From: Polyangiaceae bacterium
Lineage (GTDB): Bacteria > Myxococcota_A > Polyangia > Polyangiales > Polyangiaceae
Direction of reading: 5' to 3'
Assembly: GCA_009781005.1 (NCBI GenBank)
Contig: WQYX01000013.1
Coordinates: 1 to 64,000 of the forward strand
DNA length: 64,000 nt
Part shown: positions 1 through 64,000 of the stretch, piece after piece
Position numbering within the stretch: the stretch's first letter is position 1
Layout of the letters: each line of letters begins with the position of its first letter
Program-made: the position numbers and the translations under genes
The notes under the pieces: generated by a model
Databases searched by the model: none
What the model was told of the DNA's origin: nothing
What the model saw: only the letters and a program-made list of their open reading frames with translations

Positions 1-118
1 CGACGTGAACGAAACGACCGGTTCGTCGCCGTCGCCGTTCACGTCAAACGTCAAAGTCAACGATCACGCCGACGAGTTGCCGCTGCGGTCTCCATCGTCC
101 ACATCTTTCGTTCCGTAT

Positions 119-229
119 CTAGGGCGGAGCGCGAGCACCGGGCGGAACAGGCTTTGAGGCCTTTGAGCACGGAGCGCAGCGCCCGACCGACGAATCGATT
201 CGCGCAGCAGGCTGTCGAACACGTTCTCA
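119..229 (-). repeat. Copy C of the mosaic palindromic element (one arm only)
   Basis: Read on the minus strand this begins with the arm GAGAACGTGTTCGACAGCC, continues into the shared module CTGCTGCGCGAATCGATTCG, and ends at a CGCTCCGCCCTAG block. The complementary right arm seen in copies A and B is missing, so this looks truncated. Its central part (CTCAAAGCC...TTCCG) resembles copy G near 9.6 kb rather than A or B. The arm overlaps the stop codon of the neighbouring lipoprotein gene. Upstream bases 1-118 hold no gene I recognise, only a weak dyad GACGTGAAC/GTTCACGTC at the left edge. Confidence 0.7.
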
Positions 230-553
230 GTCCGGGATGGGCACGAGGTGCACGTCGAGGCGGACCATCGCGCCGCCTTCGTTTGCTTTCACGGTCTTGT
301 CCCAAGGGAAGTATCCCGCGGCGAGAACCGTGATGTGGTGCACACCCGGCGACAGCGCCACACCGCGCGCAGCGACAACCGCGAGAACGCCGACGAACTC
401 ATCGTCGATCGTCACAGATGCATGGGGTGGACTGCCGGTCATTCGCATGGATACGGTGGGCACGGCCGCAGGCGGACCACATGCCACAGCCGATGCGCCG
501 ACGACGATGACGAATGCAGTCATGAGGCAGTGCGCGCGAAGCATCATTCCCAT
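227..553 (-). CDS. Small PEGA-domain lipoprotein
   Basis: A 108-residue exported protein. The first about 25 residues form a hydrophobic signal ending in an Ala-Val-Ala-Cys lipobox, so it should be a lipid-anchored periplasmic or outer-membrane protein. The rest fits one PEGA-like beta domain: a short Pro-containing strand, an AxVxIDxxFVG-type motif near residues 45-55, then a LSPGVHHITVLAAGY motif typical of these surface modules. The stop codon lies in the arm of a palindromic repeat, so the present C-terminus may have been set by that insertion. No catalytic residues are evident; the role is unknown. Starts at residues 1, 3 or 4 are all possible. Confidence 0.75.
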   Translation of the reverse strand: MGMMLRAHCLMTAFVIVVGASAVACGPPAAVPTVSMRMTGSPPHASVTIDDEFVGVLAVVAARGVALSPGVHHITVLAAGYFPWDKTVKANEGGAMVRLDVHLVPIPD

Positions 554-561
554 TCTTCTCC

Positions 562-1523
562 CTAGCTGCTGTTGACCGTATACGGCCCAAGAAATCGCAC
601 GCCATTGAAGTGGATAAGGTGTGATGGCGCATCAGCCACCCACACTTCGGTTTCCCATGCGATTTCTGCAAGGTAGCGGCCCATGATGGCTCTGTTTGGA
701 AAAGCGGTTACATAGACCAACCCGGCCTTTGACCCAATAAACAACTTGGCAAGTTCGGCGTGCCGCTTCCCGTCGACTGGCCCATGACGGGTGACAGACT
801 CCACTAGCAATAGCCAATTCTTCTTTATAAAGTGCAGCACTACGTCGGGCATCTTGCCGTGGGAATCCACATTCACACCCAGATTCGCCAGTAAGGGAGC
901 ATCGAAATAGCCCCACTTGTCGCCCGTATCGCCAACGTAGACCAACACACTACCCGGCGCGAAGCGCGGAGCGAAGTCCATGATGATGACCCGGATCAGT
1001 TCGCTATGTTCGCCGGGGCTAAGGGTAATTCCCTTGCCCGGTACAATCTCGACCGGGATTCGATCCTGTTCACGTTCCTTGGCATATTTTGCGACCAGAG
1101 TTGTCCGCTCGGCCAAGTACGCAGCAAGTTTTTTGCGCCATTTCCTCGTGCCGAACGTACGCAGCAGCGTCAACGCAGCCGGTTCGATCTGATAAACCGT
1201 CTTCGGGCTGTTCACCGGACGGTTGGGATCATCCGGATTGTAGAGAGCCACACCAGCGTCGCAGAACGGATGCATGGTCGGCGGCGGAACGTTTCGCGTG
1301 TATTCGGGGCGTACTCCTTGCCGTAGTGCTTCCGCACCCAATCCATCATCGGTGTGATGCCGATCAATGGGTTTTCCGCGTCGGCCCATGCCTTGCCAGG
1401 CATGAGGTTCAGCAGGGCCAGCAGAGAAAGGGCTGACCGCTCGTTCTTCTGTGCTCGAGGCAGGCCTAAGGAAACGATGACCTGCTGCGCGGCCTCGATG
1501 TATTCGTCTCTTTTGTCGTTCAT
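562..1523 (-). pseudogene. PstI/BsuBI-family type II restriction endonuclease, frameshifted
   Basis: The 5' part (1523 down to about 1280) encodes an N-terminal domain with features recalled for PstI/BsuBI nucleases, including QKNERSALSLLALL and YGKEYAPNTRETFRR. The remainder of the nuclease (PTMHPFCDAGVALYNPDDPN onward, to residues ending VRFLGPYTVNSS) is in another frame. The junction is in a CGCCGCCG run near 1277-1284, where adding one base would restore Arg-Arg-x-Thr-Met-His. The gene overlaps the end of its methyltransferase gene by ATGA, so the pair was co-translated. As read, no full enzyme is made; a one-base sequencing error in a GC run is the main alternative. Confidence 0.85.
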
Positions 1524-3001
1524 GCAGCGATGGTTCCCACCTTGGCGTCAATCTGGTCTTGCGTAAGCGGTCCTTGGCTAACGACCCACTCGCCGAGCTG
1601 GATCAGGGTGCTACGACTCGGATACTTCATTCGCTTGAGGTCGGTTGCGTTGACCTGGGTATGGCCGTTAAAGCGCCGGAAATACTCATCTACCACGGTC
1701 GTGTTCAGGAATAAGGCCAATCCATGAGCCAGCGACTCAGGTAACCCGCGCTTGTTGTCGTGGAATAGGTTTAAGTGGTTTTCGAAGCCAAGCATTGGTG
1801 CGTTGCCGAATACCCCTGGCTCAACCACACTCGCCACGATCCGGCGCTTTTCTTCCTTGGACGAAAGGCGGCGTACCACACAGTAAAAACCGTTCGGGTA
1901 CAGCCATTTTTCGGTGTCAGCGTTGTGTCTAATGGCGTTTGGTTTCTTCATGCCCTCGATGGGCCACATGGTACCGCTGCCGCTGAAATGGCCGGGATAC
2001 AGCAAGGGTACTGTGCCCTTTTCTGGCATGTCGCGAAGGTGCTCCTTCAATCTGAAATCGACCACTGGTCCGGTCGATACTTTGATGCCAATATCGTCCA
2101 GCGTGTAACAGATTGCCGGGGACAGCTCGATGGCATTCTTCTCCGGTGACGTGGGAATGTGAATGAATCGCTCCCGGTCATCCGAGAACACGATCTGGTC
2201 AAACGGGTGTTCGTGGGTTGCAAGGTTGGTGAAGGTGTCATCGTTTGATGTTGAAACCATCACCGGTCCCTGCTGGCCACCACGCTCCAGGTGGAGGATG
2301 ATGTTCTCCTGCAAAACCTTGTCGTCCTTAAATGCCTTGTTGCGCGACTCGAACAGGTGCAAGTGTCGAATAGCCGTTCGCTTAAGGATGAAATCACGAA
2401 ACGGTCGATAATACGGCCCGTTACAAAAGCTGCGCGGGATTATAGCCACGACATGCCCGCCCTGTGTTGCCTGAGTGATGGCTAGCGCTACGAAGGCGCT
2501 ATACAGATTCACTGTTTCAATGCCGACACGACGCAAGGCAAGCCGGTGTGCGGAATTGCTATGGATCTTCCTGTAGGGCGGATTGAGAACGACGTGGGTG
2601 TAACCTGTGGGCTGCTTTGCAGTGAATAGGTCGTTGGCAGTCGCCAGTTCAATATAATCCCCCGCGACAATCTGGGGTGTTACGCCCTGGTAGCTAGTCA
2701 AGTGCTGCGCAAGGTAGCCGCGCAAAGTGTCGTCGATCTCGTAGGCCGTCGCCTCGACGGCATCAAAACCAAAACCGCCTGTCACCCAGCGATCGAGAAA
2801 GGCGCAGGACAAAGCACCAACGCCCGCACCAGCATCCAATAGTCGGCAGGTCCGTAAGGTACTGGCCGGGAACAGGGACACCATGAACCTGGCTACCCTC
2901 GCTGGCGTCATGAACTGGCCGAATTCGGCCTTGTGCTTTCGAGCGGTGTACGGTGCAACCATGCAGCGCACGATGTCTGCCTTTTCAAGCTGTTGCAGCA
3001 T
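1520..3001 (-). CDS. PstI/BsuBI-type adenine-specific DNA methyltransferase
   Basis: The 493-residue modification enzyme of a type II restriction-modification pair, predicted to methylate adenine N6 from S-adenosylmethionine. It has the GQFMTPARVARFM entry motif near residue 28, an SAM-binding LLDAGAGVGAL motif near 54-65, and the catalytic motif IV NPPYRK near residue 137. The start at 3001 is chosen because GAGGA lies just upstream; the longer reading from 3031 would overlap the guaA stop. The partner nuclease gene is frameshifted, so this may now act as an orphan methyltransferase. The recognition sequence cannot be read from the protein; CTGCAG is only the precedent from PstI. Confidence 0.9.
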   Translation of the reverse strand: MLQQLEKADIVRCMVAPYTARKHKAEFGQFMTPARVARFMVSLFPASTLRTCRLLDAGAGVGALSCAFLDRWVTGGFGFDAVEATAYEIDDTLRGYLAQHLTSYQGVTPQIVAGDYIELATANDLFTAKQPTGYTHVVLNPPYRKIHSNSAHRLALRRVGIETVNLYSAFVALAITQATQGGHVVAIIPRSFCNGPYYRPFRDFILKRTAIRHLHLFESRNKAFKDDKVLQENIILHLERGGQQGPVMVSTSNDDTFTNLATHEHPFDQIVFSDDRERFIHIPTSPEKNAIELSPAICYTLDDIGIKVSTGPVVDFRLKEHLRDMPEKGTVPLLYPGHFSGSGTMWPIEGMKKPNAIRHNADTEKWLYPNGFYCVVRRLSSKEEKRRIVASVVEPGVFGNAPMLGFENHLNLFHDNKRGLPESLAHGLALFLNTTVVDEYFRRFNGHTQVNATDLKRMKYPSRSTLIQLGEWVVSQGPLTQDQIDAKVGTIAA

Positions 3002-3021
3002 TTCCGTTCCTCTGCACCGAA

Positions 3022-4569
3022 TCATTCCCATTCAATGGTTGCAGGCGGTTTGGAAGAGATATCGTAAACGACGCGGTTGATACCGCGCACTTCGTTGATG
3101 ATGCGGTTCGATATGCGCGCGAGCAGATCATACGGCAAAGGCGACCAGTCGGCGGTCATGCCGTCGAGCGACTCGACGGCGCGAATCGCGCACGTCTCTT
3201 CGTACGTGCGCTGATCCCCCATGACCCCGACACTCCTAACAGGCAAGAGCACGCAGAAGCTTTGCCAGATCTTCTCATACAAGCCTGCGCCGCGGATTTC
3301 CTCGGACACGATGTGATCGGCGGCACGCAACACCCGAAGTCGTCGTTCCGTGATCTCACCGAGGCAGCGAATGCCGAGCCCCGGTCCGGGAAAGGGCTGA
3401 CGGTAGAGGATGTTATGCGGCATTCCGAGAGACTCGCCGCATGCGCGCACTTCGTCTTTGAAGAGCTCGCGCAGGGGTTCGACGAGTTTCAATTTCATTC
3501 GCTCGGGCAAGCCTCCCACGTTGTGGTGACTCTTGATCACGGCGCTAGGACCTTTGAAGGAAACGCTCTCAATGACGTCAGGATAGAGTGTCCCTTGAAT
3601 GAGGTAAGAAGCACCTTTGACCTTGTGGGCCTCTTCTTCGAAGACATCGATGAAGACTTTGCCGATGATCTTGCGCTTTTCTTCCGGATTCGTCGTGCCT
3701 TGGAGTGCAGATAGGAAACGATCGCGGGCGTCCACGGCGACGAGATTCAGATGGAAAGTCTCGGTAAACGTATTGACGACTTGCTCGAACTCGCCTTCAC
3801 GCAAGAGGCCATTGTCGACGAAGATACACGTGAGTCGATCCCCAAGAGCCTTGTGACAGAGTACGGCCGCAACCGAAGAATCCACGCCACCGGACAGACC
3901 GCAGATGGCGTGCTCCGTCGGACCAACTTGCTCTTTCACCAGCGCGATCGCGCCGTCGGTGAACTCACCGGGGGTCCACGACGGCGAGAGCTTTGCGACC
4001 TCGAAGAGAAACGATGCAAGGATGTCCGAGCCGCGCGGCGTGTGCACGACTTCGGGATGAAACTGCACGCCGTAAAGTTTCTTGGGCGCGTTCGCAACGG
4101 CGCAAAATGGCGTGCTCTCCGAGGTGCCCGTTGTCTCGAAACCGGGCGGCATGCTGCACACGCGATCGCCGTGACTCATCCACACGTCGAGCGATTCACC
4201 TTTGGCGAAGCGATGGAAGACCCCTTCATGCTTGTCGACCTTGACCTTGGCGAGACCGAATTCGCGTCTGTCTGCGCGTTCGACTTGACCGCCAAGCGTG
4301 TGCGCCATGATCTGCATGCCGTAACAGATGCCGAGGATCGGCAGGCCAAGCTCGAAGATGCGCTCGTCGATCTCGGGAGCGCCCTCTTCGTAGACGCTCG
4401 ACGGTCCGCCGGACAAGATGATGGCGCGCGGCTTCTTCTGAAGGATTTGCTCGAAGCCCAGCGTGCACGGGTGGATCTCGCAATAGACTTTGCTCTCACG
4501 CACGCGGCGCGCGATGAGTTGTGTCGTCTGCGAGCCAAAGTCGAGGATGAGGACGAGATCTCTGAACAT
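3022..4569 (-). CDS. guaA: GMP synthase (glutamine-hydrolysing)
   Basis: Makes GMP from XMP, ATP and glutamine in purine synthesis. The N-terminal class I amidotransferase domain has the nucleophile in LGICYGMQ and the His-Glu pair in [11 protein letters not shown]. The ATP-pyrophosphatase domain has the P-loop [10 protein letters not shown], and the dimerisation domain closes with the typical PPATIEWE end. At 515 residues it is the normal size. The start at 4569 ([14 protein letters not shown]) matches the family; the open frame upstream lacks homology and overlaps the divergent dut start region. The gene diverges from dut across about 42 bp, which must hold both promoters. Confidence 0.97.
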
Positions 4570-4611
4570 GCGTGGGCGGCTGGGTAGCACGTGTGGTGTA
4601 GTGAATCGATC

Positions 4612-5064
4612 ATGACCGAGGTAAGTGTCGTCGTTCGAACGCGTTTCGTCGGGGACGTCGTCGTTCCGTTGCCGCGCTATCAGACACAGGGTTCGGCAGG
4701 CATGGACTTGCATGCTGCACTACGAGAGCCCGTCACGCTGCCGTCGCTCGGACGCGCGAAGATTCCAACCGGATTGGCGTTCGCGATACCTGCAGGATTC
4801 GAAGGGCAGGTGCGCCCGCGATCAGGACTCGCTGCGAAGTACGGCGTGACGGTGCTCAATGCGCCGGGAACCATCGATTCGGATTATCGCGGAGAGGTCG
4901 CCGTCATTCTCGTGAACCTCGGCAACGAGCCTTGCACCATCGCTCCACTCGATCGGATCGCGCAGATCGTTTTCGTACGGCACGAGACCGCGCGCCTCGA
5001 GCCGTTGCCTACGCTGGACGAGACGCATCGCGGTACGGGCGGCTACGGATCAACCGGATCATAA
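4612..5064 (+). CDS. dut: dUTP diphosphatase (dUTPase)
   Basis: A 150-residue trimeric dUTPase that converts dUTP to dUMP and pyrophosphate, limiting uracil in DNA and feeding dTMP synthesis. The conserved motifs are in order: [34 protein letters not shown] with the catalytic Asp, DRIAQIVF, and the C-terminal Gly-rich nucleotide lid [10 protein letters not shown]. The ATG at 4612 gives the normal length; an earlier ATG adds seven unrelated residues. The 3' end overlaps the convergent membrane-protein gene by 22 bp. Confidence 0.96.
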
Positions 5065-7025
5065 GAGTTCACATGAAGAACGTGCGGTGAAGCGAGCGCC
5101 GTCACATTCAGCCGTACCCAGGGAGATCCACCGCGCTTCACCGCGCCGTCGAGAAGCCCGGAGTCGTCGACGACGATCTTCGTGTCGTCATCGCAATCGT
5201 CGAACACGGTCACGTAGCGCGTGCCTTCATGGAGAAACGGCACGATCGAATCCGTGAGCTCCGGGTTGTGACGACCGAGGAGCGGGATCGACGTCTCGAG
5301 ATCGGCTCGGGCCTTGCGCGTAACGTCCATCGATCGCTCTCCGACGACGGAGATCGCGTTGTGCGTGTAGAGATGCATGAGGCGATCGCCGTTGGTGCAC
5401 GCGCTCGTGGGCGGGCGCGCGGGTGGTGTGAGGCGCACCCAAGCGATCATGACGAAGAGCAGCAGCATGAAAACCGGCGCGACGAACGCGATGGGATCGG
5501 TTCGCAAGAATGAGCGCGCCGGATCTGAACGATCGACTTTCACCTGGGATCCGAAAAGGATGATGGCCGGAAGTGCTGCAACGAACGCAAAGGCAACCGT
5601 CTCCACTTGATGCGCCACGGTGATCCACGGCGGCGTGAAGGGCGCCGAGACGAGCACGCCGAAGATGGCCCAACGCAGGAGCGAGAGCGACGCGTCCTTG
5701 CGGCGGCGCACGAAGAGCACGAATGCCGACCACGCCCAGGCGCCCACGAACCCAGCGCCCAGCAAACCCATGGCGATGGCGTTCAGCATGCTGAAGGTGC
5801 CCGCGCGCGCTTGCCAAAGGAAGGCGATGCCGAGGGGACCGTGCGCTGCGAGCGCGTCACGAACGGCCGCTGCATCGTCGAGGAAACGATCGTCGGGGTT
5901 CGTCCAAATGTGGGAAAACAAGCCTTGCGGCGAGACGAAGAGCGCAGCGAACGAACGAAGAAGACCCTCGATCACGAGCAGCGGGTGAGCCGCGGACTCC
6001 GACGCGAGGATGCGCCATGACTCGCGAACGCGGTCTGCAACCGGAAGGTTGCGCAGGACGGGATGCACCTCAAGGAGGTAGGTGAAGTCCTTGCCGTGAA
6101 TGAGGCCATAAGCAATGGCCGGGTAGTCCGAGAACGTGACGCCGGCACCCGTCGCGCGAAGAACAGCCACGTGACACGCGATGCCGAGCACGCAAGCGAG
6201 CGATGCAACGATTGCATATTGCACGCGACGACCGTGCGGTGCGAGGCGCAGCGACGCCCAAGCGATGAGCACGGGCAGGATGAAGAGCGGTCCGGCCCTC
6301 GCCATCATGGCGAGTGCCATCGCGAACATCCCGGCGAAGGCGAGGCGAGCGGCGCGTTTGGGATCATCCTTCGCTGTCTGTGCTCGCCAGAGCAGAATGA
6401 ATGCGAGCACGCCGAACACCAGACCGAAGTGCTCGGTCTGGATGAAACCAGCCCACCGGCGCACGAAGAAGAAGAGAACGAGCCACACGAACAAGGCGCT
6501 CTTTGGTCCGTGTATTTTCCACACTTCCAGTGCAGCGTGAGCGATGGCGGCGCCACCTGCGAAAGCGCAGATGGCGAGCGATGCTCGGAGGCTTCCGGAC
6601 GTGAGCTTCAGCAGACCGGCGAGCGTGGCGATGAAGAGCGGCCGCTTCGAAGAGACCTCCGTGAAGCGAACGCCGTGCACGAGACGAAGTGCGTCGTTGT
6701 AGAAATCGTGCGAATCGCTCCACGGGAGGATGCCTCCGAAGATTGCATTCCGCCCCTCATAGCCAAGCGTCCAGAGGTGAAAGAGCAGCCCGAGAACGAG
6801 CAACTGCGTGGTTGCATGCACGAGGAGCGCGCGTACCCGCGACGAGACTTTCGTGCCGGTGTGAAAGACGAAGGCCGCGAGCAGAGTGACGACGATGCAG
6901 TCGTAGCGCGGAAAGGTCTTCGGACCCGCATACGCAACGGCGTACGCGGCGATGAGGATGACGCTCGCGAGGGCGCGCCGATTTGCAGCTCGTGACGGCG
7001 CCATCGCGCTCGCTCTTGCGTGCAT
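5043..7025 (-). CDS. Large polytopic membrane protein, GT-C glycosyltransferase-like
   Basis: A 660-residue protein with about a dozen hydrophobic segments from residue 17 to about 530, then a soluble C-terminal domain of about 130 residues. Early loops carry acidic residues (PWSDSHDFYNDALRL, residues about 100-115), as in lipid-linked sugar transferases of the GT-C fold. The alternation of long helices and a periplasmic tail also fits. No specific family is recognised and the substrate is unknown. It begins 4 bp after the stop of the NtrC-type regulator gene, so the two are probably co-transcribed. It converges on dut with a short overlap. Confidence 0.7.
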   Translation of the reverse strand: MHARASAMAPSRAANRRALASVILIAAYAVAYAGPKTFPRYDCIVVTLLAAFVFHTGTKVSSRVRALLVHATTQLLVLGLLFHLWTLGYEGRNAIFGGILPWSDSHDFYNDALRLVHGVRFTEVSSKRPLFIATLAGLLKLTSGSLRASLAICAFAGGAAIAHAALEVWKIHGPKSALFVWLVLFFFVRRWAGFIQTEHFGLVFGVLAFILLWRAQTAKDDPKRAARLAFAGMFAMALAMMARAGPLFILPVLIAWASLRLAPHGRRVQYAIVASLACVLGIACHVAVLRATGAGVTFSDYPAIAYGLIHGKDFTYLLEVHPVLRNLPVADRVRESWRILASESAAHPLLVIEGLLRSFAALFVSPQGLFSHIWTNPDDRFLDDAAAVRDALAAHGPLGIAFLWQARAGTFSMLNAIAMGLLGAGFVGAWAWSAFVLFVRRRKDASLSLLRWAIFGVLVSAPFTPPWITVAHQVETVAFAFVAALPAIILFGSQVKVDRSDPARSFLRTDPIAFVAPVFMLLLFVMIAWVRLTPPARPPTSACTNGDRLMHLYTHNAISVVGERSMDVTRKARADLETSIPLLGRHNPELTDSIVPFLHEGTRYVTVFDDCDDDTKIVVDDSGLLDGAVKRGGSPWVRLNVTALASPHVLHVNSYDPVDP

Positions 7026-7029
7026 GCTG

Positions 7030-8520
7030 TCAACCTTCGCCGCGTTTGATTTGATACCCGCGAATCTTCTTGTGCAGATTCGTCCGCTCGACGCCGAGGA
7101 TCACGGCCGTGCGCGTGATGTTCCATCCGGTGAGCTTCAACGTATCCACGATGTATTGGCGCTCGGACTGCTCGCGGTGTTCGCGCAGCGTGAGATAGGA
7201 CTTGAAGTCAACGTGCGATGTGGTGGCCGGCCGCGAGATCGGCGGCGGTTCGGACTCATCGACCGAAGGTTCCGCAAGAGGCGGCTCCGGCTGCGCGTCT
7301 TCTTCACCGAACGGGCTGTCATGCGGATCCTCGGGAAGATCGGCGATGGTGACGCGATCCCCCGAGAGGATCGCCATGCGTTCGACCACGTTCTTCAACT
7401 CGCGCACGTTGCCGGGCCACTTGCGCGTCACCAGAGCGTGCAGGACTGCGTCGTCGATGGGTTTCGGCTTCGTGCCGTTTTCTTTCGCAAAGGCTTGCAT
7501 GAAGGCATGCGCGAGCAATGAAATGTCTTCGACGCGCTCGCGCAGGCTCGGGCTCCGAATGGGAAAGACGTTGAGGCGGAAGTAGAGATCTTCGCGGAAA
7601 CTTCCGCGCTCGACTTCGCGTGCGAGATCTTTGTTGGTTGCGGCGAGCACGCGCACATCGACGTGAATCACGTGCTCGCTACCGACACGCGAAATCTCAC
7701 CCGACTGCAAGGCGCGAAGAACCTTTGCTTGTGCGACGAGATCCATATCGCCAACTTCGTCGAGAAAGAGCGTGCCGCCGTGGGCTTGCTCGAATAGTCC
7801 GCGACGTCTGGTCTGCGCGCCGGTGAAAGCGCCTTTTTCGTGGCCGAAGAGTTCGCTTTCGATGAGCTCGCGCGGGATGGCCGCGCAGTTGACTTTCACG
7901 AACGGTCCATCTTGCCGGGGACTCAGCCTGTGCACCGCGCGTGCAATGAGCTCCTTGCCCGTGCCGCTTTCGCCGGTGATGAGGACGCTCGCACGCGTTG
8001 GCGCCACCTTCTCCAGCTCATGAAAGATGCGCTGGATGTGCGCGCTCTTGCCGATCATCTCGTACTTGGCAAGCTGCTCGCGCGTGACCTCGGCGAGGGC
8101 GCGCCGAGCGAGCGCAGCTTCGAGCACGTTGCGCACACTGACGAGGACGCGTTCGCGAGCGAGCGGCTTTTCGAAGAAGTCGCTCGCACCGAGCTTGATG
8201 GCGTGGACGGCGTCGTTCACCGTCGCATGACCACTAATGACGATGATCGGCATGTCGCGCGTCGCTTCTTCTTTGCGGATTCGCTCGAGCGCTTCGAGGC
8301 CACTCATTTGCGGAAGCTTCACGTCGAAGATGGCAAGATCGACGGGGATGTTCGGGCTCGCCAGGATCTCGAGCGCGCTCTCGGCGCTCTCGGTGTCAAT
8401 CACGTGATAGCCCTCACCCTCGAGAACGAGCTTCAACGTGCGACGAATGTTCTTCTCGTCGTCGACGACGAGGATGGTTCTTTTCGTGCGCGCACCTGGC
8501 TCTTTCGAGGGGGTGTCCAT
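7030..8520 (-). CDS. Sigma-54-dependent response regulator, NtrC type
   Basis: A 496-residue transcription activator. Its receiver domain (residues about 15-130) has the acidic pocket DDE at 20-22 and phospho-acceptor Asp66 in IFDVKLP. The AAA+ domain has Walker A GESGTGKE, the sigma-54 contact loop GAFTGA and Walker B GGTLFLDEVGD. A Fis-type helix-turn-helix ends the protein (TAVILGVERTNLHKK). A Pro/Glu-rich linker separates the last two domains. It should be phosphorylated by an unlinked histidine kinase and open sigma-54 promoters; the targets are unknown. A palindromic element lies directly upstream of its ATG and may affect its expression. Confidence 0.95.
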   Translation of the reverse strand: MDTPSKEPGARTKRTILVVDDEKNIRRTLKLVLEGEGYHVIDTESAESALEILASPNIPVDLAIFDVKLPQMSGLEALERIRKEEATRDMPIIVISGHATVNDAVHAIKLGASDFFEKPLARERVLVSVRNVLEAALARRALAEVTREQLAKYEMIGKSAHIQRIFHELEKVAPTRASVLITGESGTGKELIARAVHRLSPRQDGPFVKVNCAAIPRELIESELFGHEKGAFTGAQTRRRGLFEQAHGGTLFLDEVGDMDLVAQAKVLRALQSGEISRVGSEHVIHVDVRVLAATNKDLAREVERGSFREDLYFRLNVFPIRSPSLRERVEDISLLAHAFMQAFAKENGTKPKPIDDAVLHALVTRKWPGNVRELKNVVERMAILSGDRVTIADLPEDPHDSPFGEEDAQPEPPLAEPSVDESEPPPISRPATTSHVDFKSYLTLREHREQSERQYIVDTLKLTGWNITRTAVILGVERTNLHKKIRGYQIKRGEG

Positions 8521-8527
8521 GGGATTC

Positions 8528-8682
8528 TTAGAGCACGTTTACCAGTTTCCATCCGAAAACTGCTGCGCGCCGCAAATCGTCGTTCGGCCTCCCTCAAAAT
8601 ACTCCGAGTATTCCTCGGTCGACCTCGCTAGCTTTGCGTCGCTCGCGACGTTTTCGGATGAAAACTTACTAGCCTGCTGCGC
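8528..8682 (+). repeat. Copy E of the mosaic palindromic element, nested in an older fragment
   Basis: The inner element (8546-8664) has arms TTTCCATCCGAAAAC and GTTTTCGGATGAAAA, the shared subterminal motifs CTGCTGCGCG and TCGCTCGCGAC, and a central dyad AATACTCCGAGTATT. It is bounded by TTTACCAG and CTTACTAG, possibly a diverged target duplication. Outside lie TTAGAGCACGTTTACCAG on the left and CCTGCTGCGC on the right; together they read like the left arm of another family member (compare copy D), which would mean insertion into an older copy. It fills the gap between the regulator start and the bamD stop. Confidence 0.75.
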
Positions 8683-8685
8683 AAA

Positions 8686-9561
8686 TCACGGAACGGAGTC
8701 CACGCGTTCTTTCATGTATGCGAGATAGTTGTTCGCCTGAAGAACGAGCGGACTCCTCGGGTAATCACGCACAATTGAATTAAATGCGTCGCGCGCTTCA
8801 CCAAACTTGTGCATTTTCAAATAGACTTCGCCAAGTAAAAGCAATGCCTCGGCCTCGAGCCCCGAATCGATAAGTTCGGCGCCAGCGCCCGCAGGCCCCG
8901 GGCTCTTGGTCGCCGCCGCACTGCCCGCGAAATTCCGCATGGCGTAGTGGACACGCAAAACGGCAGCGTCGAAGTTGTCGACCCGCAGATAGAAGCGCGC
9001 AACGTACAGCTCGTGGCGCATCAGGCGGGCCGTCACGTCGGTGAGGAGCTCACGAATCTTCTCCGACTCCTTCGTGCTCGGGTAGTCGTGGAGGTAGCCT
9101 TTGAGTTCCTTGAAGGCGTCGAGAACCACGGCCTGATCGCGCTCATCGGCGCTCGGCAACAGGAACGTATCATTGATTTGCTTGTATTGTGACTCGGCGA
9201 TGCGCGCACGAGCATAAGCAACTTCATCCGGGTCCGAGCGATGGTCATGAACGAATTGGCGGTAGCCTCGAATCGCTTCGGTGAACTTTTCTAATTCAAA
9301 ATCCGCATCGGCAATCCGAAGTTCCGCGAGACGCGCATATTTGGAATAACTGTATTTGCGTTTTACCGTACGGAAAAGTTCCTGCGCTTCAATCCAATTG
9401 TGCGCGTTGAATTCGTTCATCGCCTCGTCGTAAGCGCGCTTGGCATCGGCCGTGTAGCTTAGGGCCGCGCGCGGCGCCGGCGTTTCGCACCCTACCAGCG
9501 AAGCGGACACGAGGCCCAGCGCCAGCGCCGAAGCGAAGAGGGAAGTGAAAAGAGGGCGCAT
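8686..9561 (-). CDS. bamD: BamD-like outer-membrane assembly lipoprotein
   Basis: A 291-residue TPR lipoprotein. The signal MRPLFTSLFASALALGLVS leads to a SLVGC lipobox, followed by repeats of the YfiO/BamD type (YDEAMNEFNAHNWIEAQELF, then YSKYARLAELRIADADF). BamD is the lipoprotein partner of BamA in inserting beta-barrels into the outer membrane. This copy is somewhat longer than the enterobacterial protein. The start at 9561 is chosen for the signal peptide; the 47 upstream codons of open frame lie in a repeat. A general CpoB/YbgF-like TPR lipoprotein is the alternative, less favoured. Confidence 0.82.
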   Translation of the reverse strand: MRPLFTSLFASALALGLVSASLVGCETPAPRAALSYTADAKRAYDEAMNEFNAHNWIEAQELFRTVKRKYSYSKYARLAELRIADADFELEKFTEAIRGYRQFVHDHRSDPDEVAYARARIAESQYKQINDTFLLPSADERDQAVVLDAFKELKGYLHDYPSTKESEKIRELLTDVTARLMRHELYVARFYLRVDNFDAAVLRVHYAMRNFAGSAAATKSPGPAGAGAELIDSGLEAEALLLLGEVYLKMHKFGEARDAFNSIVRDYPRSPLVLQANNYLAYMKERVDSVP

Positions 9562-9594
9562 GGGCTGCCCGCTGTACCACAAGATCGACTTATC

Positions 9595-9713
9595 CCGCTT
9601 TCGATTTGCCGCGATCTCCTCGTTGGGGCCTGCGGTGCGGTCCTCAAAGCCAGAACAGGCTATTCCGGTCCGCTCCTCGGCCCCGCCTCGACCTCGCGTC
9701 AACTTGAAAGCGG
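9595..9713 (+). repeat. Copy G of the mosaic palindromic element
   Basis: The left arm CCGCTTTCGATTTGCCGCGA pairs with a right arm whose complement is CCGCTTTCAAGTTGACGCGA. Inside are TTGGGGCCTGCGGTGCGG and a central CTCAAAGCC module shared with copy C. The right arm (CGCGTCAACTTGAAAGCGGTC, 9695 onward) recurs exactly at 24609-24629, and the left half recurs near 51710. It lies between the divergent bamD and greA genes, so both promoters must adjoin or overlap it. Confidence 0.75.
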
Positions 9714-9774
9714 TCTGGTATTATCAATTTCGATGGGTCCGGGTACTGAGAGATGAGGTAAAAAAGACCGCGAC

Positions 9775-10275
9775 ATGGTCGACAAGAACCCCATCACCCC
9801 CGAAGGAGCCACCCGTCTGCGCGACGAACTACAGAATCGCAAGACGGTCGAACGACCCGCGATCACCCTTCTCATCGCCGAAGCGCGCGCGCACGGTGAT
9901 CTCAGCGAGAACGCCGAGTATCACGCGGCCCGCGAGCGGCAAGGGTTCAACGAGGCGCGCATCAAAGATCTCGAAGACAAGCTTGCGCGCGCCGAAGTCA
10001 TCGACCCCACGAAACTCGCGGGCGACAAAGTCGCGTTCGGCGCGACCGTGAAGCTTCTCAACACCGATACCAACGAGGAAGTCAGCTACCGCATCCTCGG
10101 CGCCGACGAAGCCGACATCAACTCAGGCAGCATCAGCATCACCGCACCCATGGCGCGCTCGCTGCTCGGCAGAGAAGTCGGCGACGAGGTGAAAGTCCGT
10201 ACTCCCTCGGGTGAGCGCGTCTACGAGATCCTCGACGTCGATTACGGCGCGCCGGGCGGCTCGAACGGCAAGTGA
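9775..10275 (+). CDS. greA: Transcript cleavage factor GreA
   Basis: A 166-residue GreA. It inserts into the secondary channel of backtracked RNA polymerase and stimulates cleavage of the nascent RNA 3' end. The N-terminal coiled coil carries the acidic tip in the [15 protein letters not shown] motif near residues 40-55. The C-terminal FKBP-like globular domain ends with [28 protein letters not shown] stretch precedes the ATG. Its stop codon overlaps the GTG of the next gene (GTGA), so the membrane phosphatase-fold protein is probably translated from the same message. Confidence 0.95.
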
Positions 10276-13200
10276 CCGTGCGCGTCGCATGCGCGTCGCA
10301 TGTGCGTTGCGTGCGCGGCATCGTGGACGTGGGCGGCGTTCTCGCGGTGTGGACGGGTCTGCTCGGCCTCGAGAGCTTCGTCGTCGCACTCGGTTGGCGC
10401 CGCGAGTTCGTTGGAACATGGGAGATGAGCCATGCGCGCACGATGCTCGGGCCGGTGGCGCTCGCGAGTCTCGTCCCGGTGGCGGTGCTGTTCGTCGTCC
10501 TCGGCAAGCTCGTAGCAAAGGGCAAGGCGCGTCTGCTGGCGACTCTCGCATTCGTGCTCGGCACGCTCGTGGGCTTCGGCGTCTCCACGGGCCGTCACAT
10601 GACAGGCCTGCTCGTGCGCGTCCCGTTCGTGATCGCTGTTGGCGCGATGGCATATGTCGCCGTGCGCACGCTCGTGAAGCGCTTGCCGCGCAATCGGCCG
10701 GCCACCGTCGCAGGACTCGGAACGCTTGCAACAATTCTCGGATGGCTCGCCGATAGCTTCGTTCTGCCGCGCCTCTATCCGGCCTTCCACCTCGCGCTCT
10801 TTGCGATCACGCTTGCTGCGAGCGCGTCGATCTGGCTTTTTTTCCGCGGCAGCAAACTCTCCTGGGTCCTCGCCGCATTCGGTCTCGGTGCTGGACTGCT
10901 TGCCATCGTCACTGCCAGGCGCGGAGCGAAGGGCATCGCGCCGGACGACAATCTTCGCCGCGTGCTCGTCGAGCACGCACCGCTGCTCGGTCGCGCGGTC
11001 GTCGTCGCAGGAGCGATCGCGCCGCCGCCGCCCGTGGACGATGACGCCGCGAGCGACGTCACGAGCACGTTCGAAACCGTCGGCGGTGCACGTGCGCAGC
11101 GGACGCTCGACTGGACAGGCAAGGACATCGTCCTTCTTACGATCGACGCGTTGCGCGCCGACCACCTGTCGTCCTACGGCTACGCGCGAACCACGAGCCC
11201 GAACGTCGATCGTCTTGCGGCCCGAGGAGCGCGCTTCACGCACGCTTACTGCCCAACCCCGCACACGTCGTATTCGATCGCGTCCATGATGACGGGAACA
11301 TACATGCGACCGCTTCTCGCCATGGGTGCGGGAGCGGACTCCGAGACGTGGGCAGATTATCTGCGTCACTACGGCTATCGCACGGCGGCCTTCTATCCGC
11401 CGGCCGTCTTCTTCATCGACACGCATCGCTTCGAGAAGATTCGCGATCGATCGCTCGGCTTCGAATACAAGAAGGAGGAGTTTGCCAAGCCCGAGGTTCG
11501 TCGCACGCAAATCGCCAACTATCTTGCGACGGCGAACGCGGACAAACCTCTTTTCTTGTGGGTTCATCTGTTCGAGCCGCACGAACCTTACGAGATGCAT
11601 CCGGAGCACGCGTTCTCCGGAAACGACGCGGTCGACGCCTACGACAGTGAGATCGCGACGGCCGACGCACTCATCGGAGAGATCATCGATCTCGTCGAAA
11701 AGCGCCGACCCGGAGCAACCATCATCTTCAGTGCAGACCACGGAGAAGAATTCGGCGATCACGGCGGCCACTATCACGGCACGAGCGTCTACGAAGAGCA
11801 GGTGCGCGTTCCTCTCGTGATCGCGGGGCACGGGATCGAACCTCGCGTCATCGACACGCCGGTGCAAACGATCGATCTCTTGCCGACGACGCTCGTCGCG
11901 CTCGATGTCCCAATGCCAGCGCGCGTGCGCGGTCGCGATCTCGGACCTTTGCTCGTGAGCAAAGCTCCCGCCGATGAGCAAGGGTTCGCGTTCGCAGAGA
12001 CCGACGACTACACGCTCGTCGCGCGCGGCAAGGACAGGCTCGTGTGCGCGCGCAAGATCTCTGCGTGCACGCTCTTCGACATCGAAAACGATCCGGGAGA
12101 AGTGCACGCCGTGATGGATCGACCCACGCGCGTAGAGGAGCTCCGGCGCCTCACCGCACGAGCCGAACGCGACAACGGCAAGGTCGAAGCTTCGCAGATG
12201 CCCGAGGCACTGCGACGAGGAATGCAGGGTGATCGTGAAGCTGCCGAGGACGTTGCGCCGCTCCTCGACGACGCACGCGTCGACATTCGACGCGCCGCAG
12301 CCGAGTGCGCATTTCGTCTGCGCGCACTCGAGATGGCGCCGCAGCTTCGGCGTGCGTTCGCCAAGGACGAGGATGACGAGGTGAAGAAGTGGAGCGCCGT
12401 GGCGCTCGTGAGGCTCGGTCCCGAGGGCGCTGGCAGCGAAGCGACGAAGGTGAAGACGCTCGCGACGACGCTGCTCGGAGACACGCCGCGCTTTCGCACG
12501 GCCGCCGCTCTCGCCCTGGCCGAACAAGGCGATGCGCGCGGAGAGGATGCGCTCGTCGCGCGCTGGCAAATCGCGTTCGCGCCCGGTTCGAAAGAACACG
12601 GCGAACTCGACGAAGGCCGCGAGCTCCTCTCCGCGTTCGCAAAGCTCCGGACGCACGCGGCCGTCATCCCGCTCACGCGCTCGCTCGAGGACGTGCGGCT
12701 CAGGCCTTACATCGTCGACGCGCTCGCGGACATCGGGGATGCGCGTGCGAAAGATCCAATCCTCTTCGTGTTCACGTCAGAGAGGTACGTCAACATGCGG
12801 CCTCGCGAAGCGCGCGCGCTCGTCCGGCTTGGCGCGCGCGAGGAGCTTCGAAGGCCGCTCGTTCGCTTTGCGGGAACACCAACACCCATGCCCGAGGCGA
12901 TCGCGATCGCGCGCGACGGAGCATTGCTCGATCCCGCGCACGGTGGCTTCGTAGGCGACGCGCACAAAACCTCGGTGGACGTGCGGCTCCAACTTTCTGC
13001 AAACGGTCCGGCGCGGCTGCTCGTGCTGACGGGAGATGCAGACGAGGATGCGACGAGGGCAGGGGAGCCCGTCATTCGGATCCATGGTCACGCGATGAGC
13101 GCGAAGCTGACGGACGGAACTTGGATCGTGGAGCTCACGGATGACCCTGGATCATCGGTCGATCTGCATCTGGAACGCCCGGCGGGGATCTTGGCCGCGT

Positions 13201-13301
13201 GGATCGTCCGGCGCGCCGACGAGATCCCGGCGCCGCCGCCGCTCGCTTGGCGCGTTGACGCAGGCGCATCCGAGGACTCAGACTCCGACGGCGGTCTTTG
13301 A
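10272..13301 (+). CDS. Membrane sulfatase/alkaline-phosphatase-fold protein with HEAT repeats
   Basis: A 1009-residue inner-membrane protein. Six or so transmembrane helices (residues about 20-215) precede a periplasmic alkaline-phosphatase-superfamily domain with metal-ligand motif [10 protein letters not shown] (Asp292) and a second metal site [14 protein letters not shown] near residue 490. The position of the sulfatase formylglycine motif reads HTSYSIASM, without Cys-x-Pro-Ser-Arg. The nucleophile is therefore probably Ser or Thr, as in phosphoglycerol or phosphoethanolamine transferases, and a classical sulfatase is unlikely. HEAT-like repeats follow from about residue 650. The GTG start overlaps greA by 4 bp. 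The substrate is unknown. Confidence 0.8.
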
Positions 13302-13334
13302 CGTTCCGTCTGCGAGAAGGCTAGAGTCCGCGCC

Positions 13335-14531
13335 GTGACGGACGAAAATCAGAGCGACGACGAGAGAAAAGACGCCGTAGAGGGACCGGAAGAAGAGCCC
13401 CATGAAGTGGTCGACGAGGCCAACCCGGAGGCGATCGCGCGACGCGTTGCGGCTCTTGACGACGAGGATCCTGTCGAGCGCCGCGCGCGCGAAGAGGAAC
13501 AAAAGCTCGCCGAACGCCGCGCGGCCATCGCCGCCGCGAAGAAGAAGGGGAAGGGGAAGAAGAGCGGCCTCGAAGTCGCGGCGTCGAAGAAGCTTTCAAA
13601 GATTGGCACGCATGCTGAGCCACGTCGAAGACTTGCGACGGCGAGAGATGCCGATCCGCTTCTCGCACGCACCGAGAAGCTTGGAGAGTGGGCAAAAAAG
13701 AATCAAAGGACCGTGCAGATCATCGGCGGCATCCTTGCCGTGATGTTGATCGGAATCGCCGGCTATCTCTATTACGACAACAAGCGCGAGACCGCGGCGT
13801 CCGTGCTCCTTGCGAAGGCCGTTGCGGACGGACGCGGACACATCGGCGAGCTGCCAAAGGACGAAGACGCCGCGGAAGCTGCGGAGGCCATGGGCCCCGT
13901 CTTCGGGACATTCGACGAGCGTCGCGACGCTGCACTCGCCCGCTTTCGCGAGGTCCAGGCCAAGTTTCCAAAGACGGGCGCAGCGATCCTCGCGCGCCTC
14001 GCCGAAGGCTCGCTCTTGCTCGACAAGAAAGACGGAAATGGTGCCTTCACAGCATATAGCGACGTGAGAAACTCGCCGCTTGCCGCAGTGGACCAGGAAG
14101 TCAAAGGTCGATCCATGGAAGGCATCGGTTTCGCGTACGAGCTCAAGGCAAACGAGAACACTGCAGACACCCAGAAGTACCTCGACGACGCGCTAAGGGC
14201 GTACAAGGAGCTCGAGAACACCGACGTTCAGGGATTCAAAGAGCTCGCGAAATACCATCAGGCTCGTATTTTGGAGAAGAAGGGCGAAGAGGACAAGGCA
14301 AAGGAGCTTCTTCTTGCGCTCAAGGAACCGCTCGCGAAGCAAGAGGAGAGCTTCGCGAATATTCCGATGGGTGCAGAGTACCCGTACTTGAAAGAGGTCG
14401 CGATGGATCGCCTGCGCGCGATAGATCCGACAGCGGCACCAAAGCAAGGTAGCGGCGGCGGCCAGCAGCTCACGCCCGATCAAATCCGCAAGCTCATAGA
14501 GGATGCGCAGAAGAAGAAGGCGCATCCTTGA
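13335..14531 (+). CDS. Single-pass TPR protein (YfgM-like)
   Basis: A 398-residue protein. An acidic then Lys/Ala-rich cytosolic region (about 120 residues) is followed by one transmembrane helix near residues 130-150 (IIGGILAVMLIGIAGYLYY) and a periplasmic region of TPR-type helices. That order matches YfgM, an ancillary SecYEG-associated protein thought to hand proteins to periplasmic chaperones. In many proteobacteria yfgM lies next to bamB, and here the next gene is a BamB-like propeller, which supports the call. It starts with GTG. Its stop overlaps the TTG start of the next gene. Confidence 0.75.
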   Translation: MTDENQSDDERKDAVEGPEEEPHEVVDEANPEAIARRVAALDDEDPVERRAREEEQKLAERRAAIAAAKKKGKGKKSGLEVAASKKLSKIGTHAEPRRRLATARDADPLLARTEKLGEWAKKNQRTVQIIGGILAVMLIGIAGYLYYDNKRETAASVLLAKAVADGRGHIGELPKDEDAAEAAEAMGPVFGTFDERRDAALARFREVQAKFPKTGAAILARLAEGSLLLDKKDGNGAFTAYSDVRNSPLAAVDQEVKGRSMEGIGFAYELKANENTADTQKYLDDALRAYKELENTDVQGFKELAKYHQARILEKKGEEDKAKELLLALKEPLAKQEESFANIPMGAEYPYLKEVAMDRLRAIDPTAAPKQGSGGGQQLTPDQIRKLIEDAQKKKAHP

Positions 14532-15886
14532 TCCACGCAACTAGAACGCATCGGCGCACCGCAGGCGTCATGGTGCTTGCTGCGCTCGCTGCACTCACGG
14601 TGGGTTGCGGTGCGGATATTCTCGCGGGCGACCGAACGAATCCCGAAGTGCCCTTGTGGTATGCGCGACCGAACTACGCGATGGAGATCTTCGCGCATCG
14701 CGCCGTGACGGCTCCATCGCGCACCAGCGGCGAGGATTGGGAACGCGGTCGACCGGAGATCGATCCGGCGCGAAAACGCGTCTTCGTGGGTTCGTCCGAT
14801 CACGGGCTTTATGCCTTGCGAGCGGGTGACGGCAGCACGATATGGCGCTTCGAGACGCTCGCCGTCGTCCAGAGCGAGCCTCTCTATGATTCCGAAATGG
14901 ACTACGTCTATTTCGGATCGAACGATGGCGCGCTCTACTGCGTGCGCGCGCAGACCGGAGAGCTCGTCTACCGGTTCGACACGGGCGCGGAGGTCTCACG
15001 AAAACCAGTGCGTGCGGGCGAAAACTTGTTCTTCGCAAATGCAGCCGACTTCCTCTTTTCGATCGATCGTCGCACGGGCAAGCAACACTGGCAGGTGCAT
15101 CGCACACCCGCCCTCGGCATGGAGATCGCCGGCTACGCGGGCCCGGCGCACGACGCCGCGTCGAACCTCGTGTTCATGGCATATTCGGATGGGCACGTCA
15201 TCGCGTATAGCGGCGCCGACGGATCAGAGAAGTGGAGTCCGGTGGATCTCACCGCGGAGGCCGAACAGGCTGGCGGAGAATCTCCGCGCTATCTCGACGT
15301 CGACACGACACCCGTGCTCGACGACGGTCCGCAAGGGCGCGTTGTCTATGTGGCAAGCTATGCGGCCGGCGTCTATGCGCTCGACGCCATGACCGGCTCG
15401 CGCGTATGGGCAAACGACAAAGTGGTGGGGGCAACTGATTTGTTGCTCTGGAAGGAGCCCGCGCACATGCCAAATCCAAACGGTCCCGACAAGGGCGGAC
15501 CCATGGTGCCGGAGCGCAAACTGCTCATTGTCTCGAGCGCCGCAGTTGGATTGACCGCGCTCGACACGACGACGGGTCGCGTGGTGTGGCAAAACAAAGT
15601 ACCCGAAGGCGGTGTGACGGCGCCCGCGCCCGTGGCGGGCGCGTTAATCGTCGGTACGAGCCGCTACGGCGCGTTTCTCTTGTCACCGCGCAACGGCAAA
15701 CCCATCGACGGAATCGATTTCGGGACGGGCTTCTCGGGAACACCTGCAGCCTTCGGAAACCGCGCCTATATGATAACGAATGCAGGTGTCTTCCTCGGTA
15801 TCTCCGTCTCGCCGCCGCTACACGACAAAAACGAGTGTGGGTGGCCACACGGGGCCACCCCTACGAATGCGTCTTGTCGGTTGTAG
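14528..15886 (+). CDS. BamB-like PQQ-propeller lipoprotein
   Basis: A 452-residue lipoprotein. The basic start MIHATRTHRR, a hydrophobic stretch and LTVGC form a type II signal. Several propeller blades follow with the W-x-F/Y and VFVGSSDHGLYALRAGDGSTIWRF-type pattern (blade motif split across residues about 85-115) of PQQ-like beta-propellers. BamB is the scaffold lipoprotein of the BAM complex, and the upstream YfgM-like gene supports that role, but a generic quinoprotein-fold protein is possible. The TTG start overlaps the previous stop; an ATG 14 codons later would lose the basic n-region. The last 15 residues are encoded by a REPIN-like double hairpin. Confidence 0.75.
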   Translation: MIHATRTHRRTAGVMVLAALAALTVGCGADILAGDRTNPEVPLWYARPNYAMEIFAHRAVTAPSRTSGEDWERGRPEIDPARKRVFVGSSDHGLYALRAGDGSTIWRFETLAVVQSEPLYDSEMDYVYFGSNDGALYCVRAQTGELVYRFDTGAEVSRKPVRAGENLFFANAADFLFSIDRRTGKQHWQVHRTPALGMEIAGYAGPAHDAASNLVFMAYSDGHVIAYSGADGSEKWSPVDLTAEAEQAGGESPRYLDVDTTPVLDDGPQGRVVYVASYAAGVYALDAMTGSRVWANDKVVGATDLLLWKEPAHMPNPNGPDKGGPMVPERKLLIVSSAAVGLTALDTTTGRVVWQNKVPEGGVTAPAPVAGALIVGTSRYGAFLLSPRNGKPIDGIDFGTGFSGTPAAFGNRAYMITNAGVFLGISVSPPLHDKNECGWPHGATPTNASCRL

Positions 15887-15908
15887 GGGCAGGCCCCTGT
15901 GCCTGCCC
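15839..15908 (+). repeat. REPIN-like pair of inverted hairpins at convergent gene ends
   Basis: The first hairpin is GGGTGGCC-ACACGG-GGCCACCC (15839-15860); the second is GGGCAGGC-CCCTGT-GCCTGCCC (15887-15908). The second, read in reverse complement, aligns with the first including the loop and the trailing CCCCTAC. The unit is thus two related hairpins in inverted orientation, the layout of a REPIN. It contains both stop codons of the flanking convergent genes and encodes their last residues. It may also act as a bidirectional terminator, although no T-tract follows. Confidence 0.85.
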
Positions 15909-16499
15909 AAGGAGACTTTTGATTTCCTTTTCGATCTGGATCTCGTCGCCGGCGCTCTCGCCGCGGTGAAGGTATTTTACCGTTCCGTCCTTTCCTAGGA
16001 TGTACAACGACGGAACGCCGGATGGCTGGTAGAGATCGGTAATCTTGTGATCCTCGTCCCAACCGACGGGGAATGTTACGCCGTAAGACGCCGCAAATTC
16101 GGCAATACCATTCTTGTCGTCGTCGACCGAAACCGCCGCGACCTCGAGGCCTTTATACTTAGTATAGAGCCTTTGATACTTTGGAAAATTCTTTTTGCAC
16201 GGCGGGCACCAGGTTGCCCAGAAGTCGACGAGGGTGACCTTGCCAGGTGTGACGGCCACTTTGCCCCGGTCGTTAACCGAATCGATGGAAAAGGTGGGGG
16301 CTTTATCGCCCTCACGGATGCCGTTGCCAGAGACATCGCCGGCTGCGTTGGGAAGGGCACGATCGGAGCTCTTGGCCGAGCTCGGATCCTTGGCGGATTC
16401 ATGGCCACCGCAAGCCGGCGTCATCAAAAAAAGGGAGAAAGCGCAAGTACGTGCCGCTGTAATTTTCTTCGATTTTCGAGTCTGCCGTGCCTTGCTCAT
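15861..16499 (-). CDS. TlpA-family thioredoxin-like lipoprotein
   Basis: A 212-residue thiol-disulfide oxidoreductase. A hydrophobic segment ending TPAC suggests a lipid anchor. A redoxin domain then shows VDFWATWCPPCKKNFP with the CxxC active site, a TlpA-type insertion and the cis-proline in GVPSLYILG. Such proteins keep periplasmic cysteines reduced, for example in cytochrome c maturation; the partner is unknown here. The start at 16499 is chosen for the signal peptide, although no clear ribosome site precedes it. The last residues derive from the REPIN-like element. A 21-bp palindrome lies 62 bp upstream. Confidence 0.88.
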   Translation of the reverse strand: MSKARQTRKSKKITAARTCAFSLFLMTPACGGHESAKDPSSAKSSDRALPNAAGDVSGNGIREGDKAPTFSIDSVNDRGKVAVTPGKVTLVDFWATWCPPCKKNFPKYQRLYTKYKGLEVAAVSVDDDKNGIAEFAASYGVTFPVGWDEDHKITDLYQPSGVPSLYILGKDGTVKYLHRGESAGDEIQIEKEIKSLLGQAQGPAPTTDKTHS

Positions 16500-16560
16500 G
16501 GGACGTGAGCATACCGTGGCAGATGGATTTTTGGGATACGACTGTACCCATGAAGTTCGT

Positions 16561-16581
16561 TGTACTCTTATGAGGAGTACA
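16561..16581 (+). promoter_or_regulatory. 21-bp palindromic operator candidate upstream of the tlpA-like gene
   Basis: TGTACTC, seven bases, GAGTACA: a perfect 7-bp dyad. The same 21-bp palindrome, matching at 18 of 21 positions, lies before helD at 20838. The inner edge is 62 bp from the tlpA-like start codon. The symmetry and repetition suggest a dimeric regulator site; a transcribed hairpin is the alternative. Confidence 0.55.
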
Positions 16582-16721
16582 TAGCTCTCGTGGCTGGTGA
16601 TGGGAGGGCGATCCACCTGGTGAAGCATCATCGATCCGGGGCCAGCCGTGCCCTACCCGGAAAGGCGCGTCAAGATGCGCTGCGGCATGACGGAACACCT
16701 GTTGCTTGAGGCGCAACACCG

Positions 16722-17051
16722 CAGAGCGTGTAGGGCAGCCTGCTGCGCGAATCGATTCGTCGGTTGGGCGCTGCGGTGCCTGCGCACGTACCACAACGTA
16801 CGCTTGCGCGGGCTCCTCGCGCTCCGCCCTAGCCCGGATCATTCATGACGCGATTTCTGCAGACGACCGAGACCGCAGCGAGAAGGGCGCACGCCGCATC
16901 GCAGGACCGAGGCGTACTGTACACGTACGCCGCAGGTCCGAGAAGCGCCGTACGACCTTCGCAGCAAAGGGATCGGCTCGTCTGAGTGGAGTCGTCGTGA
17001 ATGATCCGGGCTAGCCTCGATTCGCTCGCGACGGCTGCCCTACACGCTCTG
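16722..17051 (+). repeat. Copy B of the mosaic palindromic element, split by a nested MITE
   Basis: The arms CAGAGCGTGTAGGGCAGCC and its exact complement enclose the shared modules CTGCTGCGCGAATCGATTCG, GGGCGCTGCGGTGCCTGCG and TCGCTCGCGACGG. Without the 182-bp nested insertion it would be 148 bp, about the size of copy A. The arms differ from those of copy A at several positions, yet pair perfectly with each other. It occupies most of the gap between the tlpA-like gene and the haem lipoprotein gene; I see no gene in that gap. Confidence 0.8.
16832..17011 (+). mobile_element. Miniature inverted-repeat element with TA target duplication
   Basis: A 180-bp element with 19-bp terminal inverted repeats (GCCCGGATCATTCATGACG on the left, one mismatch on the right), flanked by TA on both sides. 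Removing it and one TA restores the CCGCCCTAGCCTCG sequence present in copy A, so the insertion site is precise. It has no coding capacity; the interior is itself partly palindromic around GGCGTAC/GTACGCC. TA duplication is the habit of IS630/Tc1-mariner transposases, so it was probably mobilised in trans. Confidence 0.85.
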
Positions 17052-17076
17052 AGAAGTGGAGAAATGCGAGGAAAGA

Positions 17077-19461
17077 ATGAAAAGAGTTGTTTGTGTCTTC
17101 GCATGCGCGACAGCCGCGCTCATCGCTGGCGCTTGCGGAAACAGCGGGGATACACCTGACGACACCGTCGCTGTCTGTGACGCGCAGCGACAAAACTTCC
17201 AGCAGGCGATCTTAGCGCCGCTGTTCACAAAAACCTGTCTGGGTTGCCATAGTCCCTCGGGAATCGCATCTCTGGGGATCCCACCCCTGTATGATACGAA
17301 ATCACGATTCGTCTTGCTGTCGGATGCTTATCCCAATGCTGCACAAACCAACCTCAATACCATTACCTCCTTGGCGCAGGAACAAACAGAAGACGGAACT
17401 TCCTATTTGCTCGCCAAAGTCTCGGGAAAGCTCCCCCATACGGGCGGCAGCATTTACCCGGACGGAACTGACCAATACACCCAGTTACAAAGTTTCGTCC
17501 GTCAGGTCACCAACCCAGACACGTCCGCCCCCGATTGCGAAAGCTCGGTGGCAGGCGTGGATCCTCGCCTGAGTAAGGTACTCACCCTGGACGCGCGAGC
17601 CACGTTTCGAAAGGCGGCCATCAACATTGCTGGGCGCGTACCTACGTCGGACGAAGACTCGCGCCTCGCCCAATCTCCGGATCAACTGAGCGCTTCCATT
17701 AATTCGTTGCTCGAAGAGAATGCCTTCTACGAGCGCCTCAAAGAAATCTTCAACGACGCATTCCTTTTCATTGCCAGAGGGCAAGAAGGACAACCGGGGG
17801 TAGGACGGTTCGGCTACTTTTACTTTCAAGAAACCGATTATCCAAATATTTGGGTCAATCTTACCTCTACCGCAACGGATGATCCAGAAAGAATTGTTTT
17901 TTTGGATCACGAAGGTGTTTCCCTATGGGAAGAGCCTTTGGCACTCCTCGCCCACATCGCGCGCAACAACCGTCCCTTTACAGAAATTCTCACTGCCAAT
18001 TATACCGTCGTCAATCCCTATAGCGCCTACCTTTATGGCCTGGGGCCCGTACCTGGAACCGACAGTCGTATGGATGACTGGGCCCCCGCCCCCGCCCCCT
18101 TGGTGCAACGTCAAGGAAGTGCCACAGAAGCGGCGGTTGAAAGCTCCGGGGTGCTGTCCACACCTGCATTTTTGACGCGATGGGGATCCACGTCTACCAA
18201 CCTTTCGCGCGGTCGAGCGGAATTCGTTTCAAAGAATTTCTTGGCGACCAGCATTCTCACGTTCGCGCAGCGTCCCGTGAACAGCACCCAGCTCGATGCC
18301 GTCGACAACCCCACGATCAACAACCTTACGTGCGCGGCTTGCCACCGTTACATGGATCCTCTCGCAGGAACCTTTCTCGGTTTCTCCAATGGGGCACCGG
18401 CCAGCTACATACCTCAAAATACCGCCTGGTCAGGGTCACAATACACCCCCGCCGGTTTTCTTGGCGAACCCTATCCTGGCGACAGAACCCACGCCATGCC
18501 CTGGATGGCGCAGAAAATCGCGGCAGACCAGCGATTCCCTTATGCGATGGTTTTGCGAGTGTTCGAGGGCGTGACAGGCAGGAAGCCTCTCGCGTACCCC
18601 ACAAACACGGATTCCAATTCCCTGTCTGCCTGGGAGAGCCAGAATGCGTTCCTCCATGAGGTGGCCGCACACATGGCAGAGCAGGGAATGAACATCAAAG
18701 TGGCTTTCCGGGAAATTTTGCTGAGCCCGTATTTCCGGGCAGCGCAAGACCCGAATCTTCCTGCAGCTTTGGCCATCGGTTTGGGAGAAGGGCGCCTGCT
18801 GACTCCCGAAATCCTCGCGCGAAAAGTGCGCGCCACACTTGGGACTCATTGGGGAAGATTCCGCAGCAACGCGCCTTACGACTTTTTGACTTCTGACTAC
18901 AATATTCTCTACGGTGGCATTAACCCAACGGAGAGTCCCGCGCGCATGACGGAGATCAACACCATGATGGCCGCCGTTGCAGGAGCCATGGCGCGGGAGA
19001 TGGGCTGCCGCATTCCTGCCTGGGAGTTTACCAAGTCGCCTGACGCACGTGTCGTGTTACCGAAAGTACAGATTGACACCGCGCCTCTTCGCAAAAACTG
19101 TCCAACTTGCGCGCTGGAAGTCGACGACGCAGGAGAGCGCAGCATTCGCGAAAATTTGGCTTACCTCCACCAACGGCTCCTTGGAGAAGTCGTGGACCCC
19201 AATTCGCCCGAAGTTGACACGAGTTACGCGCTCTTCGTGGATGCCTGGAAAGAGCGCGAAGAGGCAAACACAACTTCAGCCTACTGGAACTGCACCGGCC
19301 AGTGGGATTTGAATACGCCTGCCAATAATGATATCTACATTTCGGGCTACGCCACGTTGCCGGAAGACCAGCGTATCACCACCGATCGTTATTTCACCAT
19401 CTATGCTTGGGAAGCGGTGCTTACCTACATGTTGATGGACTACCGTTTTATCCACGAGTGA
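17077..19461 (+). CDS. Haem-binding planctomycete/myxobacterial-type cytochrome lipoprotein
   Basis: A 794-residue exported protein. The signal MKRVVCVFACATAALIAGA ends at a Cys, giving a lipoprotein. A c-type haem site CLGCH lies near residue 50 and a second, CAACH, near residue 420. The long helical regions with ATFRKAAINIAGRVPT and YMDPLAGTF resemble the PSCyt/DUF1592-DUF1588 group. These proteins usually pair with a DUF1501 gene, as here, 11 bp downstream. A surface or periplasmic redox role is inferred; the substrate is unknown. The start at 17077 has GAGGAAAGA directly upstream. Base use appears less GC-biased than in neighbouring genes. Confidence 0.75.
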   Translation: MKRVVCVFACATAALIAGACGNSGDTPDDTVAVCDAQRQNFQQAILAPLFTKTCLGCHSPSGIASLGIPPLYDTKSRFVLLSDAYPNAAQTNLNTITSLAQEQTEDGTSYLLAKVSGKLPHTGGSIYPDGTDQYTQLQSFVRQVTNPDTSAPDCESSVAGVDPRLSKVLTLDARATFRKAAINIAGRVPTSDEDSRLAQSPDQLSASINSLLEENAFYERLKEIFNDAFLFIARGQEGQPGVGRFGYFYFQETDYPNIWVNLTSTATDDPERIVFLDHEGVSLWEEPLALLAHIARNNRPFTEILTANYTVVNPYSAYLYGLGPVPGTDSRMDDWAPAPAPLVQRQGSATEAAVESSGVLSTPAFLTRWGSTSTNLSRGRAEFVSKNFLATSILTFAQRPVNSTQLDAVDNPTINNLTCAACHRYMDPLAGTFLGFSNGAPASYIPQNTAWSGSQYTPAGFLGEPYPGDRTHAMPWMAQKIAADQRFPYAMVLRVFEGVTGRKPLAYPTNTDSNSLSAWESQNAFLHEVAAHMAEQGMNIKVAFREILLSPYFRAAQDPNLPAALAIGLGEGRLLTPEILARKVRATLGTHWGRFRSNAPYDFLTSDYNILYGGINPTESPARMTEINTMMAAVAGAMAREMGCRIPAWEFTKSPDARVVLPKVQIDTAPLRKNCPTCALEVDDAGERSIRENLAYLHQRLLGEVVDPNSPEVDTSYALFVDAWKEREEANTTSAYWNCTGQWDLNTPANNDIYISGYATLPEDQRITTDRYFTIYAWEAVLTYMLMDYRFIHE

Positions 19462-19472
19462 GGAGAACTGCC

Positions 19473-20810
19473 GTGAACCGACGAACATTTCTAAAGGCAG
19501 CCAGCAGTTTGGCCGTTCTTCTGCCGTGGGCGGGCCGAAAGGCCTTTGCCCAGAGCCAACCACTCTATCAGGGGCCCTTTCTCCTCTCCCTTCAGGCCGA
19601 CGGTGGTTGGGACACCACCATGTTTTTCGATCCCAAGGCTCCCTACAACGACAAACCTATCAACAAGGCCTACACTCTACCTGCCACCCAAGGCGTTTTC
19701 CAATATGCCCCCGTCAGTTTTACGCAGACCATCAACGGGGTGGCGATGGAGCTTCACAGCCCGAAGCGTTTCCTGGACAGTTTTCAAAATCGTCTGCTGC
19801 TCCTCAACGGCGTAGACACGCAAACGAACGCTCATCCTGTGGGCACGCAATTCGTGTGGAGTGGCTATGTTGCTTCCGCATACCCGTCGATCGGTGCTCT
19901 TTTGGCAACCAAGGCGAGCCAGAGTCTAGATTTGCCATGTGCTTATCTCGTCACCAGTGGCGGCTATACGACCACGCTAGGCCTCGTACCTGTCAGCCGA
20001 GTGAGCGCCGCAGGAATGCGCAACCTCGCTTACCAGGAGCGCTTTCCGGGAGCGGCGGATACCGACCCCCCTCTCTTTTCTTCCCAGATGAGCCAGCGGA
20101 TCCAGCAGGCCAATGATCAGCGCAATCAACGCCTCGCGCAACAACTGAGTATGCCTGAAAGCAAAGATGCGCTCGCACGCTACAACAAAGCCATGCTGGC
20201 GAGAAGCGGTTTGGTGCCCTTGGTCGCAAGCCTGCCGTCGCCAAGCGTCACTCTTGGCAGCTTGATGGACGGAGTTGGAACGGCCAATCCCGACAGCATC
20301 AACAGTGTGCTCCAACAAGCCGAGCTGGCTCTCTATGGTTTTCTCTCCGGCACCACGGTATCGGCCTCTATCTCGTTGGGAGGGTTCGACACCCACAGCA
20401 ACAACGACGCCACGCAACTCATTCGTTTAGGCTATCTTTTCGTGGTTCTCGATTACGTTCTCAACAAAGCCGCAGAGCTGGGACTCTCCGACAAACTCTA
20501 TGTCGTCGTGGGAAGCGACTTTGCTCGCACGCCCGCCTACAACGTGAACAACGGCAAAGATCACTGGAACCCCACCAGCCTCATGGTGTTTGGCCCGAAT
20601 GTTCAAGGAGGTCGAGTCCTCGGCGCAACGGCCGCGAACCAATATCCCGATTACGTCGATCCAAACAACCCGGCCCAGCTCTTGCCCCAAGGTTCGGGGG
20701 GTATCGTGCTAAAACCAAGCCATATTCATCACGAATTGCGGCGCGTACTGGGTCTTACGAATTTCGATTCCGCCTATCCATTGCTCGATACCGACATCCG
20801 TCTTTTCTAG
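19473..20810 (+). CDS. DUF1501-family secreted protein with Tat signal
   Basis: A 445-residue protein. The start VNRRTFLKAASSLAVLL is a twin-arginine signal, with a cleavage site after AFA, so it is exported folded. The body has the DUF1501 features GFDTHSN (residues about 305-315) and VVVGSDFARTPAYN, which place it in the alkaline-phosphatase/sulfatase-like superfamily. It starts with GTG behind GAGGAGAAC and follows the haem lipoprotein gene by 11 bp, so the two are co-transcribed. The pair is widespread in Planctomycetes and Myxococcota; the biochemical role has not been settled to my knowledge. Confidence 0.85.
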   Translation: MNRRTFLKAASSLAVLLPWAGRKAFAQSQPLYQGPFLLSLQADGGWDTTMFFDPKAPYNDKPINKAYTLPATQGVFQYAPVSFTQTINGVAMELHSPKRFLDSFQNRLLLLNGVDTQTNAHPVGTQFVWSGYVASAYPSIGALLATKASQSLDLPCAYLVTSGGYTTTLGLVPVSRVSAAGMRNLAYQERFPGAADTDPPLFSSQMSQRIQQANDQRNQRLAQQLSMPESKDALARYNKAMLARSGLVPLVASLPSPSVTLGSLMDGVGTANPDSINSVLQQAELALYGFLSGTTVSASISLGGFDTHSNNDATQLIRLGYLFVVLDYVLNKAAELGLSDKLYVVVGSDFARTPAYNVNNGKDHWNPTSLMVFGPNVQGGRVLGATAANQYPDYVDPNNPAQLLPQGSGGIVLKPSHIHHELRRVLGLTNFDSAYPLLDTDIRLF

Positions 20811-20837
20811 AATGCGTTCCTCGTCGCGAGCATGTAC

Positions 20838-20858
20838 TGTACTCTCGTGGGGAGTACA
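20838..20858 (+). promoter_or_regulatory. 21-bp palindromic operator candidate upstream of helD
   Basis: TGTACTC, seven bases, GAGTACA; with one more flanking pair the dyad is CTGTACTC/GAGTACAG. It is the sister of the site before the tlpA-like gene. It lies 62 bp before the first possible GTG of helD (20920) and 83 bp before the second (20941). It could also form a hairpin at the end of the DUF1501 transcript. Confidence 0.5.
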
Positions 20859-20940
20859 GTCTGCCGCGACGCCGTGCCACCGCCGAGCTCCGGTAATGAA
20901 ATGCGTTTGCTGGCGGTGAGTGCTATGTCGGCAGGTTCCC

Positions 20941-23424
20941 GTGGCCGACGTATCCGAAGAAATCCAAGGCAGCGCAACCAGCGATCTTCCTGTCGTTGGT
21001 CTCGAGTCCGACGAGGAAGCGAGCCGCATCGTCGGCGAAGAATTGCGGTTGCTGCAAGTCGTGCTTCGCGCGATCGGTCCGGAAGGTCAGGCAGGGGAGG
21101 GGAATACCGCACTGCCGCCGGGACCGGGCCTTGCGGAGGCGTTGGCAGAGGACGATCGGCGGCTCGTCGAACTTCGCGACGCCGCGGCAACTGCAAAGCC
21201 GGAGGACCTTCCGGCGCTGCTCGAACAGATGCATCACCTTGGAGCGCTGCGCGCACAGCGCGGCAAGGGCATCGTGGGATGCGTCGATCGAAAGGTGCCT
21301 TACTTCGCGCATTTACGTCTCGAAGAGACGGTGAGCGAGCGCAGCCGCCCGCGCATCAAAGAGCGGCGGCGCGACATTCTCGTGGGTTCGCGCCAATACG
21401 TCGATGCAGCCTCCGGCGTGCGTATCGTCGATTGGCGAAATGCACCGGTCAGTCGGATTTTCTATCGCTATCGCGAAGACGACTCCTACGAAGAGACGCT
21501 CGGCGATCAATCCGTAGAAGGTGTAGTCGTCGCCCGGCGAACGGTGGCGATCGTCAATGGCGAGCTGCGCAAAGTGACCTCGCCGCAGGGAACGTTCGTG
21601 CGCGGACAGGATGGACGCTGGCGTCGCGCCGAGGCGCACGTCGCGCGGCTTCGTCTCCCCGGCACGCAGCACACAGGCGGCGGCAGTGCGGACAAGAGTA
21701 TGTCGACCGAGCGTCGATCGACCGCACCCGATCGACTTCTTCCAGCCATCGCTGCGATGCTCGACAAGGAACAGTACGATCTCATCACGCGCCCGGGCAC
21801 CGGTCTCGTGGCTATTCAGGGCAGTGCGGGAAGCGGCAAAACCACCGTGGGCCTGCACCGCGTGGCGTACCTGCACGCGACGAATCCGAACCGTTTCCGC
21901 CCGCACAAGATGCTCGTCATCGTGCCGAACGACGCGCTCATTCACTACACGAGTCGAGTGCTACCGGAGCTCGGCGTCGAGGGCGTGCCGGTCATGACAT
22001 TCACGCGCTGGTCCGTGCGCGCTCTCGCAGACATCTTTCCGAAGTTGCCGAGCGCGGTGAGCGACGAGACTCCGCCGCCCGTCTCACGCGTCAAAAATCA
22101 CCCAGCCATGCTGTTTGCGATCGATGAGATCGCGAACGAGACGACGGCGCGTCTCGACACGATGGTCGAGCGCGCAATATCCAAGTGGCCGGACGGCAAC
22201 AAGGTCCTTCGCGCATGGCATGCGACGCGCGGCGCGCCGGATCGCCGCGTGACCCAACTTGCGCAATGGATAGGGAGCTCGAAGGAGCTCGCGGGCATCA
22301 TGGCGTCGTCGCTGCCCGACGTCACGCGCAGCGCCGTGACGGCGCTCGGCCACGCGATGCGCAGCGAGTCGCGCGCCGTACTCGAGGCATGGGACGAGGT
22401 CACGACGAATCGAGCACGACTCGATAAACACTTCGGAGAGGTGTTTGGGAAGGGGCAGCTCGATCAAGTGCACGAGTGGTGCGTGCGCCAGGCACGCATC
22501 CGCGCGGAAGGAGAGCGTGACGGCGCAACACCGACCATCGACTCCGAAGACCGAGCGCTCATCCTGCGCCTCTTCCAGGTGCTGCGCGGACCGCTCATCG
22601 ACATCGAAGGCGTGGCGCTCGGCGTGACGCATCTCTTTGTCGACGAACTGCAGGACGCGAGCCCGATCGAACTCAAAGTACTTCTCGATGTCGCGTCTGT
22701 TCGCGGTGGGGCTCCCGGCATGAAAGACGACGCGGCCGATCCGAGTCCGCTATCGGTCACGCTCGCAGGCGATGTCGCGCAGCGCATGCGCGACGAAGAT
22801 GACGTGCATATTGCATTCGATTGGGACAGGGCCCTCAAGGAGCTCGGTGTGCCGGGCGGGGCAGGGAAGATCGAACCGCTCAAAGTGAGCTACCGTTCGA
22901 CCGCCGAGATCACCTCGTTCGCGCAAGCCGTGCTCGGTCCGCTTGCGCACGACGCGGAGCCCATTGCCGATCGGCACGGTCCGCCAGTCGAACTCTTCTC
23001 GTTCTCTTCTGCTGGTGAGTGCGTCGCGTTCTTGGCAGACGCGCTGCGTGAGCTTGCGATCGACGAGCCCGACGCGAACGTTGCATTGCTCGCGCGCTTC
23101 GCGCAGCAGGCCGACGTCTACTATGAGGGCCTGCTCCGCGCCGAAGTGCCGAACGTGCGGCGCGTCCGTCGTCAGGACTTCACTTGGGAGCGCGGTTTCG
23201 ACGTCACGGACGTTCGCCAGACCAAAGGCCTCGAGTTCGATGAGGTCATTTTGCTCGAGACCACGACATCGAGCTATCCCGAGACGCCGCAGTCGAGGCA
23301 TGCGCTCTACGTCGGCGCCACGCGTGCCGCATATCAGCTTTGGTGCACGACGAGCGACTCCGCGTCGAAGCTCGTAACAGGGGCACTGTCTTCCACTGCG
23401 TCAACCGCGTTAGACAAGACGTGA
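20941..23424 (+). CDS. helD: HelD/HelR-like RNA polymerase recycling ATPase (UvrD-like fold)
   Basis: About 827 residues. The first about 90 residues form a charged coiled coil, as in HelD, which pushes into the polymerase channels. The UvrD-type ATPase core follows: Walker A QGSAGSGKTT, Walker B LFVDELQDAS, GDVAQRM, the arginine region YRSTAEITSF, then QTKGLEFDEVIL and VGATRAAYQL near the end. HelD releases stalled RNA polymerase from nucleic acid and can confer rifampicin tolerance in some groups. The GTG at 20941 is chosen; GTG at 20920 adds seven residues and neither has a strong ribosome site. A distinct UvrD-family helicase is the alternative. Confidence 0.82.
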   Translation: MADVSEEIQGSATSDLPVVGLESDEEASRIVGEELRLLQVVLRAIGPEGQAGEGNTALPPGPGLAEALAEDDRRLVELRDAAATAKPEDLPALLEQMHHLGALRAQRGKGIVGCVDRKVPYFAHLRLEETVSERSRPRIKERRRDILVGSRQYVDAASGVRIVDWRNAPVSRIFYRYREDDSYEETLGDQSVEGVVVARRTVAIVNGELRKVTSPQGTFVRGQDGRWRRAEAHVARLRLPGTQHTGGGSADKSMSTERRSTAPDRLLPAIAAMLDKEQYDLITRPGTGLVAIQGSAGSGKTTVGLHRVAYLHATNPNRFRPHKMLVIVPNDALIHYTSRVLPELGVEGVPVMTFTRWSVRALADIFPKLPSAVSDETPPPVSRVKNHPAMLFAIDEIANETTARLDTMVERAISKWPDGNKVLRAWHATRGAPDRRVTQLAQWIGSSKELAGIMASSLPDVTRSAVTALGHAMRSESRAVLEAWDEVTTNRARLDKHFGEVFGKGQLDQVHEWCVRQARIRAEGERDGATPTIDSEDRALILRLFQVLRGPLIDIEGVALGVTHLFVDELQDASPIELKVLLDVASVRGGAPGMKDDAADPSPLSVTLAGDVAQRMRDEDDVHIAFDWDRALKELGVPGGAGKIEPLKVSYRSTAEITSFAQAVLGPLAHDAEPIADRHGPPVELFSFSSAGECVAFLADALRELAIDEPDANVALLARFAQQADVYYEGLLRAEVPNVRRVRRQDFTWERGFDVTDVRQTKGLEFDEVILLETTTSSYPETPQSRHALYVGATRAAYQLWCTTSDSASKLVTGALSSTASTALDKT

Positions 23425-23453
23425 TGGGTCCACGCGTCGTATAGATTCCGAGC

Positions 23454-24467
23454 GTGAGCAAGGTTGCAGTCATTGGAGCGGGAGCTTGGGGCACGGCGCT
23501 CGCGGCGCATGCGGCGCGGCGCGATCACGATGTCCATCTGTGGGCGCGCGAATCCGACGTCGTCCGCGACATCGAAGAGCGCCATGAAAATCGCCTGTTT
23601 CTCGAAGGCGTGACGCTTCCAAAAACCATTCGTGCATCGTCGGATCCTGGGCTCGTCCTTCGCGGTGCACGCATCGTCATCTTGGTGCCGCCGTCGGCAT
23701 TCCTTCGCAGCATCGCAGAGAACGTGGCGCACGACGTGCCGAGAGATGCTCACATCATCGTCGCCACGAAGGGCATCGAGACCGAAACACTCGAACTCAT
23801 GAACGACGTCGTGGCCGACGTGATGTCAGACAGAGATCGCAAAGAGATCGCCGTGCTCTCGGGGCCAAGTTTCGCGCGCGAAGTGGCTGCGGGTCTTCCC
23901 ACCGACGTCGTCGTCGCATCGAAAACGGACGCTGTTGCCATGGAGATCGCTGAGGCGCTGCACGCGCCCATGTTCCGTGTCTATACGAGCCGCGATCCCG
24001 TCGGCGTCGAGGTCGGTGGTGCGCTCAAGAACGTCCTAGCGATCGCCGCGGGAGCGTGCGACGGCCTTGGATTGGGTACGAACGCGCGCGCCGCGCTCGT
24101 CACGCGAGGTCTGTCGGAGATGGCGCGCCTCGGCGTCGCACTCGGAGGCGATCCGCTGACGTTCATGGGTCTGTCCGGTGTGGGCGATCTCATTCTGACG
24201 GCGACCGGCGCGCTCTCACGCAATCGCACGCTGGGGATGAAGATCGCCGAGGGAATCGATCCAGCGACGTACGTGGCGTCGCAGCGAACGGTCGCCGAGG
24301 GTTATGGCACCGCGAAAGCCGCATGGGCGCTCGCGCAGAAACTTGGTGTCGACGCACCCATCATCGAACAGGTTTATCACGTGCTTCATGAAGGTCGCCC
24401 GATGCTGGACGCGATGAGACGCCTCACGACGCGTGCTCAGAAGAACGAACTCTGGGGTCTGTCTTAG
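23454..24467 (+). CDS. gpsA: Glycerol-3-phosphate dehydrogenase (NAD(P)+)
   Basis: A 337-residue cytosolic enzyme reducing dihydroxyacetone phosphate to sn-glycerol 3-phosphate for phospholipid synthesis. The Rossmann motif GAGAWGTALA is at residues 8-17, VLSGPSFAREV is mid-protein, and the catalytic lysine sits in VGGALKNVLAIAAG. The C-terminal helical domain has GLGTNARAALVTRG and VAEGYGTAKAAW. The GTG start gives MSKVAVIGAGAWG, as expected. It follows helD by 29 bp and may share its transcript. Downstream lies a 552-bp spacer with a dif-like site. Confidence 0.96.
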   Translation: MSKVAVIGAGAWGTALAAHAARRDHDVHLWARESDVVRDIEERHENRLFLEGVTLPKTIRASSDPGLVLRGARIVILVPPSAFLRSIAENVAHDVPRDAHIIVATKGIETETLELMNDVVADVMSDRDRKEIAVLSGPSFAREVAAGLPTDVVVASKTDAVAMEIAEALHAPMFRVYTSRDPVGVEVGGALKNVLAIAAGACDGLGLGTNARAALVTRGLSEMARLGVALGGDPLTFMGLSGVGDLILTATGALSRNRTLGMKIAEGIDPATYVASQRTVAEGYGTAKAAWALAQKLGVDAPIIEQVYHVLHEGRPMLDAMRRLTTRAQKNELWGLS

Positions 24468-24486
24468 GGCGTGTCCCTGGATTCTT

Positions 24487-24533
24487 GGGCGCTGCGGCGC
24501 CTGCGCACGTACGAATAAGTACGTTCCACTGCG
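24487..24533 (+). repeat. Copy F: central module of the palindromic element
   Basis: GGGCGCTGCGGCGCCTGCGC followed by ACGTAC, six bases and GTACG matches the centre of copies A, B and D, but both outer arms are missing. The dif-like site begins three bases after its end. This partial copy shows that modules of the family can exist separately. Confidence 0.6.
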
Positions 24534-24535
24534 TT

Positions 24536-24563
24536 AGTTGACATAATGCATCTTATGCGAAAT
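24536..24563 (-). other. dif: dif-like XerCD recombination site
   Basis: Read on the minus strand, an 11-bp XerC-type arm ATTTCGCATAA, a 6-bp centre GATGCA and an 11-bp XerD-type arm TTATGTCAACT. The layout (11+6+11) and the inner CGCATAA/TTATGT bases match the Escherichia coli dif arms GGTGCGCATAA and TTATGTTAAAT. It lies in a gene-free spacer, much more AT-rich than its surroundings. At the chromosome terminus such a site resolves dimers; an Xer-using mobile element is the alternative. Confidence 0.75.
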
Positions 24564-24608
24564 TTAAGACCGTGTTTTTGCAGCCGAAGGCATCGCCGAC
24601 GCCGAGAT

Positions 24609-24629
24609 CGCGTCAACTTGAAAGCGGTC
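24609..24629 (+). repeat. Isolated right arm of a G-type palindromic element
   Basis: CGCGTCAACTTGAAAGCGGT plus one C is identical to the right arm of copy G at 9695-9715. No matching left arm is visible nearby, so this is a fragment. With the dif-like site and the copy F module it makes this spacer a repeat-rich region. Confidence 0.6.
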
Positions 24630-24660
24630 GTGCGTGGCGCTGGCGCTCGCGCGTAGCAGC

Positions 24661-24773
24661 TTGCGGCGCGACGACGGCGACGACGGACCATTTTCCGATG
24701 GAGTCTACGAGGTAAGCATTTGTGGGAATACCGATTGCAAACTCCGCCAAGTATTCTGTCGACTCGTTGATTA
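24661..24773 (-). pseudogene. Possible remnant of a redoxin C-terminus
   Basis: One minus-strand frame encodes YLAEFAIGIPTNAYLVDSIG within an otherwise unconvincing open frame. The spacing around the Gly-Ile-Pro-Thr (cis-proline) and Val-Asp-x-x-Gly-Lys resembles the end of TlpA/AhpC-like proteins. No CxxC or start codon in context is seen. It may be a decayed thioredoxin-fold gene or chance; treat as a weak hint. Bases 24774-24930 hold nothing I can name. Confidence 0.25.
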
Positions 24774-24930
24774 GAGACCTTCGATGCTCCATCCCGCCAT
24801 TGTGCTGCGAACCAGCGACGTCCCTCATCGGCCTTGCGTGTGCGTCAGGCCCCCTCCTCCTGGCGTCGATCGCACGCAATTTTGTGCCGTATCCTGGGCG
24901 CGCTGCGCAACGCAGCACACGGCGGCGAGA

Positions 24931-24979
24931 CGGGGGGCGGCAGCCGGGCGGGATTCCGTGACCGCGCTGCCGCCCCCCG
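24931..24979 (+). repeat. Perfect 14-bp GC hairpin before a lipoprotein gene
   Basis: CGGGGGGCGGCAGC and its exact complement GCTGCCGCCCCCCG, separated by 21 bases, about 40 bp before the next start codon. The stem is very strong, but no T-tract follows. It could end transcription from the left, protect RNA, or be a small palindromic insertion. Confidence 0.6.
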
Positions 24980-25019
24980 AACATGGAATTCTAATTTCGT
25001 ATGAAGGATTCGTTTTTCA

Positions 25020-25760
25020 ATGAAAACTGGTATTCTATTTGCTCCGGTTCTCGTGATCGCCCTCATTTTCGCGTGTTCGTCGAAGGAGTCGCCCGAGGAT
25101 GGGACGGGGGGCGACAGCGAGGATGGACACGCGTCCGTCACGTTCGCGCTCTCCGGCGGGGATTTCACGGGCAATTCCGTACGCATCTGCGGCTCGCGTC
25201 CACCACCTGATCCGAAATACCGATGCTCTTCGTCGTTGACGTCCAATGTCGACGGCGCATGCCCATGCTTCAACTTCGCCGCAGATGGCAGCCTCATTGA
25301 CCCTGCGACGGGACAACCCGTTGTGATCACGGGCCTCTGCTCTTCCACGGCCGCCCCACCAGCGAATTGGAGTTTCCAATATGAGGTGTTCTCGGAGCAA
25401 GATTGCACGGGAACCCGGATCAACGACGGCACACACAATTTCACGTGCTACGACTCGCACGATATCTCGACACGGGCGTTTCCGAATCAGTCGGTCAATG
25501 ATGTCCTCTCTCCAGGTGCGAACACGAACTATGTGCTCTGCACCACGACGAATGCCTCGAAGTCCTGGAATTTCGCGAACTGCATTGCGACCACGACGGT
25601 CACCGACATCGCTGCGGGGATATCTCGCTACGATTGCGGTTGCACCCCTGCGGCGGGTGGCACGTGCGATTGTGGTGACGGCGGCGTTGGGCCGGGCGAT
25701 CTGGAGGCGATCTGCTCCTTCGACACGGCGACGTGCAACATCGTGTGCGAGGGCTCGTAA
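25020..25760 (+). CDS. Cys-rich lipoprotein, first of two tandem paralogues
   Basis: A 246-residue lipoprotein with signal MKTGILFAPVLVIALIF and lipobox FACS. It shares a domain of about 170 residues with the next gene: VTFALSGGDFTGNSVRICGS, a PKYRC motif, PCFNFAADGSLIDPATGQP and an FTCYDSHD motif. Paired cysteines suggest a disulfide-stabilised extracellular domain. The C-terminal part has Cys-Gly-Cys and CDCGDGG stretches not found in the paralogue. No known family is recognised. ATG follows AAGGA at about 13 bp. The two genes arose by duplication and then diverged at their ends. Confidence 0.7.
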   Translation: MKTGILFAPVLVIALIFACSSKESPEDGTGGDSEDGHASVTFALSGGDFTGNSVRICGSRPPPDPKYRCSSSLTSNVDGACPCFNFAADGSLIDPATGQPVVITGLCSSTAAPPANWSFQYEVFSEQDCTGTRINDGTHNFTCYDSHDISTRAFPNQSVNDVLSPGANTNYVLCTTTNASKSWNFANCIATTTVTDIAAGISRYDCGCTPAAGGTCDCGDGGVGPGDLEAICSFDTATCNIVCEGS

Positions 25761-25853
25761 AGAGCGTAAGGCAGCCACGGGATCCGCCGTGGCCGATGGG
25801 TCCACCTGAGGTCACGGAACGCGCGTTGCACCTCTGCCGAGTCGGAGGACCCG

Positions 25854-27605
25854 ATGAAAGGCCGCATTCTCGTCACGTCCGCACTTGCCATCACGTGGAT
25901 CTTCGCGTGTTCGCTAGATTCAACAATCCACGCTGGCCAGAGCGACGAGGACGGAAACAAGGACGAAAACGCGTCGGTCTCCTTCGCTCTTTCAGATGGG
26001 GACTTCTCGGGCAACTCCGCACGCATCTGCGGCTCACGCCCAGCGCCGGATCCCAAGTACCGATGCAACTTCTCGCTCACCCCGGACATTGAAGCAGGTG
26101 CGGACGCAGGGGATGCATGCCCATGTTACAACTTTGCTGCGGACGGAAGCCTCGTTGACCCCGTAACGGGACAACCCGCTGTGATCACGGGCCTTTGCCC
26201 GTCCATTGACTTTCCAGCAGCGAATTGGAGCTTTCGGTACGAGATTTTCGACGCACCGGATTGCACGGGAACGATACTCAACGAAGAAGAGACGAGTCAT
26301 TTAACATGTTTTGATTCGCATGATATTGGGAGTCGACTCTTCTTCAATCAGTCGGTGGAAGCACTTCAGCCGGGACTCAATACGAATCATATTCTTTGTA
26401 CCACCACCGTGGTACCACCACCCGCGCCGGAGATCTCTCAGGCGTGTTCGACGGCGAGCTTGCAGTCGCTCCTCGTTCGCGACGGAGACGTCGTCGCGTA
26501 TATTCCGCAGGGCAGATTGGGCGGAGGGGCCACGGGCATTTCCGTTGTCAATGTCGAAGGCTCCGCCATCACGCCCAGTCGCATCCCAACCTCGAGCCGG
26601 GCAATCTCGTGTGCCACCAACTCGTTGACTGGTCAGACCGTGTGCGTCGCCAACACCGCCACCGTGTATCTCCTCGACGGAATGACGATCACGGACACCC
26701 TCACGAGCGGGACGCAAGGCGCCTATACACGCATGGGCGGCGGCAGCAAGGGAACCTGCCAGAACTGCAACGTGGCGATGGATCCCGTTCACAACCGCGC
26801 GCTCATAGGCATGTCCGTCGACATGGCTGGACGGGGTGGCTACCAAATGCTCGATCTTGGTACGAATGCATTGTCGCCGCTCATCCCATCGAAGACTGCG
26901 AATTACGAGATCTCGGACGGGCCGCTCATTGACCCTGCACGCAATTTCGTTCTGGCGTCTGTGCGGGGCTCGAAGAGCTGGGAGGTCATCGACGTAACGG
27001 ATCCCGCGACTCCGCAGTTCTTCCTACGTGCTGTCAATTTGCCTCAAACTGCCTTCGACGCCGTGGCGGAGGACTGCGACACTGGCATTGCCATTGTAGC
27101 TGCTGGCTCCGCTGGTGGTGCCGCGAACGTGTACCTGAACGACCTCCCGCTGTCGGCGTTCATACCAGGCAACCCTGGCTCATGGACGGGCATCGCTCAG
27201 GCGCAACCCCTTACCGGGGCGATCCTTGGCGGCAATGCGGAATTCATTGCGATTGCCCAAGGAACCCACCTGGGGATCGTGAGCACTGAAAATACAAGTT
27301 ACGCTGCGGCGATCCAGCTTCCATCGTCCTCCGGTACAGGCACTCCGGCAGTTACCGATTACGTGCTATGTCAAGTGACGGCCGCATTCACAACCGGTAC
27401 CGCTCCACAACCAATCGCTGCCTACAAGAGTCCGAGCAATGACCATGCAATGGCCACTCTCGTCAACAACACGGCGACCACGCTGGCAGTCGTCGATCTC
27501 ACGATGATGCTCGACCCTGACATCGTGCCAAGGATAGGCAGCAGCCACGTATGCTCGGCCGGCACCCTGCCCTCTTCGGTCGTGCGCATGATCGCGATCC
27601 CATAG
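25854..27605 (+). CDS. Lipoprotein paralogue with C-terminal propeller-like domain
   Basis: A 583-residue lipoprotein (signal ending IFACS) starting behind GGAGGA. Residues about 38-185 repeat the domain of the preceding gene (VSFALSDGDFSGNSARICGS, PCYNFAADGSLVDPVTGQP). From residue about 200 it continues into a new region of about 380 residues with blade-like repeats (AYIPQGRLGGG, NRALIGMSVDMAGRGG, NFVLASVRGSKSWEVIDVTD) resembling LVIVD/NHL-type beta-propellers of surface proteins. An adhesive or binding role at the cell surface is inferred only. The shared N-terminal domain joined to different tails suggests a reusable anchoring or export module. Confidence 0.7.
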   Translation: MKGRILVTSALAITWIFACSLDSTIHAGQSDEDGNKDENASVSFALSDGDFSGNSARICGSRPAPDPKYRCNFSLTPDIEAGADAGDACPCYNFAADGSLVDPVTGQPAVITGLCPSIDFPAANWSFRYEIFDAPDCTGTILNEEETSHLTCFDSHDIGSRLFFNQSVEALQPGLNTNHILCTTTVVPPPAPEISQACSTASLQSLLVRDGDVVAYIPQGRLGGGATGISVVNVEGSAITPSRIPTSSRAISCATNSLTGQTVCVANTATVYLLDGMTITDTLTSGTQGAYTRMGGGSKGTCQNCNVAMDPVHNRALIGMSVDMAGRGGYQMLDLGTNALSPLIPSKTANYEISDGPLIDPARNFVLASVRGSKSWEVIDVTDPATPQFFLRAVNLPQTAFDAVAEDCDTGIAIVAAGSAGGAANVYLNDLPLSAFIPGNPGSWTGIAQAQPLTGAILGGNAEFIAIAQGTHLGIVSTENTSYAAAIQLPSSSGTGTPAVTDYVLCQVTAAFTTGTAPQPIAAYKSPSNDHAMATLVNNTATTLAVVDLTMMLDPDIVPRIGSSHVCSAGTLPSSVVRMIAIP

Positions 27606-27621
27606 CCATCATGAGAAACAA

Positions 27622-27658
27622 GCAGGGGACTGACAGAAAAATCCCGTCAGTCCCCTGC
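27622..27658 (+). terminator. Bidirectional terminator hairpin between convergent genes
   Basis: A perfect 13-bp stem GCAGGGGACTGAC/GTCAGTCCCCTGC with an 11-base A-rich loop, 17 bp after the lipoprotein stop and 38 bp before the groL stop on the other strand. The symmetry suits both directions; the U-tract is absent, so efficiency is uncertain. Confidence 0.65.
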
Positions 27659-27695
27659 CCTGCATTCCACAAGTGATGGACTCGCGATGCTTCGA

Positions 27696-29679
<1,984 letters not shown>

Positions 29680-29731
29680 GAGTTTCTTTTCCATAGGTTG
29701 AGTCGGCGAGCGGGAGCTCGGCCGGCGGTTG

Positions 29732-29758
29732 TTAGCACTCGAACTAGGTGAGTGCCAG
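29732..29758 (-). promoter_or_regulatory. CIRCE operator (HrcA site)
   Basis: On the minus strand CTGGCACTC, nine bases, GAGTGCTAA. The right half is the exact CIRCE consensus and the left half matches six of nine positions. It lies 53 bp before the groS start and just downstream of the predicted promoter, as usual for HrcA control. Confidence 0.9.
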
Positions 29759-29773
29759 AGCTGGCGGGGCGGC

Positions 29774-29801
29774 AACCTATGTCTCGCTAACGCGGCGTCA
29801 A
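29774..29801 (-). promoter_or_regulatory. Predicted sigma-70-type promoter of groS-groL
   Basis: On the minus strand TTGACG (-35), 16 bases, TAGGTT (-10). It sits immediately upstream of the CIRCE element, so HrcA bound there would block the polymerase. Assigned from sequence alone. Confidence 0.6.
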
Positions 29802-29820
29802 GTGCCGCTTTCGACTTGAA

Positions 29821-29871
29821 GACGGCCTGCGGAGGTCGATCGCGCTGCAACCGATCGCGAGCCAGGCCGTC
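29821..29871 (+). repeat. Imperfect hairpin between groS and the pseudokinase gene
   Basis: Arms GACGGCCTG and CAGGCCGTC enclose 33 bases rich in GATCGCG. Role unknown. The rest of this 326-bp divergent spacer holds the CIRCE site and groS promoter; I see no further gene. Confidence 0.45.
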
Positions 29872-30005
29872 ACAAGGTCGCGCTGAGAGTGAGGCGTTCC
29901 GCCTTCGTCGAGCTCGAAAAAGATCAATGATCTTCATGGCTTGATTGCTGCTCGTCATCCGTGCCTGAGGGCATCGCCCGCGCTTATCGGTCGGAGAGCA
30001 AGGCC

Positions 30006-31445
30006 ATGGCGGCAAAAATACCTAGGGGAACGAGCAAGCAACGAGACAACCTTCGTGTTGCCTCACCGCCGCCCATCGAACCGGGACAGGTGGTCGCCGG
30101 CAAGTACCGGGTGGAGCAACTCATCAAAGCGAGCCCGTCAACCTTCGTGCTCGCGGCGAGGCACCTTCAACTCCGGTCACCCGTCATCATCAAGGTATTT
30201 GCAGCCTACACGGAAGAGCAAGGCATTGCTCTCGAGAGACGCATCGAGCGCGCGCGCGCGGCCACGGAACTCCGCGGAGATCACATCGCGCCAATCGTCG
30301 AGATCGGAACGACCGAAGACGGCATGCCGTACGTTGCAACCGAGCGCTTCGAAGGACTTACGCTCGAGGGCGAGCTCGCGGCGCGCGGGAGGCTGCCGTT
30401 CACCGAAGCGGCGCGATGGATCGTCGAGGCGTGTGACGGCATCGCCGTAGCCCACTCCCAAGGGATCGTTCACGGCAACCTTCGACCAAGCAACCTTTTG
30501 CTTGCAGAGCCCAAGAAGCTCCCAACGAATGCGGGGGCCATATCTGCGACGCACGCGCGCAAGGACACGATGGATCCTCGAGAGCTGAAGGTCCTCGACT
30601 TCGGCGTGTCGAGTCCGGTGGATACGGCGGGAGCATCGGACGACAGCGCGTCGGTCTTCTTCGGTTCGCCCGCGTATCTCGCGCCCGAGCAGATCCGCGA
30701 GCCGGAACGCGTGAGTGCGCACACCGACGTCTGGGCGCTCGGAGTCGTCTTGCACGAACTCGTCGCGGGTACCCTGCCCTTCTCGGCGGACGTGCCATCC
30801 GCGGTGCTCGCGGCCGTGATCTTCGACGCCGCGCCGCTCTTGACCGACGCGCCCTACGAGCTCGCACGAATCGTCAACCGATGCTTGTCCAAAGATCCCT
30901 CGGACCGACCTTCGGACATCGGCGAGCTCGCGCAAGCACTCGCGCCGTTCGCCGGCGCGAAAGGCGTGGAACTCGCAGAGCACGCGCGAACTGTGCTCTC
31001 GACGGCGCGCGACGAAACGTCGGGCGTACGAGAGCGACCAACAACGGATCGAGAGCGGTCGCCGATCGTGAAGGCATCGATGCCGACACGCGGTCGCAGC
31101 ATCACGACGAGGCCGTCGCTTCGACTGCGCAAACATTGTCATCGCCGCATCCGACAGACGACGGGCGCGGCCTTCGCCGCGGCCGTCGCGTTCGGGATCT
31201 TCGCGACGCGATACATCTCCCCCACCGTGCACGTCCCGGAGTCGACGCCCGATCTCGATCTTCCGGAGCACGAGCTGCCACCGGTAAGACCGATCGTTCC
31301 GACGATGGTGTTGGAGACGAAGTCACACGCGGCGAACGCCGGACCAACGCCCGTGCACGCACATCCTTCGACGATCACACGAGCGCCTGCTGCAATTTCA
31401 AAGAAGACGTCGCCGCTGCTCGAGGGAGCGATGAAGTCTCGTTGA
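30006..31445 (+). CDS. Membrane-anchored protein kinase-like protein, probable pseudokinase
   Basis: A 479-residue protein with a eukaryotic-type Ser/Thr kinase fold. The ATP lysine (Lys63, VIIK) and DFG (198-200) are present, but the glycine loop is replaced by [11 protein letters not shown] and the catalytic HRD reads His-Gly-Asn (156-158, HGNLRPSN). The catalytic Asp is thus Asn, which predicts little or no phosphotransfer. [12 protein letters not shown] and [12 protein letters not shown] of the C-lobe are intact. One transmembrane helix near residue 385 precedes a Pro-rich tail of about 80 residues, likely periplasmic. The start at 30006 has GGAGAG upstream; a GTG 45 bp earlier is possible. 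A binding or scaffolding role is inferred. Confidence 0.85.
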
Positions 31446-31452
31446 CGCGTCC

Positions 31453-31480
31453 TTGACAACAAATACGAGAACAGTAAGGT
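31453..31480 (+). promoter_or_regulatory. Predicted promoter of the tRNA pair
   Basis: TTGACA, a 16-base spacer and TAAGGT, located 56 bp before tRNA-Gln. It gives a plausible short leader for the two-tRNA transcript. Confidence 0.6.
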
Positions 31481-31536
31481 GCGCGAACCCTTCGGCGTCG
31501 GAGCTCCGGCTCAGCGCCAGCCGACGCATCGCGCGG

Positions 31537-31607
31537 TGGGGGATCGTCTAATGGCAGGACGACGGATTCTGGCTCCGTCTATCTAGGTTCGAATCCTAGT
31601 CCCCCAG
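31537..31607 (+). tRNA. tRNA-Gln (CTG)
   Basis: A cloverleaf with acceptor TGGGGGA/TCCCCCA, anticodon stem ACGGA/TCCGT, loop TTCTGGC with anticodon CTG, and T-arm GGTTCGAATCC. CCA is not fully encoded. Decodes CAG glutamine codons. Confidence 0.95.
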
Positions 31608-31648
31608 CCGAATCGCTTAAGCTTTCTATTGTTGCATTCTCGAACCAA

Positions 31649-31720
31649 GGCCCCATCGTCTAGCGGTTAGGACATCGGCCTCTCACGCCGGTAACGCGGG
31701 TTCAATTCCCGCTGGGGTCG
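31649..31720 (+). tRNA. tRNA-Glu (CTC)
   Basis: Acceptor GGCCCCA/TGGGGTC, anticodon CTC in loop CTCTCAC, and T-arm GGGTTCAATTCCC. CCA is not fully encoded. It lies 41 bp after tRNA-Gln, most likely in one transcript. Decodes GAG. Confidence 0.95.
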
Positions 31721-31780
31721 CCTCTGCGTCGTGCGAAGCACGATGCAATGCCAGCGCTCATTTGTTCGAGGTGTACTTAA

Positions 31781-31890
31781 GTGGCCCCCTCCGCGCGTCT
31801 CGCTTCGCTCTCCGCGCGTGCTCCCCCCGGTCTCGTGCTCGTCGGGCGCGCAACGCGCCCTCCTGCGCGCGGAACGGGGGAGCCCGTCGT
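31781..31890 (+). repeat. Copy 1 of a structured repeat with covarying stems
   Basis: Outer stem GCTCCCCC (31820)/GGGGGAGC (31876), conserved single-stranded CGTGCTCGTC, inner stem GGGCGCG-CAA-CGCGCCC (31844-31860), then conserved TCCTGCGC. Copy 2 at 51752 keeps the unpaired parts, but both stems change on both sides. The 5' segment GTGGCCCC, TCCGCGC and TCTCGCTTCGCTC is also shared. It lies between tRNA-Glu and the end of a convergent gene. No coding frame is evident; RNA or mobile DNA hairpin are both possible. Confidence 0.65.
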
Positions 31891-31916
31891 GCCAAGACTT
31901 CCAACGTCGTAGTGCT

Positions 31917-32249
31917 CTAAGGAGCACCGATCAGGGCTCGACTGAGGAGACCCGCGCTGAAGCTCGCGGCGTTGGCAATGAGTGACCACCCGAGCGCTCG
32001 CCGGGTGTTGATTCCGAAAGCGAGCGCGAAGTACGCGGCCTCAGCGAGCCAGGCGAACAGTTCGGCGACAGCGACTTGCGTCCAATAACTCCCGCCCCAG
32101 CGCGGGTTGCAGATGACGAACCAGACGATGGGATGGGTGATCGCGCTAGCGCCGAACGCTGCAACAACACGTACTCGCAAGCCTATAGAGTAGAGGGGTA
32201 CCTCCACGAGCTGTGTGAAGACGAACGCAACGAGCCAGGCGCGAATCAT
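31917..32249 (-). CDS. Small membrane protein of an MFS operon
   Basis: A 110-residue protein with about four hydrophobic helices (starting MIRAWLVAFVFTQLVEVPLY) and no recognised domain. An NP-R-W-G-G motif lies mid-protein. Its ATG overlaps the stop of the MFS gene (ATGA), so it is translationally coupled as the third gene of this operon. Partner or accessory subunit is only an inference from context. Confidence 0.65.
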   Translation of the reverse strand: MIRAWLVAFVFTQLVEVPLYSIGLRVRVVAAFGASAITHPIVWFVICNPRWGGSYWTQVAVAELFAWLAEAAYFALAFGINTRRALGWSLIANAASFSAGLLSRALIGAP

Positions 32250-33343
32250 GTTTTGGCGGGCGACGACAGCGTGAGCACAGCGCCCTCGCGACGCTTTCCG
32301 AGCAGAGAGAGCGCGCCGAGCAAGGAAGCCGCAGACACCGCGATCAACACCAGAAACACCTCGGCGCTATAGTCCCGGCCCCACGGGAAGAACGTCGGGA
32401 TGGCACCAAGGATCAGGGCCAGAGACGGGATACCGAAGGCCGTTGCCGGCCTGCCGGGAAGGAGCTGACTCGCGGCGACCAGCGTCACCGGCATCGTCAT
32501 CTGGAAGAGCACGAGCCCTGCAAGCGTGAGTGGCGTGCTACCGCCATTGAAGGCAATGAGTGGCGCCGAAAGTATCAGCGCGCCAACGCCAGTCACGGTC
32601 CACCCGAGCCGATCGGCGAACAAGCCGCCTGTCGACTTGCCGGCGAAAGCAGCGAGCGGGATCCCGATGAGCAGCGCCAAGGTCCCCTTCTCACACTCGT
32701 GCGGGGCACCAAAGCCGACATACGAACGGATCATCACGGAGAGAAAGATCAGCGAGAGCGCGAACCATACAAGCCCCGGCGATAGGCGCGATGCTTCGGT
32801 CTCGTCATTGTCCGGAGTCGAGGTTGCGACAAAGTCGACGAGTGGTAGTGCCAGAAGCACCAAGGCGATGAGCGGCCAAGTCGGGCCAATTCCGGTTTTC
32901 CCCATCCAGCTACCAATCCCGAGCCCCAGTGCACCGGGGGCAACAAAGAGCCCTGCGGGCGTGGCGTGCGCGCCGGAGAAACGCAGCACGGATGCCCCAG
33001 CACCCAGGTGAAAGAGTGCGTTGCCGATTCCGGCAGCGAGCATCGTGACGAGCGAAGAGTGCGGCGCAAAGAAAAGGGCGAGCGCCGAGAGCATCAAACC
33101 GAACGCCGCCGATGCGCGCGCGAACCCGAATCGATCGACGAGCATTCCAAGTGGTGCCTGCGCTGCAAAGGCCAGCAAGTCATACCCGAACACCACGGCG
33201 AAGGAGCCAAGGACATGCGCTGCGGCTGAACCGCCGGTGCGGAAGATCGCCGTGACGCAAGCGGCATCCACGAGCAGGTGCGCGAAGCCGAGTGCTGCGG
33301 CACGTGCCAAAGGCGATTGCCATGATGCTGCCATGCATTTCAC
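32246..33343 (-). CDS. MFS-type transporter
   Basis: A 365-residue polytopic protein with 11-12 hydrophobic helices. The loop between helices 2 and 3 has GMLVDRFGFARAS, which fits the G-x-L-x-D-R-x-G MFS signature. The short length and compact loops are typical of small sugar or drug antiporters; the substrate is unknown. The start overlaps the upstream gene by ATGA and its stop overlaps the next gene by ATGA. An ATG three codons in is an alternative. Confidence 0.8.
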   Translation of the reverse strand: MKCMAASWQSPLARAAALGFAHLLVDAACVTAIFRTGGSAAAHVLGSFAVVFGYDLLAFAAQAPLGMLVDRFGFARASAAFGLMLSALALFFAPHSSLVTMLAAGIGNALFHLGAGASVLRFSGAHATPAGLFVAPGALGLGIGSWMGKTGIGPTWPLIALVLLALPLVDFVATSTPDNDETEASRLSPGLVWFALSLIFLSVMIRSYVGFGAPHECEKGTLALLIGIPLAAFAGKSTGGLFADRLGWTVTGVGALILSAPLIAFNGGSTPLTLAGLVLFQMTMPVTLVAASQLLPGRPATAFGIPSLALILGAIPTFFPWGRDYSAEVFLVLIAVSAASLLGALSLLGKRREGAVLTLSSPAKT

Positions 33344-33780
33344 CGGCGGTTCCAGCGGCGTTTTCCGAGGACGAAGAGAAGAGAGAGTGAGCCCGCGAAA
33401 GCGAGCGCGAGCCCTTCTCGGCTCGTGCGCGCGGAACTACAGCCGCTGCCGCCGTTTGGGGTAGTCGGGTTGCTACCACCGCCTGACGGAGTCGGGTTGC
33501 TGCCGCTATCTGAAGAAGTTGGGTTGCTGCCACCGTCCGAATTGCCCTTGGCGAGACACACAACACATGCATGCGTTGAGCCGGCGTACTTTGAGCCGGC
33601 AGAAACCGTGCAGGTTGCATTCTGGCAGGTGCCCTTCTCACCTGACGGTTGGGTGCACTCCCCACCCGTCGCGATGTTTAGGCAAGCCCCCTCGTCCGGT
33701 GAAATTGGAATGACATCGGCATGAGCCGTGAATGGAAGGAAGCAAGCGGACAAAACGAGTGCGCTGAGCAAGGCTCTCAT
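33340..33780 (-). CDS. Secreted Cys-containing protein with MYXO-CTERM-like tail
   Basis: A 146-residue protein. Signal peptide MRALLSALVLSACFLPFTAHA is followed by a short domain with six cysteines (EGACLNIATGGECTQPSGEK onward), then a Gly-Ser-Asn-Pro-Thr repeat linker. The end has SGCSS, a hydrophobic helix and a basic tail KRRWNRR, which fits the MYXO-CTERM sorting signal (invariant Cys, helix, Arg cluster) used to anchor surface proteins in Myxococcota. AAAGGAGAG precedes the ATG. It is the first gene of the three-gene operon with the MFS transporter. Confidence 0.8.
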   Translation of the reverse strand: MRALLSALVLSACFLPFTAHADVIPISPDEGACLNIATGGECTQPSGEKGTCQNATCTVSAGSKYAGSTHACVVCLAKGNSDGGSNPTSSDSGSNPTPSGGGSNPTTPNGGSGCSSARTSREGLALAFAGSLSLLFVLGKRRWNRR

Positions 33781-33834
33781 GCGGGCTCTCCTTTCGGCAA
33801 AGTCAAATTCATCATGACGCCGTCAAACAGGCTA

Positions 33835-33862
33835 TCGATATTTTCGAGTGTCGTTATATCGA
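33835..33862 (+). promoter_or_regulatory. Inverted repeat before the MYXO-CTERM/MFS operon
   Basis: TCGATAT, 14 bases, ATATCGA in an AT-rich patch 55 bp before the operon start codon. Suggests an operator for an unknown regulator; not matched to a known family. Confidence 0.4.
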
Positions 33863-33932
33863 AAGATGATTTGAATGTCGCTTCGTTGGCGGTCATCCGC
33901 CAGCACGAGCTGTGCCGTTTGCGTTTCGCGGT

Positions 33933-34888
33933 TCATCCCTTCAAGACGGCAATAGGCTCGAGGCGGAGTCGGCGTTGAACGAGATCCTGCTGATCCTCCA
34001 AGATCTCGCCGATATCGCGATACGCGGCCGGCGCTTCCTCCACCAAGTGCCGAGCGCGCCCGCGAGGATAAACGACGCGACGCATGGCATGGTCGAACGC
34101 ATCGGGTCGAATCGTCGATGCACGTAGACGTCGCGTCCAAACCAGCGTTCGCGCGCGACGAAGTTGTGGTGGATGTCAACGCGCTCATCCGCGGTCACGG
34201 CGATGAAGTCACCGAGCACCTCCATCGCGCGTGTTGCAAGTGAGTTGCGATTGGCGCGCGCGAAGTCGAGAGCCCATCGCACGTCGCTCAAGTACGCGGC
34301 TCCAGCTTCGGTCTCGACATCGAGACCACCGAGAGCATCGTCTGCTGAAGCGGCGCGCGCGTGATGTGCCGCAACCGCCGCACCGAGGCCTCGAGAGCCC
34401 GAGTGAACCAGCAACCAGAGATCTCCTTCCGGATCGCGATCGAGCTCGAGGAAGTGATTGCCTCCGCCGAGTGTTCCGATGTGCCGCGGTGCGAGCATCT
34501 CTCGCGTGTGCTCGAGCGATCGAGTGGATAGCGGGGACGCAAAGATTCGGTCAGGCACGCTTACTCCGCGCCCGCGATGGATCGCATCGCCCGTGGGGAT
34601 CGCGCGTCCGAGCGCCGTTAGGATCTGTTCGAGAATTCGACGCTCGAGAGACGTTGCGCTCTCGCCGATACGAAGCGCAGACATCCCACAGCCAAGATCT
34701 CCTCCGAGTGCGCGCGGCACAACGGTTCGCTCGGTCGCGAACACGGTACCCACGGCGACGCCTTCAGCGACGTGCGCGTCGGCCATCGCGGCGACGAACT
34801 CGACGACGTAGTTGCGACTCGCGATCTGTTGGAGTTGACGGACAGTATCGGGTGCGATCGTCCGCGACCAGATCCGAATCGGAACACG
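33933..34888 (-). pseudogene. rtcB: rtcB-like RNA ligase gene, decayed
   Basis: Clear RtcB blocks: PIRIWSRTIAPDTVRQLQQI, VAAMADAHVAEGVAVGTVFA, GGDLGCGM, HIGTLGGGNHFLE, LVHSGSRGLG and DIHHNFVARERWFG. Then homology stops in this frame and resumes in another with EEAPAAYRDIGEILEDQQDL and the normal RtcB ending. About 55 residues are missing at that point, including the SHGAGR-type segment that holds the guanylylated His. The first blocks have no standard start codon: a TAG closes the frame two codons before PIRIW. The gene should not make an active ligase. Confidence 0.85.
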
Positions 34889-34911
34889 CTATCCTCGATC
34901 GGGTTCGAAGA

Positions 34912-35259
34912 TTACTCGATACATGGCGCCCCTCCGTCATTGGGAGGAGCCACACCGTCGAAGACGAAGCGCAGATCCGGCACACGCTTCATCTCGACGG
35001 CGTCGGCGAGTCGGGCGCGCAAGAACGGTGTGGCGCGAAGAAGGGCGCGCTCGACGGTGCCTCGTGACACGTTTCCTGACGCTACTGAGAAATGGATGCG
35101 CGCATGGCGGTAGTCGACCGACAACACGACGGTCGTGATTCGCACGTCCGCGAGTGCCGGATCGAACACGTCATCGCGCAAAAGCGCACGCAATTCATCG
35201 AGGATAAGACTTTGAACACGTTGGTGCCGGTGACCGGCACCTTCTTCTTCTCGTCGCAT
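34912..35259 (-). CDS. rbfA: Ribosome-binding factor A
   Basis: A 115-residue RbfA. It binds the 30S subunit during late 16S rRNA maturation. The KH-type core shows HQRVQSLILDELRALLRDDV, RITTVVLSVDYRHARIHFSV and FLRARLADAVEMKRVPDLRF. The ATG at 35259 has GGAG at 9 bp; upstream starts add unrelated residues. Unusually it is not beside infB, nusA or truB, but next to the decayed rtcB gene, 23 bp away. It may be a second, specialised copy or the only one; that cannot be told from this window. Confidence 0.85.
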   Translation of the reverse strand: MRREEEGAGHRHQRVQSLILDELRALLRDDVFDPALADVRITTVVLSVDYRHARIHFSVASGNVSRGTVERALLRATPFLRARLADAVEMKRVPDLRFVFDGVAPPNDGGAPCIE

Positions 35260-35364
35260 GACAAACAGCTCCAATTTGCGGCCAAGGATGCCGCGCATAA
35301 AACTCACGCTCCGCTATCCGCGGGTTGCGTGACCAAGCCGTTCGACGACGATGGTCAAGGACCG

Positions 35365-35418
35365 CTAACTGCGGGGAGCGGAGAGACTTACGAAACCGTC
35401 TTGTGCAATGGGCTTCAT
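35365..35418 (-). CDS. Possible 17-codon leader ORF upstream of rbfA
   Basis: ATG at 35418 is preceded by AGGAGGTG at ideal spacing, the best ribosome site in the region. The frame encodes MKPIAQDGFVSLSAPRS and stops about 105 bp before the rbfA start. No homology is recognised. It could be a leader peptide controlling the operon, the stub of a lost gene, or chance. Confidence 0.4.
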   Translation of the reverse strand: MKPIAQDGFVSLSAPRS

Positions 35419-35497
35419 GGTTCACCTCCTGTCGCGAGATCCGCGACGCGGGCGAATCTGACCGTGACCGCGATGCTTGTCAAGACGCTCACGTATT

Positions 35498-35516
35498 GAT
35501 AATGATATTCACATGC
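35498..35516 (+). promoter_or_regulatory. Fur-like box over the promoter of a barrel gene
   Basis: GATAATGATATTCACATGC matches the Fur consensus hexamers GATAAT and GATATT. TTGTCA lies 15 bp upstream (35477) and GATAAT could serve as -10, so Fur binding would block transcription. The next ATG (35513) is only about 10 bp after this -10, so the message may be leaderless. Confidence 0.5.
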
Positions 35517-36322
35517 AACAAATGAGGCGTACGATCGTTGCCGTCACTGCCGTGATGGTCGGGCGGCCTTCACCGGCGCAGGCGGCGGACAAATTCGAAA
35601 TCCAAGTCTACCAAGGAGAGCACAATCGACCGTGGCAACCGGGTCTCGAACTGCACACGAACTACACGATCGTCGGGCACAAACAGCCCGCATACGAAGG
35701 AGAAACCCCACCCCATCGAGCACTCCGCATGACGCTGGAGCCCTCGCTTGGAATCACGGAGTGGCTCGAGATCGGCGGATATCTTCAAGGCATGATCTCG
35801 CCCTATGGCGGCACGCAATTCGGTGGTTGGAAGCTCCGCGCGAAATTTGTTGTGCCCGAACGCGCAGAATTGCCCGTCGTACTTGGCCTCAACGTTGAAG
35901 TTGGGCGCGTGCCACTCCGCGTGGAAGAAGATGGTTGGGCAAATGAGTTTCGACCCATCCTTGGCAAGAGATTCGGACGCGTTGGCGTGACGCTCAACCC
36001 CCTATTCGGTTTTGCTTTGACAGGCTCCGAAGCGTTCAAGCCAGTCTTCGAGCCGGCAGGCAAGGTGAAGGTCATCACCGATCTCGGTTTCGCGCTCGGC
36101 GCCGAGTACTACACGAGCCTCGGCCGGTTCGATCAAGGTTTTCTTCCGCTTTCCAAGCAGGAGCACCTCGCGTTCGTCGCTTTCGATCTCGAGCCTCCTC
36201 CGAAAGAAAAGAAAGACGACGATGAATCCGAATGGGAGCTCAACGCAGGGATTGGACGTTCATTGACCGATGCCACCCCTCAGGCATGGGTTGGCAAGAT
36301 CATCCTCGGTCACTCCTTTTGA
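35513..36322 (+). CDS. Probable outer-membrane beta-barrel protein
   Basis: A 269-residue protein with a signal peptide ending AQAAD. Alternating hydrophobic and polar strands follow (LRMTLEPSLGITEWLEIGGY, WKLRAKFVVPERAELPVVLG, KVKVITDLGFALGAEYYTSL), and the last residue is Phe, the usual barrel end. A charged KEKKDDDESE loop lies near residue 235. No named family is recognised. The Fur-like box suggests expression under iron limitation. There is no ribosome site before either candidate ATG (35513 or 35522). It converges on the SpoU methyltransferase gene 1 bp away. Confidence 0.65.
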   Translation: MQQMRRTIVAVTAVMVGRPSPAQAADKFEIQVYQGEHNRPWQPGLELHTNYTIVGHKQPAYEGETPPHRALRMTLEPSLGITEWLEIGGYLQGMISPYGGTQFGGWKLRAKFVVPERAELPVVLGLNVEVGRVPLRVEEDGWANEFRPILGKRFGRVGVTLNPLFGFALTGSEAFKPVFEPAGKVKVITDLGFALGAEYYTSLGRFDQGFLPLSKQEHLAFVAFDLEPPPKEKKDDDESEWELNAGIGRSLTDATPQAWVGKIILGHSF

Positions 36323-36323
36323 A

Positions 36324-37358
36324 TCACGAACGAGTCGCTTCATAGAGCGCGATACCGCTCGTCACAGCAACGTTTAGGGAATCGAGCGTGGGCTGCATGT
36401 CAATCCGTACGCGCTGCGCGCGCCGCAAGATGGTCTCGGGCAACCCCTCACCTTCCGTGCCGAGAAGGAGCGCTCGCTTTGCCACGGGTGCAAGGCTACG
36501 GAGTTCGCGCTCGCCACGCGGACTGAGAGCAATGGGCTCCCACCCGTGGTCCTCGAGTATGTCGAGCATGACTTCTGCCGACGCGCACCGCGCGAATGGC
36601 ACCATGAGCGCACCGCCAACAGACACACGAATACTCTTTCGGTAAAGCGGATCGCAGCAAAGGTTATCCAGCAAAATAGCTTGCACGCCGAATGCCGCCG
36701 CGTTGCGGAAGATGCTGCCTACGTTGTCGTGATTCGCGAGCCCCACGAGACCGATGACGATCTTTCGACTCTTAGAGCGAGTTCGACAGCCTGCTGCGCG
36801 AAATCGATTCGTCGGTTGGGCGCTGCGGTGCCTGCGCACGTACGACAAGTACGCTTGCGCGGGCTCCTCGCGCTCCGCCCTAGCCTCGATTCGCTCGCGA
36901 CGGCTGTTGAACTCGCTCTTATCCTTGCCTGTTGCAAGCAGATCGCTCGGATCCGTCGCGGGGCCGCGCACACCAAGCCCAAGGACGCCTCGGTGGATGG
37001 GGAAGCCCACGATGCCATCTAAGACCCCCTGCGGAGCAACATAAACAGACACGGATTCCGGCAGCGCGTCAATGACATCCCGCAACGTTTCGATACGTCG
37101 CGTCTCGATAAGCAGTGAGCGCACCGTGAAGGGACTGCGCATCACGAGCACGCGCACAACGACTTCACCTTCGGCGATAAAGAGTCCTTCGCCGTCGCCA
37201 TTGCCACGAAGAAGATCGCGCTCACGCACTCCGACGTACGGGTACAAAAACGGCGTCGCGTTTGCGGCGTCAACGGAAGAAATCGTAACGAGACGGGCGG
37301 CCAAGAAGCACACAAATAACACGATCCCAGCGAGACTCCGATCGCGAAGCGCGACCAT
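36324..37358 (-). CDS. SpoU/TrmH-family RNA 2'-O-methyltransferase with in-frame repeat insertion
   Basis: A 344-residue protein. The N-terminal substrate-binding region (ERDLLRGNGDGEGLFIAEGE) and the SPOUT knot motifs NHDNVGSIFRNAAAFG, LLLGTEGEGLPETIL and LDSLNVAVTSGIALYEA are intact. Members methylate ribose 2'-OH in tRNA or rRNA with SAM. Between the two domains 49 residues (after LLATGKDK, to RTRSKS) are encoded by palindromic element A; they are Arg/Glu-rich and foreign to the family. Removing 147 bp gives GKDKSRKIVIG without a frame change, so the enzyme may still fold with a linker. The exact start is unsure because the first 30 residues lack homology. Confidence 0.85.
   Translation of the reverse strand: MVALRDRSLAGIVLFVCFLAARLVTISSVDAANATPFLYPYVGVRERDLLRGNGDGEGLFIAEGEVVVRVLVMRSPFTVRSLLIETRRIETLRDVIDALPESVSVYVAPQGVLDGIVGFPIHRGVLGLGVRGPATDPSDLLATGKDKSEFNSRRERIEARAEREEPAQAYLSYVRRHRSAQPTNRFRAAGCRTRSKSRKIVIGLVGLANHDNVGSIFRNAAAFGVQAILLDNLCCDPLYRKSIRVSVGGALMVPFARCASAEVMLDILEDHGWEPIALSPRGERELRSLAPVAKRALLLGTEGEGLPETILRRAQRVRIDMQPTLDSLNVAVTSGIALYEATRS
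36775..36918 (-). repeat. Copy A of the mosaic palindromic element, inside a coding gene
   Basis: Terminal arms GAGCGAGTTCGACAGCC and GGCTGTTGAACTCGCTC pair with one mismatch and are flanked by TTA on both sides. Shared modules in order: CTGCTGCGCG, ATCGATTCGTCGG, GGGCGCTGCGGTGCCTGCG, a central GTAC-GACAA-GTAC dyad, CGCTCCGCCCTAGCC and TCGCTCGCGACGG. Element plus TTA is 147 bp, a multiple of three, and it is free of stops in the gene's reading direction. Confidence 0.9.
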
Positions 37359-37452
37359 CGACCGGCTGCGGGCTCGGCCGTCTCTGCAGAAATCGTGTCA
37401 TTGAATTATCCGGCTAGCTAGGAGCTTGCCGCGGCACGCGCGGTATTGGACG

Positions 37453-39090
37453 ATGACGTTCTCTATGAGCCGCTCGAGGCTGCTTTTTCGCGACGGAGGC
37501 GAGCCACGCCTATTTTTGCCTACACTGATTGTGCTCCTCATCACGATCGCCGCGGGCTTTGCGTGCGTGGCTGTGATGAGGCGTCCGGAGACCGCCGAGG
37601 CTACTGCACAGGCTCTTTTGCACGCCGGCGCATTCGACAAGGCCGAAGCTGGCTATGCCGATCTCGTGCGCAAAGAACCCTCCGTGCCTCTCGTTATCGC
37701 GTTGATCGAGACGCATGCAATAGGGGTCGATGCAACGAACGCCCAGGCCCCGTTCGATGAGAAGGGGATGCCTGTGGAGGTCCGGCAGGACGCGAAAATG
37801 ATGAGCGAAGAAGAGCTCGACGCCATCATCGCAAACACGCCGCCGGACATTGCGATCGTCGCGCATTACTGGCTCGGCGTCGTTCGCCACGCCGTCACGG
37901 ACGACGCGCGCGCCGAGATCGTGCGCGGCGCTGCGCGCGAGCCGCCAGTGCCATGGCATAATCATTTGCTTGCTCGCGAAGCCGAAGAGCGCGCCGATGT
38001 CGAGAGCGCAGCCGAACACTATTTCCGCGAAGGACTTGCGTTCGACGAACGCAAGCACGACGTCAACCACGCACTGTCACTCTTGTTGAAGCTCGAAGCA
38101 TGGGACAGAGTTCGTGACTCTATCCTCGATCCGAAGGTAGCGAAGATCGTAAGTCCTCTGATTCGCTATCGCATCGCCGTGCATGATCACGACTGGCTGT
38201 CTGCTGTGCGATGGCTCGCCATGGAAAGCCTCCCGCCGCTGATTCCCAGCCCGCTGATACTCACCAGCATCACCGCACTCGCATGGATATTTTTCTGTCT
38301 CCGCCTTGGCAAAGTGGGAGAGCGCCCGGCGCTCAAACTTGCACTCTACCTCGTTGCTTTTGCACTTGGGGTGCTGAGCGTCGTGCCCACGCTCGCTCTC
38401 ATTGGCATTGAGGAAGCCACGCTGCGGATCGTCGAGACCGGGGATCCCGCGCGCGATATTCTCTTTTACGTTTTTGGCGTTGGTCTTCGCGAAGAAGCCT
38501 CGAAACTTGCTCTGTTCTTGCCATTGCTCTTCGTCGTTCGCCGTTACGGCGGCAAGCTCGACGTGCTCGTCACGGGTGCGCTCGTGGGTTTGGGTTTCGC
38601 TGCCACCGAGAACCTCGGCTACCTCGCAAGCGGCAATCTGCACACGGGACTTGGTCGATTCCTCACCGCCAACTTTCTCCATATGGCAATGACCGGAATC
38701 CTCGCAACGGCGCTGGACGATTTCGTCGCCGATCGCGAACGCTTCGCATCCGACTTCTCACGCACAACGTTGATGGTCGTAGGACTCCACGGTGCCTACG
38801 ACTTTCTCCTCGCGCACGAAGAGTTCGGCGGCACGTACATGGCCATGGTAGTCTTCGTCTTCTTGACGAAGCTTTTTTTGAATGCCGTTGATCACGCACG
38901 GCGACACGTCGACCGCGGGATTTCCATCTTGCATGCGTTTCTCTTCGCCGTCGCCGTCGTGACTGGTGTGACCTTCGTCTTTGCAACGGTCGCCGTTGGT
39001 CCCACGAACGCTGCCATAGCAATGACCGAAGGCCTGCTCGGCGTCGCCATCATCGTCTTCGTCTTCGTTCGCACTCTGCGTACAATGTAG
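37453..39090 (+). CDS. PrsW-like intramembrane metalloprotease with TPR-like N-terminal region
   Basis: A 545-residue membrane protein. One helix near residue 25 is followed by about 220 residues of helical repeats (AEAGYADLVRKEPSVPLVIA, AAEHYFREGLAFDERKHDVN). A helical membrane domain follows with PrsW motifs GLREEASKLALF (Glu-Glu), GLGFAATENLGYLA, NFLHMAMTG (His) and GLHGAYDF (His). PrsW cleaves anti-sigma factors at site 1 in Bacillus; the substrate here is unknown. The appended repeat domain is unusual and may recruit substrate. ATG at 37453 is chosen; 37465 is possible, and no ribosome site is decisive. Confidence 0.82.
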   Translation: MTFSMSRSRLLFRDGGEPRLFLPTLIVLLITIAAGFACVAVMRRPETAEATAQALLHAGAFDKAEAGYADLVRKEPSVPLVIALIETHAIGVDATNAQAPFDEKGMPVEVRQDAKMMSEEELDAIIANTPPDIAIVAHYWLGVVRHAVTDDARAEIVRGAAREPPVPWHNHLLAREAEERADVESAAEHYFREGLAFDERKHDVNHALSLLLKLEAWDRVRDSILDPKVAKIVSPLIRYRIAVHDHDWLSAVRWLAMESLPPLIPSPLILTSITALAWIFFCLRLGKVGERPALKLALYLVAFALGVLSVVPTLALIGIEEATLRIVETGDPARDILFYVFGVGLREEASKLALFLPLLFVVRRYGGKLDVLVTGALVGLGFAATENLGYLASGNLHTGLGRFLTANFLHMAMTGILATALDDFVADRERFASDFSRTTLMVVGLHGAYDFLLAHEEFGGTYMAMVVFVFLTKLFLNAVDHARRHVDRGISILHAFLFAVAVVTGVTFVFATVAVGPTNAAIAMTEGLLGVAIIVFVFVRTLRTM

Positions 39091-39125
39091 GAGAATCAAC
39101 GCGCGTCCCATCGCGCGGAAAAGAA

Positions 39126-39926
39126 ATGGTAACGTCCTTATTTATGTCCGGAGCAAATCATCGAGGCAAGGTTGCAGGCATCGCGTTCGCAATGGCAACG
39201 GGGACAATCCTCGTCGTTGCGTCGTGTGGCGGTTCGTCGAACGCGTCGAGCTCGAATGGAGGGGCCACGGGCGGAACTTCCGGCATCCAGCTCGGCGACG
39301 ATCACACCGGTATTTTCAATGATGGTCCGGTCGATTGGGCAGAAACGGAATGGCATAACGGGTGTGCCGGTGACGACGGCTACCCCCAGGAGATTCAGAA
39401 TATCGACGGCAACTTCCTTGGCGGCGTGAGCAACGAAGTCGGCGCCGAGCTGTTTTGCGATGCGTGCGTCGAAATCGCGGCTGCCAATGGAAAGAAATTG
39501 ATCGTGCGCGTCATCACGTATGGTGTCGTGAACCAGCCAGGCGATATGGATCTCAGCCCGGAAGCCTACAATGCCCTGCGCACGAGCGACGACGAGGCCG
39601 CACGCGAGATGACCTGGCACCTCGTCACGTGCGCGGACACCAATCCGATTTATTTCCAGTTCCAAGTCGGGTCGAATACCGGCTGGTCGCGCTTCTGGGT
39701 TCGAAACCCGCGCGCGGCGATCGCGAAGGTTGAGGTACAAAGCCACAATCACTCCTCGTTCACCGCACTCACACGTGAATCAGACGGTGCCTTCGTGGAC
39801 TACAGTGGCTTCGGCAATGGGGCATTCATGCTGCGCATAACAGGGGTTGACGGCAGTACGCTCGATCAATCTTTCAATAGCTACCCTTCCGGCCAACTGA
39901 TCAAAGGCTCCACCAACCTGCAATGA
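39126..39926 (+). CDS. Bacterial expansin-like lipoprotein
   Basis: A 266-residue exported protein. A hydrophobic segment ends VVASCGG, a likely lipobox, followed by a Ser/Gly/Asn linker. The expansin two-domain layout follows: WHNGCAGDD, NIDGNFLGG, CDACVEIAA and the MDLSPEAYNAL motif of domain 1, then VRNPRAAIAKVEVQ and FVDYSGFGNGAFMLRITGV of domain 2. Expansins loosen cell-wall polysaccharides without hydrolysis. The Asp of MDLS is kept, but the other Asp expected in TDL appears as ITYG. Secretion to the cell surface is predicted; binding plant or fungal wall material is inference. Confidence 0.82.
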   Translation: MVTSLFMSGANHRGKVAGIAFAMATGTILVVASCGGSSNASSSNGGATGGTSGIQLGDDHTGIFNDGPVDWAETEWHNGCAGDDGYPQEIQNIDGNFLGGVSNEVGAELFCDACVEIAAANGKKLIVRVITYGVVNQPGDMDLSPEAYNALRTSDDEAAREMTWHLVTCADTNPIYFQFQVGSNTGWSRFWVRNPRAAIAKVEVQSHNHSSFTALTRESDGAFVDYSGFGNGAFMLRITGVDGSTLDQSFNSYPSGQLIKGSTNLQ

Positions 39927-40002
39927 AATGCGAGCGGTGAAATGCGTTCAGGGAGTTCCGCTGCGACATCAGAGTTCTGCAACGCTCGCGCGTAGGGGAT
40001 TC

Positions 40003-40452
40003 TCAATCACTTGCGCTGCACGTGGCTTGGCGACCGTTGACGTTTGAGCACGTGGCGGCCGATCCGCAAATGGATTGACATGCACATGTGACATCACCCC
40101 CGCAGCTCTCCGGGATATCGCGGCAGCCCTGCAAAACCGGTGTGCAGTTCGGGTTGAGGCAGCCCGGTACGCCGCTCACGCCGCACACGGTCGGTGTCCA
40201 CCCGGTGGGGCAGGTCGAGGCTTGCACGCAGGCATCATTCGTGGAGCACTCACGATAAAGACATATCTGCGTCGAGGTGCAGGTGCTCGGCCCGCACACG
40301 CCCGAATCCGGATCGTCCGTCGAGGCATCATCCGCGCACGCAGCCACGAGACCAGAGCTCGTGACGAGAGCACCTGTGACAAGAACAGTTGTTATCGCAG
40401 AGAAACCAAGACCCGTAGCGAGCAACGCCAACATCTGCAGCGGTTTGCGCAT
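40003..40452 (-). CDS. Cys-rich secreted or lipid-anchored protein
   Basis: A 149-residue protein with signal MRKPLQMLALLATGLGFSAI, a second hydrophobic stretch and ACADD. The mature part has about 16 cysteines in short spaced groups (CGPSTCTSTQICLYREC, CLNPNCTPVLQGC, CACQSICG), suggesting a disulfide-rich domain of the kind common in myxobacterial surface proteins. No known family is recognised. The start at 40452 is chosen for the signal peptide; upstream codons overlap the DUF2752 gene. Confidence 0.65.
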   Translation of the reverse strand: MRKPLQMLALLATGLGFSAITTVLVTGALVTSSGLVAACADDASTDDPDSGVCGPSTCTSTQICLYRECSTNDACVQASTCPTGWTPTVCGVSGVPGCLNPNCTPVLQGCRDIPESCGGDVTCACQSICGSAATCSNVNGRQATCSASD

Positions 40453-40484
40453 GAGGGCCTTTCTACCGCGATCGCCCGCAGTCG

Positions 40485-41024
40485 TCATACGTCTTGTACG
40501 GGGCCGCCAAATGCCCCAGCAAAGCGCGCAACCCACAACGCGAACAGGAGGAGCGCGACGACGACGAGAATCATGCGTGTAAAGCGCATACGCATGGAGG
40601 TTCCCCACGCGCCCGACCGCAGGTAACCCGCGATCTCGATGCCGGCGAATATCACGGCGACGGACAAAACGAGCCACACGAGCGGATGCATGACTGTCGC
40701 CGCGGTGAAATCACCGCGCAGCAAAAGGCGGGTCGCACGCGTGAGACCACACGTTGGGCATGGCAGCCCCGTTGCGAGGTGCAACGGGCACGGCCAACCA
40801 ACGAACAAGATGAAGGCGGCAAGCGCACCAATCGCCAAGAGCATGTTTCCCAGCCTGCTGCGCGCCGCGATGCCAGCATCGACGGCGCCTTCGGCGCTGT
40901 CGGCCCCGCCTGCGGCGGGGACCTCAGGGGGCCCTGCGGTGCCTGCGCACGTACGACGAGTACGCTTTCGCGGGCTCCTCGGGCCCGCCTTGGCCTCACG
41001 TCGCTCGCGACGGCTGGTAAACAT
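40485..41024 (-). CDS. DUF2752 membrane protein with repeat-encoded N-terminus
   Basis: The core is DUF2752: a helix, then CPLHLATGLPCPTCGLTRA with its Cys-Pro-x-Cys-Gly signature, then two further helices. Function is unknown; the family often contacts thioredoxin-fold or secretion components in other genomes. If translation starts at 41024, the first about 60 residues (Arg-rich, then Pro/Ala/Gly) come from palindromic element D. A second ATG at 40844, also within the element arm, gives a normal 119-residue protein beginning MLLAIGALAAFILFVGWPCP. Either way the element supplies the start codon. Confidence 0.75.
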   Translation of the reverse strand: MFTSRRERREAKAGPRSPRKRTRRTCAGTAGPPEVPAAGGADSAEGAVDAGIAARSRLGNMLLAIGALAAFILFVGWPCPLHLATGLPCPTCGLTRATRLLLRGDFTAATVMHPLVWLVLSVAVIFAGIEIAGYLRSGAWGTSMRMRFTRMILVVVALLLFALWVARFAGAFGGPVQDV

Positions 41025-41028
41025 GCTC
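40839..41028 (-). repeat. Copy D of the mosaic palindromic element
   Basis: Arms GAGCATGTTTCCCAGCC and a right arm whose complement is GAGCATGTTTACCAGCC, with CTGCTGCGCG and TCGCTCGCGACGG just inside, as in copies A and B. The central part keeps CTGCGGTGCCTGCGCACGTA and GTACGCTTTCGCGGG, and has an additional hairpin CCCCGCC-TGC-GGCGGGG. At 190 bp it is the longest uninterrupted copy. It covers the 5' end of the DUF2752 gene. Confidence 0.8.
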
Positions 41029-41063
41029 TAATGGCGCGACCGCGTCCTTACCCTGCCTCGGCA

Positions 41064-42440
41064 CTACTGCTCTTTTCGGAGCGGACGACCCTGGCTGTCG
41101 GTGAACTTGCCTAGAAGCAACATGATGAAATCGTACAGCGCCCAGAGGCCGCAACCACCCAATGTAAGGAGCTGGATGACTCCATACAGGGTGTACCCCG
41201 TGTAGAAGCGGTGAACACCGAGACCGCCGAAGAAGAAGCAGAGCAGCACCGTCACCATCCATGACTTGTCGCTCTGCCCCATCATTGCACCCGGCGGCGG
41301 CCCGCCCATCATCATGGGGGCACCTCCGTACGGTTGCATGGGTCCGCCCGGGTACGGTGGTGAGTATGGCTGCGCACCCATGCCTTGGTTGAATTGGCCT
41401 TGGTTGGGTTGGCCCTGGTTGAATTGGTTGCCGAAATCGCTGAGGGCCTGACCCATCTGGTTGAAGCCCTGATTGATTTGACCCGCGAAATCCTGCGGAG
41501 GCGCACCATAAGGCGGTTGCCCTGCCATAGGACCTGCCATGGGGGGAGCAGGCGTGGGAGGATATGGAGGGGGAGGCGCACCCCATCCTGCCGGATCTTG
41601 TGGCGGGGGCGGTGGCACGGGAGGAGGACCGTAGGGATTGTCCAATGGCGGGGGGGCACCCCATCCTGGTGGCTCTTGCGGAGGACCCTGCGGTGGTTGC
41701 GGTTGTGGAGGCGGCGCGCCGTACGAGCTGTCGGCCACTGCAACGGGTGGTGGAGGCACACCAGGCATGGTCTCGACCGGAGGTGCACCAAAGGCTGGCG
41801 CGGGGGCTGCACCAAAGGCTGGCGCAGGAGCTGGGGAAAAGGCTGGCGCGGGGGCTGCACCAAAGGCCGGCGCAGGGGCTGGAGAAAAGGCTGGCGCGGG
41901 AGATGGAGAAGGAGATGGAGCGACAGCAAACGGGGGCACCTCGACCGCCACCGTGGCACCGAGTGGGTTCAGGGGCTCATCCGCTCCTGTTCCAGGAGGA
42001 GGCGATCCGCCGTAGTTCGGCATCACCTGCGGGGCAACCCCCACGATGGTTCCTTTGATTCGGCGTGACGGCGGAGGCGCTGCACCCGTGGCACCCGTGG
42101 CAGACGGACCAGAGCCCGCCGGGCCACCGACGACCGGTGCTGCCGGCGGCGCAGGTGGCAGCGCGTCCGCCACGAACGGCGGCGGCGGCGGAACGGGAGG
42201 CGATTGGTTCATCGCCGGGTTACCGGCGAGCGGCGCCGGCGGCGCGCCCGCCGCGAACGACGGACCACCTTGCGGCGGCGGAACGGCTTGCGGTGAAACG
42301 GGCGACGACTGATTCACCATCAGCATCGTGCCTTTGAACGATTTCCCGGGCGGCGGCCCCTTTATCGGGAGCGCGAAGTGGCACTTGAGACACGACGTTA
42401 CCGTTTCCGGATTTTGGGCTCCACATTGCGGACAGAACAC
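41064..42440 (-). CDS. Zinc-ribbon, Pro-rich, TM2-domain membrane protein
   Basis: A 458-residue protein in three parts. A zinc ribbon comes first ([20 protein letters not shown], four Cys). A Pro/Ala/Gly-rich low-complexity region of about 330 residues follows, and then a C-terminal TM2 domain with two helices ([38 protein letters not shown]). The GTG at 42440 has GGGAGG at the right distance and starts exactly at the zinc ribbon; longer starts add unrelated residues. The middle carries a 24-bp tandem repeat. Cytosolic zinc ribbon plus TM2 suggests a membrane sensor or scaffold; function is unknown. Confidence 0.8.
41797..41916 (-). repeat. 24-bp tandem repeat within the TM2 gene
   Basis: Five 24-bp units alternate between two types, GGCGCGGGGGCTGCACCAAA-type and GGCGCAGGAGCTGGGGAAAA-type, encoding eight-residue AFGAAPAP and AFSPAPAP blocks. 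Copy number could vary between strains without a frame change. Confidence 0.85.
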
Positions 42441-42697
42441 GAAAAAACCTCCCGCCACCGACCAAGTGACGCAACGAAGCGATGAGTCGGCATGGAGCAT
42501 AGCGGCACCAGAGCGCAATCGGGAAGAGGAGAAGAGGAAGGAAAGATCCGCGGCGAAGCAGAAGAACGTCCGTGCTCTTCGACGAGCTCCCAACGTGAAC
42601 GGCTCATGCGCCGTTCGTCCCTCCTTGACATACGCCACACCTTCGCTTTAGCGTGCGCGCGAAAACCCCGATTTTCCCGGCTGTTTTCCCTCTGCCC

Positions 42698-43177
42698 ATG
42701 CCCTTCGCACTAAACCCCGAACGAGACCGTGAGCTCGACGAAATTCTCACGCGGTACCCAACGAAAATGGCCGCATGCATCCCGGCGCTTCATCTCTGCC
42801 AGGATCAAAACGGCTGGATCAGCGATGAGGTCATCGCTTGGGTTTCCGGTAGGCTCGACCTTCCGCCTGCCCACGTGAAAGGCGTCGTGACGTTCTACAC
42901 GCTCTTCAATCAAGAGCCTGTCGGCAAACATCAGGTCTGGGTGTGTCGCACGTTGCCGTGTGCGCTTCGTGGCGCCGGCGACGTGCTCGGACATTGCCAG
43001 AAACGTCTCGGCATCAAGGAAGGAGAAACGACCGCCGACGGCAAGATCACGCTGCGCACGGCCGAGTGCCTAGCAAGCTGCGGAACCGCGCCAATGATGC
43101 AAGTCGACAAAGAATATCACGAGAACTTGACCCTCGAAGAGGTCGACAAGATTCTCGACAAGCTCCGGCAGGGCTGA
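42698..43177 (+). CDS. nuoE: NADH-quinone oxidoreductase subunit E
   Basis: A 159-residue peripheral-arm subunit of complex I. It binds a [2Fe-2S] cluster through Cys83 and Cys88 (CRTLPC) and Cys124 and Cys128 (CLASC). The thioredoxin-like fold includes HVKGVVTFYTLFN. It works with NuoF in electron entry from NADH. The ATG at 42698 matches family length; no clear ribosome site is seen. First gene of nuoEFJKLMN; the 257-bp divergent spacer to the TM2 gene holds no gene I recognise. Confidence 0.95.
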   Translation: MPFALNPERDRELDEILTRYPTKMAACIPALHLCQDQNGWISDEVIAWVSGRLDLPPAHVKGVVTFYTLFNQEPVGKHQVWVCRTLPCALRGAGDVLGHCQKRLGIKEGETTADGKITLRTAECLASCGTAPMMQVDKEYHENLTLEEVDKILDKLRQG

Positions 43178-43189
43178 GAGCGAGCCGAA

Positions 43190-44557
43190 ATGCTGAAGCG
43201 AACGAACTACCTTACCAAGGTCTACGGGATGCCGAACGGTTGGCAGCTCCCGACGTACGAACGCGAATCACGCGGATACGAGACTGCGCGGCGCGTGCTC
43301 ACGACGATGACGTCCGAGCAGGTCGTCGCTGAAGCGAAGAAGGCAAACATTCGCGGACGCGGCGGCGCGGGCTTTCCCATGGGCATCAAGTGGAGCTTCA
43401 TGCGGCCACACCCAACGAAGCCCGCTTATCTCGTCGTCAACGCGGACGAAGGCGAACCGGGAACGCACAAAGACCGCACGCTGATGGAGCAAAATCCGCA
43501 CGCCATCGTCGAGGGCTGCATCATCGGCTGCTACGCGATTGGCTCGCACACCGCGTACATCTTCGTGCGCGACGAGCTGCATCTGTCGAAGGCGCGGCTC
43601 TGGGGTGCAATCAAAGAGGCAAAGGCGAAAGGGTACCTTGGCCCGCGCCCCTTCGGCAAAAATTACGCGGTCGATGTCGTCGTGCACACCGGCGCCGGCG
43701 CGTACATCTGTGGAGAGGAAACCTCGCTCCTCAACTCGCTCGAAGGTCGTCGCGGCGAGCCTCGCCTCAAGCCTCCGTTCCCTGCGCAAGCCGGTGCATT
43801 TGGATGCCCAACGACGGTGAACAACCTCGAGACGATCGCCGCGGTGCCAACGGCATTCATGCTTGGCTGTGAGGAGTTCAGCAAGCTCTCGGCCATTCAC
43901 CATCTGAACGACGGCGGCGTACGCCTCTTCGGCGTCAACGGGCACGTGAAGAAACCGGGCGTCTTCGAGTGCGCCGTGGGTCTCACGCTCCGCGAGCTGA
44001 TTTACGATCTCGGCGGCGGCATCAAAGACGACAAAGAACTTTTCGCCATCATTCCGGGCGGATCATCGACGCCCGTGCTGCGCGCCGAGGACGTCGTTCA
44101 CGCACCGGACGAAAAATCACCGCTGCATTCATGGCACGGCAAAAGCGTCCTCGACGTGCCGCTCGGCGTCGACACGTTCCGCGGCATTGGCACCATGCTC
44201 GGTACGTGCTGCGCAACGGTCATGGCCGAAGGCACGGATCCCGTCTTGGCTTTTCATAATTTGATGCGGTTTTATCGTCATGAGTCTTGCGGTCAATGCA
44301 CGCCCTGCCGCGAAGGTTCGGCCTGGCTCTTTCGCATTGCCGAAAAGCTCGTTGAAGGCACCTGTTCGATGGACGAACTGAACCAGCTCCATGATGTTGC
44401 GAACAACATCATGGGCAACACGATCTGCGCGTTCGGTGAGGGCACCGCAATGCCAGCTCTCGGATTCCTCAAGAAGTTTCGCAAAGAGTTCGAGGCCTAC
44501 GTCAAAGGCGAGCGACACGGCAAAGACGCGCGCCTAACCACTGGGCCCCTTTCCTGA
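43190..44557 (+). CDS. nuoF: NADH-quinone oxidoreductase subunit F
   Basis: The 455-residue NADH-oxidising subunit. The FMN/NADH site has RGRGGAGFPMGIKW (residues 56-68), NADEGEPGTHKDR (84-96) and GAGAYICGEETSLLNSLEG. The N3 [4Fe-4S] cluster is bound by ESCGQCTPCREG plus the later Cys in GNTICAFGEG. It transfers hydride from NADH to FMN, then electrons onward. It follows nuoE by 12 bp. Unlike the classical order, nuoG, nuoH and nuoI do not follow. Confidence 0.97.
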   Translation: MLKRTNYLTKVYGMPNGWQLPTYERESRGYETARRVLTTMTSEQVVAEAKKANIRGRGGAGFPMGIKWSFMRPHPTKPAYLVVNADEGEPGTHKDRTLMEQNPHAIVEGCIIGCYAIGSHTAYIFVRDELHLSKARLWGAIKEAKAKGYLGPRPFGKNYAVDVVVHTGAGAYICGEETSLLNSLEGRRGEPRLKPPFPAQAGAFGCPTTVNNLETIAAVPTAFMLGCEEFSKLSAIHHLNDGGVRLFGVNGHVKKPGVFECAVGLTLRELIYDLGGGIKDDKELFAIIPGGSSTPVLRAEDVVHAPDEKSPLHSWHGKSVLDVPLGVDTFRGIGTMLGTCCATVMAEGTDPVLAFHNLMRFYRHESCGQCTPCREGSAWLFRIAEKLVEGTCSMDELNQLHDVANNIMGNTICAFGEGTAMPALGFLKKFRKEFEAYVKGERHGKDARLTTGPLS

Positions 44558-44578
44558 TCTGACGGCGAAGGAGAAGCC

Positions 44579-45220
44579 GTGAACCCGACCGACCTTGCAC
44601 TTGGGCAGGCCTATTTCTGGATTTGCGCTGTTGTCGCGCTCGCGGGCGCCTTCATCACGGTGTTCGCGAGGAACCCGATCCGCGGAGCGATGGGCTTGCT
44701 CGCGATGGTTCTCTCCGTCGCCGGCCTGTTCCTCGCGCTGAACGCGCAGTTCCTCGCCGCCATCCAGGTCATCGTTTATGCAGGCGCCATCGTCGTTCTC
44801 TTCATCTTCGTCATCATGCTCCTTGGGCCGAGTGCCACGGCGCCGCGCGATGCGCGCGGACGTGTCCCGCGCACCATCGGTGCCGTTCTCTTCGTCGCCC
44901 TCGGCCTCACGGCGATGGCGCTGGTCATTCGCACGGCGCCTCCCCTGCCCGCTTCACCGAAGGCACGTCTGCTCGCCGACGTTCCGGCGGACTTCGGCAG
45001 CATCGAGAAATTCGGATCCGTTCTCTTTGGTCCAGCGCTCGTGCCGTTCGAGCTCTCGAGCGCCCTCATCATGGTGGCGATCATCGGCGCCGTTGCCGTC
45101 GCGCGCGGCCGCACGCGCAAAGAGAAAGAGTTCGCTCGGCATGAAGCGGAAAAAACCGCGGACGATCACGAGAAGATCGCTCTCGGCACTGCCGCGCACA
45201 GCCCGGAGGTTCACCCGTGA
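44579..45220 (+). CDS. nuoJ: NADH-quinone oxidoreductase subunit J
   Basis: A 213-residue membrane-arm subunit with five helices. The conserved helix-3 region IQVIVYAGAIVVLFIFVIML contains the pi-bulge motif important for coupling. The C-terminus extends about 40 residues as a charged His/Glu-rich tail. GTG start behind GAAGGAGAAG. Its stop overlaps the nuoK start (GTGA). Confidence 0.95.
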   Translation: MNPTDLALGQAYFWICAVVALAGAFITVFARNPIRGAMGLLAMVLSVAGLFLALNAQFLAAIQVIVYAGAIVVLFIFVIMLLGPSATAPRDARGRVPRTIGAVLFVALGLTAMALVIRTAPPLPASPKARLLADVPADFGSIEKFGSVLFGPALVPFELSSALIMVAIIGAVAVARGRTRKEKEFARHEAEKTADDHEKIALGTAAHSPEVHP

Positions 45221-45522
45221 TCCCCGTCGAATACTACGTCACGCTGAGCGCACTGCTCTTCACCATTGGCGGAGCAGGCTTCCTCTTTCGGCGCAACGTA
45301 TTGGTTGCGCTGATGAGCATCGAAATCATGTTGAACGCGGTCAACCTCGCGCTCGTCGCGTTCAATCGCACCCTGCAAAACGCACAGACCGGTCAACTCT
45401 TCGCCTTCTTCCTCATCGCCGCCGAGGCCGCCGAAGTCGCTGTCGGTCTCGCCATCGTTCTCTCGCTCTACCGCATTCGAAACACCGTGCGCTCGGACGA
45501 AGCGAACCTCCTCAAGAACTGA
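45217..45522 (+). CDS. nuoK: NADH-quinone oxidoreductase subunit K
   Basis: A 101-residue three-helix subunit of the proton-pumping arm. The essential glutamates are in VALMSIEIMLNAVN (helix 2) and AAEAAEVAVGLAI (helix 3). The GTG start has GGAGG upstream inside the end of nuoJ. Six bp separate its stop from nuoL. Confidence 0.96.
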   Translation: MIPVEYYVTLSALLFTIGGAGFLFRRNVLVALMSIEIMLNAVNLALVAFNRTLQNAQTGQLFAFFLIAAEAAEVAVGLAIVLSLYRIRNTVRSDEANLLKN

Positions 45523-45528
45523 ACCGCC

Positions 45529-48189
45529 ATGAAGGCCCTGTTCTCCCTGTTTCCCCAAAACGACTTCTCGCTGATCGCGGTCGTCCTTCTGATGCCCCTT
45601 CTGGGTGCATTCGTGAACGGCGTCTTCGGCAAGCGTCTCGGCAAGTCCGCCGTTCGCCTCATGGCGCTCGCGGCGGTCGGTACGAGCTTCGTCGCGGCCG
45701 TCCTCGCGTTCGGCGCGCTGCACGCCGCGGTCGACGCGACGCGCACGACGGTGATGGTGGACGGTCACGCAGTGACGCACCACGAACACGTCAAGCTCTT
45801 TTGGACCGCGTGGGAGTGGATGCGCACTTCGCGCGTCGTCTCCACGGCCGCGGGAGCGAAAGACATCGGCGTGCCGATCGACATTCGTTTCAGCATCGAC
45901 GCGCTCTCCGGCGTCATGATGCTCGTCGTCACGGGCATCGGCTTCCTCATCCACGTCTATTCGACTTCGTACATGGCCGAGGACAAGGCGTATTGGCGCT
46001 TCTTCTGTTACCTGAATCTCTTCATCTTCTCGATGCTCGTCCTCATCCTTGGGGACAACCTCGCCGTGCTCTTCATCGGCTGGGAAGGCGTCGGCCTGTG
46101 CAGCTACCTGCTCATTGGCTTCTGGTACGAGAAGATGCCGAACGCGGCGGCCGGCAAGAAAGCGTTCATCGCGAACCGCATCGGCGACTTCGGTCTGCTC
46201 GTCGCCATGTTCTTGCTTGTACAATACACGGGGGCGCTCGACTGGACGGGCATCCAGAACGGTGCGCGTGATCTGCTCACGCCGTCCCCGGGCGCGCAGG
46301 TGCACCTCTGGCCCATTGGCGCCGGGCAGTTCCAAGACGTTTTCTTGGGTCCCATCAAGATCCCGCTGCACTTCCTGCAACCTTCCGCGCCGCTCACCAT
46401 CACCGCCGCAACGGCCGTAGGTCTCGCGCTCTTTCTTGGCTGCACAGGCAAGAGCGCGCAGATCCCGCTCTACGTCTGGCTCCCGGACGCCATGGCAGGC
46501 CCAACGCCGGTGAGCGCGCTCATCCACGCGGCCACCATGGTCACGGCAGGCATTTACCTCGTGTGCCGCCTGTCGTTCGTGTTCGTGCTGTCGCCGTTCG
46601 TCATGACGGTCGTGGCGTTCACGGGTGTGCTCACCGCGCTCTTCGCGGCCACGATCGCGCTCGTGCAGAACGACATCAAGAAGGTGCTTGCATATTCCAC
46701 GGTAAGCCAGCTCGGCTTCATGTTCCTCGGCGTAGGCGTCGGGGCATTTACGGCCGGCTTCTTCCACGTCTTCACGCACGCGTTCTTCAAAGCGTGCTTG
46801 TTCCTCGGAGCCGGCAGTGTCATCCACGCGATGCACGCACGCATCCACGACGACACCAAATCCCAAGACATGCGCAACATGGGCGGCCTGCGAAAGCACA
46901 TGCCGCTCACGTACTGGACGTTCGCCGCCTCCACGGCCGCCATCATCGGTTTCCCGCTGACGAGCGGTTGGTTCTCGAAGGATGAAATCATCTCGAGCGC
47001 GCTCGTCAACAAGTCCGTCAGCCCGTACGCCGCCGAGCTCGCCAAGCTGAAAATCACCGTATGGACGGCGCCTGCGTGGGTGCCCACGGCGCTCTGGATC
47101 ATCGGCGTCCTCGCCGCGACACTCACTGCATTTTACATGTGTCGCTGCGTGCTGCTCACGTTCTGGGGTGACTTCCGTGGCTGGACCATCGGTCGTCGTT
47201 CAGAGCCAACGATCACGGACAAGCAGCCGGCACTCGAAGCCCACGAGAGCGAAGACGATCCTCACGGCGACGAGGATCATCATCACGAGGAAGATCTCAC
47301 GCAGCCGGGTCCTGCGCCGCACGAGTCTCCGCGGCCCATGACCATCCCGCTGATCATCCTTGGCACGGCAGCCGTCTTCGCGGGACTCTTCCTCAACCCG
47401 GCAGCCATCAAGCTGTTCATCCATGACTGGGACTTCCTCCCGATGGATCACTGGCTCGATCCGGTGTTCCACGAAGCATCGCAAGGAGTCGTGTCCGTTG
47501 CGGCGGATGAATCGGGCAAGCACCATCTCGAGTGGCTCTCGCTCGTGATGGCGCTCGTCGCGTTCGCGGTCGGCACGGGCATCGCGTACTGGATGTACGT
47601 GCTCAAGCAGGGCAAGCCTGCGAGCGCGCTCGCCGCAAAGTCGCCGGCGCTCTATGGACTCGTGCTCGACAAGTGGCGCATCGACGAAGTTTACGACGCA
47701 ACGGTGGTTGCGGGTGTCGACGCCCTTGCGGACACGGCCGTGTCCGCTGATCAGAGCGTCATCGACTTCGTTCTTGCGCGTCTCACGTCGATCCTCGTCT
47801 CGGCTTTCGGCATCATCTTGCGCCTCTTGCAGAACGGCGTCGTGCACGTGTACGCGGCGATCATGGTCATAGGCATGACGGCGCTCGGATGGTTTTTCAT
47901 CCAGCCGCATGCCGACGTGAGCGTCATCGAAAACAGCAACGGCGACTACGTGCTCTCGGCCTCACCCGGTCTTGGTTACAGCTTCAAGTGGTATCCGGAA
48001 GCGCAGGGCGAGCCGCAGCAGAAAACCTTCACGGCCACCGACTCGCTCGAGCTGCATCTCGACGAGGGCAAGTCGCAGACCGTCAAGCTCGAAGTCCGGA
48101 ACGCGTTCGGTCTCACGGCAACGAAAGAGAAGCCCGTGTCACGTCCGAAGGTCGAAAAGCCTCAGCAAATTCAGCTTGGGGAGCGGTGA
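45529..48189 (+). CDS. nuoL: NADH-quinone oxidoreductase subunit L with C-terminal extra domain
   Basis: An antiporter-like distal pump subunit, 886 residues against about 610-680 in most bacteria. The core has VGLCSYLLIGFWYEK, PLYVWLPDAMAGPTPVSAL and NDIKKVLAYSTVSQLG with the pump Lys and Glu residues. Two additions are visible: an acidic/His-rich loop near residues 565-600 (HGDEDHHHEED), and after the last helix about 90 residues (from VSVIENSNGDYVLSASPG to EVRNAFGLTATKEK) with the look of an Ig/PKD-type beta domain. The domain would hang on one face of the tip of the membrane arm; its role is unknown. Confidence 0.94.
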   Translation: MKALFSLFPQNDFSLIAVVLLMPLLGAFVNGVFGKRLGKSAVRLMALAAVGTSFVAAVLAFGALHAAVDATRTTVMVDGHAVTHHEHVKLFWTAWEWMRTSRVVSTAAGAKDIGVPIDIRFSIDALSGVMMLVVTGIGFLIHVYSTSYMAEDKAYWRFFCYLNLFIFSMLVLILGDNLAVLFIGWEGVGLCSYLLIGFWYEKMPNAAAGKKAFIANRIGDFGLLVAMFLLVQYTGALDWTGIQNGARDLLTPSPGAQVHLWPIGAGQFQDVFLGPIKIPLHFLQPSAPLTITAATAVGLALFLGCTGKSAQIPLYVWLPDAMAGPTPVSALIHAATMVTAGIYLVCRLSFVFVLSPFVMTVVAFTGVLTALFAATIALVQNDIKKVLAYSTVSQLGFMFLGVGVGAFTAGFFHVFTHAFFKACLFLGAGSVIHAMHARIHDDTKSQDMRNMGGLRKHMPLTYWTFAASTAAIIGFPLTSGWFSKDEIISSALVNKSVSPYAAELAKLKITVWTAPAWVPTALWIIGVLAATLTAFYMCRCVLLTFWGDFRGWTIGRRSEPTITDKQPALEAHESEDDPHGDEDHHHEEDLTQPGPAPHESPRPMTIPLIILGTAAVFAGLFLNPAAIKLFIHDWDFLPMDHWLDPVFHEASQGVVSVAADESGKHHLEWLSLVMALVAFAVGTGIAYWMYVLKQGKPASALAAKSPALYGLVLDKWRIDEVYDATVVAGVDALADTAVSADQSVIDFVLARLTSILVSAFGIILRLLQNGVVHVYAAIMVIGMTALGWFFIQPHADVSVIENSNGDYVLSASPGLGYSFKWYPEAQGEPQQKTFTATDSLELHLDEGKSQTVKLEVRNAFGLTATKEKPVSRPKVEKPQQIQLGER

Positions 48190-48194
48190 GCGAA

Positions 48195-50189
48195 ATGAAG
48201 ACGTCTGATCCCACCGCCTCGCCAACCGATTCGTTCGATACGGCGCCCGCGCGTCCTCTGTGGATTGTGCGCGCCTTCTTCTTCCTCGCCCTCACGATCA
48301 TCGTCGTTGCGCTCACGCAGCTCCTCGGCCGTTCGGGCGCAAGCGAGAACGTCGGCGCGTTCAGCGCATCGAATGCCATGATCGGCGCGATTGTCCCTGC
48401 TGGCATCGCCGCCGTCGTCGCGGCACTCATCCCGAGCCGCCAGGGCTGGCGCGTCCGCCTCCCGCTCGCACTCATCGCGGCGATCTTCGCGATTTTCGTC
48501 TCGCGCCTGTGGCCCGGAACAGAAGCAGCAGCCGTAACGACCGGCGCTCCGGCCGAGCCGCCCACGCTGCTCTCGTGGCTCATCGGGCTGCCTCTCGGGG
48601 GCGCCGTGGCAATCCTCTTCTTGCCGCGTCAGTCGCCGCGATTTCTCAAGGCAACGACGTTCATCATCATGATCGTCACGCTCTTCGCGAGCATTCCTCT
48701 GCTTCGCGTGGACATGGGGCGCACCTACCACTTCAACCAAGACGTGATGTGGATCGAGCGCTTCGGAATCCATTATCACGTCGCGCTCGACGGCATCTCG
48801 CTCTGGCTCGTCGTCTTGACGGTGTTCATCACGCCCATCGCGGCGTACGTGTCGTTCGGATCCATCGACAAGCGCATCAAGGACTGGTGCTTTTCGCTCC
48901 TCGTGCTCGAAGCCGCGATGATCGGCTCGTTCGTGGCTCTCGATCTGTTCCTCTTCTACGTCTTCTGGGAGCTCATGCTCATCCCGATGTACGTGATGAT
49001 CGGAGTCTGGGGCGGCGCCAATCGCATCAAGAGCGCGCTCAAATTCTTCCTCTTCACGATGACCGGCAGCATGCTGATGCTCGCCGCCATTTTGTATGTA
49101 GCATACACATATGGGAAAGTGACGGGCGGCAACACCTCGTTCGACTACTTCGAAGTGGGCCGCATCGCCTTCCCCATGCACGTGCAGAGGTGGCTCTATT
49201 GGGGCTTTGCGATCTCGTTCTTCGTCAAAGTCCCCATGTTCCCGGTGCACACGTGGCTGCCGGATGCGCACACGGAAGCTCCAACGGCCGGTTCCATCAT
49301 CCTTGCTGCCGTCATGCTGAAGATGGGCACGTACGGCTATCTGCGTTTCTGCATGGGATTGTTTCCGGAGGCTGCTTCGCAGTACGCCGCCACGCTCGCA
49401 GGCGTCGCGGTGCTCGGCGGCATTCTGTACGGCGCGCTCTGCGCCTGGCGTCAAGACGACGTCAAACGCCTCGTTGCCTATTCGTCGGTCGCGCACCTCG
49501 GCTACGTCATGCTCGGCCTGTTCGCAGCAACGCCGTCCAGCATCGAGGGCTCCGTCTTGCAGATGGTCAACCACGGCGTCACCACGGGCGCGCTCTTCCT
49601 TCTCGTCGGCGTCATTTACGATCGCCGGCACACCCGTCAGCTCGATGAGTTCGGTGGCCTCGCCAAGGCCATGCCCGTCTACGCAGCTCTCTTCGTCATC
49701 GCATCGCTCGCGAGCGTGGGTCTACCCGGTACGAACGGCTTCGTTGGCGAGTTCTTGATCATCGTGGGGACGTTCGCGTCGAACAAGCTCGGTCACGTCA
49801 ACGGCATCCAAGCCGTGGGCGCAGCTCTTGGCGTCATCCTCGCTGCACTCTACATGTTGACGGCGATCCAAAAGATGTTCTTCGGGCCGGTCACGCGTTC
49901 GGAGAACAAGCATATCGCCGACATCCGCCCGCGCGAGATCCTCGCGGTTGCGCCGCTGATGATCGCCATCTTCGTCATCGGTTTCGCTCCGAACCTCTTG
50001 CTCGGCCAGATGCGCGACGCCGTTTCACGCGTCATCGACGACATGAATGCGCGCGTCGAAACGAGCCCGCCCCCTCATTATTACGCGGGTCCGATTAAGC
50101 TTCTCCCCCGCTCCGCGGAGGCGCCGAAGTCTATCGCGGATGCTCTCGCGAACCCCACGGCAACCGCCGTCACCACGCCCAGCCCCTAA
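48195..50189 (+). CDS. nuoM: NADH-quinone oxidoreductase subunit M with N-terminal extension
   Basis: A 664-residue proton-pumping subunit; NuoM is usually about 500. The core from residue about 125 has FVFWELMLIPMYVMIG-type helix text (YVFWELMLIPMYVMIGVWGG), HTWLPDAHTEAPTAGSIILA, and KRLVAYSSVAHLGYVMLG. The first about 120 residues add a polar start and three further hydrophobic helices not found in the usual protein. The ATG at 48195 is chosen because earlier starts overlap nuoL coding sequence. A C-terminal Pro/Thr-rich tail follows the last helix. Confidence 0.94.
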   Translation: MKTSDPTASPTDSFDTAPARPLWIVRAFFFLALTIIVVALTQLLGRSGASENVGAFSASNAMIGAIVPAGIAAVVAALIPSRQGWRVRLPLALIAAIFAIFVSRLWPGTEAAAVTTGAPAEPPTLLSWLIGLPLGGAVAILFLPRQSPRFLKATTFIIMIVTLFASIPLLRVDMGRTYHFNQDVMWIERFGIHYHVALDGISLWLVVLTVFITPIAAYVSFGSIDKRIKDWCFSLLVLEAAMIGSFVALDLFLFYVFWELMLIPMYVMIGVWGGANRIKSALKFFLFTMTGSMLMLAAILYVAYTYGKVTGGNTSFDYFEVGRIAFPMHVQRWLYWGFAISFFVKVPMFPVHTWLPDAHTEAPTAGSIILAAVMLKMGTYGYLRFCMGLFPEAASQYAATLAGVAVLGGILYGALCAWRQDDVKRLVAYSSVAHLGYVMLGLFAATPSSIEGSVLQMVNHGVTTGALFLLVGVIYDRRHTRQLDEFGGLAKAMPVYAALFVIASLASVGLPGTNGFVGEFLIIVGTFASNKLGHVNGIQAVGAALGVILAALYMLTAIQKMFFGPVTRSENKHIADIRPREILAVAPLMIAIFVIGFAPNLLLGQMRDAVSRVIDDMNARVETSPPPHYYAGPIKLLPRSAEAPKSIADALANPTATAVTTPSP

Positions 50190-50200
50190 AGGCAATCGAT

Positions 50201-51694
50201 ATGGCGCTCGCGTTCGTTCTGTCTCCTCTGCTCGTCGTCGTTGTCGGCGCGCTCCTCCTCATGCTCGCTGAAGCTTTCACGAAGAAGCGCAGCGCAACGT
50301 CGTCGGGGGTCGCGCTCGGCGCAACCATGGTCTTTGCGACGGGTTTCGCGTTCTCCATCGGCGCCTGGCTCGCAGGCGTCGAAGACGTCCCCGGTGCGGA
50401 CGCACTCGCTCCGTGGATCATCGTCGATCGATTCACGCTCTTCTTCGACGGCATCCTTTGCCTTGGCGGCGTCCTCGCGTCGCTTCTCGCGGGCGGATAT
50501 CTGCCGGAGCACAAGCTCGATCGCGGCGAGTTCTACGCGCTGCTCCTGTTCGCCACGGTCGGCGCCATGATGCTCGCCGCTGCGGGCGATCTCCTGACGG
50601 TGCTCCTCGGTCTCGAGACGATGTCGATCGGCGCATACGCCATCACCGCGTTCCGCCGCACCTCGGCGCGCTCCGCAGAAGGCGCACTCAAGTACTTCTT
50701 GCTCGGCTCCTTCGCGGCGGCGATCTTGCTCTACGGCTTCGCGCTTCTCTACGGCGCAACGGGCCACACGGATCTGGCGGGCATCGGCGACGCCGTCAGG
50801 CGCGGCGGGGATCGCTCGCCCATGATCCTCATCGCACTCGTCCTCATCTTGGCCGGCCTCGCGTTCAAGATCTCCGCGGTGCCCTTCCACATGTGGACGC
50901 CGGATGCATACGAAGGCGCGCCCACGCCGGGCACGACGTACATGGCGTCCGTCGTGAAGGCTGGCGGCTTTGCGATGCTCCTTCGCGTTCTGTTCCTATG
51001 CTTCGGCGACAAGGCTTCGATGTCGTGGTCGGCAGGCTGGCCACCGGCGCTCGCATGGATCGCCGTCATCACGATGACGGTGGCAAATCTCATTGCCGGT
51101 CAGCAGGAGTCGGTCAAACGCATGCTCGCTTACTCGAGCATCGCGCACGCCGGGTACCTCCTCGTTGGCGTCGTCGCGGCCATGCACTCCATGTCGCAAG
51201 CGGGCGCCAGCGTGCTCTACTATTTGCTCACGTACATGGTGTCGACCGCGGGCGCGTTCGGCACGCTCATCCTCTGCGGCAGCCGCGGCAAAGAAGCGGT
51301 CACGTATGAAGATCTCGCGGGCATCGGCCGCAGACACCCACCGGCCGCCCTCGCGTTCTCGCTGTTTCTGATTTCGCTCGCGGGCATCCCTCCAACCGCC
51401 GGCTTCTTCGGCAAGTGGTTCGTGTTCCGCGCAGCCATCGACTCAGGCTTCTACGCCCTCACGGTGATCGCGTTCATGAACAGCGTCGTCGCCGCTTACT
51501 ACTACCTGCGCGTGCTCGTGTTCATGTACATGCGCGAACCCGCAGCGGGCGCGCCCGTCGCCGTGCCCATGCGATCGGCGTACGTTGCGGTGGCTCTCCT
51601 GCTCTCCGCCATCCTCGTCCTGATCCTTGGCATCGTACCCGGCCAAACGCTCGACATGGCCATCAAGGCAGCATCCATCTTCGGCGCCGGCTAA
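50201..51694 (+). CDS. nuoN: NADH-quinone oxidoreductase subunit N
   Basis: A 497-residue third antiporter-like subunit. LLGLETMSIGAYAITAFRR, AVPFHMWTPDAYEGAPTPGT and KRMLAYSSIAHAGYLLVG carry the conserved Glu, Lys and His positions. It ends the nuo cluster. nuoABCD, nuoG, nuoH and nuoI are absent from this window, so complex I genes must be split between loci. Its 3' flank is followed at once by two repeat sequences. Confidence 0.96.
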   Translation: MALAFVLSPLLVVVVGALLLMLAEAFTKKRSATSSGVALGATMVFATGFAFSIGAWLAGVEDVPGADALAPWIIVDRFTLFFDGILCLGGVLASLLAGGYLPEHKLDRGEFYALLLFATVGAMMLAAAGDLLTVLLGLETMSIGAYAITAFRRTSARSAEGALKYFLLGSFAAAILLYGFALLYGATGHTDLAGIGDAVRRGGDRSPMILIALVLILAGLAFKISAVPFHMWTPDAYEGAPTPGTTYMASVVKAGGFAMLLRVLFLCFGDKASMSWSAGWPPALAWIAVITMTVANLIAGQQESVKRMLAYSSIAHAGYLLVGVVAAMHSMSQAGASVLYYLLTYMVSTAGAFGTLILCGSRGKEAVTYEDLAGIGRRHPPAALAFSLFLISLAGIPPTAGFFGKWFVFRAAIDSGFYALTVIAFMNSVVAAYYYLRVLVFMYMREPAAGAPVAVPMRSAYVAVALLLSAILVLILGIVPGQTLDMAIKAASIFGAG

Positions 51695-51704
51695 CCCGCC
51701 CGCT

Positions 51705-51749
51705 TCCGCTTTGGCGCGATCTCATCGTTGGGGCCTGCGCTGCGGTCAG
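51705..51749 (+). repeat. Left half of a G-type palindromic element
   Basis: The string GCGATCTCATCGTTGGGGCC followed by TGCGCTGCGGTC differs from copy G (9611 onward) at only about three positions. No right arm follows; instead the structured repeat copy 2 begins within a few bases. Confidence 0.6.
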
Positions 51750-51751
51750 TT

Positions 51752-51859
51752 GTGGCCCCATCCGCGCCATCTCGCTTCGCTCGCTGCGCCGCCTTCCCCT
51801 TGCCACGTGCTCGTCAGGGCCGAAGCGGCCCTTCCTGCGCACGGACGGGGAAGGCAAGA
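51752..51859 (+). repeat. Copy 2 of the structured repeat with covarying stems
   Basis: Outer stem GCCTTCCCC (51791)/GGGGAAGGC (51847), conserved CGTGCTCGTC, inner stem GGGCCG-AAG-CGGCCC (51817-51831), conserved TCCTGCGC. Compared with copy 1 both stems have changed on both strands, while the loops and joining segments have not. It ends 28 bp before the start of a lipoprotein gene, so it would be in that gene's 5' region. Confidence 0.65.
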
Positions 51860-51887
51860 AGACCGTAATCTACAAGGTTTGATCTCG

Positions 51888-52838
51888 ATGAAATCCCCCT
51901 CCCTTGTTGCCATGGCGTTTCTTGTTGCTGCGAGTGGTTGCACGAAACCAAGCGCCGAGAAGAAAGAGCAGCTCGACGCCAACGTTGCTCCCGCGAGCGA
52001 TGCAGGAGTGACTTCACCTGCGCCAGCGGCAAAAGCGGCCACGGATGCGGGAGTCATCAACGCAACGGCTCTTCCTGCGGCGTCCATTGCGGCCATGGTG
52101 AATCCTTCAAACCTGCCAGCGTATGCAGGAGCAACGGGAAGCATCGAAGGCACCATCTGGGTGACGGGCGACGCCGCGCCGACGACACCCGCAGACTTCG
52201 CAAAGTGTCCTGAAGCTGCAAGCATCTGGGGACACGCCTTTCGTGAGGGAGCGCCCCCTGCCGCGGGTGCGCCTGCGCCCGGTGCGCGTCCGCTTGCAGA
52301 TGCCATTGTCGTTGTCACGGGGTATCAAGGCTTCTACGTGCCTGAGAAAAACGAGGCGAAGGAAGTCGTCATTGACCACTGTGGTTACAGACAGCGAACC
52401 GTGACGCTTACGTTCGGCCAGCGCCTCGAAGTGCGAAATCTCTCGAGGGAATTCTGGACGCCAAAGCTCGAACCCGGTGCAAATCAAGTCATGATGATGG
52501 CGGCACCGAAGGGCGATCCCGTGCGCATCTACCCAACGAAGCCAGGTCATTGGCTCCTTACGGACGCGGGACGCGGATACGCCGTTGTCGACGTCTATGC
52601 ATTCCTTCATCCCCTGCATACCTCTACGGACGCGGCAGGTCATTATCGGATAGAGGGGGTCCCGCTGGGCAAGGTGACGGTGAATACCACGCACCCGCAT
52701 ATCCCCAACAGTGCCGGAGTCGATATCGATATCCAGGCGAACGTAGTGCACAAAGTCGATCTTGTATTGCACAACGAAATCAAGAAAGACGCAGCCGCAC
52801 CCCATCCTGATGCAACCGCACCAACCAAGCCTCGTTAG
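51888..52838 (+). CDS. Lipoprotein with cupredoxin-like and carboxypeptidase-regulatory-like regions
   Basis: A 316-residue lipoprotein (signal to AASGC). An Ala/Asp/Lys-rich linker of about 70 residues precedes a first beta region with GSIEGTIWVTGDA. VIDHCGYRQRTVTLTFGQRL then leads into VRNLSREFWTPKL, the layout of a cupredoxin-like domain with Cys and several His. It ends with DAAGHYRIEGVPLGKVTVN, a CarboxypepD_reg-like module typical of surface proteins, and THPHIPN. Metal binding is possible but not shown. Its stop codon is part of a strong hairpin. Function is unknown. Confidence 0.7.
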   Translation: MKSPSLVAMAFLVAASGCTKPSAEKKEQLDANVAPASDAGVTSPAPAAKAATDAGVINATALPAASIAAMVNPSNLPAYAGATGSIEGTIWVTGDAAPTTPADFAKCPEAASIWGHAFREGAPPAAGAPAPGARPLADAIVVVTGYQGFYVPEKNEAKEVVIDHCGYRQRTVTLTFGQRLEVRNLSREFWTPKLEPGANQVMMMAAPKGDPVRIYPTKPGHWLLTDAGRGYAVVDVYAFLHPLHTSTDAAGHYRIEGVPLGKVTVNTTHPHIPNSAGVDIDIQANVVHKVDLVLHNEIKKDAAAPHPDATAPTKPR

Positions 52839-52872
52839 CGCTACTGCCGGAAGTATTCCGGCAGTAGCGCTA
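52836..52872 (+). terminator. Strong hairpin containing a stop codon
   Basis: TAGCGCTACTGCCGGAA, loop GTA, and the exact complement: 17 paired bases with a three-base loop. The TAG is the stop codon of the upstream lipoprotein gene. It is the first of three hairpins between this gene and convergent hsdR and may end both transcripts. Confidence 0.65.
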
Positions 52873-52874
52873 GC

Positions 52875-52894
52875 AAAGCCGCGGGAGCGGCTTT
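52875..52894 (+). terminator. Small bidirectional terminator hairpin
   Basis: AAAGCCGC-GGGA-GCGGCTTT followed by one more T on this strand and preceded by A residues, so both directions have a short U-like run. Second of the three hairpins. Confidence 0.6.
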
Positions 52895-52907
52895 TCGGAG
52901 GGGTGAA

Positions 52908-52927
52908 TTGCCCGCGAAAGCGGGCAA
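52908..52927 (+). repeat. GAAA-tetraloop hairpin
   Basis: TTGCCCGC-GAAA-GCGGGCAA: an 8-bp stem closed by a GNRA-type loop, 31 bp from the hsdR stop on the other strand. Probably stabilises the hsdR transcript end or ends transcription. Confidence 0.55.
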
Positions 52928-52958
52928 GAGGGGGCGCCGCCACCACCCCTTCCCCACT

Positions 52959-56023
<3,065 letters not shown>

Positions 56024-56027
<4 letters not shown>

Positions 56028-56612
56028 GGGTTCTTCTTTCGCTTCGGGGCCAAGGGAGCCGTCGGCTCATTCGACTTTGCCGCGAGCCGCTTGCTCTCTG
56101 CTACGACACGGTCGAAGTCGGAGACGAACTCGCGATCTTGGCGCACGCGGAACACCTCGTACTCGGCCTCCGCCTTGAGCTTCGCCTCCAGCGCAGAGGT
56201 GCAACCCTTGTCGGCGAGCACCGGGTAGTCTGAGAGCCTGAGGAAGCGGGTCAGGAAAGACGCCCAGTCGGCCATCTTCATCAGGATGCCGCGCCGGGCC
56301 CGGTTCTCGGCGAGGTCGACGGCGATGACCGCATCGAGGTTGTAGAAGTCGACCGTCCGAGTCACGTCACGCCCACCCTCGCGCTGAACTACTTCCATTT
56401 TGGAAGTAGTTGCGAACGGGTCCAGCTCGCCGGAATCGAAGATGTTTTTCAGGTGCTTGATGATAGCGGGCACGCCCACGGCGAACAGCTCGGAGCTGCG
56501 TCAGCCACACCGTTTCGTCGCGCACGAGCACGCCGACCTTCACTACGCCCTTGGGCGACTTGTAGAGGATGAAGTCGCTTGGGGTGATGGGGGTTTGGGG
56601 CGCCGAGGTCAT
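56024..56612 (-). pseudogene. rhuM: Second rhuM-like gene, frameshifted
   Basis: The start (56612, MTSAPQTPITPSDFILYKSP) encodes the RhuM N-terminal DNA-binding-like motif up to DETVWLTQ. Just after this, the expected residues are lost; at about 56495 the frame shifts and continues as ELFAVGVPAIIKHLKNIFDS to a C-terminal [10 protein letters not shown]. Several bases and the helix start are missing, and the normal middle of RhuM (as in the intact copy) has been deleted too. The open part overlaps hsdR by GTGA. RhuM-type proteins often sit inside type I restriction operons; their role is unsettled. Confidence 0.8.
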
Positions 56613-56698
56613 GCAGTGGCTTCCTTTTTCTCTCCGATCGTGCGAACCAGATTCTCGAGCGCAGCTTCTTCGACGACGGACTCGGTGCAGGCGGTCAC
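56609..56698 (-). pseudogene. Remnant of an hsdR N-terminus between two rhuM genes
   Basis: GTG at 56698 starts a 29-codon frame, [20 protein letters not shown] and so on, then stops. [11 protein letters not shown] is identical to residues 5-15 of hsdR. The start overlaps the intact rhuM stop (GTGA) and the stop overlaps the second rhuM start (ATGA), reproducing the rhuM-hsdR junction. It marks an ancient tandem duplication of that segment. Confidence 0.85.
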
Positions 56699-57762
56699 GG
56701 TTTTTTTCGTCGCTTCGGCGCCTTCGACACAGCGAGCATCTTCGAATTTTCAAGCATCTTGGCGGTGGCCGTTAGGTCCTCGATATACCTCGCCTCGGCT
56801 TTGGTCTCGGCCTCAATACGCCGACGATCGGAGAACGCGTCGTATTGCTCATTGGCCCAGTTCGTCGCAAGTTCGTGCGAGACACCGCCGGCCGTGGTGA
56901 GCACGGGTAACTCCGTGTCGGCGAGGAACTTGTCGAGGTCGATTTCCCAGTCGGCCATCTTGATGTCCTTGCGGCGCCGAGCGCGAAACTCGGCGCGATC
57001 GAGGAACATCACAACGATGCGGTTGAGCGTGTCGATCTCTTCGTCATCCAAGTAGTTCTTCGCAGTGACCACATCGCGTTTGAGAACGCGGTTGCCGCTC
57101 CAACTCGTAAGCCCCATGTTTGGCTTGGTCGCGTCGGCACGCTGATGGACGATCTCGGCGGCGGTGAGGCCCGTTGCAGCGAAGTGCATTTTGTTTTGCA
57201 TCTTCGCGAAGAAGACTTGCGCCTCGCGATCGCTCTCGCGGTAATCGGACGCGAGGGCGAAGATCTCCCGCACGCGCTGATACACCCGCGCCTCGCTCGC
57301 GCGGATCTCGCGGATGCGCGCGAGCAACTCGTCGAAGTAGTCTGCGATCCGGTCGGTTCGCTTCAGTCGCTGATCGTCGAGCGTGAATCCTTTGACGAGA
57401 TACTCGGTGAGTCTGGCGGTCGCCCACTGCCGAAACTGCGTGCCGCGATGACTCCGCACGCGGTAGCCAACGGCAAGCACCACGTCGAGGTTGTAGTGCT
57501 CGATCTCGCGAGAAACCGAGCGATTCCCTTCGGTTCGAACTATCCGGAATTTCCGGACAGTTGCTTCCCGGACGAGCTCGTTCTCGTCGTAAATGTTTAC
57601 GATATGCTCGTTGATGGTGCGTACATCCTTGTCGAACAGCTCAGCGATCAGGGCCTGCGTCAGCCAGATCGTCTCGCCCTCGAAGCGGCACTCGATGCGG
57701 GTTCGTCCGTCCTCGGTTCGGTAGAGGATCAACTCGGATTTGGGCGCATCAGACTCGATCAT
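56695..57762 (-). CDS. rhuM: RhuM-family protein (intact)
   Basis: A 355-residue cytosolic protein. The N-terminus has ECRFEGETIWLTQALIAELF with a helix-turn-helix-like region. The central RhuM region has FRIVRTEGNRSVSREIEHYN, LDVVLAVGYRVRSHRGTQFR and WATARLTEYLVKGF, and the tail is basic (APKRRKKP). Named after a Salmonella island gene, it is frequent in type I restriction loci and phage-defence islands. DNA binding or toxin-like roles have been proposed, but none can be assigned here. It overlaps the Mrr-like gene upstream by 4 bp (ATGA). Confidence 0.9.
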   Translation of the reverse strand: MIESDAPKSELILYRTEDGRTRIECRFEGETIWLTQALIAELFDKDVRTINEHIVNIYDENELVREATVRKFRIVRTEGNRSVSREIEHYNLDVVLAVGYRVRSHRGTQFRQWATARLTEYLVKGFTLDDQRLKRTDRIADYFDELLARIREIRASEARVYQRVREIFALASDYRESDREAQVFFAKMQNKMHFAATGLTAAEIVHQRADATKPNMGLTSWSGNRVLKRDVVTAKNYLDDEEIDTLNRIVVMFLDRAEFRARRRKDIKMADWEIDLDKFLADTELPVLTTAGGVSHELATNWANEQYDAFSDRRRIEAETKAEARYIEDLTATAKMLENSKMLAVSKAPKRRKKP

Positions 57763-58733
57763 CGGACAGCAACCAAGTTAGGCTTAAAGAGCGGGTTTTT
57801 GTCGACGATAGCAGCCCGAACTTTGGCAGTTAGCAAATCCGACAGCGATTGCTCGAACTCGAGCAGAATCATCAACTCTTCCAACTCGACAAGAATAAAG
57901 GGGGCCTGACGAAGTGACTCTCGAACCATCGTTACTGCTGGATCTGTAAAGCCTGATGCTGAAATTAAGATTCCACGCGCAGCGCCGCGGCCGAACACCC
58001 GCACCATGTGCGGTGCCACCTTGTCAGTCCCAATCGGGTCGGAGTACCACTTTATTTCCACGAGATAGATGTCGCTAGACAGTTCGATGACCCCATCAAT
58101 CTGCTCAACGACGCCCTCTCCGGCTTCGCCGTATCTACGAAATGACTCTCGGACTAAAATACCAAACGATTTGAATAGATCGTTAAGCACCTTCTCCAAT
58201 TGGAGTCCTCTCGCGTGTGGGTCTTTCTCAGCGAAAAGAACGGCAAGACGGTCGCGAATTCGCGCGCGTTCCTCTGCAACGCGTTTCTTTTCAAGAATGG
58301 CCTGTTCTCGCTGCTGCCGTTCCTTGGCAGCCAAGGCATTTCGTTCGTCACTCATGCGTGTGAACGAGTCCTTCACATTCACGAGCTTCTGGATCTTTGC
58401 GACATAGCCTTCGGCCTTGGTGCGATCGTTGTCATACCCTAGAGAAAAATCGTCCCACTGTGTGACGCGCCGGAGAATCTCGCGGCGAGCGCGCAGTCGT
58501 GCGTCGCCAAGATCGTTAATCTGGCGCAAGACCTGTTTGACGATTTCGAACTTGTTAATGGATTCCTTGTCGTAACGTACCGTCTGCTGAATCGTTGCAT
58601 AGTCAACTTCAGGAACACCGCAACTCTTGAAGAAGTCGAGAACGGCTTGCTTCCCTTTGAGCAGACACGGGATCGCGTCGACCAACAACTGGAAAAGCTC
58701 GGGTGGATAGTGGTGGACGACCTGTTCGTTCAC
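57759..58733 (-). CDS. Mrr-like restriction endonuclease-fold protein
   Basis: A 324-residue protein. The N-terminal helical region (about 110 residues) and a Lys/Arg/Glu-rich coiled coil (120-165) precede a PD-(D/E)xK-type domain: Glu180, Asp213 in EQIDGVIEL, and Glu226-Ile-Lys228 in YLVEIKWYSD. That layout fits Mrr-like enzymes that cut modified DNA. It sits between hsdS and rhuM with 4-bp overlaps on both sides, so it is an integral part of the operon. Combining a type I enzyme with a modification-dependent nuclease would cover both unmodified and modified phage DNA; this is inference. GTG start. Confidence 0.8.
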   Translation of the reverse strand: MNEQVVHHYPPELFQLLVDAIPCLLKGKQAVLDFFKSCGVPEVDYATIQQTVRYDKESINKFEIVKQVLRQINDLGDARLRARREILRRVTQWDDFSLGYDNDRTKAEGYVAKIQKLVNVKDSFTRMSDERNALAAKERQQREQAILEKKRVAEERARIRDRLAVLFAEKDPHARGLQLEKVLNDLFKSFGILVRESFRRYGEAGEGVVEQIDGVIELSSDIYLVEIKWYSDPIGTDKVAPHMVRVFGRGAARGILISASGFTDPAVTMVRESLRQAPFILVELEELMILLEFEQSLSDLLTAKVRAAIVDKNPLFKPNLVAVR

Positions 58734-60040
58734 GGTACCTCCAAAGTGTGCTCAGCGTCAGCGACCGAAATTTCGCCCGAGAGCAGGCGCGGCAACAGCT
58801 CGTCGCGCATGCGTGCTAGCGTCCGAGATTCGAGGTCCAGCGCGATTTGTTTGTGCAGGATCGGCTCGAGTACGCGGCTCGCGGCGGACAGCACGGATGC
58901 GGACGGCACCACGCACTTTGCTGCCGTTAGGTGATGACGCTGGATGTGCCCCATCGTCGTTGCTTTGTCTCCTGCGATGCGCTGGAACTCGGGTAGATGC
59001 TCGACGAGCCAGTGGAGATAGAACGACTTTGGATAACTCTGTGACGTGAGGCGAAACAGGTGCTGATTCAGTGCAGCTCTGCCGCCGCACCACACAACAA
59101 CAGCCAGACTTCCTGACCAGGAGAAGACTACATCGCCGTTCTCGAGAATGCACTCCGGCGTGATGTCTGCCCGAGCCCACTCATCACTGCCTGGTTGCCC
59201 GGTGCGTAGTTGCGCAATCTTCACGACCGGCAGGCGCGGGTCGTTGCCTTTCGGCCTGAACTTCTGGAGAGCGAGGCCATTACGGAAATCAGCGATTTCA
59301 TCGAGCGGTTGAATGCTCCACCCCCTCGGAATCAACCCCAACTCCGACTCCACAAACGCACTCGGAAACAGCTTCGCAGTCTCCGCGTCCATCCCGCTTG
59401 GCGCGCGGCCGTCGGCATTTGCGCGCACCGGGTCGAAGTCGACGAACCACGACTTGAAGAGCGCCCGCGCCATCGCCTCGAGTGTCTCGTTCATCCGGCG
59501 ATTCAGTTCGATCTTGTCGTCGAGGGTGCCGAGGATGTGGGCGATGGTGCGCTGCTCGGCGAGCGGCGGAAGCTGCAAAGGTGTTGCCTTGAGGAGGCCA
59601 AGGTTCGTGTGGGGAACGCCGGTCTGGATCGCGTTTTTGCGGATGTATTCCTGCTGCTCATCGCTGCGAAACACGTAGTAGAGGAAGAGTGGCAGCGCCT
59701 TGCGTCTGTCCACCGTCAGCTTCATCTGGCTTTGTGAGATGAGATAGCGCTCGTACGGACGCATCGGTACAAGCGCCACCTGACCTAGCGTGCCTCGCTG
59801 GGTGAAGACAATGTCTCCGGGCTCCGCGTGGTTCGCGGCAAGGCTCTCTGATTTGGCGCGCGAAACGAAAGCGAAGTCTCCTTCAACCCACCGGTTGCCC
59901 ATGTTTGTGCCCCGGATGACGGGCACGCCTGCGTCGACGTAATCGCGACTCACCAAGTCGGAGCCGAACGGGCCACCAACGATCGCGTTGCGCATGGGAG
60001 CGGCAACGTCAGCCACTATGCATGAGAGCCTCTCACCCAT
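58730..60040 (-). CDS. hsdS: Type I restriction specificity subunit
   Basis: A 436-residue DNA-recognition subunit with two target-recognition domains (residues about 5-170 and about 225-410), each followed by a conserved helix ([20 protein letters not shown], and [20 protein letters not shown]). The first helix is complete and closes with [11 protein letters not shown]. The two halves determine a bipartite target that cannot be read from sequence alone. ATG at 60040 overlaps the hsdM end by 8 bp; a TTG two codons earlier is possible. Confidence 0.92.
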
Positions 60041-61649
60041 ATCCAAGCCCCCTCAAATTCTCCCGAATCTCCTTCTCGAGCCTCGCCCCCTCGGCAAACT
60101 GCTCCTCCAGCGTCGCAACAAGCCGCTTCATCTTCTCGTTAAACGGCTCGCCATCGTCTTCGATCTCCTCGGCCCCAACGTAGCGGCCCGGCGTGAGCAC
60201 GAACTGGTGCGCCGCGATCTCTTCGGTCGAAGCAGACTTGCAGAAGCCCGGCACGTCCTCGTACTTGCCGGGGCCGTCACCGCGCCAGCGATGGTACGTG
60301 TCGGCGATGCGCGCGATGTCATCGTCGGAGAGCTCGCGGTGCACGCGATCAACCAGCGTCCCGAGCTTGCGCGCATCGATGAAGAGCGTCTCCTTCTGGC
60401 GGTTGCGCATCTTCTTGCCGCGTCCGCCGAGCCCGTTCTTCTTGTCACGCGCCAGGAACCACAGACACACCGGGATCTGCGTCGAGTAAAAAAGCTGCCC
60501 CGGCATCGCCACCATGCAGTCGACAAGATCCGCCTCGACGATGGCCTTGCGGATCTCGCCCTCGCCCGACTGCTGCGACGACATGCTGCCGTTCGCGAGC
60601 ACAAACCCTGCGATGCCCGCGGGCGCGAGGTGATGGAGGAAGTGTTGCACCCAGCCGAAGTTGGCATTGCCCGCAGGCGGCACGCCGTACTTCCAGCGCA
60701 TATCTTCTTTTAGGCGCGGCTGGCCCCAATCGCTGTCGTTGAAGGGGGGATTGGCCAGCACGTAATCGGCCTTGAGATCCTTGTGGCCGTCGGCGTGGAA
60801 GGTGTTGCCATGAACGATGTTCGCGTCGATGCCGCGAATCGCGAGGTTCAACTTTGCGAGGCGCCAAGTCGTATGGTTGGACTCCTGACCGTAAATGCTC
60901 ACGTCACCAACGCGCCCGCCGTGCGCCTCGACGAACTTCTCGCTCGAGACGAACATGCCGCCCGAGCCGCAGCACGGATCGAACACGCGACCCTTGTAAG
61001 GTGCAATCATCTCCACGAGCACGCGAACGACGCCGCGCGGCGTGTAAAACTGGCCACCGTTCTTTCCCTCAGCAGCGGCGAACTTGGTGAGGAAGTACTC
61101 GTAAACGCGCCCGAGCACGTCGCGAGAGCGACTCTCCTTGTCGCCGAGGCCGATGGTCCCAACGAGGTTGATAAGTTCTCCGAGGCGCGTCTTGTCGAGC
61201 GCGGGGCGGCCGTAATCCTTTTGGAGCACGCCCTTGAGCGTGTTGTTGTCACGCTCGATGGCAACCATTGCGTCGTCCACCAACTTGCCAATCGTTGGCT
61301 GCGTGGCCCTGCCTTGAAGGAATGACCATCGCGATTCCTTCGGCACCCAGAAGATGTTGTCCGCCATGTACTCGTCGCGATCTTCGGGATCGGCGCCGGA
61401 CTTCATGTCTGCTTGGAGGGCAGCGTGCTTGTCCTCGAAGGCATCGGAAATGTACTTCAGGAAGATGAGGCCAAGGACGACGTGCTTGTACTCGGCCGCG
61501 TCCATGTTGTTGCGAAGCTTGTCTGCCATCTGCCACAGCTTCTCTTCGAAGCCGACGATGGCATCGGAAGCACCCGCGCCGTTCTTGCTCGAGGAAGCGC
61601 CATCCGGCTTTGGCTTCCGCCCTCGCTTCTTCGCGCCGCTATCACTCAT
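60033..61649 (-). CDS. hsdM: Type I restriction DNA methyltransferase subunit
   Basis: A 538-residue adenine methyltransferase. The N-terminal HsdM helical domain ([20 protein letters not shown]) precedes the SAM-binding fold with [17 protein letters not shown] (motif I) and catalytic motif [11 protein letters not shown] (NPPF). It adds the N6-methyl mark and is required for both modification and restriction with HsdS and HsdR. The first 25 residues are Lys/Ser-rich. GAGGA precedes the ATG. First gene of the operon hsdM-hsdS-mrr-like-rhuM-(rhuM)-hsdR. Confidence 0.96.
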
Positions 61650-61697
61650 GGTCCTCGCGGCTTCGTATTCCAGCCCGTCGCCGGGCTCAACGATCCT

Positions 61698-63338
61698 TCA
61701 GTATAGGGCGTGATCGGCGTCCGAGTGCGGGCTTGCGAGCGCGCGTTCTGCGGGTGTCTCGGCGACGGCCATGAGCTGCGTCTTCGCCAAGGCGATCTCG
61801 CGGGGGCGATGATTGTATTGTGCAAAATCGACGGCGAGCGCGAGGATCAACGGATCGGCGGGAGCAACACGTAACGCGTCACGCATCCGCAAAGCCGTGT
61901 CCCTGCCCCGTGGGTTTGCCATGGCCACGAGAGAGAGAGAGTAAGCCACGATGGGATCGACATCCGCCGCGTTCGCAAGGCGCGCAAGCTTCGCCTGCGC
62001 GTCAGCGCCCGACGGATCCTTGAGAACTGCAAGAAGCAACTCGTGCTTTGCATCGAGAACACCGGCGGCCGGCGCAATGCTTGGCACCTCGCGCCGCCTC
62101 GCCGATAGCTCGATGCCTAGCTCCAAGGGAAGATCTTCGGCCGCGACAACGCCTCTCGCAGCGAGATCGACAAGCAACGATCCGGTGAGCGAATCGTGCG
62201 CCGCCATGGGCGTCCACCGCACGCGCTCGAGCCAACTTCGCGCAATCTCCGCACCTGCCAGACGCGCAAGCCGATCCGCAAAGACGAGCACGCAAACCTG
62301 CGGCGGACGATCGGTCACGCGCGCAAGTCGAGGATGGACAGAAACGGAGTCCGCCGACGCGAGCGCGTCCAGGATCATATGCGCGGCGCTCGCGCCCGGA
62401 TCGGCGCGCGCAACCGTCTGCGCTATCGACAGTGCCGCCGCGCGTTCGCCGAGGAGCAGCGCGCGCGCCGCGACCTCCGCAAGCGAAACACGTCCGCGCG
62501 TTGCGCGCGCAGATGCCGTGGGCAAGTCTCCGCGCGCGAGGGCTTCGTCGACCGCGAGACGCGCGACCGTCGGATCCCGAGGACCGCGCACGCCGAGCTC
62601 TCGCGATGCATCCGCAAGCGTCGCCGAAACCTCTCGCGCCAAGACGAGATGCCCTGCACCAAGCAGCGTGAGGGCACCGGACTCCACCTCCAGCGAGCGC
62701 GTCGGCGCCGTCGTCACGAGGCCCTCGAGTCCTCGCGCTACGAGATAAGCGTCGTTGCGTGAACGTCCCCAGTCGCCGAGCGCACTCCACGCGACATCTG
62801 AGTTGCCGTGCTCGAGCGTGAGCGCGATCGCACGCTCGCGTCCCGACGCATCCGCTCGCCGCGCGTCGATCCGCAACAGAAGCGCGTCGAGGTTCGCGTT
62901 CCCTGGATCCCGGGCCGTTGCTTGCATCGCGTACGTGCGTGCAGGATGCATATTTCCGCGTCGCTCGGCACATCTCGCCTTTGCAGCAAGAGTGCCCGCA
63001 TACGCAGGATCGATCCGGCGTGCCTTGTCGAACGCGCGATCGGCCTCCGTGTCCCGTGCGTCGCGAAGGCATCGGACCTCACCGATGCGCGTCCAGATCT
63101 CCACATCGCCATCGTCTTGTCGCGCTGCAAGCGAGAAGGCGGACAGCGCAGAATCGAGTTCACCTGATGCCTCGGCGAGCACGCCGCGCAGATACAAGGC
63201 GTACGCCTCCGCAGGCACGTACGCATCGCGCACGATGCGGCCGTCGTAAACGCGGACGACTTCGGCGTGCGTGCAACCAGCCATCGACCCCGATAGCAGC
63301 AACGCAAACATGACATGAAACGCAAACGAGGCTCGCAC
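61698..63338 (-). CDS. TPR-repeat lipoprotein
   Basis: A 546-residue lipoprotein; the signal ends SMAGC. TPR-type repeats follow: YALYLRGVLAEASGELDSAL, AFDKARRIDPAYAGTLAAKA, YAMQATARDPGNANLDALLL. The remainder is Ala/Arg/Leu-rich and predicted helical. Such proteins act as scaffolds in outer-membrane or secretion complexes; no named family is recognised. It starts GTG 5 bp after the Lon-like gene stop, so the two are co-transcribed. An internal ATG (63311) would shorten the signal but is less likely. Confidence 0.75.
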   Translation of the reverse strand: MRASFAFHVMFALLLSGSMAGCTHAEVVRVYDGRIVRDAYVPAEAYALYLRGVLAEASGELDSALSAFSLAARQDDGDVEIWTRIGEVRCLRDARDTEADRAFDKARRIDPAYAGTLAAKARCAERRGNMHPARTYAMQATARDPGNANLDALLLRIDARRADASGRERAIALTLEHGNSDVAWSALGDWGRSRNDAYLVARGLEGLVTTAPTRSLEVESGALTLLGAGHLVLAREVSATLADASRELGVRGPRDPTVARLAVDEALARGDLPTASARATRGRVSLAEVAARALLLGERAAALSIAQTVARADPGASAAHMILDALASADSVSVHPRLARVTDRPPQVCVLVFADRLARLAGAEIARSWLERVRWTPMAAHDSLTGSLLVDLAARGVVAAEDLPLELGIELSARRREVPSIAPAAGVLDAKHELLLAVLKDPSGADAQAKLARLANAADVDPIVAYSLSLVAMANPRGRDTALRMRDALRVAPADPLILALAVDFAQYNHRPREIALAKTQLMAVAETPAERALASPHSDADHALY

Positions 63339-63343
63339 TGTCG

Positions 63344-64000
63344 CTACCGAGAACGATAGTCCCCTCTCGCGTCACTTAGGTCCGCGCGGCTCACGTCGTC
63401 CATCGATTCGAGAGCCGGCGGGCCGTGCGTGTGCGGCCCCTCGGCGGCGCGCAGGCGCTCGGCGATCTCGATGATGCGTCGCTCGACGCGCCCGAAGACA
63501 CTCGATGCCGGGAAACGCCCGGATGTATCGCGCTCGCCCGCGGACACGCCAGTAAGAACCTCGATGCCCTGAGCAACCGTGGTGACCGCGTAAAGATGGA
63601 AGCTTCCGTCCTCGATGGCCTTCGCGACGTCTTCGCGCAAAACGAGGTGCTCGAGATTCGCGCACGGCAGCATCACGCCCTGTTTGCCCGTCAGGCCACG
63701 CGCACGACAAAGATCGAAGAAGCCCTCGATCTTTGCGCACACGCCGCCAATGGCTTGGATCTCACCGAGCTGATTCACGCTGCCCGTCACGGCGATGCCT
63801 TGATCGATCGCGACATCGGCCAGCGCCGAGAGAACGCCGAAGAGCTCGCTCGACGACGCGCTGTCGCCGTCGATCTCACCGTAACTCTGCTCGAACGCGA
63901 TCTGCGCTCTGAGACTGAGCGGACGTTCCTGGCCGAACATGCGCGCAAGATACCCTCGGATGATCGCGACGCCCTTGGTATGGATGGCACCACCGAGCTG
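63344..64000 (-). CDS. Lon-like protease, C-terminal part (runs off the window)
   Basis: The last about 218 residues of an ATP-dependent protease of the S16/COG1067 group. GGAIHTKGVAIIRGYLAR, FEQSYGEIDGDSASSSEL (catalytic Ser in GDSASS), GSVNQLGEIQAIGGVCAKIE (catalytic Lys) and RARGLTGKQGVMLPC are the protease domain. The AAA+ part lies beyond position 64000. Members of this group are distinct from housekeeping Lon; the substrate is unknown. The frame is open to the window edge, so no start can be given. Confidence 0.92.
   Translation of the reverse strand, partial: QLGGAIHTKGVAIIRGYLARMFGQERPLSLRAQIAFEQSYGEIDGDSASSSELFGVLSALADVAIDQGIAVTGSVNQLGEIQAIGGVCAKIEGFFDLCRARGLTGKQGVMLPCANLEHLVLREDVAKAIEDGSFHLYAVTTVAQGIEVLTGVSAGERDTSGRFPASSVFGRVERRIIEIAERLRAAEGPHTHGPPALESMDDVSRADLSDARGDYRSR

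Follow-up and report, generated by a model that had tools for sequence, protein, structure and literature searches.

An F1 palindromic element in frame within a SpoU-family methyltransferase gene of a Polyangiaceae bacterium, with a candidate IS5-family mobiliser

A palindromic element of a family here called F1 is inserted in frame in a SpoU/TrmH-family RNA 2'-O-methyltransferase gene of a Polyangiaceae bacterium. This is a real in-frame insertion of a MITE, and one part of a wider phenomenon that resembles the palindromic elements of Rickettsia. The account preferred here, held with high confidence, is that the F1 MITE was moved by an IS5-family transposase and entered a TTA in the linker-coding part of the gene, and that it is read through and tolerated in a protein that is probably active. 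The gene lies in the 64,000-nucleotide stretch analysed here, referred to as the window.

The F1 core, with terminal inverted repeats GAGCGAGTTC.../...GAACTCGCTC, occupies exactly positions 36775-36918 of the plus strand (144 bp) and is palindromic. It is flanked by TTA at 36772-36774 and at 36919-36921, two exactly matching copies of a target-site duplication. The core and one TTA together add 147 bp, or 49 codons, to the methyltransferase ORF, which runs on the minus strand from 37358 to 36324 without a stop across the insert. The initial annotation had described a palindrome that, with its TTA duplication, adds 147 bp in frame and without a stop, and the core, the flanks and the open frame are all as it described. 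The RNA of this copy folds far beyond chance, at -90.2 kcal/mol compared with -59.1 kcal/mol for shuffles (z -8.1). The closest sampled copy differs from it at 4 positions and the target-site duplication is exact, suggesting that the insertion is young.

The host gene (36324-37304, minus strand) encodes 326 amino acids including the insert, if the proposed TTG at 37304 is the start. Initiation at this TTG, rather than at the listed ORF start at 37358, is likely because the protein then begins with MAARLV, as does the orthologue in a related genome (G003), which probably leaves the first 18 codons of the listed ORF untranslated. By sequence, the protein belongs to the SpoU family, with a SPOUT domain that carries the conserved motifs. 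The SpoU_methylase match (PF00588, 102 bits, residues 200-339 of the 344-residue ORF) is encoded downstream of the insert at 36342-36761 of the minus strand, and the N-terminal domain, delimited by orthologue alignment and a structure model, is encoded upstream of it at 36922-37304 of the same strand. The 49 residues are thus added between the N-terminal and SPOUT domains, as had been proposed. An AlphaFold model of the protein has a mean pLDDT of 87, with both domains predicted confidently, and the insert is its weakest part (pLDDT 38-74), with two short predicted helices. The closest structure to the model is RlmR of Thermus, a 23S rRNA methyltransferase (Foldseek E 6.8e-20). The host protein differs from 23S rRNA 2'-O-methyltransferases of the RlmR/TrmH type by the 49-residue insert in its linker.

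The empty site was sought by alignment of orthologues, as the initial annotation had suggested, and was found. Both halves of the methyltransferase are matched by 14 orthologues from the same family, in which the insertion point has at most a short linker, variable and only a few residues long. In an alignment of 41 sequences that takes in alphaproteobacterial and planctomycete relatives, the insert is present in none of the other 40, which each fill 5 or fewer of the 48 insert columns. Excision had been predicted to restore GKDKSRKIVIG, and the junction GKDK|SRKIVIG does align to the orthologues. The finding of the same 49 residues in orthologues without the repeat would have spoken against an insertion, but they are absent from all 40 of those aligned. 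A native, lineage-specific linker was also considered and is ruled out, given that translation of the repeat yields those 49 residues and that the orthologues lack them.

The alternative that survives best, although it is considered unlikely, is that the gene was already being lost, and that its ORF is still open for no other reason than a recent insertion into a dispensable gene. The genome is small (4.8 Mb, compared with 6.6-11.9 Mb in most congeners), and a young insertion leaves little time for visible decay. In the sister genome G009 (4.2 Mb), a clear orthologue of the methyltransferase is lacking and the best SPOUT hits reach about 34%, which suggests that the gene is dispensable in a relative. 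The F1 insertion could therefore be an early step of gene loss. On the other side, all 35 columns without variation among the other 40 sequences are retained in the methyltransferase, as are 54 of the 56 columns conserved at 90% or more. The latter retention is ordinary, ranking 12 of 41. The coding signal is strong on both sides of the insert, and no sign of decay was seen in the ORF, the conserved columns or the coding signal. Because both domains retain their conserved residues and predicted fold, the insert-bearing methyltransferase is probably still active.

The F1 family is abundant in the genome. All 40 of the candidates scored in the same genome, from 401 first-look candidates, match F1 at 93-100%. 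A profile search of 2.05 Mb, the 43% of the draft genome to which all counts for F1 and for a second family, F2, refer, returned 171 hits representing about 138 copies, which extrapolates to some 320 copies per genome. Identical 3-bp target-site duplications flank 46 of 65 full copies, 45 of them of the form TNA, and the reconstructed empty-site target is CTNAG. F1 is short, has outer inverted repeats and lacks a transposase ORF, and its many dispersed copies carry target-site duplications, all of which are characteristics of a MITE.

Three further copies lie in the window: one at 16723-17050 (plus strand) that is split by a nested palindrome of about 133 bp, one at 40838-41029 (plus strand) with an internal insertion of about 47 bp, and a partial copy at 117-227 (minus strand). 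The nested palindrome, CCGGATCATTCATGACG...GAATGATCCGGG, apparently represents a third palindromic family. Separately, a tandem 24-bp repeat (D1) is present at 41779-41922. F1-like copies occur in G009 at about 90% identity and, more weakly, in other genera of the family; none were found in most congeners. Two genomes from other genera (G034 and G014) have elements that are 68-72% identical to F1 over nearly its whole length, and F1-like MITEs may therefore be older than the genus.

The distribution of F1 bears on a second alternative, that the element is adapted to coding like the palindromic elements of Rickettsia and persists in genes owing to a peptide that proteins can accommodate or put to use. 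For F1 this is considered quite improbable. It is favoured by the occurrence of in-frame copies in two unrelated genes, the second being an internally deleted copy (C55:16852-16915) in a DsbD_2-family gene (PF13386, 162 bits, full profile). The reading frame, SE/VxSRRERIEARA, is the same in both, and the insert of the DsbD_2 gene sits in a loop that is variable among congeners. These are the only 2 in-frame coding copies among 138. Long ORFs through F1 at C8:32316, C2:72523, C22:10825 and C5:73201 were rejected as genes, by eye, for their antisense or low-complexity appearance. Against coding adaptation, F1 is depleted in ORFs: with genes called by a simple codon-usage caller (182 of 200 frame calls right), called ORFs contain 8 of 65 full copies, several of them close to the end of a gene, compared with 185 of 300 randomly chosen CTNAG sites (p 1.5e-13). 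The commonest insertion length, 146 bp (39 of 65), would shift the frame, and the window copy is recent. The 147-bp class accounts for 16 of 65 copies, 10 of which would be open in the frame and at the site of the window copy, so it is not unusual for this class to leave the frame open. We infer that the genic copies that survive are those that purifying selection lets through. Given that F1 is mostly intergenic and that its commonest insertion would shift the frame, the window copy is a recent, tolerated exception and not a coding-adapted element.

A search of the genome for transposases with PF13359 found nothing. A search with PF01609 found ISAs1-like, IS4-like and fragmentary hits, and the fragments led to an IS5-family partner (NF033580, E 6e-34, above the cut-off for one of two fragments). 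The ends AGAGCATGTTTACCAGG or AGAGCGTGTTCGACAGCA adjoin the IS5 transposase fragments and are identical to the F1 ends over 16-17 bp. F1 thus appears, by comparison of these ends, to share its termini with a potential autonomous element. Ends of this type lie near the ends of 13 contigs (C4, C12, C30, C37, C41, C62, C75, C85, C89, C97, C173, C176 and C182), as expected because a multicopy insertion sequence breaks the assembly. The element is multicopy with two subfamilies, recognised from its ends and fragments, with no complete copy assembled. The IS1031 group of the IS5 family uses a TNA target with an exclusive 3-bp direct repeat (PMC12016507), the same target and duplication as read on the F1 copies; F1 itself carries no transposase. 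The partner would belong to the IS1031 group by target site only. The dispersed copies with target-site duplications, the shared IS5 ends and the TNA target with 3-bp duplication identify F1 as a MITE for which the same cell contains a plausible mobiliser.

The weakest alternative, that two unrelated sequences were joined at a repeat during assembly, might be raised for a draft of 199 contigs in which several copies of repeats and insertion sequences fall at contig ends, but it is hardly credible and is dismissed here, since the two flanks together make up a single orthologous gene, its halves correctly ordered, oriented and in frame, and the target-site duplication is exact.

In short, a non-autonomous F1 copy would have been mobilised by the transposase of the IS5-family element with the same ends and TNA preference, and would have inserted at a TTA within the codons of the linker that joins the N-terminal domain to the SPOUT domain. 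Because the window copy belongs to the 147-bp class and its frame has no stop, translation would run through it and add 49 flexible, Arg-rich residues. The insert-bearing protein would be made and active, and the insertion would persist by being tolerated, not by being of use.

The second palindromic family, F2, is unrelated to F1. Its palindromic copies measure about 119-120 bp or, in longer forms, close to 183-189 bp, and have the ends CCGCTTTC...GAAAGCGG; the family gave 176 hits in the 2.05-Mb sample. F2 copies showed no target-site duplication when offsets of 0-3 and widths of 2-5 were tried. The window contains one copy, at 9595-9713 of the minus strand (119 bp). The hairpin centre, of 2-5 nt (CAGCCT[nnnn]GGCTTTG), is hypervariable among copies with near-identical stems, in this genome and in G009.

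F2 is found in frame in genes for an ApaH-like phosphatase (C18:9139-9258), a LuxE-like protein (C3:93427-93546) and, in the other orientation, LigD (C14:51628-51744), all names with Pfam support. Further in-frame cases, named by eye, are a thioesterase-like protein (C4:96169-96351), a diacylglycerol-kinase-like (DagK) protein (C15:19866-20048) and, with a fragment of F2, a TonB-like protein (C16:53132-53215). Coding signal flanks the in-frame copies on both sides, and 5 of the 6 genic copies use one frame, giving all or part of the peptide (D/N)RFQVDA(S/R)SRR...ALRTAPQ(P/A)PT..SRQIESG. The corresponding ApaH-, DagK-, thioesterase- and LuxE-like genes of congeners, G009 included, have no insert; for LigD the empty site is blurred, as relatives also have a long linker at that place. 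The full-length genic copies measure 117, 120, 120, 183 and 183 bp, each divisible by three, partly as a condition of their detection, whereas most F2 copies are 119 or 118 bp. About 5 of 67 full F2 copies are genic; one subfamily contributes 3 of its 5 full copies, compared with 2 of the 62 others (p 0.002), in a comparison chosen post hoc.

In G009, 120-bp F2 copies are in frame in other genes (loci L330, L332, L334, L335 and L338), with hosts that by eye include MtnA-like isomerase, N6-methyltransferase-like, glycosyltransferase-like and UvrD-like proteins. These cases were located with the F2 peptide as a guide, which biases them: an unguided 400-kb sample of G009 gave 17 F2 and 12 F1 hits, and the same test placed none of these in frame within a gene. 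The chances are about even that the F2 subfamily of 120 or 183 bp, which preserves the frame and encodes DRFQVDASSRRP...ALRTAPQPPT(M/K)(K/R)SRQIESG, is a true protein-coding palindromic element, preferentially kept in frame in enzyme genes after independent insertions in two species. It would then constitute a recurrent route of protein elongation outside the Alphaproteobacteria, to which F1 contributes occasionally.

According to reviews, MITEs that lie within genes are not uncommonly fused in frame; such fusion is highly frequent for the Rickettsia palindromic elements (RPEs), and is known in Neisseria and enterobacteria too (PMC10969869, PMC2229807). Like F1 and F2, RPEs are palindromic, about 100-150 bp long and found in frame in unrelated conserved genes (PMC10969869, PMC2229807). 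In-frame insertion in conserved genes with empty orthologues is clean for F1 in the SpoU gene, lies in a variable loop for F1 in the DsbD_2 gene, and is found for F2 in the ApaH-, DagK-, thioesterase- and LuxE-like genes. In contrast, nearly half of RPEs were in genes in the original report, whereas F1 is there rarely (2 of 138) and F2 in a minority only (about 5 of 67 full copies). The target-site duplication of RPEs is listed as unknown, while F1 has clear TNA duplications and an IS5 partner, and the hosts of RPEs belong to a different phylum. The parallel with Rickettsia drawn in the initial annotation thus holds for an in-frame palindrome in an enzyme but not for F1 as a family, which is a typical IS5-type MITE, depleted in genes and usually of 146 bp; F2 carries the parallel better. 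By analogy, F1 and F2 may be placed with RPEs as a functional class, and common descent is not claimed.

Other in-frame MITEs, the 107-bp Correia/NEMIS of Neisseria and the enterobacterial ERIC, are listed as having TA termini, unlike the TNA within CTNAG of F1, and differ in sequence and lineage. No report of in-frame palindromic insertions for Myxococcota was found in the open-licence literature searched. In-frame MITE fusion is therefore already known elsewhere, and its occurrence in Myxococcota is new within the literature searched, the F2 subfamily being the newest part. The in-frame insertion of selfish palindromes in conserved enzymes has until now been discussed mainly for Rickettsia, and its recurrence in a myxobacterial genus, with two unrelated families and empty sites in congeners, provides independent test cases. 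These allow for tests of the tolerance of proteins to sudden insertions of 40-60 residues, and also bear on whether coding-compatible subfamilies of mobile elements evolve.
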